DNA from: Renibacterium salmoninarum ATCC 33209
GTDB taxonomy: Bacteria > Actinomycetota > Actinomycetes > Actinomycetales > Micrococcaceae
Assembly (NCBI RefSeq): GCF_000018885.1
Contig: NC_010168.1
Location: 2,976,001 to 3,040,000, forward strand
Reading direction: 5' to 3'
DNA: 64,000 bases
Below the pieces are notes generated by a model. It made no database searches. It was not told the origin of the DNA and saw only the letters and a list, made by a program, of their open reading frames with translations. The first letter of the stretch is position 1, and every line of letters starts with the position of its first letter. The position numbers and the translations under genes were made by a program. Below, piece by piece: positions 1 through 64,000 of the stretch.

Positions 1-103
1 TGGCATAACTGCGGTCAGGTAACGTTCTGCGGAGATGGCAGGCGGCGCCGATCCCGGAAATTCCTGCGCCCACGATCAAAACGTCCACATGGTCCGTAGC
101 CAT
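1..103 (-). CDS. Flavin-dependent monooxygenase / NAD(P)-binding oxidoreductase, N-terminal fragment
   Basis: The reverse strand from the ATG at 103 encodes about 34 residues before the window edge. They begin MATDHVDVLIVGAGISGIG, a classic FAD-binding Rossmann start with the dinucleotide-binding glycine pattern GxGxxG near residues 12-17. This N-terminus is typical of flavin-containing or Baeyer-Villiger monooxygenases, which oxygenate organic substrates with NADPH and FAD in the cytoplasm. The rest lies outside the window, so substrate and intactness cannot be judged. Confidence 0.6.
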   Translation of the reverse strand, partial: MATDHVDVLIVGAGISGIGAACHLRRTLPDRSYA

Positions 104-195
104 GAACACCTCACATGTGTTCGGTAAACCGGAAATATTACTCGTGAGTAACAAAGATACACATCGCATACCTTTGTTTCAATGGGCGCTTCACC

Positions 196-768
196 CTAGG
201 GTGTTTTGGCTCGAAACAAGCCGCGCCAGAATCCTGGCGATTTCTTCGGCTGCTCAGCCGACGACGGCATAGCCCGCCCCGAGCGGCGAGCTCGCCAACG
301 CTGGATTTCCTGGTCCACATCGCGCAATTTGGTCACCACCGGCGGGCCACCAAGCAACTGCCTTCGAGCTTCAACGACTCGAGCATTGAACTCTTCCAGG
401 GCATCCCGCACCGCACGCTCGGCACTAAGTTTGTCCAAAACGCCGTCGAGCTCGGCGTCTTCTTTGCGGAGCATAATTGCGGGCGGGCCAATGCCGGTAA
501 GATTTTCGCGCTGGATGAGGCCCTGAACCCACCAATCTGGGTCCAAAGTGGTGCCCAAATTCGACAGCGGCTTGCCCGCATAAGCGAGGTTGTCGAAATC
601 TCCACGCGCAACAGCTAGGTCTACTGCGGCATCTGCCCGAGCGGCAACGTCGTCAGGCCGGAAGGGCGGGATCTCAATTTCAGGCTCAGCGGCTGCTTCT
701 TGCGCCTCCTGGTATCTGGCCGCTCGAGTGGCCGGGTTATCGAACTCGTCAAGTTCCTTCTTGGGCAT
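196..768 (-). CDS. DUF1992 (DnaJC28-type conserved domain) protein
   Basis: A protein of about 190 residues with the DUF1992 signature: an acidic, charged N-terminus, then a segment with RGDFDNLAYAGKPL and a tryptophan pair (DPDWWVQGLI), and a long charged helix ending in RWRARR. In eukaryotes this domain sits in DNAJC28; its bacterial role is unknown. I chose the ATG at 768 because homologues usually begin just before the ELDEFDNPATRAARYQ-like stretch; an in-frame GTG at 786 would add six residues. It lies downstream of the tRNA-Ser terminator and is probably transcribed alone. Confidence 0.75.
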   Translation of the reverse strand: MPKKELDEFDNPATRAARYQEAQEAAAEPEIEIPPFRPDDVAARADAAVDLAVARGDFDNLAYAGKPLSNLGTTLDPDWWVQGLIQRENLTGIGPPAIMLRKEDAELDGVLDKLSAERAVRDALEEFNARVVEARRQLLGGPPVVTKLRDVDQEIQRWRARRSGRAMPSSAEQPKKSPGFWRGLFRAKTP

Positions 769-846
769 CGTCACCACTCGTTCCACGCCGTCGTCGAGGG
801 TTCCAGTCTAGCGAAGCCTGCCAGGCGGTGCTGGTCAGGAAGCAGA

Positions 847-880
847 AAACCCGGCCCAGACTTTCGTCTGGACCGGGTTT
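847..880 (-). terminator. Intrinsic terminator after tRNA-Ser
   Basis: A strong hairpin with arms AAACCCGG-CCAGAC and GTCTGG-CCGGGTTT around a four-base loop lies directly after the tRNA 3' end on the minus strand. The outer A/T runs give a U-rich tail in either direction. It would end tRNA-Ser transcription before the DUF1992 gene. Confidence 0.8.
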
Positions 881-887
881 CATACTG

Positions 888-972
888 CGGAGGATGGGGG
901 ATTTGAACCCCCGAGGGCGTTAACCCAACACGCGTTCCAGGCGTGCGCCATAGGCCGCTAGGCGAATCCTCC
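888..972 (-). tRNA. tRNA-Ser(GGA)
   Basis: The reverse strand folds as a type II tRNA of 85 nt. Acceptor arms GGAGGAT and ATCCTCC pair, with G as discriminator base, as usual for serine tRNAs. The anticodon arm CACGC-ctGGAac-GCGTG shows a GGA anticodon reading UCC/UCU. A variable arm is present and the T arm contains GGGGGTTCAAATCCCCC. CCA is not encoded. Confidence 0.95.
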
Positions 973-1054
973 TTGATTGCAATTCACTTGCCAGTTAGTG
1001 CCAGGCCAGAGAAGAGCAGACTCCAGAATACCCGAAGCTGAGGGTGCCACGAAA

Positions 1055-2128
1055 TCACACCCGTTTTGCCAACAAAATAATCAAATAAACCCCGCCAATA
1101 AGCCCGGTCACCACACCCACCGGCACCACTAACGCACCAAAGGCCCACTGCGAAAGCAGGTCGGCCGCACACAACAACAACGCGCCCATCAGGGCAGAAA
1201 GCCCGATCGGCACCGCTGCTGACTTGGCCATCGGTCGCACCAATTGCGGAGCCGCCAAGGCAATAAAGGAAATCGGACCAGCGGCAGCAACAGCCGCGGC
1301 AGTCAGGCCCACGCCAAATATCAGCGTCAGCACACGCGTTCCCTCCACTCGCACGCCCAGCTGGCGAGCGGCGTCGTCGCCCATTTCCAGCAGCGAGAGC
1401 CGCCGCCCCAAGCCAGCTAGAAACGGGAACAGCACAAATAGGCACAGCACTGTCATGCCCGCTTGCCCCCACGAACGGCCAACCAATGAGCCGGAGAGCC
1501 AGATGTTTGCCGACGCAGCCTGATCAATGCCGCCCCTGGTCAAGAGATAGGAGTTCAACGCGGCAAGCAAAGCGCCAACGCCAATCCCGGTCAGAATCAG
1601 CCGGTAGCCTCCGCTCACGCCACCGCGACGGGAAATGCCATAGACCACCATCGAGGCGATCAGGCCACCGCCAATGGCCGCCAAAGCAACTTCAAACGGA
1701 CCACCGCCAAACAAGATGATCTGCGCAACTGCACCAGTGGCCGCGCCAGTGCTGAAACCAATAATGTCCGGTGAACCCAGCACATTGCGGGAAACGCTTT
1801 GAAAAACTGCACCGGCAGCACCCAAGCTCGCACCCACCGCGAGTGCAGTTACCAGACGCGGCATCCGCACGGACATAATGACCAGTTCATTGCGGCCAGT
1901 CCCCCGACCCAGTAATACATCGACGATTTGGCCCGGTGGAATGTTGATTGAGCCAAAACCCAGTAGCGCAACGCTCACGACGACGACCGCCAAGAAAAGC
2001 GCTAAGCCCACCAGGAGCACACGCAAATTCAGCAGCATCGACCAGCGGCCCAGCCGAACCGGCCGGACCCATCGCCGGAGCGGCGCGCCAGCCCGTGCGG
2101 ATACCGGCCTCGCAGCCCGCAGACTCAT
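1055..2128 (-). CDS. Iron-siderophore ABC transporter permease, FepG/FecD type
   Basis: A 357-residue FecCD-family membrane permease with the long N-terminal extension common in actinobacteria. About nine to ten hydrophobic segments follow, with the family landmarks MPRLVTALAVGASLGAAG (first loop) and AAAGPISFIALAAPQLVR (cytoplasmic loop contacting the ATPase). It would import ferric siderophore with a second permease and an ATPase. The ATG at 2128 overlaps the stop of the upstream permease (ATGA), showing translational coupling. This is the only intact gene of the operon here. No ATPase gene follows; the next feature is tRNA-Ser. Confidence 0.85.
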   Translation of the reverse strand: MSLRAARPVSARAGAPLRRWVRPVRLGRWSMLLNLRVLLVGLALFLAVVVVSVALLGFGSINIPPGQIVDVLLGRGTGRNELVIMSVRMPRLVTALAVGASLGAAGAVFQSVSRNVLGSPDIIGFSTGAATGAVAQIILFGGGPFEVALAAIGGGLIASMVVYGISRRGGVSGGYRLILTGIGVGALLAALNSYLLTRGGIDQAASANIWLSGSLVGRSWGQAGMTVLCLFVLFPFLAGLGRRLSLLEMGDDAARQLGVRVEGTRVLTLIFGVGLTAAAVAAAGPISFIALAAPQLVRPMAKSAAVPIGLSALMGALLLCAADLLSQWAFGALVVPVGVVTGLIGGVYLIILLAKRV

Positions 2129-3179
2129 AGCGAAGCCAACTTTCTGGATCGAACCAGCGCAATGAATACTGGCGCGCCAAGCAGCGCGGTAAAAATTCCG
2201 GTCTGCAGCTCGTCCGGCGGCACAATCACTCGACCCAAAACATCTGCGCTCAGCATCATCACCGGCGAAATCAGTAAGACCGTAGGCAGCAGCACTCGAT
2301 GGTCCGGGCCCACCAGCATCCGGGCAATGTGCGGCACCGCAAGGCCGATAAAAGCGATCGGACCCGCAGCCGCCGTCGCCGCACCAGCCAGCAGTACCAC
2401 CGCGATGGCAACCCAAAACCGAGTCGCCCGCAGCGATACCCCGAGCGCTTGCGCCGCTTCTTCGCCCAACGCCAGCGCATTCAGCGGGCGAGCCAGCAGC
2501 AAAGCAATAACTACCCCCACCACCGCGAACGGCAATAGCGTCGAAAGACCTCGTAACCGCGGCCAAGCAGCGAACCCACATCCCAGTAACGGAATTTGTC
2601 GAACGCCTGCGGGTAAGAGAGCAAAATTGCGCGAGTTGCCGCACCGATACAAACCGCCACGGCGGCGCCCGCGAGCGCCATTCTGGCCGGCGTCGCGCCG
2701 TTCTTCCGCGCCGCGCCCAAGGCATAGACCAAAACTGCGGCACCAAGCGCGCCCGCAAAGGCGAACCAGACATAGCCCAAGGGATGAGTGATGCCAAAAA
2801 AGGCAATCACGGCGGCCACGGCCAACGCTGCACCCGCGCTAATACCCAGTAGCCCGGGGTCCGCGAGTGGATTACGAGTCAGCGATTGCGCGAGTGCACC
2901 CGCCAGACCCAATGCGGAACCAACCATGAGACCTAGCAAGGTGCGTGGCACTCGCAACTCATTGACCAAAAGGTGATCGTTATTTCACGGATCTGGCGCG
3001 GTCAGGGCTTGCCAAACCGTCCCGGGATCGATCGAACGCGAGCCCCAGCCGATGCTCAAGGCAACGACGACGACTAGGACCAAGAGCACGAGCGCCACGA
3101 GGACAACGCGCTTGCTCTTGGCCCCACCCGGGGTTCGAGCCACCAGGATGACTCGAGATTTTGCGGACTGTGTAGGCAC
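2125..3179 (-). pseudogene. Broken iron-siderophore permease, FepD/FecB type
   Basis: The three reading-frame pieces together make one FecCD permease of about 350 residues. The first begins at a GTG (3179) four bases beyond the binding-protein stop and ends at a TGA at 2985-2987, exactly before the conserved NELRVPRTLLGLMVGSALG loop, which continues in the same frame. The change looks like CGA to TGA. A second lesion, a frameshift near 2550-2565, separates ...GSLLGRG from LSTLLPFAVVGVVIALLLA. The C-terminal half (AAAGPIAFIGLAVPHIAR) is otherwise well preserved. With a stop and a frameshift the product is almost certainly non-functional. Confidence 0.85.
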
Positions 3180-3182
3180 TTT

Positions 3183-4224
3183 TTAGCTGAAGGCCTTCAC
3201 AACTTTGTCCACCAGATTTTTCGCGCTGAAGTAATCCAGCCGGAAGGTGTCTGCGCCCAGCGCCCAAACCCGCTTGCCCACAACAGCTGGCTGATTTGCC
3301 AATACCGCGGTGCCAGTGAAGTCTGAAACGTCTTTGTCTCCGCCGGAAACGAGTAAGATGGTCTTACCGGTTAGCGCGGTAGGCAGGTTCTCCAACGTCA
3401 CCGCAGCCATATCGTCACGCTTGGGGTTATTAGTATCGAACTTTTCATCAGCCTGCTCGACTTTGAAGCCCAAAGCGGTCAGCAAGCGACCTTGCGCGCT
3501 GTTTGTCTTGAAGACCGAGCCGGACTGGCCAGCGTTGATAGAGCAACGCGTTGACCGGTTGCTCAGGAAGCTTCAGCTTTTTGGCCTGCTCGGTAACAAA
3601 AGTGTCGAATTCGGAGACGGTCTTTTTGGCATCACTTTCATGTCCGGTAGCAACGCCCAGCGCACTGGCTAGGTCTTCCCACGACTTATTGCCGTAATTG
3701 AACATCACGGTGGGGGCAATCTTGCTCAGTTGGTCATACTGATCTTTAGTTGAATCTGCGCCAACGGTCGAGCCAACAATCAGGTCTGTCTCGGCCTTGA
3801 TAACGTCTTCGATGTTCAAGGTGAGCTTGGGGTAGAGCACCTGGACTTTGCGATCATCAGCCACTTTGGCCCACTGCGAGAAGAAGCCCTTGTCGTCGGT
3901 GATTGACGACGGCGTGGTGGCCGCGGTTGCTGTGATCGGTGCCTCGATTGCCAGCAGAGTTCCGGTCAACGTAAGCGACGTTGACACAATCTTGAGCGGC
4001 TTCTTGGGGATAGTGGTCTCACCGGCGTCGTGTTTGACGGTGCGCGGCCAGGTGCCCTGATCGGCAGAACTGGAAGAGTTGTTATCTGCGGCAGCCGGCG
4101 TGCTCGAGGCACCACAGGCAGATACCGAAAGCACGGCAGCGAGCGCGACGGCGACGACGCCCCAGGCGCGCCGATCCCCTTTGGCTTGCCGAAGAACAGT
4201 GCGAGGTTATTGTGCAGGCTTCAT
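3183..4224 (-). pseudogene. Broken siderophore-binding lipoprotein (FepB/FhuD-like)
   Basis: A class III periplasmic-type binding protein (PF01497 family) that would capture ferric siderophore at the cell surface. The signal peptide ends in the lipobox-like SVSACGAS. From the likely start ATG at 4224 the sixth codon is TAA (4207-4209), in frame with the signal peptide. Internal GTG codons might allow weak downstream initiation but would lose the charged N-terminus. A frameshift near 3530-3545 then separates ...VNALLYQ from SGSVFKTNSAQGRLLTALGF. Downstream of 3540 the C-terminal domain is intact. It is first in the iron-box-controlled operon and has at least two lesions. Confidence 0.82.
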
Positions 4225-4269
4225 AGGGTCTTTCTCGTTGAGTGTGGTGCATCTAACATGCGAATTCAG

Positions 4270-4308
4270 TTAGGCAAGCCTAGACTAACTTAGGTAAGGC
4301 TTGCCTTT
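4270..4308. promoter_or_regulatory. Two adjacent IdeR/DtxR iron boxes in a divergent promoter
   Basis: Two 19-bp near-palindromes match the IdeR/DtxR consensus TWAGGTWAGSCTWACCTWA. Box 1 at 4270-4288 reads TTAGGCAAGCCTAGACTAA (about three mismatches). Box 2 at 4290-4308 reads TTAGGTAAGGCTTGCCTTT (two mismatches). They lie between the divergent siderophore-uptake and esterase genes, so iron-loaded repressor would shut both units. Confidence 0.8.
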
Positions 4309-4363
4309 TCCTTTATGTGACGTATGTCATTTTCGCTATCACTCAATTTCAGGAGAACTACCC

Positions 4364-5598
4364 ATGCCATTCGGAGCCGATTCAGACAGGGCCGGCGAAG
4401 TGCGCCGATTGGATCTCGACACTGTGCTCAGAATGCTCCCGGGAGACCCGGCCGCACTGCGCACTAGTCCAATTTGCCTGCGGGCAACTGATCACACCGA
4501 CTTTCTGGTCTTTGTTCATCACGACGCGAACGCCGAACATCTCTAAGTCGATGTCAACTCGATCACGGATCGGACCAACTTGTACCTGGGCCTGATGGAC
4601 CGAGCACCAGAAACCAGCACCTGGTTGGCCGGACTCGAAGTCCCCTCCGACTGGCGCGGTAGCTACTCGTTCATCCCGTTACAAGAAATTCCGGTAGCAC
4701 CGGCCGAACGGAATCATCCAGAAACTCGCGCGTGGTGGGTACGAGTGTTGGAAAGCTCCGTTGCTGATCCGTTGAACCCGCACGGTGACTACGCTGCCCG
4801 GCTCGGCGGTAGGCGCTCAATCACTCAAGGACGCACTGCCGCGCCAGCCCCCGAACACTCTCGGGACGCAGGCAAAGGTAGCGTTCGCACTCTGCAATGG
4901 ACGCCGTCGAACTCCGCTCATCCGGCCCGTAGTTGCTGGGTTTATCTCCCTGCCCAACAGCGGAGAAAAACTCCCACTCGTGATTCTCTTTGACGGGCAA
5001 GTCTGGGCCCAAGACTTGCCCGTCGAACATACCTTAGACACGCTGATAGACAACGGCATGTTGCCACCAGTTGCCGTGCTAATGATTGATTCCCTCGACG
5101 GCGGCACTCGCTCCGTTGAACTGCCTCGAAATAGCGCCTTCATCAACGATGTGGCTGATTCGCTGCTTGCCCATGGTGCACGGCGCGGTGCCTCATGACA
5201 TTACCTCCAACCCGGCTCAAAGAGTTATTTGCGGTCAGAGCTTTGGCGGTCTCGCGGCATTCTTTGCAGCGCGGCTACGACCAGAAGTGTTTGGCTCAGT
5301 ACTGAGCCAATCGGGCTCGTTTTGGTGGCCACAGATTGACGCCTCAGACGGCGGCGAAACCTTGACTGAATTGCAGAATGGCCCCCGCCTTGAAGCACGC
5401 GTGATCTTGCAATTCGGCTCCCTAGAGGGCTCCCTGACCGATTCGAACCGGCTGCTAGCCACAGCGTTGTCAGAGCTGGAAACAAACTCTGAAAGTCACG
5501 AAATCTCTGGCGGACACGACTGGGCTTGGTGGCACGCTGAGCTGGGTTCCGGCTTGCGCTCAGCGCTCGCTTCCGCCTCGCTAACCCCGGCGTCTTAG
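4364..5598 (+). pseudogene. Broken Fes-type ferric enterobactin/siderophore esterase
   Basis: Pieces in three frames reconstruct a cytoplasmic Fes-like esterase that hydrolyses ferric trilactone siderophores after uptake. The N-terminal Fes domain is visible (DRAPETSTWLAGLEVPSDWR), followed by an alpha/beta-hydrolase domain with the nucleophile elbow CGQSFGG and the terminal GGHDWAWW histidine motif. Lesions are an in-frame TAA at 4544-4546, a frameshift near 4790 and another near 5170. The likely start is the ATG at 4364, after AGGAG. It sits opposite the siderophore operon and shares its iron boxes, so import and release were co-regulated before both decayed. Confidence 0.82.
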
Positions 5599-5662
5599 GC
5601 CTCCCGCCATACCTGGACATCTCGGTTCGTCACCACCGCTTTGATCCAGTAGAATAGACGGC

Positions 5663-5751
5663 AGCCCCTCGTGTGGCGTCACCCTGTGAAGTCCCCCCAG
5701 GACCGGAAGGTAGCAAGGGTAAGCTGGCTCTGGCGGGTGCACGAGGGGTCC
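5663..5751 (+). ncRNA. ffs: Signal recognition particle RNA, small bacterial type
   Basis: The transcript folds into one long hairpin with closing stem GCCCCTCGTG/CACGAGGGG. The apical region carries the conserved Ffh-binding internal loops and tetraloop (CCAGGACCGGAAGGTAGCA). This matches bacterial 4.5S-type SRP RNA, which with Ffh targets membrane proteins to the translocon. Ends are set from the stem and are approximate. It lies immediately upstream of gluQ. Confidence 0.93.
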
Positions 5752-5770
5752 TTTCATTTTAAGGAGCGTT

Positions 5771-6634
5771 ATGGCTGCCAATGCTGCGGGCCGCTTCGCG
5801 CCAAGCCCTTCCGGGGAACTCCACCTTGGCAACCTACGCACCGCAATTCTGGCTTGGCTTTTTGCGCGCAGCTCTGACCGACGCTTTCTGCTGCGAATCG
5901 AAGATCTAGATCGGGTCCGGGCTGGCTCCGAAGCCGAACAAATCCGTGATTTACGCGTAATCGGCCTGGATTGGGATCAAGAACCAGTGCGGCAAAGCGA
6001 GCGTTTGGCGTTGTATTTGAACGCGATTGATTCCTTGCGTGGACGCGGTTTGCTCTACGAATGCTTCTGCACCCGGCGAGATATTGCTGAAGCGGCAAGC
6101 GCACCGCACACGCTACCGGGTCACTATCCTGGAATTTGTCGCAATCTTTCTGAAGCTGAAAAAGTTCGACGGCGAGCGGATCGTCCAGCGGCCTGGCGAT
6201 TGCGTTCCGCAGTGCAAGACTTTGGCATTTTGGATGTTTTGAGCGGACCATTTCAGGGCCCGGTAGACGATTTTGTGGTGGTCAGGAACGACGGCGCTCC
6301 GGCGTATAATTTGGCCGTCGTCGTCGATGATGCGCTACAACGCGTCGATCAAGTAGTCCGGGGTGACGATTTACTCTCTTCTAGTCCCCGGCAAGGCTAT
6401 TTAGCGTCGCTTTTGGGCTTCACTTTGCCGGAATACGCTCATGTGCCACTCGCGGTGAATTCGGCCGGCCAACGTTTGGCTAAACGCGACGGCGCGGTGA
6501 CCTTGGCCGAAGTCGGCCCGCAGAAAGCACTCGAGATGATTTTCGGCTCCTTGGGGCTGCCACCTTCGTTGACGGAATCGCTTGCCGTTTTTGATCCTGC
6601 CGCGATACCGCGGGAGCCTTGGGTAGTGCTCTGA
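5771..6634 (+). CDS. gluQ: Glutamyl-Q tRNA(Asp) synthetase
   Basis: A 287-residue truncated glutamyl-tRNA synthetase paralogue that attaches glutamate to queuosine in tRNA-Asp. Class I signatures are present: the HIGH-like GELHLGNLRT near residues 16-25 and the KMSKS-equivalent RLAKRDGAVT near residue 240. Cysteines in YECFCTRR and YPGICRNL form the usual zinc site. The anticodon-binding domain of full GltX is absent, as expected. The ATG at 5771 has AAGGAG a few bases upstream. Confidence 0.93.
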   Translation: MAANAAGRFAPSPSGELHLGNLRTAILAWLFARSSDRRFLLRIEDLDRVRAGSEAEQIRDLRVIGLDWDQEPVRQSERLALYLNAIDSLRGRGLLYECFCTRRDIAEAASAPHTLPGHYPGICRNLSEAEKVRRRADRPAAWRLRSAVQDFGILDVLSGPFQGPVDDFVVVRNDGAPAYNLAVVVDDALQRVDQVVRGDDLLSSSPRQGYLASLLGFTLPEYAHVPLAVNSAGQRLAKRDGAVTLAEVGPQKALEMIFGSLGLPPSLTESLAVFDPAAIPREPWVVL

Positions 6635-6704
6635 TTCGCTGTTACAACCAGGTCTACCACCAGCTCATAGTTAAATTGTCAGCGCATCACGATAGGGTTT
6701 CACA

Positions 6705-9143
6705 GTGACCACAGCTCTCTACCGCAGATACCGCCCGGACACGTTTGCGGACGTGATCGGGCAAGAGCATGTCACCGAACCGCTTATGACGGCGCTGCGT
6801 AAGAATCGCGTCAATCACGCATATTTGTTCTCTGGCCCTCGTGGTTGCGGTAAAACGACCTCGGCTCGGATCTTGGCTCGCTGCCTCAACTGTGCGCAAA
6901 GCCCCACTGATACACCTTGTGGGAGTTGCGATAGCTGCGTGGAATTAGCCACCGGCGGCCCGGGCAGCTTGGACGTGATCGAAATAGATGCGGCTAGTCA
7001 CGGTGGTGTGGATGATGCGCGCGATCTCCGCGAACGTGCAACCTTTGCACCGGTTCGCGATCGCTACAAAATCTTCATCATCGACGAAGCACATATGGTC
7101 ACCAGCGCGGGCTTCAACGCACTGCTGAAAATCGTCGAAGAGCCGCCGGAGCACATCAAGTTCATCTTCGCGACTACCGAGCCGGAAAAAGTCATTGGCA
7201 CCATCCGCTCGCGAACACATCATTATCCGTTCCGGCTCGTTCCGCCGGAACCACTAATGGCGTACCTCCAGTTGCTCTGCGACCAAGAAAAAGTTCCGGT
7301 TGCCCCGGGTGTACTTTCGCTGGTTGTCCGGGCTGGCGGCGGCTCCGTTCGCGATTCGCTCTCAGTTTTGGATCAGTTGATGGCTGGTGCGGGCGCCCAG
7401 GGTCTTGACTACGAACTAGCTGTCTCGTTGCTGGGTTACACCCACGCCTCCTTACTAGATGACGTTGTGGATGCTCTGGCCGCCTCGGACGCGGCAACCG
7501 TATTCCGGGCCGTCGATCGGATTATCCAAACTGGTCTGGATCCGCGCCGCTTTGTTGAAGATTTGCTTGAACGATTCCGCGATTTGATCATTGTTCAAGC
7601 CATGCCGGAAAGTGCGCAAGCGATTCTTCGCGGTATGCCCGAGGATCAAATTGCCAGAATGCAGACTCAGTCGACGCAATTGGGCCGTGCCGAACTGTCT
7701 CGAGCAGCCGACGTCAGCAATACCGCGCTGACAGAAATGACCGGCGCCACCTCGCCTAGGCTGCATTTGGAGCTACTCTGCGCTCGGCTACTGCTGCCCG
7801 GTGCCGAGCAGACTGAGCGCGGCATGGCCGCACGTTTAGATCGGGTTGAACGACGGTTGTCGTACGCCGGATCGGCTACGGCCGAGCAAGGTGCGCCTGA
7901 ACGTCCCGCACCGGTGGTTCCGGTATCTACCCCGGAACCTGCACCTGCAGCACCACCTGCAGTGGAGCCTCGGGAATCGGCAGCGTCAGCCGAGACGGCC
8001 GATATGCCAGAAAATCTACAAAAATCAGCACCGGCCAGCGCTAGCCCTGAATTGGATGACTGGGGCATCCCGGTTCAAAGCCCCCCGGCAAGAACTCAAG
8101 CACCAGCGCCACAGACACCAGCGCAACAGGCACCAGAGCACCAGCCAGCCGCACCGGAGCCACAAACACTGGCAGCACAATCACCTGCTCAGCGAGCAGT
8201 TCCGCCGACGAGTTCTGCACCAGCAAACTCGGCGGACGGCATCGACATGTTGCGCCGGGCTTGGCCGGATGTTCTTGAGCAGCTGACCAAAGTGAAACGC
8301 TCAAGTTGGGCGTTGATCGCACCTAATGCGACACCACAAAGTTTCGATGGCAAGGCCTTGGTGCTCGGATTCGGTACCGAGGGTTTGGCATCCGCGTTTT
8401 CCCGTGGTGAGCATGCCGAGAACCTCAGAGCCGCTATCAAGGCGACCCTTGGCTTAGACTGCCAAGTCACGGCAACGGCGTCCGGTGCCCCGCCGGCAAA
8501 CTACAATTCTGGGAGCTCTGAGCCAAACCCAAAAGGACCGGCCCAAGCAGTTGATTGGGCCGGACCAGCTGAACAATCGACGCCAGCCGAACCAGACTGG
8601 GCTATTGAAGATCCCCGCCCAAGCGAAGAACAGCCAGTCGAGCAACACCCGATCGAGCAATACCCGGCCGAAAAAGTCCGTCCTTCAACTGAGCCAGATC
8701 CTCGAGAGAAAATCTGGCAGCGCCCAGTTTCTGCACAACCTGCTGCCGTTGTGGAACCTGGCTGGGGTTCAATTTCCGCTGCACCGGATTGGATTAGTGG
8801 CGCTAGCGACGATTCGCAAACGTCCGCGGCCCGGGCACCAGCAAGCTCAGAACCAGTCGCGAAGCAGCCAGTATCTGCAGTACCTGTCGCGACAGCGGCC
8901 GTGCGCGAAAAAGCCAGTGCGGTTGATGAGCCGGTTGTGGCAAAGACCAGCCTGTTCCAACGGTTGAGTGAACAGGCTAAACAGTCTGCACCACCGCCTG
9001 TGGCGACGCCGGAAACCTATGTTGAAGACATTCCTAGCGCCGACGATGAGACTATTGAAGAGTCTGGTCTGGTGGGTCGAGCAGCCGTGGAACGGATCTT
9101 GGGTGGCAGGATGATTGAAGAACGCCCGCTCAACAGGTCCTAA
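6705..9143 (+). CDS. dnaX: DNA polymerase III subunits gamma and tau
   Basis: An 812-residue clamp-loader ATPase. The AAA+ module shows Walker A GPRGCGKTT (residues 44-52), a four-cysteine zinc module (C63, C72, C75, C78), Walker B IIDEAH near 125-130 and the sensor region TIRSRTHHYPFR. Domain III ends near residue 370. A long low-complexity Pro/Ala/Gln/Glu linker follows, with a conserved tau-like patch around 520-600 (AWPDVLEQLTKVKRSSWALI). Translation starts at a GTG. I see no obvious programmed frameshift site for a short gamma form, though I cannot exclude one. recR follows after 58 bp. Confidence 0.96.
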   Translation: MTTALYRRYRPDTFADVIGQEHVTEPLMTALRKNRVNHAYLFSGPRGCGKTTSARILARCLNCAQSPTDTPCGSCDSCVELATGGPGSLDVIEIDAASHGGVDDARDLRERATFAPVRDRYKIFIIDEAHMVTSAGFNALLKIVEEPPEHIKFIFATTEPEKVIGTIRSRTHHYPFRLVPPEPLMAYLQLLCDQEKVPVAPGVLSLVVRAGGGSVRDSLSVLDQLMAGAGAQGLDYELAVSLLGYTHASLLDDVVDALAASDAATVFRAVDRIIQTGLDPRRFVEDLLERFRDLIIVQAMPESAQAILRGMPEDQIARMQTQSTQLGRAELSRAADVSNTALTEMTGATSPRLHLELLCARLLLPGAEQTERGMAARLDRVERRLSYAGSATAEQGAPERPAPVVPVSTPEPAPAAPPAVEPRESAASAETADMPENLQKSAPASASPELDDWGIPVQSPPARTQAPAPQTPAQQAPEHQPAAPEPQTLAAQSPAQRAVPPTSSAPANSADGIDMLRRAWPDVLEQLTKVKRSSWALIAPNATPQSFDGKALVLGFGTEGLASAFSRGEHAENLRAAIKATLGLDCQVTATASGAPPANYNSGSSEPNPKGPAQAVDWAGPAEQSTPAEPDWAIEDPRPSEEQPVEQHPIEQYPAEKVRPSTEPDPREKIWQRPVSAQPAAVVEPGWGSISAAPDWISGASDDSQTSAARAPASSEPVAKQPVSAVPVATAAVREKASAVDEPVVAKTSLFQRLSEQAKQSAPPPVATPETYVEDIPSADDETIEESGLVGRAAVERILGGRMIEERPLNRS

Positions 9144-9201
9144 CCTGCACTGTTGAGTAGATTCACCTAGTCACGCATCGAAGAGAAGAGCAAAACAGAC
9201 C

Positions 9202-9801
9202 GTGTATGAAGGCGCAGTTCAAGATCTGATCGACGAATTAGGGCGCCTGCCCGGGATCGGTCCCAAATCCGCGCAACGGTTGGCTTTCCATATCCTCGAA
9301 GCAGACCCGGAAGATATGAAGCGCTTGGTCACTTCAATCGTCACGGTCAAAGAACGCGTCAAGTTCTGTTCAATTTGTGGCAACGTCGCAGAACAAGACA
9401 CCTGCAGTATTTGTCGCGATCCACGCCGAGACCCAACAATCATTTGCGTTGTCGAAGAATCTAAAGACGTGATCGCCGTCGAGCGGACCCGAAGCTTTCG
9501 CGGCCTCTATCACGTGCTGGGCGGTGCGATTAACCCAATCGCCGGCGTAGGCCCCGACCAGCTGCGCATTCGTGAGCTACTCAATCGCCTCAGCGACAGC
9601 CAAATCGAAGAAATCATTATCGCCACGGATCCCAATCTGGAAGGCGAAGCGACCGCAACCTATCTCGCCCGGATGCTCAAGTCGATTGGCATCACAGTCA
9701 CTCGTCTTGCCTCTGGACTGCCAGTTGGTGGCGATCTGGAATATGCCGACGAAATCACGCTGGGCAGGGCCTTTGAAGGTCGCCGCAACGCCTTGGCGTA
9801 G
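9202..9801 (+). CDS. recR: Recombination protein RecR
   Basis: A 199-residue RecR, which with RecF and RecO loads RecA at gaps. An N-terminal helix-hairpin-helix ([16 protein letters not shown]) is followed by a four-cysteine zinc finger (C56, C59, C68, C71) and a Toprim domain ([27 protein letters not shown]). Translation starts at GTG 9202. It lies directly downstream of dnaX, a common bacterial pairing, but the ybaB gene often found between them is missing. The stop codon lies inside the terminator hairpin. Confidence 0.96.
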
Positions 9802-9823
9802 GCCCGCGCTGAGCCTACGCCAA
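9793..9823. terminator. Bidirectional hairpin between recR and the convergent VOC gene
   Basis: Perfect 11-bp arms TTGGCGTAGGC and GCCTACGCCAA enclose a nine-base loop. The recR stop codon lies in the left arm and the opposing gene ends eight bases beyond the right arm, so the stem probably stops both transcripts. There is no strong U tract. Confidence 0.6.
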
Positions 9824-9830
9824 CTGAAAG

Positions 9831-10245
9831 CTAACTAGCAGCCGAACCAGCAATATTGACCAACCAGCTAACGCCAAATTTATCTTTGCATTCGCCGAAG
9901 TGGTCACCCCAGGGCGCCTTTTCCAGCGGCATCCCAACAACGCCACCGGAAATCAGTTTCTCCCAGTATCCGCGCAGTACATCTTCGTCATCGCCACTGA
10001 GTGAAACTGTGCCATTATTGCCCAGCTCCATGCTGTTGGGCGTATCAGCCCCCATCAACACCAAACCGTTTTCTGCGACGAGCATTCCGTGCATGATTTT
10101 GTCCAGCTCAGCCTCAATCTTCGCTCGCGTGGAATTCGCGAAATGTAGACAGGGTCAGCTCGCCGCCAAAAACGGATTGGTAAAAGGTCATGGCCTGCTT
10201 GGCGGTGTCTTGGAAGCTTAGGTAAGGGTTCAGGCGCACAGCCAT
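9831..10245 (-). pseudogene. Frameshifted PhnB/YjdN-like VOC family protein
   Basis: A glyoxalase/bleomycin-resistance (VOC) fold protein of the PhnB/3-demethylubiquinone-methyltransferase-like group, about 137 residues. The start ATG at 10245 has a good GGAGGA site and gives RLNPYLSFQDTAKQAMTFYQ, typical of this family. After HASED the frame hits TGA. A one-base shift near 10110-10120 restores EAELDKIMHGMLV and runs to the natural end with GMPLEKAPWGDHFGECKDKF. The product is probably inactive. The family has no single known substrate. Confidence 0.8.
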
Positions 10246-10491
10246 GGCAATTCTCCTCCGTAAACAGGAACCAATGGCTGGCCCCTTCTGCGCTCATCCT
10301 AAGCGCGATGCGGTGAGACCGAAAGAGCCCAGAGCCGGAACAACCAATGACACCTAAGATGAATTTCCGCGCAATCTTTACGCACGAATTCAAGGAAGAT
10401 GACCTCGGCAGATAAACTGGCGGGAGTCTTGCCCCACCTTCAGGAGTCATCCAGTGCCAGTCCGCCGCTTGAGCATGCCCGGTTTCTCATC

Positions 10492-11778
10492 ATGAGCCTC
10501 ATTGTGCAAAAGTACGGCGGCTCCTCAGTAGCCGATGCCGCCGGAATCCGACGCGTAGCCAAGCGAGTAGTTGCCACGCATCAAGCCGGGCACGACGTCG
10601 TCGTAGTAGTTTCCGCGATGGGTGACACTACTGACGAGCTGCTCGATCTTGCCGCACAGGTCGCCGAACACCCGCCCGCTCGCGAGCTAGATATGTTGAT
10701 GACGGCCGGCGAGCGAATTTCGATGGCGCTGCTGGCAATGGCAATTAGCAGCCAAAACGATGTGGCACAGTCCTTCACCGGCAGCCAAGCCGGCATGATT
10801 ACCGACGGTATCCACGGCAAGGCTCGAATCATTGACGTTGATCCGCACCGCGTGCGCACCGCCCTGGATAAGGGGCAAATTGCGATTGTTGCTGGTTTCC
10901 AAGGTATGAGCCGAAGCACCAACGAGATCACTACGATGGGTCGCGGCGGCTCGGACACCACCGCCGTCGCACTGGCTGCCGCCTTGAATGCTGATGTCTG
11001 CGAAATCTATACCGACGTTGACGGCGTCTACACGGCAGACCCGCGAGTGGTACCCAGCGCGCGGAAAATCGACAAGATCTCTAGCGAAGAAATGCTTGAG
11101 CTCACAGCATCTGGCGCAAAGATTCTGCATCTGCGCAGCGTTGAGTATGCACGCCGATTTGGGCTTCCGATTCACGTCCGCTCCTCATTTAGCGACCACG
11201 AAGGTACTTGGGTCTTACCCAGCCCCGACGACAAAATCATCAGAGGCGAAGGAGTCGCTTTGGAACAGCCCATCATCTCCGGTGTTGCACACGATCGGTC
11301 CGAAGGTAAGGTCACCGTCGTCGGTGTACCGGACATTCCCGGCAAGGCCGCAGAAATCTTTGGCATTATTGCCTCCGCACACTCAAATATCGACATGATT
11401 GTGCAGAACATTTCCACGCACGGATCTGGCCGTACCGACATTTCCTTCACGCTGCCAATGGTCGAAGGTGCTGACGCTTTGCAGGCGCTCAAAGACGCAC
11501 AAAGTACTGTTGGCTTCGAAGACATAATCTACGACGACAGCATTGGCAAGCTCTCACTCATCGGCGCTGGTATGCGTTCACACCCCGGAGTTTCGTTCAA
11601 ATTCTTCAAAGCATTGTCAGATGCCGGTGTGAACATTGATTTGATTTCCACCTCGGAAATCCGAATCTCGGTCGTTACCCGGGCAGACCTTTTAGATACC
11701 GCCGTGCGTGCTGTGCATAAGGCCTTCGATCTGGATGGCACCGAAGAGGCGACGGTTTACGCCGGCACCGGCCGCTAA
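10492..11778 (+). CDS. lysC: Aspartate kinase
   Basis: A 428-residue aspartokinase that phosphorylates aspartate as the first step to lysine, threonine, methionine and diaminopimelate. The N-terminal amino-acid-kinase domain begins with [12 protein letters not shown] and includes [22 protein letters not shown]; two C-terminal ACT domains ([17 protein letters not shown] and [18 protein letters not shown]) suggest feedback control. I start at the ATG at 10492, where family members begin; the open frame extends further upstream. The internal beta-subunit start used in Corynebacterium is not evident. No asd gene follows. Confidence 0.95.
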
Positions 11779-11804
11779 CGTCTGGTTTGGGTACTCACCC
11801 CCGC

Positions 11805-11947
11805 GCTACGAGGTCGTAGCTGGGCGGGAGCTAGTCCTGCCCACGTAGCAAGCTACTCGGCTGGGGAGGAGCCCCCGGGCGCAAGCTTCTGGAACACCAG
11901 GTGATCCTGCCACTTGGTGTCCTGGGCAAACAGTAAGCTGATTATCA
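11805..11947 (+). other. Hairpin-rich intergenic spacer between lysC and the antiporter gene
   Basis: Successive small inverted repeats crowd this 198-bp spacer: GCTACGA-gg-TCGTAGC (11805-11820), TGGGCGGGA-gctag-TCCTGCCCA (11821-11843, one mismatch), GTAGC-aa-GCTAC (11845-11856) and GGGG-aggag-CCCC (11863-11875). CACCAGGTG/CACTTGGTG (about 11895-11920) and CTGAT-t-ATCAG (about 11937) follow. It may combine a lysC terminator with a structured leader for the antiporter. No known riboswitch was recognised by eye. Confidence 0.4.
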
Positions 11948-11976
11948 GACGATTCTGACGGCAGCTGGGAGCACCG

Positions 11977-13641
11977 ATGGACCTCGAGCAACTTCTGATA
12001 CTGCTGGTAGCGGCTTTGGCGGTGACCGCCTTTGCCCGCAAAGTCGGCTGGCCTGCACCACTTTTGGTCACCGGCGTGGCCATTCTGGTTTCTTTCTTCC
12101 TAGTGGATGAAGTCAAAATCGACTCTGAAGTCATTCTGACCATCGTGCTGCCACCGCTACTTTATTCAGCAGCTTTAGACGTTTCGTTCCAGGATTTCCG
12201 CACCTCGCTGCGCCAAATCCGAAGGCTCGGCATTGGCCTGGTGGTCATTACCGCGCTTGTCGTCGGCGGCGTCGCGAACATCTTAATTGGCGATATTTCG
12301 CTTGCTGCTGCCCTGCTCTTGGGCGCAATTGTCGCGCCACCGGATGCGGTTTCCGCAACGGCAATCGGCAAGAAGCTGGGCCTGCCCCGTCGTGTCATGA
12401 CCGTGCTCTCCGGCGAAAGTCTGATCAATGACGCAGCAGCCTTGACCATGTTTACGCTGTTCCTCAACGGCGCGACTAAAGGTTCTTCTTTTGGCTTCAA
12501 CGACGGCCTACTGCTACTGCTCATCAACATCGTCGGCGGCGTGGGCGTCGGGCTGGTCCTTGCCTTCATCGTGCAATTCGTTCGGACCCGGATCAAGGAT
12601 CCGCTGATTGAAACGGTTATTGGCCTGCTGGTCCCGTTCGGCGCCTATCTGATTGCGGAAGAATTGCACGGCTCTGGCGTCCTCGCTGTTGTCGCGGCTG
12701 GACTTCACTTGGGCTATAACGCACCAAAGGGCAGCTACGTGATGCGGCTGCAGGAACAACCTATTTTGGCTTCGCTAGATGTGCTTCTGGAAGCTTTTGT
12801 TTTTGCCCTGATCGGTCGGCAATTCAAGAACGTACTCTTCGAAACCATCGATAGCCCGCGCGGTCTCGGCGTGAGTTTGGGCATTGCTGACATCCTGCGC
12901 GCGATCACTATTCTGATCCGGCCCGCTTATGTCTTCGTCTCCTACTACCGACGCCAGATTCCGGTCTTCAAGCGACGTCGCCAACGCCGCGGTCGGGATG
13001 AACCGGAGATGAGTTGGCGCGATTTGACCGTGATCTCTTGGACCGGCATGCGCGGAGTAGTCACGCTTGCCGCGGCGGCTTCAGTAGTCGCCAGTTCGGA
13101 CGTCGAAGCCAAAGATCTCATTTTCCTCACCGCCTTTGTGGTCACCATCGGCACCCTGCTCCTGCAAGGCCTCACACTACCCTGGCTGATCAAAAAGCTT
13201 GAGGTTTCTGATCCGAACCAAGAACAGCGCGATCAAGAAGCCGAGCAGGCACTCATGTCTCGCACGTTCAAAATCGCGATGGAGCAGATGAAGCCTACGT
13301 GGCAAAAGCTTGCCGCAAAGGTCGGCCCCGAAAAGGCCGAAAAGCTCATGGCCCGGATTCAAGGCTCGGCGGCGGCCAGAATGTCAGCGATGCAGGACGT
13401 TAACGACGACGCGTCTGTTGCGAAAACAGCGCCATTCGGTAAGGGTGGCATCGCCAAGCCAGAGATGGCCCAATACATGACCGACATGCGCCGCCAAATG
13501 AACGAACTTCGCCGAAAAGTCCTGATCGAAGAACGAGATAAGGGCAATCTCGATGACGAAGTGATGCGGACGGTACTGATGGAACTCGACACCGAAGAAT
13601 TCGCCTTAGACAAATCGTGGCAGTCCCGGATGCGTTCCTAG
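11977..13641 (+). CDS. CPA1-family Na+(K+)/H+ antiporter
   Basis: A 554-residue membrane antiporter exchanging cations for protons across the plasma membrane. About twelve hydrophobic helices fill residues 1-410, including the CPA1 landmarks LPPLLYSAALDVSFQDFR, GAIVAPPDAVSATAIGKKL and LSGESLINDAAALTMF, whose acidic residues form the ion site. A soluble, charged C-terminal tail of about 140 residues is rich in Lys, Glu and Met. Start at the ATG at 11977. The hairpin-rich spacer upstream could regulate it. Confidence 0.9.
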   Translation: MDLEQLLILLVAALAVTAFARKVGWPAPLLVTGVAILVSFFLVDEVKIDSEVILTIVLPPLLYSAALDVSFQDFRTSLRQIRRLGIGLVVITALVVGGVANILIGDISLAAALLLGAIVAPPDAVSATAIGKKLGLPRRVMTVLSGESLINDAAALTMFTLFLNGATKGSSFGFNDGLLLLLINIVGGVGVGLVLAFIVQFVRTRIKDPLIETVIGLLVPFGAYLIAEELHGSGVLAVVAAGLHLGYNAPKGSYVMRLQEQPILASLDVLLEAFVFALIGRQFKNVLFETIDSPRGLGVSLGIADILRAITILIRPAYVFVSYYRRQIPVFKRRRQRRGRDEPEMSWRDLTVISWTGMRGVVTLAAAASVVASSDVEAKDLIFLTAFVVTIGTLLLQGLTLPWLIKKLEVSDPNQEQRDQEAEQALMSRTFKIAMEQMKPTWQKLAAKVGPEKAEKLMARIQGSAAARMSAMQDVNDDASVAKTAPFGKGGIAKPEMAQYMTDMRRQMNELRRKVLIEERDKGNLDDEVMRTVLMELDTEEFALDKSWQSRMRS

Positions 13642-13952
13642 AGCTGGGGCAACTGCCAGACTTGCTGCAGCTCGCGTTGATAGCTTTGGCCTGCTGAGGT
13701 GTCTAAGAAGAAGTTCATTTGCTGCTGCCAAGCTTGATCCACTGGTTCCTGCGCCATGGCCATTTTGAAGGCCACCCAATCAACAACTTCCACCTCGTGG
13801 AAAAGATCCGTACCAGAACGCCAGATTCGCCATTCGGTCACGCCATGCTGGCGGAGCAGTTGATCCAGCTCGCCGGGGATCAGCGCATGTGCTTGCTCGT
13901 AGGCGAGTTCCTTCCCAGGCTGAAGTTTGGTGTGCAGGGCAATTCGTTGCAT
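13638..13952 (-). CDS. L-rhamnose/L-fucose mutarotase family protein
   Basis: A 104-residue protein, exactly the usual length of RhaM. These small cytoplasmic enzymes interconvert alpha and beta anomers of 6-deoxy sugars. Visible are the N-terminal MQRIALHTKLQPGKE, the acidic loop before ITEWRIW-like VTEWRIWRSG, the conserved H of LFHEVEV and the C-terminal VWQL. I use the ATG at 13952 with AAAGGA upstream. It is divergent from the fucosidase and fuconolactonase genes, so L-fucose is the likelier substrate. Its 3' end overlaps the antiporter's end by four bases. Confidence 0.85.
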   Translation of the reverse strand: MQRIALHTKLQPGKELAYEQAHALIPGELDQLLRQHGVTEWRIWRSGTDLFHEVEVVDWVAFKMAMAQEPVDQAWQQQMNFFLDTSAGQSYQRELQQVWQLPQL

Positions 13953-14101
13953 CGCAGTTCCTTTCAACGGCTTTTACATCAGATGAATCGGATCAATTCA
14001 GCAAGAGATATTCAACCTACCAAGCAAAAATGCTTGACAGCAGATGAACAGTAGATAATCGTTGAATTTTAAAGATCCGATGTATAGCTCGAGGAGTGCT
14101 C

Positions 14102-16344
14102 ATGCGCAAAAAGCAGTTTCGCCGCGGCCGTATGCTTTGCGCCAGCCTTGCGATCGGGTCCCTGCTCATTGGAGGGTTAGTGCCTGCTGCTATTGCCGAC
14201 GACGCCGCGGCACCGCCGGACGATCTTAACGTCCGCTTCGCTGGATCCCTTGTGGGCAGTTCCGCCTACACCACGGCAGGCGATGAATCACTTCGGGGCA
14301 GCCTTCGACGCAACCAAGGTGACGAACAACAAATCGTAGGCACCTGCGTCGAACTCAAAGGAACCCGTCAAGGGCTAACTTTCGTCCCGAGTGATTGGTC
14401 CTTAGGCCAAGGAACCGCGAACAAAAACTTCATCGCGGAACTCCAATTCACACCAACCTCAGCACCAAAAAACCTAAGCACGCTCTTTTCTGCCGGCGGA
14501 AATTTCTACGTCAGAGCTGAAGCTGGAAAGTTCAGCTACGGCTTCGACTCATTCGATGGCCAGAGCTGGACAAAGAACTCAGCCACTGCGCCGTACCCAG
14601 CACTCAACCAAAAGCACACTTTGTCATTGCAGTATTTGCCCGGCGAGCATAATGCCTCGTTATATGTACTCCTCGACGGCAAGCAGCTCCCCACCGTGAC
14701 GGGGACAAAAGGCTTCGCGCTGGCTGCTGGAGCTGAAAACTCAATCGGGTTCGGTAACGACGTGCACCCCCATGGTGGCGACCGGCCCCGCCACCTTTGA
14801 CCCCAAAGCTTTTCTCTTCCGCTCGGATAACGGGCCCGGGCCAAACCCTGGCGGAAATTGCACCGATCTGAGTCGAATCGCCCCTGGCAACTACATTCCG
14901 GTCAGCGCAAATGATTGCGATCAGGACATTGTCACAAAATCGACTCTAGTTCGGCCAACGACGCAACAATGGCAGTGGCAAGACGACGGACTCAGCGCCT
15001 TCGTTCATTTCGGCATCAATACCTTTTACAACCGAGAGTGTGGTCATGGCACAGAGGACCCGCAGTGCTTCAACCCGACCGGCGTCGTCGATACCGATCA
15101 GTGGGTGAGTAACCTGGCTGCGGCGGGCTTCAAACGCGTCATTCTTACCGTGAAGCACCACGCTGGCTTCCTGCTCTACCCGAGTAGATATTCGGACTAT
15201 TCCGTCGCCTCGTCGCCATGGTTAGCAGGCAAGGGTGATGTGCTTCGGCAGCTCACCCATTCGGCACACAAATACGGGCTCGACGTCGGAGTTTACCTCT
15301 CACCGGCAGACTCCAATCAGGAGGTCCGCGGGGTTTATGGCAATGGCAGCACGCCCAGTGCTCGAACGATTCCCACGCTGCTCCCCGGTGATTCTCGCGC
15401 AGACCAAGCGGGACTACCCAGCTTCAACTATCAAGCGACCGACTATGGCGCCTATTTTTTTAAACACGCTCTACGAAGTAGAGACCCAGTACGGCAAGAT
15501 CAGCGAAGTTTGGTTCGACGGTTCAAGCGGTAACACGGCTAAGTCAGAAAAATATGACTATCCAGCCTTCTACGACCTAATTGGCAAGCTACAGCCAGAT
15601 GCCGTCGTTGCCGTTGGTGGCCGAGATGTCCGTTGGGTTGGCAATGAAGCAGGCCAAGCCCGCGCGGATAATGAATGGAGCCGGCTGGCGGTCGGCGACC
15701 CGGCAGACAAAGGGAAATTCACCGAAATCATACCGACTGATGCACAAGATCTTGGTGATCGAACGTCCTTAATTTCAGCGGTGCGGCAAGGCGCCAATAC
15801 GCTGCACTGGTGGCCCGCTGAGGCGGATTTCAAACTTACCCAAGGCTGGTTTGCGCATCCGAACGATCAACCGCTCAGCGGCAACCAGCTTCTGCAAAAA
15901 TATGAGGAAACTGTCGGCCGCAATGCAGTGTTCTTGATGAATGTGCCGCCGACTACCGACGGCAGTATCTCTGCGGCTTCGATTCAAGCGCTCAAAGACT
16001 TCAAAATCGCACGAGATAAGGCTTATGGCACGGATCTGGCCAGCGCAGGCCGCACCACGACGACGGAAAGCGCAGTCAACATTGACCTAGGTTCAGCCAA
16101 ATCGGTGAAGCGAATTTCACTCAGCGAAGATGTGCTGAACTACGGTCAAAGTGCTGAAAAGGTCAGTGTTGAGGCAAAAGTGGACGGCAGTTGGCAGAGC
16201 ATCGCGGAAGCTGGCGCAATTGGCCAAATGCGGATTCTGGTTTTGCCAACTGCAGTGACTGCGCAAGAGTTCCGAATCACCGTCAAAGAATCGCGCGCGC
16301 CCGTCCACTTCGCTGGAATCTCACTCTGGAGCAATCTCACGTGA
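14102..16344 (+). pseudogene. Frameshifted secreted alpha-L-fucosidase (GH29)
   Basis: Three frame pieces make one secreted GH29 enzyme of about 745 residues that would release L-fucose from glycans. ATG 14102 follows GAGGAG; an Ala-rich signal peptide comes first, then a concanavalin-like N-terminal module to about residue 220. The GH29 catalytic domain (HFGINTFYNRECGHG, RVILTVKHHAGFLLYPS, DVGVYLSPAD) is followed by a C-terminal F5/8-type module. Frameshift 1 lies in a C run near 14768, where one extra C throws the frame. Frameshift 2 lies in a run of seven T near 15455, where six would restore LNTLYEVETQYGKISEVWFDG. Both are single-base homopolymer changes. Confidence 0.85.
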
Positions 16345-17219
16345 GCGGCAAAAATCCAATCCGACGGATTGATGCGCACCACCACCTTTGGAATCTGAAT
16401 GATCGGCCGCAAGACTGGATTACCGGACCGAGTATGGCCGCGATTGACCGAAGCTTTCTGCTGGAAGAATTTGAAGCACTCGCGATTGAGTCGGAAGTGG
16501 ACGCGAGCGTTCTGGTGCAAACGGTCTGCGAATCTGAAGAGACCCCAGAGCTGCTAGCCATTGCCGCATCCTCCTCAATTGTGCAGGCAGTAGTGGGATG
16601 GGTCGATCTAGAAGCCCCCAGTGTTGCTGATCAGATTTCCGCGCTCAAGGAGTCCCCGGGCGGCGGATACTTACGCGGCATTCGGCACCAAGTGCAAGGC
16701 GAAAACGATCCCGAGTGGTTAGCGCGCCCAGCGGTGCGACGCGGCTTAATTGCCGTTGCCGAGGCGGGCCTGAATTACGAATTCATCGTCCGCTCGGATC
16801 AGCTGCCAGCGGTGGCAAAAACTGCACACGATTTCCCCGAGGCATCATTCATCCTGGATCACGCAGGGAAACCACCGATCGTCGCCGGCGAGCTAGAAGC
16901 TTGGTTCACTGACATCGCGGCGGTTGCTTCGGCGTCGAATATCACGTGCAAAGTCTCTGGTCTGCTGACCGAGGCTAACTGGTCTTCTTGGACGATCAAT
17001 GATGTGCAGCCAATTGCCGATCGCCTACTTGAACTTTTCGGCGTCAATCGGCTGATGCTTGGCTCCGACTGGCCGGTAAGCACGCTAGCTGCCAGCTACC
17101 CGTCGACTTGGTCGATGAGCGAGGAGCTGATCGCAACGCTCTCCGCTGCGGAGAAATCAGATCTTCGCCAAGGCACCGCAGCAAAGGTGTATCGAATTCC
17201 TGGGACAATGGATGCGTGA
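16341..17219 (+). CDS. Amidohydrolase, probable L-fuconolactonase
   Basis: A 292-residue amidohydrolase-2 (PF04909) TIM-barrel hydrolase. The metal motif RIDAHHHLWN is at the N-terminus, with FILDHAGKP near 180 and the C-terminal LMLGSDWPVS carrying the catalytic aspartate. This arrangement is typical of sugar lactonases such as L-fuconolactonase, which opens fuconolactone in fucose oxidation. The start GTG at 16341 overlaps the fucosidase stop (GTGA). The overlap and the nearby mutarotase support a fucose-salvage role. Confidence 0.82.
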   Translation: MSGKNPIRRIDAHHHLWNLNDRPQDWITGPSMAAIDRSFLLEEFEALAIESEVDASVLVQTVCESEETPELLAIAASSSIVQAVVGWVDLEAPSVADQISALKESPGGGYLRGIRHQVQGENDPEWLARPAVRRGLIAVAEAGLNYEFIVRSDQLPAVAKTAHDFPEASFILDHAGKPPIVAGELEAWFTDIAAVASASNITCKVSGLLTEANWSSWTINDVQPIADRLLELFGVNRLMLGSDWPVSTLAASYPSTWSMSEELIATLSAAEKSDLRQGTAAKVYRIPGTMDA

Positions 17220-18139
17220 CCGATAAGCTCCGTAAGCTCAGCCCCGACGAGTGGCTGCCGCTTGCGCAGGCACACGGGGCAAAGGTGGATGTTTATGCGA
17301 AGCCTTATTTACAACGCCGCTCTCATGGCGAGAAGCATCCGGTAGAAGATTTCCTCTTTACCTATTACACGCTCAAACCTGCCCAGCTACGGCGCTGGCA
17401 CCCGGGCAGCGGCACGGTCTTGCTTGGCGATGCGGCTTTGGAACGGCTGGGCTGGAAGTATTACCGGGCTGCTCACGACGGCGAACGTGCGACTTTAGGG
17501 CTGAGCGCAGCTGAGCCGGCGGTAGTCGTCGACGCAGCAGAGTTTTTGGCCGCGCGACGCAGCGCGGTGGACTTTGCTGTCGTCATTCTGGCCGGCACTG
17601 CGGCTCGGCCCGCCCAGTTGGGCTGCTTCGGATTGCATGAATGGGCAATGGCCTACCGAAGCGACGAGAACGGCATTCGGCACGAGTATCTACCATTGCG
17701 CCTCGGGGCTGAAGGCACTGACGAGGTTGTGGAACAGAACCGAATTCGTTGCTCGCACTTTGATGCCTTCAGGTTTTATACGCCGCAAGCAGTGCCACTC
17801 AACGAGCTCGCGCCAAACCGGGAAAATCAGCGCTCGATGGAACAGCCAGGGTGCCTGCACGCAAATATGGATCTGTACAAGTGGACGTACAAACTGTTGC
17901 CAATCTTGCCTAGCGAATTATTGATGGAAGCTTTTGAGCTGTCCTGGCGGATTCGAGCAATGGATATGCGGGCTGCGCCGTATCAGCTCAGTGACTGGGG
18001 GTACGAACCAATCCAGATTGAAAACGCTCAAGGTAAAGCCCAATACGTGACGTGTCAAAGCGAATTCAGTGCAGAAGCTGCGGTTTTGCGGTCACGGTTG
18101 TTGAACGATCTAAGTCAGCGCCTAGAACTAGCAGGCTAG
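17216..18139 (+). CDS. Conserved actinobacterial protein, often called 3-methyladenine DNA glycosylase
   Basis: A 307-residue protein beginning VTDKLRKLSPDEW at a GTG that overlaps the preceding stop. It has conserved segments HPVEDFLFTYYTLKPAQLRRWHPG, GCFGLHEWAMAYR, and PGCLHANMDLYKWTYKL. This family is widespread in actinobacteria and commonly annotated as 3-methyladenine DNA glycosylase. I see no helix-hairpin-helix DNA-glycosylase motif, so that function is unproven. The overlap with the fuconolactonase gene suggests co-translation but no obvious shared pathway. Confidence 0.6.
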   Translation: MTDKLRKLSPDEWLPLAQAHGAKVDVYAKPYLQRRSHGEKHPVEDFLFTYYTLKPAQLRRWHPGSGTVLLGDAALERLGWKYYRAAHDGERATLGLSAAEPAVVVDAAEFLAARRSAVDFAVVILAGTAARPAQLGCFGLHEWAMAYRSDENGIRHEYLPLRLGAEGTDEVVEQNRIRCSHFDAFRFYTPQAVPLNELAPNRENQRSMEQPGCLHANMDLYKWTYKLLPILPSELLMEAFELSWRIRAMDMRAAPYQLSDWGYEPIQIENAQGKAQYVTCQSEFSAEAAVLRSRLLNDLSQRLELAG

Positions 18140-18174
18140 TAGGCCTAGGCTGAAAGAGCCTGATTGGAGGCAGA

Positions 18175-18699
18175 ATGAACCGACGAACTTTAGCCCCCAC
18201 CTTGATAGCTGTGGCTGCCGCGATTGTCCTGAGTGGTTGCGCAGGGACCCCGCCCGCTGATCCAGGTATCACATCTACTGGAAGTTCACCAACATTCCCG
18301 CCCAGCGCCACAGCTGGCCCTTCCTTGCCTTCCGGCGTGGCCAGCCCATTGCCTGCTGGGGCAGATATCTCGCTCGCCATCACGATCAAGGACTCCCCCG
18401 AAGCAGCAAACCGCGATTTCACCGTGTTGTGTCAGGGTGCCAACGTTTCCGCCGGCAGCTCCGTTGCCGACCCTGCTGCGGCTTGCCAGGCACTGGAACG
18501 CTATGGCGCGGCAATCTTTTGGCCAACCGTTCAGAACCGAAATTGCACGATGCAAATGGGCGGACCTCAAGTAGCTAGGGTCACCGGAATTTTCAAAGGT
18601 CAAGGCGTGGACAAGGCTTTCGACCAGAGCAATGGTTGCAATATCTCAGATTGGAATGCGCTTTCTGCACTATTCGGTAACAAATCGGGTGTTCTCTAA
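18175..18699 (+). CDS. Lipoprotein with subtilisin-inhibitor-like (SSI) domain
   Basis: A 174-residue secreted lipoprotein. The start ATG follows TTGGAGG. The signal peptide ends at LSGCAG, a clear lipobox. A Pro/Ser/Thr linker to about residue 60 leads to a domain with CTMQMGGPQVARVTGIFKG and SNGCNISDWNAL. This resembles the SSI-like serine protease inhibitor fold seen in other actinobacterial secreted proteins. A role in protease control at the cell surface is inferred. It ends against a convergent dead transporter. Confidence 0.7.
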   Translation: MNRRTLAPTLIAVAAAIVLSGCAGTPPADPGITSTGSSPTFPPSATAGPSLPSGVASPLPAGADISLAITIKDSPEAANRDFTVLCQGANVSAGSSVADPAAACQALERYGAAIFWPTVQNRNCTMQMGGPQVARVTGIFKGQGVDKAFDQSNGCNISDWNALSALFGNKSGVL

Positions 18700-18705
18700 G
18701 CTCGG

Positions 18706-19591
18706 CTAGGCGATAGCTATCATCACCACGCCGGCCACGACGATGCCAGCACCAATCAATCGTTTGCGCGGCTCGGCCTCGTGCAGCAAAAAAGCTCCCT
18801 CCAAGGTCACAAAAACCACTGATAGCTCGCGCACTGGCGCAACCATCGCTACCGGAGCCATTTGTAGCGCGAACAACACCAAAACATAAGCTAGCGGGGA
18901 AATCGTGGCGACAATCAGCACTTCTCGCCCGTGCTGATGCCAAACCGAATGAACCTTGGCGCGTGAACTGCAGCGCGAACGGCGCGAGCAGAACTACCTC
19001 GGTCATTGAGGATCCCCACATCAGAGCAATTGGGAAGACAGCTAGGCCGCTGGCAAGCACTGAATGCGCATCCCAAAGTGTGTAGGCGGCAATAGTGACT
19101 CCGGTAAGCACCCCATAAAGTACTCCTGCGCCAAGCTTTCCGCGGCCGCGCCCCGGCGTCGGCGTCGAGCCTGACAGCCCAATCAAAACCACACCGCCCA
19201 CCACTACGGCCGCGCCAAGCACCGCGAGCCATCCCGGCCGCTCGCCCAAAATCAATAACGCCAGTAGCACGCTCAGCGCGGGTCCGGTGCCGCGGGCTAA
19301 AGGGTAGACCACCGAGATATCACCCTGCGCATAGCCATGCTGCAACAACACGAAGCCGGTATGGAGTATGCCGCTGACCACACCGTCTAAAAGCCAAGGC
19401 AATCACTGTCCGCTAAAAGCCAGAATGCCCCAAATTCCCAGCGGGGCCAGAATCACCGCGGAGCACAACGAGGCGAGCCAGAGGAAGGGCACGCCGCCAG
19501 TGCCCGCCTTTTTAGCGGCGAGATTCCAGACGGCGCGTGCAACAGCAGCTGCCAGTACCAAGCCGAGCGCAAGAAGATTCACCTTGCGCAT
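18706..19591 (-). pseudogene. Broken EamA/DMT-family transporter
   Basis: Reconstructs to a ten-helix drug/metabolite transporter of about 295 residues. The first piece (MRKVNLLALGLVLAAAVARA) ends at TGA 19403-19405, in frame with the following LPWLLDGVVSGILHTGF. A frameshift near 18940 then separates the middle from the C-terminal EVLIVATISPLAYVLVLFAL piece ending VVAGVVMIAIA. The two EamA repeats are otherwise recognisable. With two lesions it cannot make a full transporter. Its original substrate is unknown. Confidence 0.8.
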
Positions 19592-19764
19592 TGTGCCACA
19601 GCTCTATGAACAGTTGTCTATACACGTATCCGAGAAATTCACTTTCAAAAAGACCTTGCCGCGCGGCAGCGTTGCTGCAAGAATCGGTCGCAAAGGGCTG
19701 TGAATGGTCCATTGGGGTTCTCAACTGATTGCGCACCACATCGCCAGATATCTAAGGAGACAAA

Positions 19765-20223
19765 ATGGGACTTTTCGACCGGGCAAAAAATGCTTTCGGC
19801 GGCGGAGACAACGATTGGGCAGCCCAAGCCAAGGCAGCGCAAGATCTAGCAAACCAGCACCTCCAGGCCGCTGGCTATACCGACGGCAGCCCGGTAACCA
19901 TGGCGAACGCTGGCCAAGTATCGCAGGCAGCGCAAGCAGATCACGATGCGCTCAATGCCTATGGTCAAGAACTCAATCGAATCATCGCCATTAGGCACCC
20001 TGGCAGCGCGGTCATCACCAATTCGGTGGACACCGGCGAACGAACCGCTGGAAACCCTTGGCATCAGCTTGAAGTTCAAGTTTCGCTTCCCGGCGCTGAA
20101 CCCTATCTGGTCAGCAAACGCGAAATGGTTGCACCACAGTTTTTGGCTAGCTACGCGCCGGGCACCAATCACGACGTCAAAGTTGATCCAGCAGACCCGA
20201 ACAACATCGCCTTTACTAGCTAG
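19765..20223 (+). CDS. Uncharacterised 152-residue protein, paralogue of the next gene
   Basis: I do not recognise the family. The start ATG follows a strong AAGGAG site. It begins MGLFDRAKNAFGGGD, an amphipathic N-terminus with no signal peptide or membrane helix. The C-terminal half (EVQVSLPGAEPYLVSKREMV ... VKVDPADPNNIAF) aligns by eye with the next gene, suggesting a tandem duplication of one small beta-rich domain. A cytoplasmic protein is likely. Only nine bases separate the two genes, so they are co-transcribed. Confidence 0.7.
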   Translation: MGLFDRAKNAFGGGDNDWAAQAKAAQDLANQHLQAAGYTDGSPVTMANAGQVSQAAQADHDALNAYGQELNRIIAIRHPGSAVITNSVDTGERTAGNPWHQLEVQVSLPGAEPYLVSKREMVAPQFLASYAPGTNHDVKVDPADPNNIAFTS

Positions 20224-20231
20224 ATAGCACT

Positions 20232-20642
20232 ATGGGCGTCATTAACGATGTTTTCCGGCTTATGCGAGCGGGACTCAAACAGAGCGCACAAACCAACTAT
20301 GCGGAGAATCTGCGCCAGTCTGCGGATTTAGCCGAACAATTCAGCAATGGGATACCAGTGACTCACGGCGCCGCTGGCGCTAATCCTTTTGCCAATATGG
20401 CCGCCTATGCTGGCATGATCCAAGGCTCCGGCACGGTGCGCGGGCTGCGCGCACCTGGGCAGGTTATTGCTGGTACACCGGTCTACCTTGTTGACTTCGA
20501 AATCACGCTGCCAGACCGCGCTGCGTATCAAGCGCAGTATCAGACCGTGATCGCGCAAGCTGCCTTACCCAATTGGCAGCCGGGCGCAATGTTTCCACTG
20601 CGCGTTAGCCCTGAAGATCAGAACGCAATCATGCTGGGTTGA
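20232..20642 (+). CDS. Uncharacterised 136-residue protein, paralogue of the previous gene
   Basis: Family not recognised. It begins MGVINDVFRLMRAGLKQSAQ. Its second half (VDFEITLPDRAAYQAQYQTV ... LRVSPEDQNAIML) matches the upstream gene in the order V-x-LP, a short helix, PG, then a V-x-P-x-D-x-N-x-I ending. No signal peptide or membrane segment is seen. It follows its paralogue closely and probably forms a two-gene unit. Confidence 0.7.
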   Translation: MGVINDVFRLMRAGLKQSAQTNYAENLRQSADLAEQFSNGIPVTHGAAGANPFANMAAYAGMIQGSGTVRGLRAPGQVIAGTPVYLVDFEITLPDRAAYQAQYQTVIAQAALPNWQPGAMFPLRVSPEDQNAIMLG

Positions 20643-20709
20643 AGCAAGTATTTGTGCTGTGAATACTGAGTGGAAATCACCGGTAGAATGGTTCTGCAAG
20701 CTCGCGGAG

Positions 20710-20739
20710 CGCTGATGCCTCCGGCTCGGAGAACCAGCG
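20710..20739 (+). other. Nested hairpin in the purS leader
   Basis: An outer stem CGCTG/CAGCG encloses an inner stem CTCCG-gct-CGGAG, all within a wider GGTTCT/AGAACC pairing (20690-20734). A possible -10 box TAGAAT at 20684-20689 lies just upstream, so the hairpin would be near the 5' end of the purSQL transcript. It may influence expression; no known riboswitch was recognised. Confidence 0.35.
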
Positions 20740-20818
20740 TGAGACGGCACCGTTTTACGGCTGTTCAACAGCCTCCGCGACCCTTTCGTCTGTCAGAACG
20801 AAAAACAGGAGTCACCGG

Positions 20819-21070
20819 ATGCCCCGGATCGTTGTCGATGTCATGCTCAAACCCGAAATCCTCGACCCGCAGGGGAAAGCCATTGTTGGGGCGCTGCCCC
20901 GACTGGGCTTCACCGAGTTCAGCGGCGTCCGCCAAGGCAAACGCTTTGAACTGACGGTCGACGGCGAGGTTACTGAAGCTGTCCTGGCCAAAGCCCGTGA
21001 AGCTGCTGAAACACTACTGTCCAACCCGGTCATTGAAGATGTGGTCAATGTCGAGGTTGTCAATGACTGA
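20819..21070 (+). CDS. purS: Phosphoribosylformylglycinamidine synthase subunit PurS
   Basis: An 83-residue PurS, the small bridging subunit of the three-part FGAM synthase that makes FGAM in step four of purine synthesis. The sequence [22 protein letters not shown] and the [10 protein letters not shown] centre are diagnostic. ATG 20819 follows ACAGGAG. It overlaps purQ by eight bases, showing translational coupling in purSQL. Confidence 0.95.
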
Positions 21071-21803
21071 GCTGGCTACTGATCTGTCCGCTACTGATCT
21101 GTCCGCTGCGCGGGTGGGGGTAGTCACCTTCCCCGGCACACTTGACGATCGCGACGCTGCGCGCGCCGTTCGGCTCTCGGGTGCGACCGCCGTCGAGCTT
21201 TGGCACGCCGATGCCTATCTCAAAGACGTGGACGCCGTGGTGATTCCTGGCGGTTTTTCTTACGGTGATTACTTGCGCGCTGGCGCGATTTCCCGGTTTG
21301 CTCCGCTCATGGCAAAGGTCATTAACGCAGCGAACTCGGAGGCGAGATTGCCGGTTCTGGGCATCTGCAACGGTTTCCAGATCCTCACGGAATCGCATTT
21401 ACTTCCTGGCTCAATGGTTCAAAATGCCCACCTGAAGTTCATCTGCCGTGACCAGGTGCTGCGTGTTGAAAACGCATCGACCGCGTGGACCAATGCTTTT
21501 GAAGCTGGGCAAAGCATCACCGTCCCGCTGAAAAACCAAGATGGCCAGTACATCGCAGATGAAAAGACACTTGATGCACTCGAAGCTGAAGGCCGGGTAG
21601 TGTTCCGCTACTCAGGCTTCAACCCGAACGGCTCACGCCGGGACATCGCTGGCATCTCGAACGCGGCGGGTAACGTTGTGGGGCTCATGCCGCACCCCGA
21701 GCACGCGGTTGAAACTGGCTTCGGTCCGGACCACTCCGGCATCGATGGTGCTGGATTCTTCTCGTCTGTTTTGAACACGATCCTTGCAGGAGCAAAAGCG
21801 TGA
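21063..21803 (+). CDS. purQ: Phosphoribosylformylglycinamidine synthase subunit PurQ (glutaminase)
   Basis: A 246-residue class I glutamine amidotransferase supplying ammonia to PurL. The nucleophile Cys is in [10 protein letters not shown] and the His-Glu pair in [28 protein letters not shown] starts the domain. The N-terminus carries an unusual repeat, [11 protein letters not shown], from a 15-bp tandem duplication at 21076-21105, before the conserved fold. The ATG at 21063 overlaps purS; its stop overlaps the purL GTG. Confidence 0.95.
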
Positions 21804-24103
21804 CCACTTCTCCCAGCGAAAAGACCAGCTTCAATATCGATACGGTCGCCAACGCGGCCACCACTCCAGAGACTGAACTCCCTTGGGCTGAGCTGGGTCT
21901 AAAGGACAATGAGTTTGCCCGGATCAATGAGATTTTGGGCCGCCGCCCGACTGCCGCCGAATTGGCAATGTATTCGGTGATGTGGAGCGAGCACTGCTCG
22001 TACAAATCCTCAAAGGTGCACCTGAGCCAGTTCGGCGAAAAGGTCACTGAGGAGATGAAGAAACACCTATTGGTTGGCATTGGCGAAAATGCTGGCGTGG
22101 TCGATATTGGTGACGGCTGGGCCGTGACCTTCAAAGTCGAATCGCATAATCACCCCTCTTTCGTGGAGCCTTATCAAGGTGCAGCTACCGGCATCGGTGG
22201 CATCGTACGCGACATTATCTCGATGGGCGCCCGCCCGGTTGCCGTGATGGATCCGTTGCGGTTCGGCGCGATTGACCACCCGGATACCGCACGGTTGGTG
22301 CACGGCATCGTTTCCGGCATCGGTGGATACGGTAACTCTTTGGGCCTGCCGAACATTGGCGGCGAGGTCGTCTTCGACTCGGTTTACCAGGGCAATCCGC
22401 TGGTCAATGCTTTGGCTGTTGGCGTACTGCGGCACGAAGACATCCGGCTAGCTAACGCTTCTGGCGTGGGCAATCGCGTAGTGCTGTTTGGCGCCCGGAC
22501 CGGTGGCGACGGCATTGGCGGCGCTTCGGTACTGGCCTCCGAATCCTTCGACTCCACCAAGCCGTCCAAGCGCCCGGCCGTGCAGGTTGGCGATCCCTTT
22601 GCCGAAAAAGTACTCATTGAGTGCTGCTTGGAATTGTTCAAAGCCTCGATCGTGGACGGTATTCAAGACCTCGGCGCGGCTGGTATTTCCTGCGCTACCT
22701 CGGAATTGGCTTCCAACGGTGAAGGCGGCATGCACGTCGAACTCACCTCGGTACTGCTGCGCGACCCAACGCTGACCCCGGGCGAAATTCTGATGTCCGA
22801 GTCGCAAGAGCGCATGATGGCGGTAGTTACACCTGAAAACGTGGCTGCTTTTGAGGCCGTCATGGCCAAATGGGACGTTGAATATTCCTGGTTGGGTGAA
22901 GTGACGGACACCGGCCGCTTGATCATCGATTGGGACGGCGAGACGATTGTCGACGTCGATCCGCGCACCGTGGCGCACGACGGCCCGGTATACAACCGAC
23001 CGTTCCACCGCCCGGAATGGCTCGACGCCTTGCAGGCTGACTCGTTCCTTGCCTCTGGCGTTGCTGAGGTACCCGCCGATTTGGGTGCCGCCGTCGTCGA
23101 ACTGATGTCCTCGCCGAATATGGCCTCGAAGTCGTGGGTCACCGATCAGTACGACCGGTATGTACAGGGCAATACCGCGCAAGCCATGCCCGACGACGCC
23201 GGAGTGATCCGAGTGGATGAAACCACTGGCCTTGGCGTTGCGTTGTCCACCGATGCGAATGGCCGTTACTGCTACCTGAACCCTCGTGAAGGCGCTAAAT
23301 TGGCCCTTGCTGAGGCATACCGGAACGTGGCCACCTCTGGCGCGCGTCCGCTGGCGGTCACTGACTGCTTGAACTTTGGCTCCCCCGAGGATCCCGAAGT
23401 GATGTGGCAATTCGCTGAGTCCGTCACTGGCTTGGCTGATGCTTGCCAGGAACTTGGCGTGCCAGTGACTGGTGGCAATGTCTCGCTGTACAACCAGACG
23501 GGCGGGGTCGCGATTCACCCGACGCCCGTAGTTGGCGTGCTGGGCGTGTTCGACGACGTCGCCCGGAGCACGCCGTCCGGCTGGCGGGTAGACGGCCAGG
23601 CCATCTACCTACTCGGCACCACGCGCGCTGAATTGGATGGCTCGGAATGGGCTAACTTGCGTGGACACCTTGGCGGTCAGCCGCCGGTTGTTGATCTGGG
23701 CCGCGAAAAGGAACTCGCTGAGATTCTGATCAACGCTTCGCGTGACGGCATGGTCGATGCCGCACACGACCTCTCCGAAGGTGGTTTAGCTGCCGCACTG
23801 GTTGAGTCCTCACTGCGCTTTGGCGTGGGCGCTCGAATCGGCCTGGATGAGCTCGCTGTCCGTGACGGGATTTCGATCTTTGAAGCCTTGTTCTCGGAAT
23901 CGCAAGCCCGCGCACTGGTTTCCGTGCCACGCTCCGAGGAAGTCCGCTTCAACGACATGTGCACTGCCCGGGGCTTTGAGCACTTACGTCTTGGCGTGGT
24001 TGACGCTGAGTCCGGCGCGTTGGACGTACAAGGCGCGTTCACGCTGAGCCTGGACGAACTACGCGAAGCCCATGAAGCGACCCTGCCGAAGTACTTCGGT
24101 TAG
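21800..24103 (+). CDS. purL: Phosphoribosylformylglycinamidine synthase subunit PurL
   Basis: A 767-residue small-type PurL, the ATP-dependent synthase subunit that converts FGAR to FGAM. Landmarks include [12 protein letters not shown] near residue 60, [20 protein letters not shown], the second-half [19 protein letters not shown] and the glycine-rich [17 protein letters not shown]. Length and domain order match the separate-subunit enzymes of actinobacteria. The GTG start overlaps the purQ stop (GTGA). A palindromic repeat follows 21 bp after the stop. Confidence 0.96.
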
Positions 24104-24124
24104 GGTCTAGAGCCTACTCCGCTG

Positions 24125-24191
24125 CGAAACGCTGCACCACTTTTCGGCCTTAAACAGGTGGTTTAAGGCCGAAAAGTGGTGCAGCGTTTCG
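24125..24191. repeat. Palindromic repeat, copy 1
   Basis: Perfect 31-bp arms flank a five-base AGGTG loop. The core is AACGCTGCACCACTTTTCGG followed by CCTTAAAC and its exact complement. It lies 21 bp after the purL stop and may end its transcript. The same core recurs at 43227, 59962 and, diverged, 50489. Confidence 0.85.
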
Positions 24192-24466
24192 GGTTGGGAT
24201 CAGTCACAACGGGCCGATCTGATCAGTCAAGACAAGGTAGTTTCCGGACAAGGCATCGTGGTTTTCAGGAAGGCTTCGATAACTCGGGCTCGGAAGGACT
24301 TCAGACGAACCTGGCAACCGAATATCCGTACCAGATGCCATGGGCAGGACGCAGCAAGACCGGCTGGCAGAACGTCACTAATCCAATTCACTCGGCGCCG
24401 TGGCGCACAGGCGGTCAGACATTCACTGGTTACTCCGACAACTACCCAGTTTTCGCTAGTAAGTAG
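24176..24466 (+). pseudogene. Unidentified coding remnant downstream of purL
   Basis: An open frame runs out of the right arm of the palindrome and ends at 24466. It has no credible start or ribosome site. Its C-terminal third (TEYPYQMPWAGRSKTGWQNV and GYSDNYPVFASK) has real-protein composition, rich in Trp, Tyr and Pro, like the end of a secreted enzyme. I do not recognise the family. It is probably the tail of a gene whose 5' part has been lost. Otherwise the 389-bp interval after purL holds only the palindrome. Confidence 0.35.
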
Positions 24467-24492
24467 CTGTTTCTGGGTATTCGATCCGCGGG

Positions 24493-25386
24493 CTAGGCCA
24501 GGACCCTTAGCATAAATTCGCTGAGCGTCCTGGCCAGCTCGCCGTCCGGGTCTAGCTCTGGGTCAAAGACCGTCAGACTCAGCCCTGAAATACTCGGCAG
24601 CAGAATAAGAAGGAGCGCTTCTACCTGCGACCAATCAATACCATCCGGATCCGGGCCGTCCACGGCAGGCATAATCCGCGGATCTAAGATGTCAATATCG
24701 AGCTGCAACCATATTCCTGCCAAGCCTTCCGGAAAAACAGCCAAAATTTTCGCTGCCACTGATGTGGGAGATTCCCTTATACCACCGCTCGTAAAGAGAC
24801 CAGCAACATACGCGCGGACTTCGTCGATCTCGCCGTCATCCTCGCGGCATCCGGCGTGAACCACATCTGCAACGGCAAAATAGGGCCCCAGCCAATCCAC
24901 GTCTGCTAGCGCAGGAAAATGTCTGCCGGTAACCACGGCAAGATCTTCGCCTGCAACTGACGCGCACTCGGCGGAATTCCACGGATTACGGAAATCGGTA
25001 TGGCCGTCAAGGTGGATCAAGCCATAATGCCCACGTCGCTTCAGCGCCGTTCCAATACCCAATAAAATTGAGCAATCACCACCAAGAACCAGCGGCCAAT
25101 AGCCGCCGTCGAGCACCATACTCACCCGCTGATCTAGTCTGTGGGCATGCGCCAACAGTTCTGCTTGATTACGGACTGTTCCTGTGCCAGCTTGCCAATC
25201 GTCGCGATATCTTCCCGAAAGCACGACGCCAGCTTCGACCGCGCCACGCGAAATCAACCCAGTTTGTAAGCCAGCTTCTCGCAATGCTTCCGGCGCTTTG
25301 GCAACTCCTGGAGTTGTACCCATCTCCGGCGGACGGAGGCCTAGGTTGCTTGGTGCCGAAATGATCGCGATCTGCCGAAATTTCAT
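24493..25386 (-). CDS. Arginase/agmatinase-family ureohydrolase
   Basis: A 297-residue ureohydrolase-fold enzyme that would hydrolyse a guanidino compound using two manganese ions. Metal motifs occur in order: GGDCS (residues 102-106), HLDGHTDF (126-132) and QLDIDILDP near 227. The usual GGDHS histidine is Cys here, a variant I have seen in some actinobacterial arginase-like proteins, so substrate and activity are uncertain. The ATG at 25386 has a strong GAGGAGG site six bases upstream. It follows the DUF1990 and MmcQ genes on the same strand. Confidence 0.82.
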   Translation of the reverse strand: MKFRQIAIISAPSNLGLRPPEMGTTPGVAKAPEALREAGLQTGLISRGAVEAGVVLSGRYRDDWQAGTGTVRNQAELLAHAHRLDQRVSMVLDGGYWPLVLGGDCSILLGIGTALKRRGHYGLIHLDGHTDFRNPWNSAECASVAGEDLAVVTGRHFPALADVDWLGPYFAVADVVHAGCREDDGEIDEVRAYVAGLFTSGGIRESPTSVAAKILAVFPEGLAGIWLQLDIDILDPRIMPAVDGPDPDGIDWSQVEALLLILLPSISGLSLTVFDPELDPDGELARTLSEFMLRVLA

Positions 25387-25408
25387 TAGATACCTCCTCT
25401 GAAATGCG

Positions 25409-25936
25409 TCAGCCGACAATAGCTTTTGCTGCCGCCAAATACTTTCGCGTCACTCGCGCCTGCATAAACCGACTTGCTGGCGCTGTCATCGCGAAAATTC
25501 CAGGCGAGGGTTTGCTGAACGCCAACACCGAAAACCAAACTGCGCCGTCGTCTGCCAACTGAGCAATAAAAGCCTCCTCGCCGCGAGCCGGATGACCGGG
25601 TAGAGTCCCATAACCAAAACCACCGACACTCGCGCCCTGCTCAGACCAAACAACCTCACACGGCACAGACAATCGCAGCGGTCCCAGGCCAAAACTGCAA
25701 ACGACCTGCGCGCCCGGCACTGCGCGGGTAGCCGACCGTGGCCTTAGCCCCGCTTTTCGCTGAATCTGCCAATCTAGGATGCCATCAGTCAACCGGTTAA
25801 AAGCTTCGACTCCGTGGCCAATAAGGATTCGTTCAAAAACCCGTCGGGAACCTGCCGGCCAACCCGCGGCCGATTCAGGGCCATTCTCGAACAGCTGACG
25901 GCTCAGGCCAATCTGCGGATATGTCAGTTCACCCAC
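25409..25936 (-). CDS. DUF1990 family protein
   Basis: A 175-residue protein of the DUF1990 (UPF0548) family. Visible landmarks are the N-terminal YPQIGLSRQ, a middle with GHGVEAFNRLTDGILDWQ, and GFGYGTLPGHPARGEEAFIA near residue 110. These proteins may adopt an SRPBCC-like lipid-binding fold, but no function is known. The start overlaps the end of the MmcQ gene by eight bases, indicating an operon. Confidence 0.8.
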   Translation of the reverse strand: MGELTYPQIGLSRQLFENGPESAAGWPAGSRRVFERILIGHGVEAFNRLTDGILDWQIQRKAGLRPRSATRAVPGAQVVCSFGLGPLRLSVPCEVVWSEQGASVGGFGYGTLPGHPARGEEAFIAQLADDGAVWFSVLAFSKPSPGIFAMTAPASRFMQARVTRKYLAAAKAIVG

Positions 25937-26312
25937 GTTGCACTAATCCTGTCCAACCAAGCGCCTCACGTTGCTGCCTAGGCAGCGAAGCGACGACCAA
26001 ATCATATGAATCCTCAATCAGATCCCGAATAGTTTCTGCCGCGAGTCCTGCGGAACAGTCCACGGAATTCCAGTGCTTTTTGTTCATGTGATAACCCGGG
26101 GTAATTTCCGGGTGCGCTGCACGCAATTGCTCAGCTAAAGCAGGGTCACATTTCAGATTGACCGTGAGCGGATTCTTGTCGCCCCAAAATAGTGCGAAGA
26201 CCTTTGGTCCAGAGGCACCAACCTTCATCACGACGGTCTCCGGGCCAAAGGGATAAACCTCAAAGGCGCCAGGAAAACTAAGGCAGATTGCCCGTCATGT
26301 TTCGATTTCCAT
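25929..26312 (-). pseudogene. MmcQ/YjbR family protein with a stop at codon 6
   Basis: A small MmcQ/YjbR (CyaY-like fold, putative DNA-binding) protein. The natural start appears to be the ATG at 26312, which overlaps the deacetylase stop (TGATG). The sixth codon is TGA at 26295-26297, and the same frame continues RAICLSFPGAFEVYPFGPET and on to the conserved YHMNKKHWNSVDC, as expected for the family. The remaining starts (a GTG or ATG near 26231) would drop about 25 conserved residues. So it is probably inactive or truncated; the change looks like CGA to TGA. Confidence 0.7.
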
Positions 26313-27151
26313 CAAGGAACCTTCAAATAGTCTTCAAGTAAAACAACCTCTAGGCCAGCTGCATTTTTCGCTTCGATGAAGGCCTGAAGATCCTTGGCAA
26401 ACTCTGGTCGGAAATGCATAAGGACTATTTCTCCCGGGCGTAAGGCCGTGCCGGTCTGGTAATCGACTCTGCCTGCATTGGCCTTGGCTTCCCAATCGAT
26501 AATGGCTTTCATGCCACAGTCTGCTGCGGCCTTACGAGTCACGCTGCTGTAGGGCCCACCCGGCGGACGGAAGAATACTGGCCTACGTCCGTACGTTTGC
26601 TCTTCAAAGTCTGCCATCTGACAGATTTCGTCCTTTTGCTGCTGGTAGCTCATCTTGACCAGGTTAAGGGGGTGCGAAATTGAGTGATTCTCGATCTTAT
26701 GCCCGGCCGCCAGGAACGGTTTGAAGTAGTCAGGCTTATCTGAAATGAACAATTTTGCCAGGAAAAGCGAAGCTTTGATCTTGTTTTCCTGAAGCAGCGC
26801 CAGATTCTCTGGGAGTTTGCTCGCTCCGTCATCGATGGTCAAAAAGACAACTTTTTGCGCGGTAGGAATTTTAGTAATCACCGGCACCATACCATCTTGA
26901 ATTGGCGGCAATACGTAATCTGGGCTGAGTGCTGGAACACTCGGTGCGACGGTTTTGATCGGGGTGTTCGACGGCGTGGACGCGGGCGGAGAAACCGTCG
27001 ATTCGGTGCTAGCCGCAGCAGGTTGCGGTGGCTCCAAAATAGCTCTGGCCGCCCAAAAGCTGCCTATGGCAAGCACGACGACGAGCACGAGCGAAGCAGC
27101 GACCCAGAGCCATCTGAGCTTCAAGTGTGACAGTGTGAGGTGACGTGGCAC
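26312..27151 (-). CDS. Membrane-anchored polysaccharide deacetylase (NodB domain)
   Basis: A 279-residue carbohydrate esterase 4 enzyme removing acetyl groups from cell-wall or other N-acetylglucosamine polymers. One hydrophobic helix at residues 13-36 anchors it outside the membrane, followed by a Pro/Ser/Thr linker to about residue 75. NodB motifs are LTIDDGASK (motif 1), NHSISHP (motif 2, zinc histidines), FFRPPGGPYS (motif 3) and a late IVLMHF (motif 5-like histidine). The position-1 TFDDG phenylalanine is Ile. The catalytic residues look complete. Confidence 0.85.
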   Translation of the reverse strand: MPRHLTLSHLKLRWLWVAASLVLVVVLAIGSFWAARAILEPPQPAAASTESTVSPPASTPSNTPIKTVAPSVPALSPDYVLPPIQDGMVPVITKIPTAQKVVFLTIDDGASKLPENLALLQENKIKASLFLAKLFISDKPDYFKPFLAAGHKIENHSISHPLNLVKMSYQQQKDEICQMADFEEQTYGRRPVFFRPPGGPYSSVTRKAAADCGMKAIIDWEAKANAGRVDYQTGTALRPGEIVLMHFRPEFAKDLQAFIEAKNAAGLEVVLLEDYLKVP

Positions 27152-27226
27152 CAGCGGACCTCAAAACGAGTGGTGTGAACTGTAGATTCCCCCTACTTCA
27201 GCAGAGTAGCAGTCGGCTACGACAGT

Positions 27227-27646
27227 TCATGCGATTCCCAGCCGTGGCGCTTCAATCGCTGGGCAAGTGTCCATAACTACGTCAAGCCCCGCCGCGGAAG
27301 CGCGGGCTGCAGCGGCTTCGTCGATCACGCCCAGTTGGAGCCAAACTGCTTTAGCCCCGATCTCGATGGCTTGGTCTACAACTTGACCGACGCGTTGCGA
27401 GTTCACAAAGCAGTCAACCACATCCACTTTTGCAGGAATATCGGCGAGCGTCCGGTAACCCTTCGCTCCGTGCACCTCGTCGCCGTGCGGATTGACAGGG
27501 ATAATTTCCATCGCCAAGTCGCGCTGCAAAAATCTGGCTACCGAAAATGCTGGGCGAAGCGTATTCATCGACAATCCGACAACTGCCCAGCGCCCTTTTT
27601 CGCTCAACAAGCGACGGACTATTTCCTGATCGTTTTGGTGGTTCAT
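27227..27646 (-). CDS. CoA-binding domain protein (YccU type)
   Basis: A 139-residue single-domain Rossmann protein of the CoA-binding family. Seen are WAVVGLSMNTLRPAF, a nucleotide loop, then IIPVNPHGDEVHG, and VDVVDCFVNSQRVGQVVDQA with KAVWLQLGV. It resembles succinyl-CoA synthetase alpha N-domains and YccU. Its cellular role is unknown. The ATG at 27646 is well placed and it stands alone on the minus strand. Confidence 0.85.
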   Translation of the reverse strand: MNHQNDQEIVRRLLSEKGRWAVVGLSMNTLRPAFSVARFLQRDLAMEIIPVNPHGDEVHGAKGYRTLADIPAKVDVVDCFVNSQRVGQVVDQAIEIGAKAVWLQLGVIDEAAAARASAAGLDVVMDTCPAIEAPRLGIA

Positions 27647-27813
27647 CTGCCCAGCATACGCCGGAATTCACCCCTGACTCTTCCTCCCCAAAGCGATCTC
27701 AGAAGCGATTCTCCACATGCTTATCGAACCGCCGGATTTGGCGGTTTAGTGCCGTGACCTGTTGGCAAAGTGAAGGCATTAATTCATTTCTCGACGTCTT
27801 CGAAAGGCAACAT

Positions 27814-28548
27814 ATGAAGAGCAAAATCGGAGTAGCCCTTGTGGCCATATGGGCATTGGTCGGGCTATCCGGTCTGGGTATCTCCCCTGCCCAAGCCCTG
27901 ACGCCTTCTTGGAGTTTTGGGGCAGGCCTTGGAAATAGGCAAATATTTGTCGGCCAACAGAAGAACTCGGATGGCCTGATTACCTATTGCACCGACTATG
28001 AATTGCTGGCGCCAAACTACGCCGGTAATTATCGGCCCGCGCAGGCCGGCGGTTTTATCCGCAACGATGGTTCCGCGCTCTCCGCCGCAGAGAACGGCGC
28101 CTTGTCCTATCTGCTCTATCGGTGGGGCGCCTCCCCGGAGAATGAAACCGCCGCGGCCGTGCAGTTATCCATCTGGGCACTGAGCTCCTCCGGCCGCGCT
28201 TGGGGTAGCCCAGGAATGGCTGAGATCCTCAACAAAGCGAAGCTGCCCGATTCGGTGGTTTCTCTAGGCAAGTCACTTACTGAGATGTCTTTAAAATACG
28301 CCGGACCATATCGAATTTCGGTTGATGTTGGTGGAAAGGTTGCCGCAACGATTGGGGTTTTGAGTGGCCAAAATACCTTAGTGCCAGGCCTAGCAGTTGC
28401 CGCTTCAGTGAGTGGTGACCTCAAACTGTCTGACCCAGATTCCACCGGCAAGACATCCTGGGTAAGTGAAGAACAGCCTCGAAGCTTCGGCATTCAGCGA
28501 ACTGGTTTAGGCCAAGGTAGTCTCACCGCCGTTATTGACAAGGCACCC
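27814..28548 (+). pseudogene. Sortase-anchored surface protein, N-terminal part, split by IS copy 1
   Basis: ATG 27814 (GAAAGG upstream) starts a signal peptide (MKSKIGVALVAIWALVGLSG ... AQA). A domain with LITYCTDYELLAPNYAG then appears, similar in style to thioester/TQXA-type Gram-positive surface proteins, followed by a beta-rich module ending near SLTAVIDKAP. There the IS begins. The frame of the flanking DNA continues after the IS as the C-terminal part. Adhesion or wall function is inferred. No obvious target duplication flanks the element. Confidence 0.65.
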
Positions 28549-28578
28549 TGAATCGCCCCGGTGTGTCCGGAGGGTTTC

Positions 28579-29469
28579 TCAGACGATGAGCCTGTCGGCG
28601 GCTGCCGTGCTCTGGTAGTGATTGTAGTAGTGGTTTTCTAGCTCTACTGGTGGGATGTCTCCGCAGTACTGGTAGAGCCTTCGGTGGTTGTACCAATCGG
28701 CCCATTCAGCGGTGCCGATTTCGACTTCTTCTATAGTCCGCCAGGGCTTGCCGGGTTTGATCAGCTCGGTCTTATAAAGCCCGTTGATGGTTTCCGCCAA
28801 GACGTTGTCGTAACTATCACCCACAGAACCGATCGAGGGGCGGATACCGGCCTGGGCCAGGCGTTCGGTGAAGGCCAAGGAGGCGTATTGAGCCCCGGCA
28901 TCGTGATGATGAATCACCCCGGAAATCTCAGCCCCGGCCCGTTCACGACTCCAGATTGCCTGATTAACTGCGTTGAGCACTAGCACGGTGTTCATAGAAG
29001 CACTCGCTGACCAGCCCAGGATCCTCCGAGAGTAAGCATCGATCACGAAGGCAACATAGACCCACCCGGACCAGGTCGAAACATAGGTGAAATCATCTAC
29101 CCATAGCCGATCCGGTGCCGTTGGTGTGAAATCACGGCGGACCAAGTCCTTCGCTCGGGCCGCCTTCGAGTCTTTGATCGTGGTGCGTTTGACCTTGCCA
29201 CGGACCGCACCCTGTATGCCAAGTAACCCCATGAGCCGTTCTACCGTGCACCTGGCCACCGGCACACCTTCACGGTTCATCGCCAACCAGACTTTCCTGG
29301 TGCCGTAAACCCCGTAATTAGCGGCATACACCTTCTGGATCACGGGCTTGAGCACCTCATCACGTTGTTCTCGGTGAGATCGTGTTTTATCCACCCATTC
29401 GTAGTACGTGGACGGGGTGGTCTTCACCCCGTCCCAGTAAGCACCTGGCAGATCGACTCGACACCCCAC
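28579..29469 (-). CDS. IS3-family transposase OrfB (integrase core), copy 1
   Basis: A 296-residue rve/DDE integrase domain catalysing strand transfer. An HTH_21-type region (YGVYGTRKVWLAMNREG ... CTVERLMGLLGIQG) precedes the DDE core: first D in RLWVDDFTYV, second D in HHHDAGAQYAS, E in NVLAETINGLYKTELI. Copy 1 has Asp where copy 2 has Ala just before the first catalytic Asp. The true N-terminus is unclear: the DNA between OrfA and PSTYYEW lies in a different frame. Confidence 0.85.
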   Translation of the reverse strand: MGCRVDLPGAYWDGVKTTPSTYYEWVDKTRSHREQRDEVLKPVIQKVYAANYGVYGTRKVWLAMNREGVPVARCTVERLMGLLGIQGAVRGKVKRTTIKDSKAARAKDLVRRDFTPTAPDRLWVDDFTYVSTWSGWVYVAFVIDAYSRRILGWSASASMNTVLVLNAVNQAIWSRERAGAEISGVIHHHDAGAQYASLAFTERLAQAGIRPSIGSVGDSYDNVLAETINGLYKTELIKPGKPWRTIEEVEIGTAEWADWYNHRRLYQYCGDIPPVELENHYYNHYQSTAAADRLIV

Positions 29470-29478
29470 CGCAATCCA

Positions 29479-29844
29479 TTATTCTCGCGGTGACCGGCAT
29501 GGTCCTTGATGTATTTCACGATCAGTGTTGTGGCGGTCGAGTTCGACCGCGACAAAAGCTGAAGCACTCCGAAGGATCGCGTTCGCCCGTTTCAGCTCAG
29601 CGTTCTCACGCCGTAACCGTTTCAGCTCGGCCGATTCCGTGCTCGTTGTTCCAGTTCTAGTACCAACATCGATCTCGGCTTGCCGGACCCATTTACGCAC
29701 CGTTTCCGGCACACCCACACCCAAAAGCTGGGCAACTTTTTGCATCGCCGCCCACTCCGAAGATGCACCCTCCATCTCCGCCACCATGCGCACCGTATGA
29801 TCCTTCAACTCCTGCGGATACCGTGTCGTAGTTTTCCCTGCCAT
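29479..29844 (-). CDS. IS3-family transposase OrfA, copy 1
   Basis: A 121-residue DNA-binding OrfA. The helix-turn-helix starts KTTTRYPQELKDHTVRMVAE, followed by KWVRQAEIDVGTRTGTT and a leucine-zipper-like coiled coil (LKRLRRENAELKRANAILRS). It normally joins OrfB by ribosomal frameshifting. The T run at the end of OrfA is broken in this copy (GCTTTTGTC), whereas copy 2 keeps an uninterrupted T TTT TTC. Confidence 0.85.
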   Translation of the reverse strand: MAGKTTTRYPQELKDHTVRMVAEMEGASSEWAAMQKVAQLLGVGVPETVRKWVRQAEIDVGTRTGTTSTESAELKRLRRENAELKRANAILRSASAFVAVELDRHNTDREIHQGPCRSPRE

Positions 29845-29894
29845 GTCCTGATCCTCTCAAACAAGAAAGTCTCCGGACACACCGGGGCGATTCA

Positions 29895-30624
29895 CTGGGC
29901 CGAACGAATTGAAGCCTCTAGTGTGCGCCCTGTGTCAGCCAAAGACTACGTCAAACCATGGCAGTCGCGGTTTGGTGTAGCTGCAGAAACAACGCTTAGA
30001 CCGTGGCAACCCAGAATCGACACAGAGCTTTCAGCCCATAAAATCGCGCCCGGCGCTTCCGTCGCAGATCGCATCTCTGTTACCGGCATGCCGGGCCTGG
30101 GCGGCTCGAAACTAGGCTCCGACTCCACCGACAATGTGGACCTGGTGATGTACGGTCCGCTGCCGGGCATTCCGCAGAAAGCCGCTGAGATTCCACCGAA
30201 TAGTCCGGTATTCCAACAAACTAGCGCAGCCTTAACCGGCAGCGCAGAAACTCGAATTACCAGCGTCGATTTCAAACCTTTTCAACAGGCAGGTTGTTAC
30301 ACCGTGGTGGCAACGATCAAAGCTTCCACTTTGGCGCTCGAGGCGCGGAGCGCATTTGGCGAACAAAGCGAAACCGTCTGCGTCGAAGCAAGTACGCCGC
30401 CCAGCCCGGCAGTTTCAGCTGCTACAACCGCTGCAGTTGGAACCGAACTAGCGCTAACTGGCCCGCAAAATCAACAGAACATCCTGGCGTGGGCAGCAGC
30501 ATTACTGGGAATAGGAACAGCTTGCGGAATCTTAAACTTGGCGACGCCAGCGTACTCACCGGTCGCAGCGCAGCTAAATCTCTCCGCCCGGAGATCAGCG
30601 AGCTTTCAACCCGTGCAAAATTAG
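29895..30624 (+). pseudogene. Sortase-anchored surface protein, C-terminal part
   Basis: This open frame continues from the right end of IS copy 1 and probably is the rest of the gene starting at 27814. It contains two beta-type segments (LVMYGPLPGIPQKAAEIPP; GCYTVVATIKAST) and FGEQSETVCVEAS. A Pro/Ser/Ala wall-spanning stretch leads to LALTG, a variant sortase motif of the LAxTG kind used by class E sortases. A hydrophobic helix follows (ILAWAAALLGIGTACGIL). The tail after it is longer than usual and its end overlaps the convergent TetR gene by 30 bases. Confidence 0.65.
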
Positions 30625-31185
30625 GCTAATCACGGCTTCAAGTTCATCGCTGATCTCCGGACGGGACCATCGATCGGCAAAAGTCGGCGAATGAAAAGCA
30701 ATCGTGGCATAGAAAATCGCCTGCGCGGCGCTCTTGGCATCCAGTTCGACAAATCCACCGTCACGGATCCCGGCTAAAACCAAGGCTTCCAGCTGAGCTA
30801 TCAAATCGGCCAGGTGTTCTTCCACCACAGCTGCATTCTGCTCCTGAACCAGAGCTGAATAATTGTGAAAGAGTTCCGGGTCATCCAAGGCTTTACGTTT
30901 CTTCGCCGCTGCTAGCGTCCGGATCCATTGCGCTAATCGATCCGCTGCTGGTCCATCCGCATCAATCAGCTCAGCCAATCCTGCGTGGGCCCGTTCAAGC
31001 CAGCGTTCGGTCACCGCTTCACGTAAAGCAAGCTTCGAAGGGAAATGACGATAGACACTGCCATGACTCACGCCCAAAGCACGAGCAACATCGACGACGG
31101 TCGCCTTACTAGGGCCGTACTTACGCAGGACATCTTCTGTCGCCAGCAAAATTGCCTCTTTTGTCAGCGGCCCATCGTCGGTCAT
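30595..31185 (-). CDS. TetR-family transcriptional regulator
   Basis: A 196-residue repressor-type regulator. The HTH is at residues 10-55 (KATVVDVARALGVSHGSVYRHFPSKLALREA). The ligand domain follows, with DDPELFHNYSALVQEQNAAV, typical of a TetR/AcrR C-terminal domain. It lies just downstream of a broken aldo/keto reductase gene on the same strand, whose upstream region holds a perfect palindrome, the likely operator for autoregulation. The inducer is unknown. Confidence 0.88.
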   Translation of the reverse strand: MTDDGPLTKEAILLATEDVLRKYGPSKATVVDVARALGVSHGSVYRHFPSKLALREAVTERWLERAHAGLAELIDADGPAADRLAQWIRTLAAAKKRKALDDPELFHNYSALVQEQNAAVVEEHLADLIAQLEALVLAGIRDGGFVELDAKSAAQAIFYATIAFHSPTFADRWSRPEISDELEAVISLILHGLKAR

Positions 31186-31210
31186 TGCCTAATCGTGCTC
31201 CCTCAAATAT

Positions 31211-32204
31211 TTAGCGTTCGCTGTCCAACATTGCCATCTGCGATTCGTCATACCGGCTTCCGGCTGCTGCATCTGCAGGGATCGCAGCCTCAATGGTCAC
31301 AATATCCTCGGCGCTCAATACCAGCTCCTTCTCGCCAAGCGATTCGTTCAATCGTTCCCTGGTACGCGCGCCCACCAAAGGAACAATATCGGCACCTTGA
31401 GCCGCCACCCAGGCAATGGCGATTTGGGCGACCGAAACTCCACGGGCCACCGCAACTCCACGAAGCGCCTCAACTAGCCGGAGATTATGGTCGAGATTAT
31501 CGCCTTGAAAGCGGGGCGAGTAAGCTCGGAAATCCGTCTCATCGGCCGTACGATCCGCACGCCAGTGCCCTGAAAGTAGGCCTCGAGAAAGGACTCCATA
31601 CGCGGTGACCCCAATGCCTAATTCTCTCAATACCGGCAAAATTTTAGCTTCGATGCTGCGTGAAATTAGTGAATACTCAATCTGCAAATCAGCAATCGGA
31701 TGCACTGCTGCGGCTCGACGAATCGTGTCTACGCCTACCTCAGATAAGCCAATGTGTCGAACAAATCCTGCTTCGACTAACTCGGCCATGGCCCCAATCG
31801 TGTCTTCGATCGGCACGTTTGGATCGAGTCGGGCGGGTCGGTAAATATACATAATCTGTACCGAGACGCTGCAAGCTATGCGCCAGGAAGTTCTTGAGCG
31901 CGGCTGGACTAGTGTCCATTCCAGCCCAACCACCAGCAGGGTCGCGTAGCACGCCAAATTTGACGCTGATTTGCAGCTTCTCGCGCGGCAGCTCACGCAG
32001 CGCCTCACCGATAAGCATCTCGTTATGCCCAGAACCGTAAAAATCTCCAGTATCTAGGAGCGATATGCCGGCGTCGACCGCGGCATGAATCGTAGCAAGG
32101 GATTCAGCTCGGTCTGACGGGCCGTACATGCCGGACATACTCATACAGCCGAGACCGATCGGTGAAACTGTAGGTCCGGTGTTGCCAAGTTGACGTAATT
32201 CCAT
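31211..32204 (-). pseudogene. Frameshifted aldo/keto reductase
   Basis: An NADPH-dependent AKR (YghZ/IolS-like group) of about 330 residues. The first part starts ELRQLGNTGPTVSPIGLGCM with ATG 32204 after AGGAG and holds the catalytic Asp-Tyr region ([14 protein letters not shown]). After LGTDYVYLP the frame breaks near 31850-31860. The other frame restores [20 protein letters not shown] and ends ...[20 protein letters not shown]. The catalytic barrel is split, so it is likely dead. Upstream is the palindromic operator; downstream is the TetR gene. Confidence 0.83.
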
Positions 32205-32248
32205 GAATTGACTCCTGAGCGAAGCGGAAAGGGTACGTCAACAAGACT

Positions 32249-32292
32249 AACCATTGGACTGACAGGAATCAATATCTGTCAGTCCAATGGTT
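32249..32292. promoter_or_regulatory. Perfect palindromic operator candidate upstream of AKR/TetR
   Basis: Perfect 17-bp arms AACCATTGGACTGACAG and CTGTCAGTCCAATGGTT flank ten bases. It lies 45 bp upstream of the aldo/keto reductase start and 13 bp downstream of the nitrilase stop. Length and symmetry suit a TetR-dimer site; the neighbouring TetR gene is the natural partner. It might also act as a terminator for the nitrilase gene. Confidence 0.6.
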
Positions 32293-32304
32293 GACGCCTA
32301 TTTT

Positions 32305-33111
32305 TTAGTGAGCTGGAACGATCTCCCGCACTGACTTAATCCTTCGATTCTTCAGCACCGGCAAAAACTCGCGCACTTCTTCGATGCGTTTCACGGTGAC
32401 TTCAGCTGTAGCAAGGCTTTCCGGCTCTTCGTCAAGGAACGCAGCGGGCACACCCATCGGATCGAGAATCACCGAATGACCAATGCAATGTGGGCTCATC
32501 GAGCCTGCCGCAGCCACCCAACAAGTGTTTTCAATCGCCCGGGCTTTCAACAGAGTCTCCCAGTGATCTACCTTGTGTTCGCCTTTAAACCAGGCAGCCG
32601 GAACGCAGATAAGGTCAACATCTTGCTCCGCAAGCGCACGGGCCAGTTCCGGGAACCGCAAGTCGTAGCAGGTCATCATGCCCACGTTGAGCTCGCCGAC
32701 CCGCACAACTGTCAGCCCGCTATTGCCAGGCATGATGCGTTTGGACTCCTGATAGGAAAACGCGTCATAAAGGTGCAATTTCCGGTACGTTCCAAGAATC
32801 GCACCATCAGACCCAACCGCAACCAAGGTGTTGAAAGGTCGTTCCTCGCCACTGGACTCGTAGCCGCCAGCGATAATTGCAATCTTGTGCTCCGCCGCGA
32901 TAAGTGTCAGCTGTTGCACGAAGACACTCCAGCCAGCATCTACCGCGCTACGAAAATCACCCGCCACTTTGCCAAGAGTAAACATCGCTTCTTCCGGGAA
33001 AAGGATGAGTTCGCTACCATCTTGAGCTGCCTCAGCTGCCAGACGGCGCATCGCTTCGATGTTGCCGTCAACATCCCCTACCGGACTAAACTGACCGACG
33101 CTGACCTTCAT
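32305..33111 (-). CDS. Carbon-nitrogen hydrolase (nitrilase superfamily)
   Basis: A 268-residue CN-hydrolase. The Glu-Lys-Cys triad is visible in order: ILFPEEAMF (Glu), TYRKLHLYDAF (Lys) and MMTCYDLRFPELAR (Cys). This fold hydrolyses amide or omega-amide substrates such as omega-amidase or N-carbamoyl amino acids in the cytoplasm. I cannot name the substrate. ATG 33111 is used. It precedes the TetR operator and is probably monocistronic. Confidence 0.88.
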   Translation of the reverse strand: MKVSVGQFSPVGDVDGNIEAMRRLAAEAAQDGSELILFPEEAMFTLGKVAGDFRSAVDAGWSVFVQQLTLIAAEHKIAIIAGGYESSGEERPFNTLVAVGSDGAILGTYRKLHLYDAFSYQESKRIMPGNSGLTVVRVGELNVGMMTCYDLRFPELARALAEQDVDLICVPAAWFKGEHKVDHWETLLKARAIENTCWVAAAGSMSPHCIGHSVILDPMGVPAAFLDEEPESLATAEVTVKRIEEVREFLPVLKNRRIKSVREIVPAH

Positions 33112-33197
33112 CTGATGACCTCTTCCCCTATAGGTTGCGCTCAGGTGAGCTTTCCTGAGGCCAGAATAACCAATAAAACTGGCAAGCCGCTTGTTGA

Positions 33198-34487
33198 TTA
33201 CCCGTCGATCAAGTCGTGCACGACGATTGTTTGATCTCGATCCGGACCAACACCAATGGCTGAGAATCTAGTCCCAGACATCTTTTCCAACTCCAGCACG
33301 TAATTTCGCGCATTCTCCGGCAGATCATCCAGCGTTTTAGCCCCGCTGATGTCTTCAGTCCAACCATCTAAGTATTCAAAAATTGGCTTCGCGTGGTGGA
33401 ACTCAGTCTGAGTCATCGGCATTTCTTCGTGCCGTACGCCGTCGACGTCGTACGCGACACAAACCGGAATTTTTTCAATGCCAGTCAGCACGTCCAGCTT
33501 GGTGACAAAGTAGTCCGTGAACCCGTTGATTCGCGCGGCGTGCCGAGCCAAAACGGCGTCATACCAACCACAGCGACGTGGCCGCCCAGTGTTGACGCCA
33601 AACTCGCCGCCAGTCTTTTGCAGGTACTCGCCCATCTCATCGAAGAGCTCAGTAGGAAACGGACCGGCGCCAACTCTCGTCGTGTAAGCCTTGATGATGC
33701 CGACCACACGCGTAATCCGAGTCGGACCAATGCCTGATCCCACCGAAGAGCCGCCCGCGGTCGGATTCGATGACGTGACAAAGGGGTAAGTGCCATGGTC
33801 AACGTCAAGATAGGTCGCTTGGCCACCCTCCATCAACACAACTTTGCCGTCGTCGAGCGCGTTGTTGAGTTCAATCGTGGAGTCAATCACCAACGGCTGC
33901 AAGCGCTCAGCAAAGCCCAGGAAGTACGCAACGATCTCTTCAACGTCAATGGCTCGGCGGTTGTATACCTTGACCAATAGCTCATTCTTCTGAGCTAGCG
34001 AGCCTTCAACCTTTTGCCGCAGGATTGATTCATCAAAAACGTCCTGCACACGAATGCCAAGGCGGGCGACTTTGTCCATATAGGCTGGGCCGATTCCACG
34101 ACCGGTGGTGCCAATGGCACGCTTACCCAAGAAGCGCTCGGTTACCTTATCTAGCACTTGGTGATACGGCGCAACGAGGTGCGCATTAGCGGAGACTCGA
34201 AGCTTCGAAGTATCCGCGCCACGAGCCTTAAGCGCGTCGATCTCATCGAAGAGCGCTTCCAAATTCACCACGCAACCATTTCCAATAATCGGAATGGCAT
34301 TCGGGCTCAAAATACCGGCGGGAAGGAGCTTGAGCTCGTACTTCTCACCATTGACAACGACGGTGTGGCCGGCATTGTTTCCGCCGTTGGGTTTGACGAC
34401 GTAGTCCACGCGCCCACCCAGTAGATCTGTTGCCTTGCCTTTGCCTTCATCGCCCCATTGGGCTCCGACGATCACGATAGCTGGCAT
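33198..34487 (-). CDS. purA: Adenylosuccinate synthetase
   Basis: A 429-residue enzyme joining aspartate to IMP with GTP in the first committed step to AMP. Motifs: N-terminal P-loop [17 protein letters not shown], the IMP/His region [21 protein letters not shown] and [17 protein letters not shown]. The conserved GAQG of the second loop reads GGQA, a variant common in this actinobacterial group. I take the ATG at 34487 with GGGAG upstream rather than the longer frame at 34502. The purA upstream stretch (34488-34842) has no gene; it holds only a small hairpin at 34594-34617 (CGTCCAA/TTGGACG) and no other support. Confidence 0.96.
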
Positions 34488-34842
34488 GGGTATCTCCCCC
34501 ATTCATTGCGTGCACCTTCGGCATCGGCCAACTGGCAGCCGATGAATCCTGCAATGCCCGCACACGAAAATGCCCCTGCGCTCTTTGACTGTCCGTCCAA
34601 ACTGTTCAGCTTGGACGAGCTGTCCGTAAGAGGTTCGGGGCTCTTACTCACCAAGTTTAGCCGAAACTGTGCTGCGGAGTTGGCAGCTAAGTGCGGATTG
34701 GCACTTATTCCTTGGTAATCCCGGTGAAATCCTGCTGACGGCTAGCGCTCAGCTAACTCTCGGCGGATTAACATCACGGCTAAATAACCTCTGAACCGCG
34801 GTCACCTCCAACGGCAACCTCAGGCTCACAAAGGAACTCATC

Positions 34843-35103
34843 ATGCGATTTAGCGCAATCAGCTCAGTTCTGCTCAGTGTTTCAGCACTTGCTCTAGCAG
34901 CTGCCACCCCGGTATCTGCTTCGCCCGTGCAATCCACGCCGACGGCGTTTGCCCCCACCCAGGTTTCCGAGACGAAATCTTCGGCTGGATTTGGCTCCAC
35001 CAGCACAGTTTGGGGCGGCTACACCGTGAGCAACGGCACGACCAGAGCTGTCACTGGGTCACTGAGCGGCAGCGATTTCTCCATCAACTACAAACACGGC
35101 TGA
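34843..35103 (+). CDS. Small secreted protein, possible truncated G1/A4-like peptidase
   Basis: An 86-residue product with a signal peptide (MRFSAISSVLLSVSALALAA). After a short linker comes VWGGYTVSNGTTRAVTGSL, a fragment like the start of eqolisin/peptidase A4 (G1) domains, which begin with a conserved W-x-GY. It then stops, far short of a full peptidase. The gene is followed by a 46-bp hairpin (35121-35166), so it may be a fragment retained as a short open frame, or a genuinely small protein. Confidence 0.5.
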   Translation: MRFSAISSVLLSVSALALAAATPVSASPVQSTPTAFAPTQVSETKSSAGFGSTSTVWGGYTVSNGTTRAVTGSLSGSDFSINYKHG

Positions 35104-35120
35104 CTTCAGCGATTAAGTTC

Positions 35121-35166
35121 GATGCCGAGAGCCCCAGGCTGGCAAGGGTCAGGTACTCTCGGCATC
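35121..35166. terminator. Hairpin after the small secreted protein gene
   Basis: Arms GATGCCGAGAG and CTCTCGGCATC (11 bp) enclose a 24-base loop, starting 17 bp after the stop codon at 35103. This is likely the transcript end for the upstream gene, though there is no long U run. Confidence 0.55.
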
Positions 35167-35269
35167 GGTTCATTGGCAGGTCTGAACCTCGCAGCACCGA
35201 CGGCCAAACCACCGACTTCTGGATTGAGCGGCTAACATTTTGCACAGGAACGAATGATGGGGGGACGGT

Positions 35270-35583
35270 ATGTCGAATGCAACACACAGCCTTAGTGGCA
35301 ATCTTTCTCGGGTACTGCCGCGCCTGATGCGCCGCGACCCGCACGAGTCACACCGAACAGCCACCCTGTGCGTGCCAGTGGCAATATTTTTTTCTTTGTT
35401 TGGCTACTCATCGTTCGTCCGCAATGCACCGCGCTGACCAACGTCGCGATGCCTGCCGCCGTGCTCATCGTGCTGAGCGTTTTTGCACCCTACTCATTGC
35501 AAATTACTGCCGCGGTGCTCGTTGTGCTCGTCGCCTTGCTGACCGTGCATACCGCGCCAAGGCGGACGATGCATCTTGCCTGA
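35270..35583 (+). pseudogene. Remnant of a membrane protein, possibly FUSC-type
   Basis: From the ATG at 35270 the frame gives SLSGNLSRVLPRLMRRDPHE and HRTATLCVPVAIFFSLFG, then stops near 35440. A second frame from 35368 gives hydrophobic helices (AAVLIVLSVFAPYSLQITAA, VLVVLVALLTVHTAP) to 35583. Together they resemble the beginning of a FUSC/aromatic-efflux-type membrane protein broken by indels. The product would be far too short for a FUSC protein, so I regard it as a degraded gene; identity is weak. Confidence 0.35.
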
Positions 35584-35584
35584 T

Positions 35585-35662
35585 TTCTTCCCACTGAGTC
35601 AGCGAGCTCAGTGGGAAGAAATGACTATGTCCCACCGAGTTCGCTGACTCAGTGGGACATAG
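35585..35662. repeat. Double palindrome between convergent genes
   Basis: Palindrome A (35585-35620) has arms TTCTTCCCACTGAG / CTCAGTGGGAAGAA. Palindrome B (35625-35662) has arms CTATGTCCCAC / GTGGGACATAG. B's interior (CGAGTTCGCTGACTC) is nearly the reverse complement of A's (GAGTCAGCGAGCTC), so the four arms can also pair across. It lies between convergent genes and probably terminates both. Confidence 0.75.
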
Positions 35663-35683
35663 TTTTGATTCTCAGAACTGAAC

Positions 35684-36103
35684 CTAGCCTTCGAGGGCGG
35701 CAATCGCCTTCGGATCGGAATCATTCAAGAACACGGTAATCCGTTCGGCTTCCTCAGCTTCGCCAATCGCCCGAGCATCACGGCCCAAAGCGTACAACGC
35801 GCGCAGGAATCCCCGGTTCGGCTCGTGCGACCACGGCACCGGCCCGACGCCGCGCCAACCGTTGCGGCGCAAGGCGTCCAGACCGCGATGGTAACCGGTC
35901 CGAGCATAGGCGTAGGACTCGATAGTGTTGCCTTCGGAAAACGCCTCGTCTGCCAGAATTGCCCACGGCAAGGACGACGCCGGGAAGGCCGCAGCCAAAT
36001 CGACGGCCTCGTCCCCAGCGGCAAAGCGGGCTAGAAGATCAGTCTCTTCCGGAAGCAAAGTCGCATCCGGCCCGAGCAGATTTGTGCGGAATTCGTCCGA
36101 CAT
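35684..36103 (-). CDS. DUF3151 family protein
   Basis: A 139-residue actinobacteria-specific protein of unknown function. Landmarks are NLLGPDATLLPEETDLLARF, ALADEAF-like AILADEAFSEG, GYHRGLDALRRNGWRG and WSHEPNRGFLRALYAL. It sits two bases after the fba stop on the same strand and is probably its operon partner. No membrane or signal segment is present. Confidence 0.88.
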   Translation of the reverse strand: MSDEFRTNLLGPDATLLPEETDLLARFAAGDEAVDLAAAFPASSLPWAILADEAFSEGNTIESYAYARTGYHRGLDALRRNGWRGVGPVPWSHEPNRGFLRALYALGRDARAIGEAEEAERITVFLNDSDPKAIAALEG

Positions 36104-36105
36104 GA

Positions 36106-37125
36106 TCAGAACGTCTTACCGGCAGAGCCGAGCTCCTGCGCGGCTAGCACCACGCGAGCTGCTAAACCAGCTTCAGCCGAAGCACCCCAGACGCGCGGAT
36201 CGTAGAGCTTCTTATTGCCAACTTCGCCGTCGATCTTCAGCACGCCGTCGTAGTTCCTCAACATGTGAGCAACCACCGGGCGCGTGTAGGCGTACTGGGC
36301 ATCAGTATCGATGTTCATCTTGATTACGCCATAGGACACCGCATCGGCGATTTCCTGCGGCGTGGACCCGGACCCACCGTGGAAGACCAAGTCAAACGGA
36401 TTGGCTTTGCCGAGTTTTGCGCCAACCTGTTCCTGGATGTCCTTGAGGATCTCCGGCCGGAGCTTCACATTGCCCGGCTTGTAGACGCCGTGCACATTGC
36501 CGAAGGTTAGCGCGGTGATGTAGCGACCGTTCTCGCCTGATCCCAAGGCTTCAACGGTGGCCAAACCGTCAGCCACTGTGGAGTAAAGCTTGTCGTTGAT
36601 TTCATTGTCAACGCCGTCTTCCTCGCCACCGACTGCGCCAATTTCAACTTCCAGAATCATCTTGGCTGCCGAGGTGCGGGCCAAAAGTTCGCGGCCAATA
36701 CGTAAGTTTTCTTCAAGCGTCTCCGCGGAACCGTCCCACATATGCGAGTTGAAAATCGGATCCTTGCCGACTTTCACCGCGGCTTCAGACTCGGCAAGCA
36801 AGGGCAAGACAAAGCCATCAAGCTTGTCTTTGGGGCAGTGATCGGTGTGCAGCGCAATGTTCACCGGGTACTTTTTAGCCACTTCACGGGCAAAAGCTGC
36901 GAAGGCAAGTGAGCCCGTCACCATGTCCTTCACTGAGGCTCCGGACCAGTAAGCTGCACCACCAGTGGATACCTGGACGATGCCGTCGGACCCAGCCTCA
37001 GCAAAGCCCTGCAAAGCCGCGTTAAGCGTTTGCGAGGAGGTGACATTTACCGCCGGGTAGGCGAATCCGCCAGCTTTGGCGCGGTCGATCATTTCTGCGT
37101 ACTGATCAGGCGTAGCGATGGGCAT
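36106..37125 (-). CDS. fba: Fructose-bisphosphate aldolase, class II
   Basis: A 339-residue zinc aldolase cleaving fructose-1,6-bisphosphate to two trioses. The zinc ligand motif ALHTDHCPK is near residue 110, the Glu-rich MILEVEIGAVGGEEDG near 185, and phosphate-binding HGGSGSTPQEI near 265. Length is typical of class IIA. ATG 37125 has AAGGAG five bases upstream. DUF3151 follows closely. Confidence 0.96.
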   Translation of the reverse strand: MPIATPDQYAEMIDRAKAGGFAYPAVNVTSSQTLNAALQGFAEAGSDGIVQVSTGGAAYWSGASVKDMVTGSLAFAAFAREVAKKYPVNIALHTDHCPKDKLDGFVLPLLAESEAAVKVGKDPIFNSHMWDGSAETLEENLRIGRELLARTSAAKMILEVEIGAVGGEEDGVDNEINDKLYSTVADGLATVEALGSGENGRYITALTFGNVHGVYKPGNVKLRPEILKDIQEQVGAKLGKANPFDLVFHGGSGSTPQEIADAVSYGVIKMNIDTDAQYAYTRPVVAHMLRNYDGVLKIDGEVGNKKLYDPRVWGASAEAGLAARVVLAAQELGSAGKTF

Positions 37126-37211
37126 ACAGGCTCCTTGGCGTCTCTTCCGGTTGCAGGCGCCGCGCCGGGCGGCCGCCGCTCTCGCCACCATCCTAATGCG
37201 GACAACAGAGA

Positions 37212-37246
37212 GGGAGCCAGCGGCTCGCAATGAACCGCTGGCTCCC
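37212..37246. terminator. Hairpin terminator upstream of fba, after the sedolisin gene
   Basis: Perfect 12-bp GC-rich arms GGGAGCCAGCGG and CCGCTGGCTCCC enclose eleven bases. It lies between the sedolisin pseudogene 3' end and the fba promoter, on the path of minus-strand transcription, and is followed on that strand by a CTCTCTGTTG tail. It likely shields fba from read-through. Confidence 0.75.
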
Positions 37247-37275
37247 CCGTCATAGTTCAGCTAACAACTAGCCGG

Positions 37276-38408
37276 TTAGTAGGAAACTAAACCTAAGAAC
37301 AAGGCCAACTTGAAGTTGACACTGCCCAAGCCAGTGACGTCGTCATAACCCTTGGTGGTTTTGAGCGAGGTGTCCTGATCCAGGGTGTTCAGGTACTTAT
37401 TTCCGGAGATCGCGCTGGTGTAAGCCAGTGCGACCGGCGCCTTGGGCGGCTGCACATCGGTGAATACCGATGGCACGAGCTTGCTCAGCTTGTACAACGC
37501 CGGGTTAGCGAAGCCAGTCACCGTATGGTTGATTTGCTGCGCGACGGCGGCCTGGCCCGCAGCCAGCGGAGTGGCCAATGAGGTACCACCAATCGATTCG
37601 GTCAGATAGTCACCGGTCTGGAGCGTGTCACCATCTATGATCGGGCTCAAGCCGATGAAGAATCCGGTGTAAGGATCAGCTAGTGAGGCGAGACTCGGTG
37701 GCCGTTGGCTAACGAGTCCGGCACAATGCCCTTCTGATAAACCGGCTGATCGAAGACCGCGCTCACACCGCCACCGGCGCCGCCGCCTTGAACCGGTCCT
37801 GGTTGCGGACCAGCATAGGCTTTGCTTCCGTCAGGATTAGTGATCACCTTGTTCAACCGGTTACCCCAGCCGGTCTCGAACAAGTACCGGTTGTTCTTAT
37901 CTACCTCGAGTGAAGTGCCGCCAACCGAGGTGACCCACGGTGAGCTGGCCGGGAAATCGGGCGAAGCGTAACCAAGCTTGGCAGCCTGATCCCCATTGTC
38001 TCCGCTAGAGAAGTAGAGGCCAATTCCTTCACCAGCTGCTTGCAAGTGAATATTCAGCGTGCCTTCGATTACGTCCTGAGGTAGCGCTTCGCCAACATTT
38101 CCGTAGCTATTCGACACGATGTTTGCGAGCTTGCCGTCAAGGATCTTGGACATTGCTACATCGAGGCCACCACCGCAGTTGAAACCACCGACATACAGAA
38201 TGTTCGCCTCAGGAGCTGTCGTGTGAACCGAGTCGACGTCGAACGATTGCTCGCCTTGCCATCCGCTGGGGAACTGGCAGGCCGCCTCATCGCTGAACTC
38301 GGCCGGCTTGGCCCCGATATCGCGGTAGCTCTTATTGTCCATCGCAGGTAGACCGTTGTCTTTGGAGTACTGGTTGATGTCTGCGAGCATGGTCGGCGAA
38401 GCGTAGGC
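37276..38408 (-). pseudogene. Truncated, frameshifted sedolisin (S53) serine-carboxyl peptidase
   Basis: Secreted acid peptidase of the S53/kumamolisin family. The prodomain and N-terminal catalytic part are absent because IS copy 2 begins at 38409; the remaining frame opens with ASPTMLADINQYSKDNGLP. Catalytic landmarks present are a DVDSVH region, SSGDNGDQAAKLG, the SVGGTSL segment and the nucleophile GGTSLATPLAAG. A small deletion/frameshift near 37690 breaks the frame after NGHRVSP, just before the expected ADPYTGFFIGL. Loss of the N-terminus removes the activation domain, so it is inactive. Confidence 0.82.
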
Positions 38409-38438
38409 TGAATCGCCCCGGTGTGTCCGGAGGGTTTC

Positions 38439-39329
38439 TCAGACGATGAGCCTGTCGGCGGCTGCCGTGCTCTGGTAGTGATTGTAGTAGTGGTTTTCTA
38501 GCTCTACTGGTGGGATGTCTCCGCAGTACTGGTAGAGCCTTCGGTGGTTGTACCAATCGGCCCATTCAGCGGTGCCGATTTCGACTTCTTCTAGAGTCCG
38601 CCAGGGCTTGCCGGGTTTGATCAGCTCGGTCTTATAAAGCCCGTTGATGGTTTCCGCCAAGACGTTGTCGTAACTATCACCCACAGAACCGATCGAGGGG
38701 CGGATACCGGCCTGGGCCAGGCGTTCGGTGAAGGCCAAGGAGGCGTATTGAGCCCCGGCATCGTGATGATGAATCACCCCGGAAATCTCAGCCCCGGCCC
38801 GTTCACGACTCCAGATTGCCTGATTAACTGCGTTGAGCACTAGCACGGTGTTCATAGAAGCACTCGCTGACCAGCCCAGGATCCTCCGAGAGTAAGCATC
38901 GATCACGAAGGCAACATAGACCCACCCGGACCAGGTCGAAACATAGGTGAAATCAGCTACCCATAGCCGATCCGGTGCCGTTGGTGTGAAATCACGGCGG
39001 ACCAAGTCTTTCGCTCGGGCTGCCTTCGAGTCTTTGATCGTGGTGCGTTTGACCTTGCCACGGACCGCACCCTGTATGCCAAGTAACCCCATGAGCCGTT
39101 CTACCGTGCACCTGGCCACCGGCACACCTTCACGGTTCATCGCCAACCAGACTTTCCTGGTGCCGTAAACCCCGTAATTAGCGGCATACACCTTCTGGAT
39201 CACGGGCTTGAGCACCTCATCACGTTGTTCTCGGTGAGATCGTGTTTTATCCACCCATTCGTAGTACGTGGACGGGGTGGTCTTCACCCCGTCCCAGTAA
39301 GCACCTGGCAGATCGACTCGACACCCCAC
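38439..39329 (-). CDS. IS3-family transposase OrfB, copy 2
   Basis: A 296-residue DDE integrase core, identical in architecture to copy 1. The catalytic residues are D in RLWVADFTYV, D in HHHDAGAQYAS and E in NVLAETINGLY. It retains Ala before the first Asp, the usual family residue, where copy 1 has Asp. One other protein difference (TLEEVE against TIEEVE) separates the two copies. Confidence 0.85.
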   Translation of the reverse strand: MGCRVDLPGAYWDGVKTTPSTYYEWVDKTRSHREQRDEVLKPVIQKVYAANYGVYGTRKVWLAMNREGVPVARCTVERLMGLLGIQGAVRGKVKRTTIKDSKAARAKDLVRRDFTPTAPDRLWVADFTYVSTWSGWVYVAFVIDAYSRRILGWSASASMNTVLVLNAVNQAIWSRERAGAEISGVIHHHDAGAQYASLAFTERLAQAGIRPSIGSVGDSYDNVLAETINGLYKTELIKPGKPWRTLEEVEIGTAEWADWYNHRRLYQYCGDIPPVELENHYYNHYQSTAAADRLIV

Positions 39330-39338
39330 CGCAATCCA

Positions 39339-39704
39339 TTATTCTCGCGGTGACCGGCATGGTCCTTGATGTATTTCACGATCAGTGTTGTGGCGGTCGA
39401 GTTCGACCGCGAAAAAAGCTGAAGCACTCCGAAGGATCGCGTTCGCCCGTTTCAGCTCAGCGTTCTCACGCCGTAACCGTTTCAGCTCGGCCGATTCCGT
39501 GCTCGTTGTTCCAGTTCTAGTACCAACATCGATCTCGGCTTGCCGGACCCATTTACGCACCGTTTCCGGCACACCCACACCCAAAAGCTGGGCAACTTTT
39601 TGCATCGCCGCCCACTCCGAAGACGCACCCTCCATCTCCGCCACCATGCGCACCGTACGATCCTTCAACTCCTGCGGATACCGTGTCGTAGTTTTCCCTG
39701 CCAT
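39339..39704 (-). CDS. IS3-family transposase OrfA, copy 2
   Basis: A 121-residue OrfA like copy 1, with the KTTTRYPQELKDRTVRMVAE helix-turn-helix and the ELKRLRRENAELKRANAILR coiled coil. It ends in ASAFFAVELDR. The codons GCT TTT TTC contain the heptamer T TTT TTC, a known -1 slippage type, present here but destroyed in copy 1. Whether it is used is untested. Confidence 0.85.
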   Translation of the reverse strand: MAGKTTTRYPQELKDRTVRMVAEMEGASSEWAAMQKVAQLLGVGVPETVRKWVRQAEIDVGTRTGTTSTESAELKRLRRENAELKRANAILRSASAFFAVELDRHNTDREIHQGPCRSPRE

Positions 39705-39754
39705 GTCCTGATCCTCTCAAACAAGAAAGTCTCCGGACACACCGGGGCGATTCA

Positions 39755-40841
39755 TCCGTTCAACAGACCGGCCCGTTCGCGCATTCCCACCAAGCCCATG
39801 CCGCCAGCATGTTGCGTGGGACTTGGCGTGGTAGCGGGTTCGTTATGCACGCTCAATAGAATCGACTCAGGACTAAACGTCAAGATAAGCCGCACGGCGG
39901 CGTCCGGCGCGTATTTCTGAGCATTTGTTAGTGCCTCTTGCGCCGCTCGGATGAGCGTCTGCACGGTCTCTACCGGGACAGGCCATTGCTGCCCCGAGAC
40001 CCTGAACTCCGCTCGCGCACTCGTTGCCATTGCAGCTAAGGAATCGGCAAGCGGTAGGGTATCTTCGCGCAGCGCCTGGACTGCGCGGCGCGTCTCGGCC
40101 ATCCCGCCAACGGCCAGCGAGCGCGCCTTGAGCACGGCCTGATTCGCTTCGCTTTTCACGTCCGCGCTGATGCAAGGCATCTGCCATATCCAGCTGCAAA
40201 GCAATTCCCGAAAGTGAATGGCCGACGACGTCGTGAATGTCCCGGGCGATTCTGGCCCGTTCGGTCAAGGCTGCCTCGCGCGCCTCGGCATCGGCAGCAC
40301 GCCGTGATTCGTTGAATGCGAGCCTCGCTTGATAAAAGGCTTCCCGCCCATTGCGTTCTGCGAGTCCGGCATAAACCGGCAGACCAACAGCAAGGGCCGT
40401 CCAGGTCATCGGAATTCCAGACTGGCCAGCCGGGCCAACCATGATTGACGCACCCACGCAGATCAGGGTGTTCAACAATGCCAAGATAATTGCTGCTCGA
40501 CGAGAAGCGAGCCGCTCACCGACTATTCCTGAAACCAGGAAAGCATAGACGATCGCTAAGAGGTGCGTGCTGAGCGCAAATAGGACGCCCGCTAGCACTA
40601 CCAGCAACGTAAGCAGCGCCACCTGAGACCATTGCGGTAGTCGGGTCCAAGGAAACATGGTCGCGGCGAATATCAGTACCACCGGCCAAAACCCGATCCA
40701 GAACCGTGGATCGGCGGTGCCACTTCCTGTCCATTGCTGGGCCAAACTACCGCCGGTGAGCACCAGTAAGCTGAATGGCCGAATCAAGCGGTCGCGAAAC
40801 GTGTGCGACCAGGGTGTGCGCAGCTCAGAGGTGGTGCTCAA
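39755..40841 (-). pseudogene. Truncated, frameshifted NarL-type sensor histidine kinase
   Basis: A HisKA_3/HATPase kinase. About six N-terminal hydrophobic helices precede the phosphoacceptor ERARIARDIHDVVGHSLSGI near residue 210. A frameshift near 40165-40175 splits the dimerisation helices. The ATPase domain (ALTNAQKYAPDAAVRLILTF; GGMGLVGMRERAGL) then runs into IS copy 2, losing its last residues. The partner response regulator is missing and was presumably lost in the same event. Translation would start at a TTG (40841) after GGAAGGA. Confidence 0.8.
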
Positions 40842-40856
40842 CGCGATCCTTCCTGC

Positions 40857-41462
40857 TCAGCTGTTGCCTGGGCCACGGTCGAATCCGCTAACGGTTCCCT
40901 TACCTGACCGGGATTTTGATTGCTGTTGCAATTGGTCAATCAGGGGCGAAGTGGAGTACGCCTGGCCGTCCTGGCCCTTCTGCCACATGATACGGCTATC
41001 CGTGCTAATCGCTTTGAGCATCACGACCAGGCCTTCAGCAAGCAAACCAGTACCGAGCGAGAGCATGGTGCTGTTTGCCGCGAGCTGTGCGGCTTGAGCG
41101 TCGATGCTGTGCCAAAGAATTGAACTGCCAAATTTCACAAGCAAACTCACTGCCCACACCCCGATCGTGAACCAGGTGTAGTGCAGGAAGGCAACACCGT
41201 CGCGATCCTTGACCCGGATGGTCAAGCCACGAAATATGCCAATAGCAATTCCAAGCGTCACGGTAATGACTAAGAACAGAATCGAGTCTGCCGATTGCGG
41301 CGAATCATTCAAGCTGAAGAGGCCAATAATGCTCAGAATTACCGGCAGTAGAAGCATTCGCTTCGCTTCTACCGGCTCGCCGAGGAAACGACGAATCATC
41401 ACGTAGGCCACCACTCCAATGACGATGACGATGCCCACCGGACCGCTCAAAAATGACTGCAT
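40857..41462 (-). CDS. Membrane protein, CcdC/DUF1453-like
   Basis: A 201-residue polytopic membrane protein with about five hydrophobic segments (VGIVIVIGVVAYVMI; LLPVILSIIGLFSL; ILFLVITVTLGIAIGIF). RRFLGEPVEAKRMLLLPVIL recalls the CcdC/DUF1453 family, so the assignment is tentative. The ATG at 41462 has GGAGG five bases upstream. It lies just upstream of the histidine kinase on the same strand and was probably in its operon. Confidence 0.6.
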   Translation of the reverse strand: MQSFLSGPVGIVIVIGVVAYVMIRRFLGEPVEAKRMLLLPVILSIIGLFSLNDSPQSADSILFLVITVTLGIAIGIFRGLTIRVKDRDGVAFLHYTWFTIGVWAVSLLVKFGSSILWHSIDAQAAQLAANSTMLSLGTGLLAEGLVVMLKAISTDSRIMWQKGQDGQAYSTSPLIDQLQQQSKSRSGKGTVSGFDRGPGNS

Positions 41463-41611
41463 GTCTTCCTCCAAAACCTAGAAATGAACTCACTTCTAGG
41501 CTATGGACGCGTTGTGCCTGGGTCTTGAGGTAATTGGCATATTTTCGGGTGGAGAAATCCTCTACACCCTCGTCCAACCGCTGTGCCGACGACGCAGCTA
41601 TTCGCCGTAAC

Positions 41612-41703
41612 CTGGACGCTCCTGCCCGGCTAATGCAGCGTTTTCATGGGGAGAGACGTCTCTGCCCATGAATCGGCACTATTGTACGGGCAGGCACGTC
41701 CAG
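41612..41703. repeat. Nested palindromes downstream of the SpoU methylase
   Basis: An outer inverted repeat (41612-41628 and 41687-41703) has 17-base arms CTGGACGCTCCTGCCCG and CGGGCAGGCACGTCCAG with two mismatches. Inside is a 30-bp loop-less palindrome (41643-41672) centred on AGAGACGTCTCT with one G-G mismatch. It lies 25 bp after the methylase stop (41728) and could fold into a large cruciform or terminator-like structure. Confidence 0.7.
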
Positions 41704-41727
41704 CCGACGACGGCCAGTATCCACCCG

Positions 41728-42393
41728 CTAAACCGGCTGGCTGAAAACGTGGCGGCGGATCCACGCGTGCATCGCGATTGCCGCCGCGGCGGATGCATTG
41801 ATTGATCTAGTCGAGCCAAACTGTGCAATCGACAAGGTCGCTTCAGCTTTTTCATGGACCGCGTCCGTCAAGCCCGGGCCTTCTTGGCCGAAAACCAAGA
41901 CACATTTTCGCGGCAAATCGTAGGTTTCCAACGGCACCGAATCGGGAAAATTATCGATGCCAATGACCGCAACATCCTCTGCCTCGGCCCAGGCGACAAA
42001 GTCCTCAACTGTCGGGTGATGCCGCACGTGCTGGTATTTGTCGGTGACCATTGCGCCACGACGGTTCCAACGACGTCGGCCGATGATGTGCACCTCTTGG
42101 GCCAGGAACGCGTTGGCGCACCGCACCACAGAGCCAATATTCAGATCGTGCTGCCAGTTCTCAATTGCCACATGGAATTCATGCCGACGTTCATCGAGCG
42201 CGGCAACAATTGAGTCGTGCTTCCAGTAACGGAACTCGTCAACGACATTTCGTCGGTCACCTTCAGCGAGTAATTCCGGGTCCCAGTGCTCCCCTGCCGG
42301 CCATTCACCTTGCCACGGGCCCAGCCCAACTGGCTCTCCCGGAGGATCCGCAATCGCCGGAACTTCGCCGTCGTCTTTTATGTCTTCGCTCAC
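41728..42393 (-). CDS. TrmH/SpoU-family RNA 2'-O-methyltransferase
   Basis: A 221-residue trefoil-knot methyltransferase using S-adenosylmethionine to methylate a ribose in tRNA or rRNA. Motif 1 is NIGSVVRCANAF, motif 2 VLVFGQEGPGLT, and motif 3 SIAQFGSTRSINASAAAAIA. An N-terminal extension of about 75 residues precedes the domain. The specific RNA target is not clear. ATG 42393 is used; the nested palindromes follow the stop. Confidence 0.88.
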   Translation of the reverse strand: MSEDIKDDGEVPAIADPPGEPVGLGPWQGEWPAGEHWDPELLAEGDRRNVVDEFRYWKHDSIVAALDERRHEFHVAIENWQHDLNIGSVVRCANAFLAQEVHIIGRRRWNRRGAMVTDKYQHVRHHPTVEDFVAWAEAEDVAVIGIDNFPDSVPLETYDLPRKCVLVFGQEGPGLTDAVHEKAEATLSIAQFGSTRSINASAAAAIAMHAWIRRHVFSQPV

Positions 42394-42435
42394 CTGACTA
42401 CCCTACTGGCTACCAAACGGAGGAAGATTGTAGTT

Positions 42436-43230
42436 ATGGCACACGAAGAACCGCGCAAAGCGGCAGATATTGAATGTTGGCTCACCGATATGGACGGCGT
42501 TCTCGTCCATGAAAACCAGGCAGTCCCTGGTGCTTCGGAGCTGATTCAACGGTGGGTGGATACCTCAAAGCGGTTCTTGGTGCTCACCAATAATTCGATT
42601 TACACACCGCGCGATCTTCGTGCTCGATTGCGCGCCTCCGGCTTGGAGATTCCGGAAGAGAACATTTGGACGTCAGCACTAGCTACCGCGGAATTCCTCA
42701 AATCGCAGATGCCGGCAGGCAAGGCATTTGTGATTGGCGAGGCGGGATTGACCACGGCGCTGCATGAGGCCGGGTTCATCCTCACCGACCAGAATCCGGA
42801 CTACGTGGTGCTGGGCGAAACACGGAATTATTCTTTTGAAGCCATCACTCAGGCGATTCGCTTGATCGGTGACGGCGCCCGGTTCATTGCCACCAATCCG
42901 GATGCCACCGGCCCGTCGAAAGAGGGACCAATGCCAGCTACCGGCGCGATTGCGGCCTTGATCACTAAAGCGACTAATCGTGAACCGTACATTGTTGGCA
43001 AGCCCAATCCGATGATGTTCCGCTCCGCGATGAACCAGATCGAGGCGCATTCAGAGACCACAGCGATGATCGGTGACCGAATGGACACTGACATCATCGC
43101 GGGTATGGAAGCTGGACTGCACACGGTGCTGGTAATGACTGGAATTACCCAGCCTGGCGACGTAGATACCTTCCCCTTCCGCCCCGATCAGACACTCGAT
43201 TCGGTAGCGGACCTCATCCCACTCATCTAA
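42436..43230 (+). CDS. HAD-IIA family phosphatase (NagD-like)
   Basis: A 264-residue haloacid-dehalogenase phosphatase. Motif I is LTDMDGVLVHE near residue 20, motif II VLTNNS, motif III Lys in VGKPNPMMF, and motif IV MIGDRMDTDI. Type IIA cap proteins dephosphorylate sugar phosphates and nucleotides; the substrate is unknown. I take the ATG at 42436. The gene is divergent from the methylase. Its TAA lies inside a 103-bp palindrome. Confidence 0.9.
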   Translation: MAHEEPRKAADIECWLTDMDGVLVHENQAVPGASELIQRWVDTSKRFLVLTNNSIYTPRDLRARLRASGLEIPEENIWTSALATAEFLKSQMPAGKAFVIGEAGLTTALHEAGFILTDQNPDYVVLGETRNYSFEAITQAIRLIGDGARFIATNPDATGPSKEGPMPATGAIAALITKATNREPYIVGKPNPMMFRSAMNQIEAHSETTAMIGDRMDTDIIAGMEAGLHTVLVMTGITQPGDVDTFPFRPDQTLDSVADLIPLI

Positions 43231-43329
43231 ACCAGCCCTCCACCGCAAACGCTGCACCACTTTTCGGCCTTAAACAGCCGGTTTAAGGCCGAAAAGTGGT
43301 GCAGCGTTTGCGGTGGAGGGCTGGTTTAG
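43227..43329. repeat. 103-bp perfect palindrome (palindromic repeat, copy 2) at convergent gene ends
   Basis: Perfect 49-bp arms surround a five-base loop AGCCG. The stop codons of the HAD gene (43228-43230) and the hexosaminidase gene (43326-43328) lie near the two ends, mirrored. The core equals copies at 24125 and 59962; the perfect pairing extends about 18 bp further out than in copy 1. Confidence 0.9.
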
Positions 43330-44902
43330 CTTCTTGAGCTCCAGGGAATGTCCGCGGCTTTGTTGTAACCGATACCCAGCACGTCCCAACGTTTGGAATG
43401 CGCCAGGGTGCGCTGAACAAGATCCTGGTAACCGGCGTCAGAACTGCGGTCTACTGAGGGGCTCCAGCCAAGTTCGGCAACTGCAGGAAGCCGTGGGAAA
43501 AGCATGAAATCGGTGTAATCCTTGGCAGAGGCGTAAAGACGAGTTGGCCCAAAAGGCTGATCACCAAATTGATTGGCGCTATCACTCCACAACGATGCTT
43601 CGACGCCGAGCACCGTCGTCGGCTCCCAATTCCAGGCTGTCCGAAGGTTGATGAGGCCAGCCCAGCGCCGTCCATAAGCCGTTGCGGCGTCGTACTTCAT
43701 GTCCAAATAGGACCGGTTTGCCGGCGAGAGGATCAATTGATGCCCGGAATCGACGGCTTTCCTCGCCATTGCGGCGTCCGCGGATCCCGGCTCGGTCCCC
43801 CAATACTGCATCACGGCGCCATCCGGCAGTGCTGCACCTTTGATCCACTCGTGCCAAGCGATCACGGTCTTGCCGGCCGCAGTAGCTGCCTCATTCGCCA
43901 GCGCGGTGTACGCGGTGTACTGCTCTGCAGTGGCCTTAGGCGATTCGTCACCACCAACGTGCAGATAGCGTCCAGGGTTTTGCGCGGCCACCTCGTTCAG
44001 CACCGAGGTGAGGAAGATTTTGACTTGGTCTCGATGCGGCTGATCCTGCAATCCCACCAACGAGATGCCGACGTCGAAGCCTGAGTAGGGTGCAATGGCT
44101 CGACCGTCATTGTTGATCTCAGGCACCGATGCCAGTGCAGCCGAAGTATGTCCGGGACCATCAACCTCCGGCACAATCTCAACAAACCGGCTTGCCGCGT
44201 AACTGATGAGCTCGGCGTACTGGGCCTTGCTGTAAAACCAGGGCCCACCGCCAGCAACCGGATCAACAGTTCCCGGCGCAAAGCCACTCTGTGTGCTGGC
44301 CCCGGTCTTGGTCAATTCCGGATAGGCCTCGATGGCGATGCGCCAGCCTTGATCATCGGTAAGGTGCAAATGCAAAATATTGAGTTTTTAAAGCGCCATC
44401 TGATCGATAACCCGCTTGATAGCCGCCAGCGGCACAAAACGCCGAGCCGGATCCAACATCAGCGAACGGTAGCCAAATCTGGGCGAATCCGTGATTTCAA
44501 CCGTCGCAGCAATTAATCCGGTTGTCACTGCTCGGCCAGATTCTAGCTGCCAAGGCAGTAACTGACGCAGCGTTTGGACGGCACGAAACGCGCCTTCGGC
44601 ACCGGCCGCCCCGGTACGGCAACCTCCAGCGACTTGCCTAGCGCTGGCTCCAAGAGCTGCGTTAGGTAGTCCGCCACGGGTTTGAGCTCTTGCTTCGAAA
44701 CGATCCGGGTCTTTGCCGACAGCGCAAACCCAGCCCCCTTGCCCCAGTGAACCTTTTGCGGCACCGGGATCAGCGCTGGCTGCGGCGCCGAACTTTCTAC
44801 TGCCGCAGCCGAACCTGCTGGAACAACCGTGCCCAGCAGCACCGCCGCTGAGCCGACCGCTAAACCACTCAAGAGCTTTCGTCGTGAAGGATCTGGCACC
44901 AT
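43326..44902 (-). pseudogene. Broken secreted beta-N-acetylhexosaminidase (GH20)
   Basis: A GH20 enzyme of about 520 residues releasing terminal GlcNAc/GalNAc. The N-terminus has a twin-arginine-like signal (SRRKLLSGLAVGSAAVLLG) from ATG 44902. The first part breaks by frameshift near 44545-44560. The second part reaches TAA at 44388-44390 within the highly conserved LHLHLTDDQGWRI approach, where Tyr or Cys would be expected. The catalytic core in the third part is intact, with YLHVGGDESPK (Asp-Glu pair) and GVEASLWSD. At least two lesions make it dead. It ends at the 103-bp palindrome. Confidence 0.83.
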
Positions 44903-45001
44903 ACTAATCGACTCCGATTCATCATGCTTATTTATGACGTAAATCTATTGAAGTCGATCATATTTACTCAATGATGGCTTGGGTAGAGCGAGCCGAGTAT
45001 T

Positions 45002-45574
45002 TCAGTCGAGACCGAGTTCATCCTTAGAGAAAGCAGCCAGGTAACGGACGCCGGTTTCCTTTTCGATGAGTGCTTGCGCGCCGGTTGCCCGGTCCACGAT
45101 CACCGCCACGGCCTGGACATTCCCGCCGGCATTACGCACGCCCTCAACGGATTGCAACGGCGAGGCACCAGTGGTTGAGGTATCTTCAAGCACGACGACG
45201 GCGCGACCGTCTACGGACGGGCCCTCCACCTGACGCTTCATGCCGTGCGCCTTCTGCTCCTTGCGCACCACGAAGGCATCAATTGCCCGACCGCGGGCGG
45301 CGGCAGTGTGCATAATTGCGGTGCCAACCGGATCCGCGCCAAGCGTCAGGCCACCAGCGGCCTCAAACTCAACGCCGGCGTCGTCGAGCAGATCTAACAT
45401 GACCTGGCCAACCAAACCACTAGCTTCGTGGTGCAGCGAGATCCTACGCAGGTCGATGTAGTAGTCCGCTTCCTTGCCGCTGGAAAGCGTCACCTTGCCG
45501 TGCACCACGGCGAGCTCCTTTATTAGTTCCAGTAATCGGGCGCGGGCAGCAGCAGAGTCCAAAGTTGAGGTCAT
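45002..45574 (-). CDS. pyrE: Orotate phosphoribosyltransferase
   Basis: A 190-residue PRTase joining orotate and PRPP to form OMP in pyrimidine synthesis. The PRPP motif VVVLEDTSTTGASPLQSVE lies near 125-145, with the flexible loop KEQKAHGMKRQ upstream and the N-terminal GKVTLSSGKEADYYIDLRR. ATG 45574 starts it. Confidence 0.93.
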   Translation of the reverse strand: MTSTLDSAAARARLLELIKELAVVHGKVTLSSGKEADYYIDLRRISLHHEASGLVGQVMLDLLDDAGVEFEAAGGLTLGADPVGTAIMHTAAARGRAIDAFVVRKEQKAHGMKRQVEGPSVDGRAVVVLEDTSTTGASPLQSVEGVRNAGGNVQAVAVIVDRATGAQALIEKETGVRYLAAFSKDELGLD

Positions 45575-45598
45575 GGCTTAAGCCTAACGCGGGGCACC

Positions 45599-48331
45599 CT
45601 AGCTCCGCGTTCGACGACGAAGCAGCAGTAAGCCAGCGCCGGCAGCTAACAAGAGCAGGCCAAGGAACAACGGCCATAATTGCGCCCCAGTTGCTGCCAA
45701 CGGATCCTGCGAACCCACCGAATCAGGATTAATCGAGTTACCGGCGCCTGGTTGACCAGTCCCAGGCTGAACTTCGCCTGGTTGAACACTGCTAATCAGA
45801 ATCGCGCTACTGGCCACCGTTGTTCCGTTGAGCACGGCGGTCAGAGTGTGCGCACCATCTGGAACATCGGTAGGGATCGTCAGCTGGGCCGGACCAGCGC
45901 CGTCTGAGCCGACGCTAACGTTCCCCAGTTTGACCGGCGTGGAATGCAACCAGATTTCTACCGTTGCGCCGGCGTTGAACCCGCTCAGCGAAACCTTGAT
46001 CTGTGCTCCGGCGCTAGCGTTTTGCGGAGCTTCGATCTTCGGCGTGCCCGGCTGGACTGAGACTGGCGGGACTACCACTGCGGCCGCAGCAGCCGAAACG
46101 TTTCCGGCCACATCGCTTGCCCGGTACAGCAAGGACACGCCACCCTCGCCTGCGGCCACCGGCGAGCTGTATGCCTGCCAGGTCTTGCCGCCGTCGAGCG
46201 AATACTCGGTGGAGCCAATCCCAGAACCACTATCACTCGCAGTAACCGAAATTTTTCGATCTGCAACGGTCGCGGAAACCAGTGGTAGCACGGTATCTAC
46301 TTTGAGCGGCAGGGACTGAGCGGTCTCCACATTGCCAGCCTTATCCGTCGAGCGGTATTCGAAAGCCAGAGCACCATCGGGAACTGAAACCGGCGCGGTG
46401 TAATCGGTCCACGCACCATCAGCCAAGCGATATTGCGTCGAGGCAACCGCTACATCGTCAGTGGCGCTCAATGACACGGTCGGCGTACTCACATACCAGC
46501 CAGAACTGGACGGCGTTCCGCTCACCGAGGCGGTAGTCACCGGTGCTTTGCTATCCGGCGGCGAACAGTTGAACTTCGCATTGCCCCAAATGCCGTGCGC
46601 ACCGTTGATCGCATCCGCGTTTGCCGGATCGAGCGAAAGCTCCAGATACTGCACCCCGGTCAAGTCTGTCTTGATCGGCTCCGGCGCGAATCCTGGCGTA
46701 AATGTCCGGCTCTGATAAAGCTGACGGCCATCGCCGTTCACGGTGAAAATGATCTTGCCGCCAAAGTCCTTCTCTAGGCCCACCTCCGCGCTAAACGAGC
46801 TGCATTGACCGCCCAGATAATAAGTAATCTTGCTCGGCGCGTGCGCACCAAGACCCTTGGTGTAGCTAGGGTTGGTGCCGGTTGCCGGATCGGTGTAATT
46901 GATCGCAAGCGGCAAATCGGGCGAGTCTGCAGCGTCCTTATTAGCCACATCTTTACCGATCACGCCGTAGCCATTGCTGGCACTAACCCACGGCAAATCC
47001 GAGGCGAAGACATCTTTATTCGGCGCAGTGGGCAGTTTTTGCGTGACCACCTTCCAGTCGAAGAACTTCACGTTCGTCGCGACCGGCAGCGTGACTGAAG
47101 CCAGTTCTTTACCAGGGATCAATCGCAGCGAATTCGAAAATGCTTGGTACTTGTATTGCGTGTACTCGGGAGATGGGCCATTGGCGTTGTTACGGCCCTG
47201 GCTTGAAACCGCAAGCACACCGCCGCCCAGATCCTTGGGCTGCAGCCAGTTCGGGAAGAACACGGTCTGCTTTTGCTTCGTTCCATCCGCATAGGTCAGC
47301 GTCAGCTCAGGGCTCACACCCTTTGCGCTTGCTGCAGACGCCAGCACCGCCAAGTGCGTGCCAGTTCCCTTTAGCGCAATAGTCTGGCCATTGAGTGCAA
47401 CGGAGTTGTTGACATCGGGCCCGGCCGAGGGCCAGCTGTAGTTAATCACCGTGCCGTCAGCGGTGGTCACCGGCACCGGGCTTCCGGGCTTTACCCCACC
47501 TGCTGGTACCGAAGCGGAAGCCAGTTGTTCAGAGGAGAAGGTTGCGCCGCCGTCGAAATTTCCGCTCGCCTTACCTGCAACGGTGGTCACCGAGACCGCG
47601 TTATAGGCTCCAGAAAGGCTGCCATAGGCTACGTCGATCTGGTTTGCGCCACTCACGGTTTGTGCGGCTCCAGTGGAGTCTTGATAACTAGCCGCGGCTT
47701 CAAGCGTCTGCGCGCCAGCTGCAGAATCCTTGCCGGGAATCACCACAAACTTCGCGCTCACCGCAGCCCCAGCTGGCACACTCGCTACCGAATCGCCGCT
47801 GCTGGATTCCACCGTCCAACCAGCAGGAGTCTTGATGCTCAGCTTTACCTGGGTCTTTGCCCGGTCGCCATTATTAGTAAAGCTCGCAGTTGCCGTGCTC
47901 TTCGCACCCTGGAAGACCTGCTTGTCCAAGCTGAGCTTGACCTGCGCAGCACCGGCATCGGAATCTTTGCCACCTACCGCACTGCTGTCCTTCAGCACGA
48001 CGACGGCGCTGGCGTCTTTAGCAACTTGGCCGGCTTTGACCCGGACTACTCCGGCGGCGCCGTCGTAAAACCAACCGGTCTGCGCGGCGTCGAACGCTGC
48101 TTGGTCCACGACCGTGGCCAACTCAGCCCCGTCTTTGAGTACTGACGCCGGCTTCGAGCCGGAGTGCACGCTCAATTCGTACGGCCGGGAGGCCGCAATA
48201 CCGGCGTAGTCGCCCTTCCGGGCGCCGATCATTACCGTGACATCTCCCGCGTTCTTGACTGGCGCTTGCACTGCTAAGTCTTGAACGGCGCTTTTGCCTT
48301 GCTGGTAAGCGCGGCTAGTTTTATCGTCCTC
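45599..48331 (-). pseudogene. C-terminal part of giant wall-anchored GH31 protein (NEW3, NPCBM, Ig-like, LAATG)
   Basis: This frame continues the GH31 gene after the 7-bp duplication. Its domains in order: a NEW3-type alpha-galactosidase-associated domain (AKTQVKLSIKTPAGWTV), NPCBM (GLGAHAPSKITYYLGGQCSS ... GIWGNAKFNC), two Ig/OmpL47-like repeats (TASVSGTPSSSGWYVSTP ... FEYRSTDKAGNVETAQ), then a Pro-Gly linker with LAATG, a hydrophobic helix and RRRTRS. LAATG matches the LAxTG motif of class E sortases. The sequence is otherwise undamaged. It is cut off from the start codon, so it cannot be exported as a unit. Confidence 0.75.
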
Positions 48332-48332
48332 G

Positions 48333-50381
48333 TTAAAGGCTGAAGGCTGAAGACCCGCTCGGGTAAACGTTCAAAGTCAGCGCGGAGTCTTCCGGCACTA
48401 GCGAAGCATTAAGTGCCACGATGCCTTGCGGCACCAAGGCGCCGGCCCGAACAAAAAGCGGCAACGTCTGCAACGGTGCTTTGTAACCGTTGAGCTTCTG
48501 GCCGCCTTGGTAAACCGTGCCGGTCCAGTAATCAGCCCACTGACTGCCAGCAGGCAACACAATGCCGTTGCGAATATCGGTGCTGGCAGAAACCGGTGCG
48601 ACGCGATAATCCGGGCCGAGCATAAATTGATTATTGGCATCTGCACTGTAAGAGGCAGGGTCCTGCGGGAATTCAAGCGCCATGGTGCGGGCCATTGGCA
48701 TACCAGTGGCATTTGAACCCGCGGCGAGCGAATAGATGTACGGCATCAATTGCTGACGCAGCTGCAAGTACGAGCGATTGATCGCGGTAGCGGCATCGCC
48801 GTAGAGCCACGGCCGCTTATCAGTTGGTGCCAAGCCGCTCATTGAGTAGAGCGCTGGCGCAAATGCCTTCCATTGCAGATCGCGAACATAGCTTTCTGGC
48901 GAGCCACCAAAGATGCCGTCCACATCGGCGGTAGTGAAAGCCAGACCGGAGTTGCCAGAGCCAGCAATCGCCGGAACTTCCCAGCGAATCGCGTCCAAGC
49001 TGCCAGTGTGGTCACCGGCCCATTGAATGCCGCAACGTTGCGAACCGGCCCAGCCCTCGACCATAAGGGCCACGCCGCGATTTGCCGAGTACTGTTCAAT
49101 GCCGTTGTGCGCCGATTCGCAGCCGGTCAGCGCCATCCGGTAGCCCTCGCCAACCCAAGCCACATCGAGCTTACGCAGCGCAATCCCGTCCTGGCCTACT
49201 TCGGTGGGCTGATTAGTGAGTGAACGCTGGGTCCAGAGACCAGTTTTAAGATCGGCAGACTTCTGAATCTGCTGCACGGTGCCGCCCAAGCCTTTGCCCG
49301 GATTGGCCGGGTCGTACGGGCTTGGGTCCTTGGTGTACTCGCAACCGTAGCCGTCGTTGACCAGCATCCAGGCACCGGGCATGTCGTTGGTGTTGAATTG
49401 TTCAGCAGTTTGCACCGCGTCGAAGGTGTGCTGCTTAGGTGCGTTGGGATCGTTGAACCCTGAGGAGTAGTCGGGGTTAGAGCGGTTGTAGCAATCGGCG
49501 TCGCCATATTCCAGCGCGTAGACCGGTGGCATCATCGGCCGCCCAGTGAGTTTGGTGTAGCCATCCAGAGCCTGTTTGTAATCGCCAACAAAGTAGTAGG
49601 CGTCAAAGCGCTTTTCCTGATGAGTGCTGGTTTCTACCGGGCCAGTGCTGCCAAAATCGTAGCTGCCTGGCGCAAAGGTATTGCGGAAGACGCCATAGCC
49701 AGCGCTAGACATGTAGTACGGCACTGCATTGGGGTTGCCGCCGTCGGCCCAGTTGTAATCTTTGCTGATGTTGATGGTCTGCCCGGTGTGCACCGAGCGA
49801 CCGTTCTGCATGCCGCCGCCAAGGAACTGCTCGCCCGGCTGGCCCGTCAGTTGCTGCGTCGTCGAATCGCCAAAGCTCAGCGGAGCAGCTTCAGCCCAAA
49901 CCACGGATCCATCGGCCCGGCGCAAGGTGAATTTTCCGCTGGCTTTCTCTACCTCAAGTTTCAGGGCATAAGTGGAAATAGTGATGGTTGCGCCGTCTTT
50001 CACTACCACTGATGCTGCGGTGAATTTGTCTGCTCCGACGACAATATTGGCGGATCGAGCCGGGTCATTTTGCGTAGTGTTAGCCGGATCCGTCAGTGTT
50101 CCGCTCGGGTCGGCCTGAATGCGGAAATTCTTCGCGTCCAAAAAGCTCACTCGCAATGCGCCGGTAGCCGGTTTGAGCGTCACGGTCGCACCGTCTTGTT
50201 CAAAGCCGGATATTGCGCCGAGCGAGGTCCCATTCGCGGCAACCGGCACTTGGGCTTGGGTATTGCTACTGATAGGCGCCGCTTGCGCTTGCGTGGCACC
50301 AAACAACGGGCCAATAAGAGGCACCGTCCCTACGGTAATAAGTGCGGCCAAGCCCAAAGCAATTGAGCGGTTCGACTTCAA
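48333..50381 (-). pseudogene. N-terminal part of giant GH31 glycosidase
   Basis: Starts at ATG 50381 with a signal peptide (MKSNRSIALGLAALITVGTV ... AQA). A GH31 catalytic domain follows. The nucleophile Asp is in KLDVAWVGEG and the acid/base Asp in IQWAGDHTGSL; MVEGWAGSQRCG is strongly conserved around them. This variant recalls GH31 enzymes acting on host-type alpha-linked GalNAc or glucose, though I cannot settle the substrate. The frame stops at 48333 (TAA) because AGGCTGA is duplicated at 48337-48350. Removing one copy restores AFNEDDKTSRAYQQG. The truncated form keeps most of the catalytic domain. Confidence 0.78.
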
Positions 50382-50488
50382 AGCAGAAAAAACAGCACGG
50401 TGCCCCCATCAGGTCATCGTTGACTTTATCTGATCGTAATCACAACATATTGCTCAAGATAAATCAATAGCTGGCTACTCCATGACAA

Positions 50489-50545
50489 CACTGCACCACT
50501 TTTGGTCACTATTAAGCACTCATAACCTCGAAAAGTGGTGCAGCG
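50489..50545. repeat. Diverged palindromic repeat, copy 3
   Basis: Outer arms CACTGCACCACTTTT and AAAAGTGGTGCAG match the palindrome core, but the 27-base interior (GGTCACTATTAAGCACTCA onward) is different and does not form the CCTTAAAC stem. It lies between the divergent GH31 and ROK genes, unlike the others, which lie after stop codons. Confidence 0.6.
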
Positions 50546-50624
50546 TTTCGCAAATGGGGTGTTGCGTTGATCACATTCTGGTGTACCTTGTTTTAATCGA
50601 TAGGTAAGTTTCCAGACGATTGAT

Positions 50625-51869
50625 TTGGGTGAATGCGATGTCTCTACCGGACCCAGCAAACTCCGCATCATTAATGACCGAGCCGCGCTAAGCCGCATTT
50701 TGCGCGCCGGCGAAATCTCGCGCTCCGAACTAGAAGATCTCACCGGCCTGTCCAAACCCGCCACCGCGGACCTGCTCAGCCGACTTGAGTCCGCAGGCTT
50801 AGTACAAAAACAAGGCATGCGATCTGGCGGGCCAGGACCTAAAGCCCCACTCTGGGGAGTTCGCCCGGAGGTCGGCTTCGCTGCGGGGGTCCACGTAACC
50901 CCCGGTTTCATTGATGTACAAATCACCGATCTCTCCGGAACCGTCGTCTCGCAGCATCAATTCGCGGCATGTGCTTCCGCTGGCAGTTGGGTGCGTCGCG
51001 CAATCCAGGCCGCCTGCGTTACCGCGAAAATCTCAGAAAAACAGATTTTGCATACGGTGATCAGTTTACCAGGAGCGCTTGACCCGCGCAGCGGCCTGCT
51101 CAAGTTCGCCCCGCACATGCCCGCTTGGAGCAATTACGATCTGCTCGCAGCTCTGGATCTGGAGTTAGATATGCCGGTGACGGTCGAGAATGACGTCAAC
51201 CTGATGGCGTTGGCAGAGCTCGACAGCGGCCTGGCCGCTCATGCCGAAAACTTCGCCTTGGTCTGGATTGACTCTGGATTGGGTGCGGCAATCGTGATCC
51301 GGCGCGAGCTATTTCACGGCTTCACTGGTGGAGCCGGCGAAATTGATTACTTACCAATACCGGACCGCGCCCAAGCCGAAACCGGCATGGGCAGGCAGGG
51401 CGGCAAATTTGGTAATTTGCTCAGCCCCGATGCGATATCTGCACTCGCCCAGGCGCACGGACTGGAAAAACAAAATCCAGCACAGGCCGTCCGGACCGCA
51501 GCAGCCAACCATCAAGACCCGCACCATGCAGCCTTCCTCGACGATTTAGCCCTACGCATCGCCACAGGCCTTTCAGCCATAGTGACTGTGTTAGACCCGG
51601 AACTGCTGCTGCTCGGCGGCAGCTTCGGCGTTGCTGGCGGCGAGTATTTGGCTGATTTGGTGCGGATAAAAATTGGCGAAGTAATGGAAGCTCCGCATGG
51701 CTCAACCGCGGAAGTAATCGCGCTTGGCGGTTCTGCCGCAGCGGGTTCTGCCGCATCAAGTTCCAACCCCACAAGCTCAGCCGGTGATGCGCTGGCTGGC
51801 GCAAGTTCACTCGCCCTCAAACATGCCCGCGAAAAGGCCTTCGAAACCGGTTCAGTGATGACCGGCTAG
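50625..51869 (+). CDS. ROK-family transcriptional regulator
   Basis: A 414-residue repressor of a sugar operon. The winged helix (SRSELEDLTGLSKPATADLL) is at residues 25-55 and a sugar-kinase-like ROK domain follows (SLPGALDPRSG; VTVENDVNLMALAELD; GGAGEIDYLPIPD). The zinc motif CxCGxxGCxE, typical of ROK proteins, is absent. Only a TTG at 50625 is in frame with the expected N-terminus; a nearby ATG at 50638 is out of frame, so the start is uncertain. It precedes the ABC sugar operon and is its likely regulator. Confidence 0.8.
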   Translation: MGECDVSTGPSKLRIINDRAALSRILRAGEISRSELEDLTGLSKPATADLLSRLESAGLVQKQGMRSGGPGPKAPLWGVRPEVGFAAGVHVTPGFIDVQITDLSGTVVSQHQFAACASAGSWVRRAIQAACVTAKISEKQILHTVISLPGALDPRSGLLKFAPHMPAWSNYDLLAALDLELDMPVTVENDVNLMALAELDSGLAAHAENFALVWIDSGLGAAIVIRRELFHGFTGGAGEIDYLPIPDRAQAETGMGRQGGKFGNLLSPDAISALAQAHGLEKQNPAQAVRTAAANHQDPHHAAFLDDLALRIATGLSAIVTVLDPELLLLGGSFGVAGGEYLADLVRIKIGEVMEAPHGSTAEVIALGGSAAAGSAASSSNPTSSAGDALAGASSLALKHAREKAFETGSVMTG

Positions 51870-52005
51870 CTCACACGGTCGAAAGGCCGAAAACTTCATT
51901 CCCCACCATTGCGCAACACCTCAACAAGGCCTTGCGGCGATGGCTCGCACCCAAAACCGGTCCAGCAGGCTAACTTGCTGGCCCAGTCACCCACCAGGAG
52001 GAACC

Positions 52006-53370
52006 ATGCAACACAAACGCAAGTTCACCACCTCGTCGCTGTTGCCGGGGTTTACCATCGCCTTAGTCAGCACACTCGCGCTCACCGCTTGCGGCGGCGT
52101 CGGCAATAGTAACGGAACCGGATCGTGGCAGGCCGCGGCAGCGCCGTCGTCGTCGGACGAAAAGGTCAGCATCACTATCTGGAGCAAATTCGCGGACCGG
52201 GAACTCGCCGCGGTCAATTCAGTACTGGATAAATTCCACCAGCTGCACCCAAATATCAAGATCAAAAGTGAAGGCAATCAAGACGACGACAAGATCACCC
52301 AAGCTATTCGGGGCGGCAATGCGCCAGATGTCGCGATCTCCTTCACTACAGACAATATTGGCCAGTTCTGCAGCTCCGGTTCTTTCCAGAACTTGCAACC
52401 GTACTTGGACCGGGACAAAGTCGATCTGAATCAGATTCCGCAGGCCACCCGCGACTACACCTCCTTCCAAGGCACTCGGTGTGCGATGCCAATGCTCGCC
52501 GATGTTTATGGCCTGTATTACAACAAGAAAATGTTCGAAGCAGCTGGCATCAGCTCGCCGCCGAAGACCCTGAGCGAACTTGCCGCAGACACAAAGAAAC
52601 TCACCCAGTTGAACGCCGACGGCAGCATCAAGGTGGCCGGGTTCGTACCCACACCGGGTTTCTACGAAAACACCGTGCAGACGCTGACGCCGCAGTTCGG
52701 TGCAAAATGGCAGAAATCAGACGGCAAATCTGCGCTCGCGAGCGATCCGGCTTGGTCGAACATGCTGAACTGGCAAAAGGACCTCACGAATTTCTACGGC
52801 GCAGATAAGCTCACGCAATTTACGGCGTCCGCTGGCCAGGAATACTCGGCCGATAACAACTTCGAAACTGGTAAGACCGCGATGATGGTCGATGGCGAGT
52901 TTCGCACCGCGTTTATCGCCGCCGAAGCGCCAGACCTCGACTACGCGACGGCACCATTTCCAGTTCCGGACGATAAGCCTGAACTCTATGGCACCGCGTA
53001 CACCACCGGAACGATCATCGGCATCCCGAAGGGCGCCAAAAATGCCGGCGCAGCCTGGGAACTGATCAAGTACTTGAGCACGGACACCGACGCGTTGGTT
53101 GATCTTGCCAATGCGCTCAAGAACGTCCCCACCACGGCAGCTTCCGCGAAGTCTCCCAACCTCAAACTCACTCCGCAGTTCCAGACCTTTCTGGATCTAT
53201 TCAACGGCGGGAAATTGCAGAATAACCCTTCTTCCAACAACGGTGGCGCTTACATTAAAGTCGCTCAAGATTTTGCACTCAAATACGCCAATGGCGGTGC
53301 GCCGGATCTCGCTGCTGGGCTCAAAGAAGTCGATAGCCAGATCGACAATCTCTCCACGCTAGGTCATTAA
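52006..53370 (+). CDS. Sugar ABC transporter substrate-binding lipoprotein
   Basis: A 454-residue bacterial solute-binding protein (family 1). The start ATG has AGGAGG, four to five bases upstream. The signal peptide ends in the lipobox LTACGG. The fold has VSITIWSKFADRELAAVNSV and APDVAISFTTDNIGQFCSSG, MLADVYGLYYNKKMFEAAGI and late WELIKYLSTDTDALVDLA. It captures an oligosaccharide at the cell surface for the two permeases that follow. Confidence 0.9.
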   Translation: MQHKRKFTTSSLLPGFTIALVSTLALTACGGVGNSNGTGSWQAAAAPSSSDEKVSITIWSKFADRELAAVNSVLDKFHQLHPNIKIKSEGNQDDDKITQAIRGGNAPDVAISFTTDNIGQFCSSGSFQNLQPYLDRDKVDLNQIPQATRDYTSFQGTRCAMPMLADVYGLYYNKKMFEAAGISSPPKTLSELAADTKKLTQLNADGSIKVAGFVPTPGFYENTVQTLTPQFGAKWQKSDGKSALASDPAWSNMLNWQKDLTNFYGADKLTQFTASAGQEYSADNNFETGKTAMMVDGEFRTAFIAAEAPDLDYATAPFPVPDDKPELYGTAYTTGTIIGIPKGAKNAGAAWELIKYLSTDTDALVDLANALKNVPTTAASAKSPNLKLTPQFQTFLDLFNGGKLQNNPSSNNGGAYIKVAQDFALKYANGGAPDLAAGLKEVDSQIDNLSTLGH

Positions 53371-53372
53371 GC

Positions 53373-54350
53373 GTGGCAACAATTACTGAGGTGGCAACGC
53401 CACAACAGAAGGCGCCAAAAAAGAAGAACAACAAAGCTCGACGCCGACTCACCATTTTGGCCTTCATGTCACCGTGGATTTTGGGGCTCAGTATCTTCTT
53501 TCTGTACCCGCTGCTCACTACGGCCTACTACTCGCTCACCAATTTCGATCTGATCAACGATCCAACCTGGGCTGGCTTCAACAACTTCATCTACATGTTC
53601 ACCAAAGACCCGCTGATGTGGAAAGCCATTGGTAATACTGTCTGGCTGACCATCGCGATCACGGTAGGACGAGTGGGCTTCGGCTTGTTGACCGCGATCG
53701 TGTTGACGAAGCTCAAACGGGCATCTGGCGCCTTTCGGACGCTGTTCTATTTGCCCGCACTGGCACCGCCAGTAGCCGCGGCTTTGGCCTTCGTGTTCAT
53801 CCTCAACCCTTCCACCGGGCCGCTCAACCAGTTCCTCGGTTTGTTCGGCATTCAAGGCCCGCTCTGGTTCAACGACCCAGCTTTCGCGAAACCCGCGTTG
53901 ACCGTGATGGCCCTTTGGACCTCAGGCACCGTAATGGTGATCCTGCTGGCCTCACTCTTGGACGTGCCGGGCGAGCTCTACGAAGCTGCTGGCTTGGATG
54001 GTGCTAGCGGCTGGCAGCAATTCCGGCACATCACGCTGCCGTCCATCGCGCCAGTTCTGACCTTTGCGGTGGTCAACTCGATCATCGTCGGCTTGCAGTT
54101 CTTTACCGAAGCCGTGGTGGCTGGTTCGGTGGCTTCCGGGAGCTCCGCCGTCGCGGGTTCTTCGCTTTCGATCGGCTACCCAGATAACTCAACGATGACC
54201 TTCCCCATGCGGCTCTACGAACAAGGCTTCCACCAATTCCATATGGGCTATGCCTCAGCAATGGCCATTGCGTTGTTCCTGGTCAGCGCAATATTCACTG
54301 TGATTCTGGTCCGCCGGATGCGTTCGGCCGGCATTGGGGAGGAAGCATGA
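53373..54350 (+). CDS. Sugar ABC transporter permease, MalF/UgpA type
   Basis: A 325-residue six-helix permease. The binding-protein-dependent loop motif EAAGLDGASGWQQFRHITLPSI is near residue 205-225, with ASGAFRTLFYLPALAPPVAA earlier. Lys/Arg-rich N-terminus (KKKNNKARRRLTILAF) is cytoplasmic. The GTG start is two bases after the binding-protein stop. Its end overlaps the next permease (ATGA). Confidence 0.92.
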   Translation: MATITEVATPQQKAPKKKNNKARRRLTILAFMSPWILGLSIFFLYPLLTTAYYSLTNFDLINDPTWAGFNNFIYMFTKDPLMWKAIGNTVWLTIAITVGRVGFGLLTAIVLTKLKRASGAFRTLFYLPALAPPVAAALAFVFILNPSTGPLNQFLGLFGIQGPLWFNDPAFAKPALTVMALWTSGTVMVILLASLLDVPGELYEAAGLDGASGWQQFRHITLPSIAPVLTFAVVNSIIVGLQFFTEAVVAGSVASGSSAVAGSSLSIGYPDNSTMTFPMRLYEQGFHQFHMGYASAMAIALFLVSAIFTVILVRRMRSAGIGEEA

Positions 54351-55291
54351 GCGTCCTAGAAGCTCAGCAGAGCACCACACCGAAATTGCCCAAACTGCGA
54401 AGTTTTCGGCAACAAAATGCCCTGGCCTGGATTGGCAATCACGCGATCGCGATCGTGCTGGCTATCGGCTTCATCGGACCGATTCTGTTCATTGTGCTCA
54501 CCGCGCTCATGAGCGACCAGCAAGCACTAACCAAGAACCTCTGGCCTACCTCCTGGCACTGGGAAAATTTCGGTGAAGTGTTCGAAAAAGCACCAATGCT
54601 GGCGTACTTTGGCAACTCGCTGCTCTACGCAGGATTAGCGACGGCGTTCATGCTGCTTTCCAGCGTGCCGGTGGCCTACGCGCTGTCCAGGCTAAAGTGG
54701 CGCGGCCGGAACACCATGTTTTATCTGGTGATCGTGGCGATGCTGTTGCCACCGCAGGTGATTGCGGTTCCGATGTACGTCATCTGGGCCAAAATGGGCC
54801 TCACTGGCACGCTCTGGCCGCTGATTCTGCCGAACCTGCTCGGTGACGCCTTCAGCATCTTTTTGCTCCGGCAATTCCTGATCACCATTCCGCAAAGCTA
54901 CTCGGACTCGGCCCGGGTGGACGGCGCCTCGGAGCTTTCCATTCTTTTCCGAGTGATCTTGCCCATGGCCAAGCCAGGCATGGCCGCAGCCGCGCTTTTC
55001 AGCTTCCTCAACGCCTGGAACGACTACTTTGGCCCGCTGCTTTACACCGGGGAAAACCAAGGCAATTGGACGCTATCACTAGGGCTTGCCTCTTTCAGAA
55101 GTGTGCACCAAGTGCAATGGAACCTGACCATGGCAGCCACCGTGCTGGTGATGCTGCCGGTCATCATCTTGTTCTTCTTAGCCCAAAAACAATTCTATCG
55201 AGGGCATCAAGTTCTCCGGCGTGAAAGGTTAGACCAGCGTGAAAGTGACTGTAGTAGGCGGAGGATCCACCTACACCACCGAGCTAATTGA
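54347..55291 (+). CDS. Sugar ABC transporter permease, MalG/UgpE type, with a frameshifted tail
   Basis: A 314-residue reading frame for the second permease. The EAA loop is SARVDGASELSILFRVILPMAKPG. One inserted base after AAACAATTC near 55193 alters the last residues: in the ancestral frame it would end in ...QFIEGIKFSGVKG at 55232. The new frame adds about 31 unrelated residues and overlaps the next gene by 53 bases. The six helices are complete, so transport may survive, but the C-terminus that contacts the ATPase region is altered. Confidence 0.85.
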   Translation: MSVLEAQQSTTPKLPKLRSFRQQNALAWIGNHAIAIVLAIGFIGPILFIVLTALMSDQQALTKNLWPTSWHWENFGEVFEKAPMLAYFGNSLLYAGLATAFMLLSSVPVAYALSRLKWRGRNTMFYLVIVAMLLPPQVIAVPMYVIWAKMGLTGTLWPLILPNLLGDAFSIFLLRQFLITIPQSYSDSARVDGASELSILFRVILPMAKPGMAAAALFSFLNAWNDYFGPLLYTGENQGNWTLSLGLASFRSVHQVQWNLTMAATVLVMLPVIILFFLAQKQFYRGHQVLRRERLDQRESDCSRRRIHLHHRAN

Positions 55292-56510
55292 TGGCTTCGC
55301 TAGGCTTCGCTCCGTATTGGATATCACCGAGCTGTGGCTGGTTGATCCAGACCCGCAGCGGCTAGAACTAGTTGGCGGCGTATCGCAACGGATCTTTGCC
55401 CATGCTGGGCACCCTGGCACCATCCGGACCACCTCAGACCTTGAAGCTGGTGTGGCAGATGCCGACGTCGTCCTAATCCAGTTACGGATTGGCGGCCAGG
55501 CCGCACGCCAAGGTGATGAGACGTGGCCGCACGAAGCGTGTTGCATTGGCCAAGAAACTACTGGACCGGGCGGCTTCGCCAAGGCCTTACGCACCGTGCC
55601 GGTAGTGCTTCGGGTTGCTGAAGCAGTGCGTCAGCATGCCAAACCAGATGCTTGGATTATCGACTTCACCAATCCGGTGGGCATTGTCACCCGCGCCCTG
55701 CTGGAAGCCGGGCATCGCGCCGTCGGGCTGTGCAATGTTGCTATTGGTTTTCAACGAAAGTTTGCTGAAATGCTTTCAGTGGATCCGGCCGCGGTTGCGC
55801 TGGAGCATGTGGGTTTGAATCACCTAACCTGGGAACGCGGCGTACAAGTTGCTGGCCAGGATGTATTACCCACGTTATTGGCTGAACGCCGGCCGGAACT
55901 AGCTGAACACGTGCACATGCCGTCCGAGCTTTTGCGGCTGCAGGGCTCGGTTCCGTCCTACTACCTGCGCTACTTTTATGCCCATGATGTGGTGCTCGCC
56001 GAGCAGCTGAAAGAGCCTACTCGCGCTGAAGCGGTGATGGCGGTAGAGAAAGCGCTTTTGAGCAAATACGCCGACCCGTCAGTGGTAACAAAGCCGGCCG
56101 AATTGGCTGAGCGTGGCGGCGCGTACTACTCCGAGGCCGCCGTTGACCTGATGGCGTCATTAGTCGGCAACCGTGGCGATGTGCAGGTGGTCAACCTACG
56201 CAATGACGGCGCATTGCCGTTCCTGCCCGACGATCATGTGATTGAAGTCCCGGCAAAAATCAGCACGTCTGGTTTAGAAATTCAGCCCGTTGCCGAGGTG
56301 CCTGAGGAGATGGCAGGCCTGATTTCTGCCGTGGCGCGCTACGAACGGCTTGCCCTAGAAGCCGCCACCTTGTCTACCGCTGCCGACGGCCGGGGTCGAG
56401 TGTTGCGCGCGATGCTGGCGCACCCGCTAGTTGGTCAATTCGACAAAGCAGAAAAGCTCACCGATCTGCTGATCGCCAATAACAAGCAGCACTTGGCGTG
56501 GGCACAATGA
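55239..56510 (+). CDS. GH4-family 6-phospho-glycosidase
   Basis: A 423-residue NAD/Mn-dependent glycosidase of GH4, which cleaves 6-phospho-alpha or -beta-glucosides by an oxidation-elimination mechanism. The dinucleotide site is TVVGGGSTYTTELI; GLCNVAIGFQRK supplies a metal Cys, EHVGLNHLTW the metal His, and RGGAYYSEAAVDLM the catalytic region. GTG 55239 starts it. A phosphorylating transport step was not seen, so its substrate may be phosphorylated by the following kinase. Confidence 0.9.
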   Translation: MKVTVVGGGSTYTTELIDGFARLRSVLDITELWLVDPDPQRLELVGGVSQRIFAHAGHPGTIRTTSDLEAGVADADVVLIQLRIGGQAARQGDETWPHEACCIGQETTGPGGFAKALRTVPVVLRVAEAVRQHAKPDAWIIDFTNPVGIVTRALLEAGHRAVGLCNVAIGFQRKFAEMLSVDPAAVALEHVGLNHLTWERGVQVAGQDVLPTLLAERRPELAEHVHMPSELLRLQGSVPSYYLRYFYAHDVVLAEQLKEPTRAEAVMAVEKALLSKYADPSVVTKPAELAERGGAYYSEAAVDLMASLVGNRGDVQVVNLRNDGALPFLPDDHVIEVPAKISTSGLEIQPVAEVPEEMAGLISAVARYERLALEAATLSTAADGRGRVLRAMLAHPLVGQFDKAEKLTDLLIANNKQHLAWAQ

Positions 56511-57499
56511 GCGCTCCGAACATAAACTCCGCGGCGGTCCGCGGTGTGCTGGCCGTCGACGGCGGCGGCTCCAAGACCGACGTCGTGCTGCTTTCGCTTG
56601 AGGGTGACTTGCTGGCTCGCGAGCGTTGGCCTGGATCGAACCCACAAATCACTGGCCTCACTGAATCAATTGCCGTGATTGATGGATTGGTTCGCAAAGC
56701 CCTGACTTCTAGTTCGGTGGAATTAGTGGGCAGCAGTGTCTATTTGGCGGGGATGGATCTACCAGCGGAGATCGCCGCATTCAGGAATGCTGTTTCTGAA
56801 CTGAGTTGGTTTGACGACGATTCCGTGGTGGAAGTTGATCTGCTGGCGCTGCTACGCGCTGGGACAAGTGAACCGAATGCGGTCGAAGTGGTCTGCGGCA
56901 CCGGTATCAACGCCGTGGGCGTGCGCGCGGACGGGGCAACGTCGCGGTTTCCCTCCTTGGGTCGGATTTCCGGTGACTGGGGCGGTGGCGGAGATTTGGG
57001 CGCTGAGGTACTTTGGCACGCCGTGCGCGCCGAAGACGGCCGCGGCCCCGGCACAGAGCTGCGTGACTTGATACTGGCCCAGTTCTCGGTGTCTTCGGTT
57101 TCTGAAGTAGTGGAAGCGTTGCACTTTGATCGGCTACCGGACCGCGCGGTAGTTGAGTTGACCCCGCTGCTGTTTACCGCCGCTGCCTCTGGCGACCAGG
57201 CGGCCTCCGAGCTGGTGCGGCGTCAAGCAGAGGAAATCGTCACGATGGCGGTGACTTCGCTACGTCGGCTTGGCCTGCTCGAAGAGCCAGTGCCGGTGGT
57301 TCTAGGTGGCAGCGTGTTGGCCGCCGCGCACCCTGAGTTGATGACCGCCGTCGAACGAGGCTTGGCACTCTGGGCACCGAAGGCTAGGACCGAACTGGTT
57401 ACCGCGTCGCCGGTGCTTGGTGCCGCGCTGCTAGCGTTGGAGCAGATTGGCGCTTCGCGTGGCGCCGTTTCCCGGGCAGCGGCGGCACTCGCGATATAG
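56507..57499 (+). CDS. BadF/BadG-type sugar kinase (N-acetylglucosamine-kinase-like)
   Basis: A 330-residue ASKHA-fold kinase. Phosphate-1 motif is LAVDGGGSKTDVVLLS, the phosphate-2 region VVCGTGINAVGVRADG and GRISGDWGGGGDLGAEVLW, and the adenosine motif PVVLGGSVLAAAHPELM. ATG 56507 overlaps the GH4 stop. It likely phosphorylates a monosaccharide released or imported by the operon; N-acetylglucosamine is the commonest substrate for this family, but unproven here. Confidence 0.87.
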   Translation: MSAPNINSAAVRGVLAVDGGGSKTDVVLLSLEGDLLARERWPGSNPQITGLTESIAVIDGLVRKALTSSSVELVGSSVYLAGMDLPAEIAAFRNAVSELSWFDDDSVVEVDLLALLRAGTSEPNAVEVVCGTGINAVGVRADGATSRFPSLGRISGDWGGGGDLGAEVLWHAVRAEDGRGPGTELRDLILAQFSVSSVSEVVEALHFDRLPDRAVVELTPLLFTAAASGDQAASELVRRQAEEIVTMAVTSLRRLGLLEEPVPVVLGGSVLAAAHPELMTAVERGLALWAPKARTELVTASPVLGAALLALEQIGASRGAVSRAAAALAI

Positions 57500-57587
57500 C
57501 GCTGCTGATACACAGCTATTTTGTCGGGGCCAGCGAGTACGCTTTCGATGGAATCAGTCGTAGGAGCGGAAGCGTGAGTCGGAAACT

Positions 57588-58485
57588 ATGAGCAAAGAAC
57601 AATAGAGACGCCATTGACCAAATGTTGCGGCAAGCACCAAAAGGATTCGGCTCGCAACCGATCGAGGAAATGCGAGCTAATTTCGCAACCATGATGGCGA
57701 CGTTCGCGGTGCCCACCAACATTCGAACGTCGCCGACGACGCTGGTTGACCGGCCTGCACTTTTGGTCGAGCCAGAAGCAGATGCCCGTCCAGGCACGAT
57801 TCTGTACTTTCACGGTGGCGCGTTTTCGCTCGGCTCGCCAGAAACCGCAATCGGCCTCGCCGCTAATCTGGTCACCCGAACCGGTTTCCAAGCACTTTCG
57901 CTTGATTACCGGCTGGCACCGGAACACCCCTTCCCAGCCGCAATCGAGGACTGCCTGGCGGCCTATCGATCGCTTTTAGACGCTGGCACTGAGCCAACCT
58001 CAATCGCCTTCGCGGGCGACTCGGCGGGCGGCGGACTCTCGGTGACCACCTGCCTAGCAGCTCGCACGGCAGGCTTGCCAATGCCCGCAGCGGTTCTCGC
58101 GTTCTCTCCGGGTCTTGATCACACGCGCAGCGGGGCTAGTATGCAGACGAAGGCCGGGATTGACCCGTTCTTCACCCAGGAGAGCCTCGCTTTTACTGGC
58201 TCGATGTACCTCAACGGGCAGGATCCACATCAAGAGCTGCTAGCACCGGCTGTGTTAGCTGACCTGACCGGCTTCCCGCCAATACTCTTGCAAGTCGGCG
58301 CGAATGAGTTGATGTTGGACGATTCCGTGCGGTTGGCAGAACGTGCGCGCGATGCCGGCGTCGACGTCATCCTGGACATCACCGCGAATGCTCCACATGT
58401 CTTCCAGTCCTTCGTCGGCCTGCTCGATGAGTCCGATCAGGCGCTGGACCGTGCCGCTCTGTTCCTCAAACAACAGCTCAGCTAG
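57588..58485 (+). pseudogene. HSL-type alpha/beta hydrolase with an N-terminal frameshift
   Basis: A hormone-sensitive-lipase-family esterase of about 300 residues. Visible are the oxyanion motif YFHGGAFSLGS, the nucleophile FAGDSAGGGLSV and the C-terminal His in APHVFQSF. ATG 57588 gives MSKEQ and then TAG; removing the single T at 57603 restores RDAIDQMLRQAPKGFG in frame. The remaining ATG at 57622 lacks a ribosome site and would drop twelve residues. The catalytic triad survives, so a weak product is possible, but the gene looks damaged. The stretch 57500-57587 holds nothing else recognisable. Confidence 0.7.
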
Positions 58486-58533
58486 TCGGAAGCGCGGTAC
58501 GGGGATGAGGCCGGCACCCTACCAGGGCACATC

Positions 58534-59220
58534 CTAACCGTGTCGATCTAAGAACTGCAGGCCGCCGGCACCTAACTGAGCTTCTAAAACGTCGACGACG
58601 GCTGGGATGCTCTCTTCCGGTCGTAGCGGAGCATCAAAGCCGACGAGGCTGGTCCGATTGTGCCCGGGATCAATGAGCAACTTTGTCTGTCCGTCTTCGC
58701 CCGTGCGATTGACATAGCTGCGCATCAGCTGATTGAGCGCGGCCTTGCTAGCTTTGTAAACTTCATAGCCGTCATCGGTGTTGAGCGAGATACTTCCTTG
58801 GCCAGAGGACATTATCGCGAGCGTTCCATCTGAGGTAACCAAACTTCGCAATGATTCCAAGACCCGCAACGGGCTCAGCGCGTTCGTAACCATTACTTCG
58901 GTGAATATCTCGGTACTCACCTCGCCGATTAGCTCGTTGCCCAGGTTGATTCCGGCATTGATGAAAAGGAGCTCGAATTTTGTCCCTGCCAGACGGTCCC
59001 GGAGCGCGACTAATTGTTCCGAGCTGGTCATCTCCAGCGATTCAATAGTAAGCTGCCCGTTTGAAGCATCCGCGCTCATGCGTAACTCGCCGCCCTGCTG
59101 GCGCGTAGTGGCGGTAACCTGCCACCCACGCCGGACCAGTTCTTTAGTGAGGATCAGCCCTAGACCTCGATTGGCTCCGATGACGAGCGCCCGGCGGTTC
59201 GAATGTACAGACATGTTCAT
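58534..59220 (-). CDS. Short-chain dehydrogenase/reductase
   Basis: A 228-residue SDR with the N-terminal cofactor site RALVIGANRGLGLILTKEL, the NAG-like FINAGI, and the catalytic YEVYKASKAALNQLM. Substrate unknown. ATG 59220 is followed upstream by the intergenic region shared with the divergent TetR gene. A hexuronate operon lies to its right. Confidence 0.85.
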   Translation of the reverse strand: MNMSVHSNRRALVIGANRGLGLILTKELVRRGWQVTATTRQQGGELRMSADASNGQLTIESLEMTSSEQLVALRDRLAGTKFELLFINAGINLGNELIGEVSTEIFTEVMVTNALSPLRVLESLRSLVTSDGTLAIMSSGQGSISLNTDDGYEVYKASKAALNQLMRSYVNRTGEDGQTKLLIDPGHNRTSLVGFDAPLRPEESIPAVVDVLEAQLGAGGLQFLDRHG

Positions 59221-59250
59221 TCCTTTACAGGGAAGATATTTGATTTGACG

Positions 59251-59263
59251 AGACGTTGCGTCT
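59251..59263. promoter_or_regulatory. Small palindrome in the SDR/TetR divergent promoter
   Basis: AGACG-ttg-CGTCT lies between the two divergent genes, with an overlapping GTCTAGAC palindrome at 59260-59267. Its place and symmetry suit a TetR operator. The arms are short, so this is tentative. Confidence 0.4.
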
Positions 59264-59294
59264 AGACAAAAACTATTCTAGCACCGCGAGTATT

Positions 59295-59903
59295 ATGGCT
59301 AGCATGCCCACCGCAGATTCCCCGACTACCAGAACCAGATCTGGCAATCGGCGCAATGAGACTGCCCGCCTTGCGGTACTCCATGCGGCAGATGACCTAC
59401 TGGCCGAGCATGGTTTTAGCGGGCTGACCATTGAGTCAATTGCCCGAGAAGCTGGCGTCGCCAAGCAGACGATATATCGCTGGTGGCCCTCGAAGGTGGA
59501 GATCCTGCTGGATACGCTCATTGAGGACAGCCAAAAAAGCATTCCGGTACCGGCAAGCAAACCTGGCATTGAGGCTATCCGCAGCTATCTGCGCAGCTTT
59601 GTCCGATTCTTGACCAGCGATCCCGCAGGCAAGGTTTTGCTTGCCCTTATTGCCGAGGCTCAGCACAACCCGGCCACGGCGAAAAAACTACACGATCGCT
59701 ATCTTGAGCCGCGCCGCAACCAGGAACGTGAACTGATCGACAAGGCCATCGAAGCAGGACAGATCTCACCTCGACTCAGCTCTGAGGCAGTGATCGACGC
59801 CCTTACTGGGCCAATTATCTACCGCACTCTGATCGGTTCTGGCATTCCGCGAGGTTTCGTCAACACGCTCATCGACGACCTTCTCGAACCCGGCCCCAGC
59901 TGA
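59295..59903 (+). CDS. TetR-family transcriptional regulator
   Basis: About 202 residues from the ATG at 59295 (a longer TTG-started frame begins at 59256). The HTH is LTIESIAREAGVAKQTIYRWWPSK, with a C-terminal TetR_C domain (FLTSDPAGKVLLALIAEAQ). It is divergent from the SDR gene, which is its probable target. The ligand is unknown. A palindromic repeat follows the stop. Confidence 0.87.
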   Translation: MASMPTADSPTTRTRSGNRRNETARLAVLHAADDLLAEHGFSGLTIESIAREAGVAKQTIYRWWPSKVEILLDTLIEDSQKSIPVPASKPGIEAIRSYLRSFVRFLTSDPAGKVLLALIAEAQHNPATAKKLHDRYLEPRRNQERELIDKAIEAGQISPRLSSEAVIDALTGPIIYRTLIGSGIPRGFVNTLIDDLLEPGPS

Positions 59904-59961
59904 AGTTTTCACTCAACAAACCGTCTGCACCGCCACAGAGCAATCTCCGCCACATCATTCG

Positions 59962-60022
59962 AACGCTGCACCACTTTTGGGCCTTAAACAGGCTGTTTAA
60001 GGCCCAAAAGTGGTGCAGCGTT
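59962..60022. repeat. Palindromic repeat, copy 4, at convergent gene ends
   Basis: Perfect 28-bp arms around AGGCT. It differs from copies 1 and 2 at TTTTGGGCC/GGCCCAAAA, where the others have TTTTCGGCC/GGCCGAAAA, so the change occurs on both arms and pairing is kept. It lies after the TetR stop and 13 bp before the ManD stop. Confidence 0.85.
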
Positions 60023-60034
60023 TGCGTTGGGAGG

Positions 60035-61267
60035 TTACCAGTCGTGCACGGTCCCATCCGCAAGCCGGTTGTAGGGCAGATACGCCTGCTGGTACGGATA
60101 ACGTGCTGCAGCTTCTTCATCAAGTTCAATACCGAGTCCCGGCGCATTCGGGTCAAGCCGAATCAGCCCGCCACTGAAGCTCAGCGACTGCTGGAACACC
60201 TCGTTGGTTTGCGGTGAGTGCAGCATGTATTCCTGGATGCCGTAGTTATGGATCGCCAGCCCCACATGGCATTGCGCAGCAAATCCCACTGGCGAGATAT
60301 CAGTTGGGCCGTGGAAGCCTGACTTGATTTGGTATTGCGCGGCGTAGTCCATCACCTTCTTGAGCGGCGAAATACCGCCGAAGTGCGTTGAGGCCGCGCG
60401 CACGTAGTCAATGAGCTGCTCTCGGATCAGGGTCTGGAAATCCCACACGGTATTGAATACCTCGCCAATAGCCAACGGCGTGGTGGTGTGCTGGCGCACC
60501 AGCCGCAATGCTTCCTGATTCTCTGCCGGGGTGCAGTCTTCGAGCCAGAACAGGTCATAGGGCTCCAGCGATTTACCGAGTTTTGCGGCTTGAATCGGCG
60601 TCATCCGGTGATGCCCATCGTGCAGCAGCGGCAAGTCCGGGCCGAATTCATTTCGCACAGCTTCGAAGACGCTCGGCAAATGATTCAAATACGCTCGAGT
60701 GTCCCAGTCTTCTTCAGCTGGGAATGCGCCACGACCCGCGGGCTCGTAATCGTAACGCTCACCTGAGGACTGTTCCTGCGCGGCGATGCCATAAATAGCT
60801 TTCAACCCGGGCACGGCCGTCTGAATCCGCACCGAGGTGTGACCCTCAGCTAAGTTTTCCCGCACCGAGTAAAAAAGCTCGGGTAAATCGCGACCGGAAG
60901 CATGCCCGTAAGTGCGCAATCCAGTTCGCGAAGCACCGCCCAAGAGTTGATAAACCGGCAGCCCGGCCGCTTTACCTTTGATATCCCATAACGCCATATC
61001 GACGGCGGCAATCGCTGCCATGGTCACCGGCCCACGCCGCCAATAAGAACTGCGGTACAAGAACTGCCAGGTGTCTTCAATCCGATGCGGATCGCGACCG
61101 ATTAACAACTGGCACAAGTGGTCGCCCAAATAGCTCGCAACCGCAAGCTCGCGCCCGTTCAGAGTCGCATCTCCCACCCCAGTGAAGCCTTCATCGGTGG
61201 TGATTTTGAGCGTCACAAAGTTCCGGCTGGGACTGCTGACAATCACATCAGCGGCGATGATTTTCAT
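60035..61267 (-). CDS. manD: Mannonate dehydratase (ManD/RspA, enolase superfamily)
   Basis: A 410-residue enolase-superfamily dehydratase turning D-mannonate into 2-keto-3-deoxygluconate. Landmarks are YGHASGRDLPELF, the metal/catalytic region LLHDGHHRMTPIQAAKLGKS and FWLEDCTPAENQEAL, AIGEVFNTVWDF, and the C-terminal GIELDEEAAARYPYQ. ATG 61267 overlaps the UxuB-like stop by four bases, showing coupling. Some RspA-group members are nearly inactive, so activity is not certain. Confidence 0.87.
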   Translation of the reverse strand: MKIIAADVIVSSPSRNFVTLKITTDEGFTGVGDATLNGRELAVASYLGDHLCQLLIGRDPHRIEDTWQFLYRSSYWRRGPVTMAAIAAVDMALWDIKGKAAGLPVYQLLGGASRTGLRTYGHASGRDLPELFYSVRENLAEGHTSVRIQTAVPGLKAIYGIAAQEQSSGERYDYEPAGRGAFPAEEDWDTRAYLNHLPSVFEAVRNEFGPDLPLLHDGHHRMTPIQAAKLGKSLEPYDLFWLEDCTPAENQEALRLVRQHTTTPLAIGEVFNTVWDFQTLIREQLIDYVRAASTHFGGISPLKKVMDYAAQYQIKSGFHGPTDISPVGFAAQCHVGLAIHNYGIQEYMLHSPQTNEVFQQSLSFSGGLIRLDPNAPGLGIELDEEAAARYPYQQAYLPYNRLADGTVHDW

Positions 61268-62484
61268 CGGGTTTCCTCCACTACATCAGGGTCAATCAAG
61301 GTCAAAAGGGCCGTACTGCTATCGCTAGATTTCAACGCGATATCGATCTCAGCGTCGTGAACATCAGGGCTACGCCTTCCGCTTGGCATGGCCCGAACCC
61401 AGGCTTCGAGCACTGCCCTGGATGCTGCACCGGATCGGCCCGCCATTTGTTCAACCCGCAGCACCGGCGGCACCCGGACCCTTAATTTAGCCACTGAGTC
61501 GGCTGCGATTTGGCTCAGTCGGTGCTCGATCCGACCATTTTCAAAACGTTCGATCAGCTGAGCGGCGTAATTTTCGGCCTCAACCTCGGCCGGCAAATGT
61601 GCCGCCACTTCGGCCCAAAGCGCCTGCACTCCCGCACGCAGCTCTGGGTCGGAAATCGCCTGAGCTACTGTTTCCAGCCCACGAACCAATCCAGCGTTGG
61701 CCAAGTAGCTGTGCGCACCATTGAGCATCCACAGCTTGCGCTGCTCCCAAGGCGTCACGTCCGCCACAAACATCGCCCCGGCCGGCTCCCACCGAGGCCG
61801 CCCCGCGGGGAAGTCTCCCTGCAGAATCCAACTCCGGTAAGGCTCGGTGACCACGGGGGCGGCGTCTTCCCGCCCGGTGGCGGGCAAGACCCTTTCTTGA
61901 TCTGCCGACGTCGAACGCGGCGTGATTCGATCTACCGACGTCGAGATAAAACTCACGCCATCAGCGCGGCCGGCCGGAAAGATTAGCGAGGCTAGCAGGT
62001 CACCGTTGCCGCTGAGATTGTCGCAAGGCACGACGGCGATCGGCCCAGCTCCCGCTGCGGCCCGCGCCGCCAGCCCGGCACGGAGCAGGGTCACCGCGAC
62101 CGAGCCTGCAACGTAGCCCGCCTCGGTAATGGTCAGCGTGACGACGGCGGTACTCGGCGCCGCGATCAGCTCGATCATCCGTAAGGCCCCAGCATCGGCG
62201 GACGCATCGCCAACTTCGAGAATCGGCCAAAGCAGCTCGAAACTGTCCGCGGCGCCGCGTTCCACGAGCGTAAATAACCCGTCCTGCGCTGCAAGCAAAT
62301 CAGCCGCCGCGGCGGAGCGCATACTGAACGCGGTAATCCCCCATTCCGCACCATCAGCGGCATGCTGGGTGTACCAAACCTGATGTGCGCGGTGAAAAGC
62401 ACCCAAGCCCAGGTGGACTATTCGTACTGCCGGGGCGGGCAAGTTCAGGACGGAACGCGACAAGGCAGTTGGGCCCGGATTCAT
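61264..62484 (-). CDS. Fructuronate/mannitol-type dehydrogenase (UxuB family)
   Basis: A 406-residue member of the polyol/MtlD dehydrogenase family. The NAD site is IVHLGLGAFHRAHQVWY, and the catalytic Lys-Asn-His pattern is KLWMLNGAHSYLA near residue 255. Its position between a glucuronate isomerase remnant and ManD supports D-fructuronate reduction to mannonate. ATG 62484 overlaps the uxaC stop. The adjacent uxaC gene is dead, so the pathway lacks its first step. Confidence 0.85.
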   Translation of the reverse strand: MNPGPTALSRSVLNLPAPAVRIVHLGLGAFHRAHQVWYTQHAADGAEWGITAFSMRSAAAADLLAAQDGLFTLVERGAADSFELLWPILEVGDASADAGALRMIELIAAPSTAVVTLTITEAGYVAGSVAVTLLRAGLAARAAAGAGPIAVVPCDNLSGNGDLLASLIFPAGRADGVSFISTSVDRITPRSTSADQERVLPATGREDAAPVVTEPYRSWILQGDFPAGRPRWEPAGAMFVADVTPWEQRKLWMLNGAHSYLANAGLVRGLETVAQAISDPELRAGVQALWAEVAAHLPAEVEAENYAAQLIERFENGRIEHRLSQIAADSVAKLRVRVPPVLRVEQMAGRSGAASRAVLEAWVRAMPSGRRSPDVHDAEIDIALKSSDSSTALLTLIDPDVVEETR

Positions 62485-63477
62485 AGCTTGAAGACCCGTC
62501 GCGACGCAGCATCAACTAGGTCCACAATAATTTCAGCCGCCCGCGATTCCGCGAGTCGATGCTCGGCCACCAATCGAGCCAGGAACGAAGCCTCTACTCG
62601 GCGAGAAGCGTCGTGCCGGGCCGGAATCGAACAAAAGGTACGCGTGTCATCGACAAAGCCAGCGCTTCGGGAAAAGCCAGCGCTTCGGGAAAAGCCAGCG
62701 GTTTCAGTGACTGCGGAACGGAACCGCAACATTGCGTCCGGAGCGTCAAGGAACCACCAGGGCGCGCCAAGGTACACGGACGGAGAATCCCGCTAACGGT
62801 GCCAATTCACGTGAAAACACCGTCTCGTCCAAGGTGAACAGCACTCAAAGGAACCCCGCGGCAGCGCCAAATTCGTTGAGCAACGGCTGCAAGCCCTCGG
62901 TATATCCCACGGCGAAGGGAATATCGTGCCCGGTGTCCGCACCAAATCGCTCGAATGACGGTCCCTAGTGGTTTCGCAGCGAGCCTGGGTGCAGCGTCAT
63001 AACCAAGCCGTCCTCCACAGACATCCGGGCCATCTGATAAATCATTTGACCCTCAAAGACATCCCGTTCTAACGCAGATAGCTCACCGCGCAGCGCAGAA
63101 TCGAATAGCCGCTCGGCCTCTGCGAAAGGCAGCTTAACCGTCAGTGGAATGCGCACGCCGTGATCCGCCGAGACCGCTCCGTGTTCAATAAAATACCGAC
63201 GCCGGTTAGCCAACGCGACAAGGTAGCCCCGGTAACCCACAGCACCTTCGCCCGCCTCAACAATCAACCGATCGACCCGATCGGAGAAACCCGGCGCGTG
63301 CGCGTTCAAATAGGCGTCAGGCCGAAAGGTCGGTAGAACCCGGCCATTGAACGAAGAATCCGCGGCCAGCGCGGCGTGATCGGACAACGAGTCAAGCGGG
63401 TCATCGGTAGTGGCGAGCACTTCAATGCCAAAGGAATCAAAGAGCGCACGCGGCCGGAAACCGGGCGTTGCCAGCAC
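62481..63477 (-). pseudogene. uxaC: Glucuronate isomerase (UxaC) remnant
   Basis: The C-terminal two-thirds of UxaC, which isomerises D-glucuronate to D-fructuronate. The 5' third is cut off by the element beginning at 63478. In-frame TAG at 62965-62967 and TGA at 62845-62847 interrupt GPSFERFGADTGHDIPFAVG and following sequence. A frameshift near 62780 separates this from YLGAPWWFLDAPDAMLRFRS. An 18-bp tandem duplication at 62655-62690 gives the FSRSAGFSRSAG repeat. The end overlaps the UxuB-like gene by four bases. Confidence 0.85.
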
Positions 63478-64000
63478 TGAACCGTTACCGGTTTTATGCC
63501 GCTTCCTTTTGAGTTTGGAAGGAAGTATTGATGGTTATGAATCGGAAGTTTTCGCGGGAGGTTCGGGACAGGTCGGTGCGGCTGGTTTTGGATCATCTCC
63601 AGGAGTATCCAGCGTTGATGGCTGCTTGTGCTGCTGTGGGCGGCAAAGTCGGGGTTGGGAAGGAATCCCTACGTCGTTGGGTGAGGCAGGCCTAAATTGA
63701 TGCCGGGACCAGGGTAGGGATGTCCACGACGGAATCGGAGCAGGTACGTGCGCTCAAACGTGAGAATCGTGAGCTGCGTGAGTCGTTAGAGATTGTGAAG
63801 GCTGCGTCGGTTTTCTTCGCGGGGGAACTCGACCCCCGCGAAGCATTGATCAGGGGATTCATCGATGAACAACGCTTCCTTGGCTGGGCAGTCGAGGTGA
63901 TCTGCAAGGTCCTGCGTGGCCAGGGCTTAACGGTCACTGCCCGGACCTACCGTAGTTGGAAGGTCTCCACCGCTTCGGTCCGGGACATGGCAGAGGCTTC
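63478..64000 (+). mobile_element. IS3-type element, left end (partial)
   Basis: A second IS3 element that differs from the 1346-bp copies. The left end is read as TGAACCGTTACCGG from 63478, immediately beyond the beheaded uxaC remnant. It carries an OrfA-like gene and continues past 64000. Family identity (possibly ISRs2-like) is a guess. Confidence 0.7.
63531..64000 (+). pseudogene. IS3-type transposase OrfA, interrupted by a stop
   Basis: ATG 63531 after GGAAGGAAG gives the helix-turn-helix REVRDRSVRLVLDHLQEYPA and KESLRRWVRQA, then TAA at 63693-63695, 54 codons in. The same frame continues DAGTRVGMSTTESEQVRALK, a leucine-zipper region RENRELRESLEIVKAASVFF and OrfB-like sequence to the edge. 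GAA to TAA would explain the stop. This copy is probably inactive. Confidence 0.75.

Follow-up and report, generated by a model that had tools for sequence, protein, structure and literature searches.

The 103-bp palindrome at positions 43227..43329 of the window (the whole stretch of 64,000 nucleotides that was analysed, bases 2976001-3040000 of the 3,155,250-bp contig of Renibacterium salmoninarum ATCC 33209) is, on balance, most likely a signal that stops transcription in both directions, with arms that would have been lengthened into both neighbouring gene ends by a copying error. This reading is drawn from the sequence. The palindrome belongs to a family of 39 copies, each of which we predict, with reasonably good confidence, to be a hairpin terminator or 3′-end former that works without a U-tract and would serve both genes when it lies in a convergent spacer. 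One hairpin would suffice for two convergent genes because both strands of a palindrome present the same sequence, and it is the placement of the copies, together with their symmetry, that points to a two-way 3′-end signal.

The palindrome and the gene ends within it

The left arm (43227..43275, plus strand) and the right arm (43281..43329, minus strand) are 49 nt long, 100% complementary, and separated by the 5-nt loop AGCCG (43276..43280), as had been stated in a preliminary description of this DNA. The mirrored stop codons noted there were found as well. The TAA of a HAD-family hydrolase gene (42436..43230, plus strand; PF13344, PF13242), whose start was placed at the ATG opening the region conserved in relatives, occupies 43228-43230, and the TAA of a GH20 hexosaminidase occupies 43326-43328 on the minus strand, each of them one base inside the palindrome end. 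The hexosaminidase stop closes a C-terminal open frame (43326..44375, minus strand; PF00728) that is interrupted upstream. We also observed that the gene as a whole is split (minus strand, 43326-44902), with the N-terminal part in a separate frame (44543-44902; PF02838), while in relatives the hexosaminidase is a single long open frame of 594-595 aa.

According to whole-genome searches and alignment, the core of the palindrome (43245..43311) is common to the 38 other family copies of the genome. The outer 18 bp on the left (43227..43244), containing the HAD stop codon, and the outer 18 bp on the right (43312..43329), containing that of the hexosaminidase, are private to the window copy, as judged from BLAST and the reading frames. 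In the whole-genome BLAST, the first 7 bases of the query were covered at this place only, which bears out the earlier claim that the outer arm is restricted to the locus.

The predicted RNA fold of the 103-bp palindrome reached -101.1 kcal/mol, compared with a mean of -32.0 in 200 dinucleotide shuffles, none of which equalled the native value. The palindrome score, defined as the stem minus twice the mismatches, was 48; in letter-shuffled sequences of 400, 400 and 464 kb, one palindrome scored at least 14 (score 15). Rfam 15 at gathering score placed no RNA family over the palindrome, and its sole match in the window was a small SRP RNA (RF00169, 57.5 bits) at 5660-5756 on the plus strand.

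The family and its placement

Whole-genome searches and a script run on the fetched copies gave 39 copies with two arms, characterised by the outer motif ACGCTGCACCACTTTT, membership being defined by at most 2 mismatches per arm. Three half-copies were also found by motif, two of which, with 2 mismatches, may be fortuitous. The 103-bp palindrome has the longest arms of the 39. Within the window, it is accompanied by a copy with 31-bp perfect arms at 24125..24191, one with 30-bp perfect arms at 59962..60022, and a degraded one (9 unpaired positions) at 50484..50550, between genes called divergent. The inner arm occurs as the subclasses CGGCC, GGGCC, GGTCG, GGTTG, CGGGC and others, and the two arms of one copy match each other despite these differences between copies. 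On the alignment of the 39 copies, 95.5% of the 1124 cells of the 29-pair helix are paired. Cells changed on both sides number 106, against 42.6 in shuffles (0/500 as high), although these cells are not independent events and the subclasses alone explain much of the count. G-U changes on one side only are infrequent, with 13 cells against 51 unpaired ones. Such a scarcity is expected, since a G-U pair in one transcript is a C-A in the opposite transcript; it fits both strands mattering as well as arms copied from each other as DNA, alternatives between which the data do not discriminate.

Nearly all copies stand at gene ends. An incoming stop codon lies within 50 bp of the core motif in 36 of the 39 copies and within 31 bp in 35, and none of the 39 lies inside a called gene. 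The gene calls were our own open frames scored by codon use, with rough start sites. By these calls, 19 copies have convergent surroundings, 15 tandem and 3 divergent, and 2 have one side uncalled. Of the 37 callable copies, 19 lie in convergent spacers, an enrichment over the 73 convergent cases among 423 adjacent gene pairs in 464 kb (P = 2e-6). Moreover, all 15 tandem copies are found 6-50 bp behind the upstream stop, whatever the distance to the next gene. Two of the three divergent-spacer copies are the most unpaired of the family (9 positions each, one via a one-base indel), whereas the third is well paired.

The family provides a stable hairpin behind gene ends, as an intrinsic (Rho-independent) terminator would. 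The T-run after the stem is absent: a terminator scan found 0 sites, and on average T makes up 3.5 of the 9 nt beginning at the stem end (both sides, 39 copies). For lack of a T-run, the copies are not canonical intrinsic terminators. Intrinsic terminators without a U-tract (‘I-shaped’) are known as unrelated single sequences with shorter stems; the present hairpins resemble them in standing right behind the stop codon with no T-run, and differ in that the 39 copies are related in sequence. Read towards the hairpin, the 22 nt flanking the core are rich in C and poor in G (C 0.376, G 0.153; on the other strand C 0.374, G 0.132), compared with C 0.281 and G 0.267 at 217 gene ends without a palindrome, and this bias leaves room for Rho. 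It is weaker at the other palindromes of R. salmoninarum and of its close relative Psychromicrobium silvestre (G003), and slight in the congener G006. In tandem copies, the C-rich, G-poor flank was also seen on the side without an incoming gene (C 0.312, G 0.152).

The family is confined to R. salmoninarum among the genomes searched. BLAST (E 0.001) gave no match in 58 other genomes, ranging from genus to order, and the motif with at most 1 mismatch was absent from 6 congeners, compared with 39 + 39 matches in R. salmoninarum and 0 for the reversed control. No copy was found in the plasmids and phages searched, nor in viral contigs with an exact 20-base motif, and a plasmid or phage origin was rejected on these searches, whose collections may omit records near the R. 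salmoninarum genome. Within the chromosome, seven neighbouring pairs of copies lie less than 2.1 kb apart, where 0.97 would be expected. The inner arm is the same in some close pairs (1201654/1203249, 1041858/1042551) and different in others. The close pairs include G000:1201654/1203249, 249374/250244, 823333/824128 and four more, and several flank one called gene.

Arm extension and the corresponding gene ends in congeners

The preliminary description held that perfect pairing had spread beyond the core, and the family agrees with this. In five of the 39 copies, the pairing continues past the core AA/TT for 4 bases or more, where a chance of 1/4 per base would give 0.15 such copies (P = 5e-7); the extension measures 20 bases in the window copy and 14 in the copy at 752866. 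With these five set aside, pairing in the flanks of the remaining 34 does not exceed that of shuffled partners, an absence of excess that is biased downward because the five were picked by their extension. With only the two longest removed, there is a weak excess of pairing in the nearest 5 bases (P = 0.03). From the flanks of the 34 copies, we conclude that extension happened as a discrete event and in few of the copies; on the same ground, the notion of decayed longer arms as a general property of the family was rejected.

Gene conversion between the arms had been proposed as a cause. We recast the mechanism as quasi-palindrome template switching, which is known from E. coli and yeast (in the cited parts of PMC7202029 and PMC3820800). 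The 18-bp arm extension is probably best explained in this way. The replicating strand would fold back at the hairpin, copy the opposite flank and then switch back, by which the arms would lengthen from about 31 to 49 bp and take in both stop codons. Arms that are perfect beyond the ancestral repeat, the mark of such an event, are indeed present. In the cited parts of these reports, inverted repeats become more perfect through template switching in E. coli (PMC7202029), and in yeast the identity between arms is extended by it (PMC3820800). The likeness lies in inverted-repeat arms made identical and extended; the reporters there underwent small changes, whereas here a natural extension of 18 bp would have to be accounted for. 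The sequence of the left palindrome end (ATCTAAACC) is matched by that at the end of the HAD gene in P. silvestre; for the right one (CTAAACCAGC, minus strand), the match is with the end of the G006 hexosaminidase. Since the two sides resemble different relatives, either arm may have been the template.

Palindromes were surveyed in 464 kb of R. salmoninarum, 400 kb each of P. silvestre and G006, and 200 kb each of four other genomes. In both congeners, gene ends are occupied by other palindromes (400 kb each). Among the 104 reciprocal best hits with P. silvestre, a palindrome was found at the 3′ end in both species in 9 cases, in R. salmoninarum only in 5, in the other species only in 3, and in neither in 87 (P = 1.4e-7). 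The 139 reciprocal best hits with G006 gave 6, 10, 16 and 107, respectively, which is a weak association (P = 0.02). The P values of both tables are somewhat too small, since two genes sharing one palindrome are counted twice. Where the R. salmoninarum palindrome scores at least 17, 7 of 10 gene ends have a palindrome in P. silvestre, all of other sequence as judged by eye, and 3 of 11 have one in G006, of which two look related to that of R. salmoninarum and one is different. For palindromes of all families, convergent spacers hold 12 of the 27 outside called genes in R. salmoninarum (P = 9e-4) and 14 of 24 in G006 (P = 6e-5); in P. silvestre, the excess is not significant (6 of 18, P = 0.12).

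Three of the family copies in the window have orthologous sites. P. silvestre carries other palindromes at 3/3, while G006 has one short palindrome, none at the HAD gene, and one hairpin below threshold (by eye). Downstream of the HAD stop, at a distance of 55 bp, P. silvestre carries a palindrome of its own. In G006, where the two genes overlap at their ends, there is no palindrome, meaning that the element was either gained in the R. salmoninarum lineage or lost in G006. Since G006 has both genes, with overlapping stops, the element is not needed there. We count this against the terminator reading, together with the missing T-run, the non-significant convergent excess in P. silvestre and the 3 of 39 copies between divergent genes, one of them well paired.

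A broader picture can be offered tentatively, as a possibility that we would not call probable. The gene-end palindrome families of the genus may evolve in concert within each species, the site being kept between species and the sequence replaced by the species’ own family. A copying process would then spread the family and keep its arms matched, and the 103-bp palindrome would be a snapshot of its overrun into two genes.

Alternatives, known systems and other palindromes

A REP- or MITE-like mobile palindrome, spreading by itself, merely tolerated behind stop codons and terminating nothing, would account for one sequence family private to R. salmoninarum among the genomes searched, for the clustering of copies (7 gaps below 2.1 kb against 0.97 expected) with the same inner arm in some pairs, and for the absence of the element at the orthologous site in G006. 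Nevertheless, such an element is an unlikely explanation, albeit one with an appreciable chance of being right: all 15 tandem copies keep close to the stop upstream of them rather than to the next gene, convergent spacers are preferred, and gene ends with a palindrome often bear another one in P. silvestre. In addition, no partner transposase was found, and there were no copies in the viral contigs, plasmids and phages searched. A Y1 transposase (Y1_Tnp) was detected in R. salmoninarum at one locus, 113.5-113.8 kb, in two pieces in different frames, and none was detected in P. silvestre or G006; a RAYT/REP partnership, which calls for an intact Y1 transposase, was rejected on this basis. The locus fits the transposase gene near msa1 of ATCC 33209 described in the cited part of PMC5320689. 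DUF222 proteins were also rejected as partners, with 3 matches in R. salmoninarum, 3 in G006 and none in the palindrome-bearing P. silvestre.

The helix is long, stable and directly behind the stop codon, as would suit an mRNA 3′ stabiliser or a site of RNase III processing, with termination at some other place; RNase III is known to act on long perfect RNA duplexes. We consider this very improbable, given that a preference for convergent spacers would follow from termination more readily than from stability alone. A signal at the DNA level, either a protein-binding site or a DNA-uptake-like sequence occurring as inverted pairs at gene ends, would make sense of an outer arm conserved far beyond the needs of a hairpin and of the few G-U pairs (13 cells against 51 unpaired), which are expected if DNA or both strands matter. 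DNA uptake sequences mostly occur singly, however, with inverted pairs in the minority, and here 3 lone half-copies (2 with 2 mismatches) face 39 pairs, that is 78 paired arms. The inner arm, moreover, varies freely provided that pairing holds, and the DNA-level signal is improbable on both counts, even if the species dialects of a second palindrome family (see below) recall those of Neisseriaceae uptake sequences (cited part of PMC3630211). Chimeric reads can yield perfect inverted repeats, yet indirect evidence makes an assembly artefact hardly credible: the core turns up at 38 further places with different flanks, similar palindromes exist in other genomes of the genus, and 103 bp fits one read with both gene ends remaining in frame.

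The proposed two-way 3′-end signal with overgrown arms may also be compared with known systems. Dispersed intergenic palindromes are a known kind, to which the family belongs in the broad sense, with its 39 related copies and none inside a called gene. The family itself appears to be undescribed: no description was found in the literature searched, outside which lies the 2008 R. salmoninarum genome paper, which may mention the family. REP/BIME, ERIC and other stem-loop repeats, as treated in the cited part of a survey of 40 genomes for dispersed stem-loop repeat families (PMC2267715), are likewise intergenic, multicopy, foldable and species-restricted, whereas the arms here are near-perfect, symmetric and about 28-31 bp long, up to 49 bp. 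The same part of PMC2267715 mentions terminators made of inverted DNA uptake sequences. These resemble our family in that one sequence family recurs as gene-end hairpins, and differ in that the half-unit here is hardly ever alone and the inner arm is variable. In R. salmoninarum, a 91-bp perfect palindrome behind msa has already been published (PMC5320689, in the part cited). The species is the same, but that palindrome has two gene-linked copies, in contrast to the dispersed family reported here, and, compared by coordinates, no copy of the 39-copy family lies at the msa positions given in the cited part of that paper.

What had looked like a single odd palindrome becomes a testable set: 39 hairpins of natural origin and related sequence, located behind genes and graded in arm length and decay, to which a congener adds palindromes of its own at some of these sites. 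The set permits direct tests of long palindromes ending transcription both ways without a U-tract, of repeat families taking over gene ends, and of natural palindrome growth via template switching.

In terms of length, the palindrome had been hinted to be exceptional, and this was upheld in part. The 464 kb of R. salmoninarum contain 17 palindromes with perfect arms of at least 20 bp and a loop of at most 12, among which it ranks second; it is not the longest, as the perfect palindromes above 80 bp measure 130, 103 and 81 bp. Nor is it singular, being one of a 39-copy family in a genome that holds a longer palindrome. The longest one, of 130 bp with 60-bp arms and a 10-nt loop, lies outside the window at G000:2826903-2827032 (locus L230). 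It represents another family (GATAGC...), its arms seem to run ~26 bp beyond the shared part, and a called gene ends at its left edge.

Clustering yielded multi-copy families in R. salmoninarum, P. silvestre and G006 only, and no palindrome family of at least 2 copies in 200 kb each of G005, G026, G030 and G036, though a motif search gives many copies in G005. These belong to the second palindrome family (GAGTGTSGASWTSTG, at most 1 mismatch), which has 29+29 copies in R. salmoninarum, 42+50 in P. silvestre and 20+31 in G005, and few or none in G001, G002, G004 and G006 (0 to 4 per strand, at about the level of the reversed control). The spacing is a constant 40 bp in the listed pairs inspected, with a different dialect per species. 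A common origin of the 39-copy family with this second family (GAGTG...) is not claimed: the GGTCG subclass agreed with one copy at 14/24 positions in register (shuffle fractions 0.0013-0.006) in pairs picked after looking, and other comparisons between the two families inside R. salmoninarum gave 9-11 of 24 (shuffle fractions 0.036-0.57). Finally, a double palindrome (TCCCACTGAGTCAGCGA...) was observed behind a gene at 35589-35657 of the window, and a similar palindrome stands behind the orthologous gene in G006, so that this one, unlike the 39-copy family, is conserved between species.
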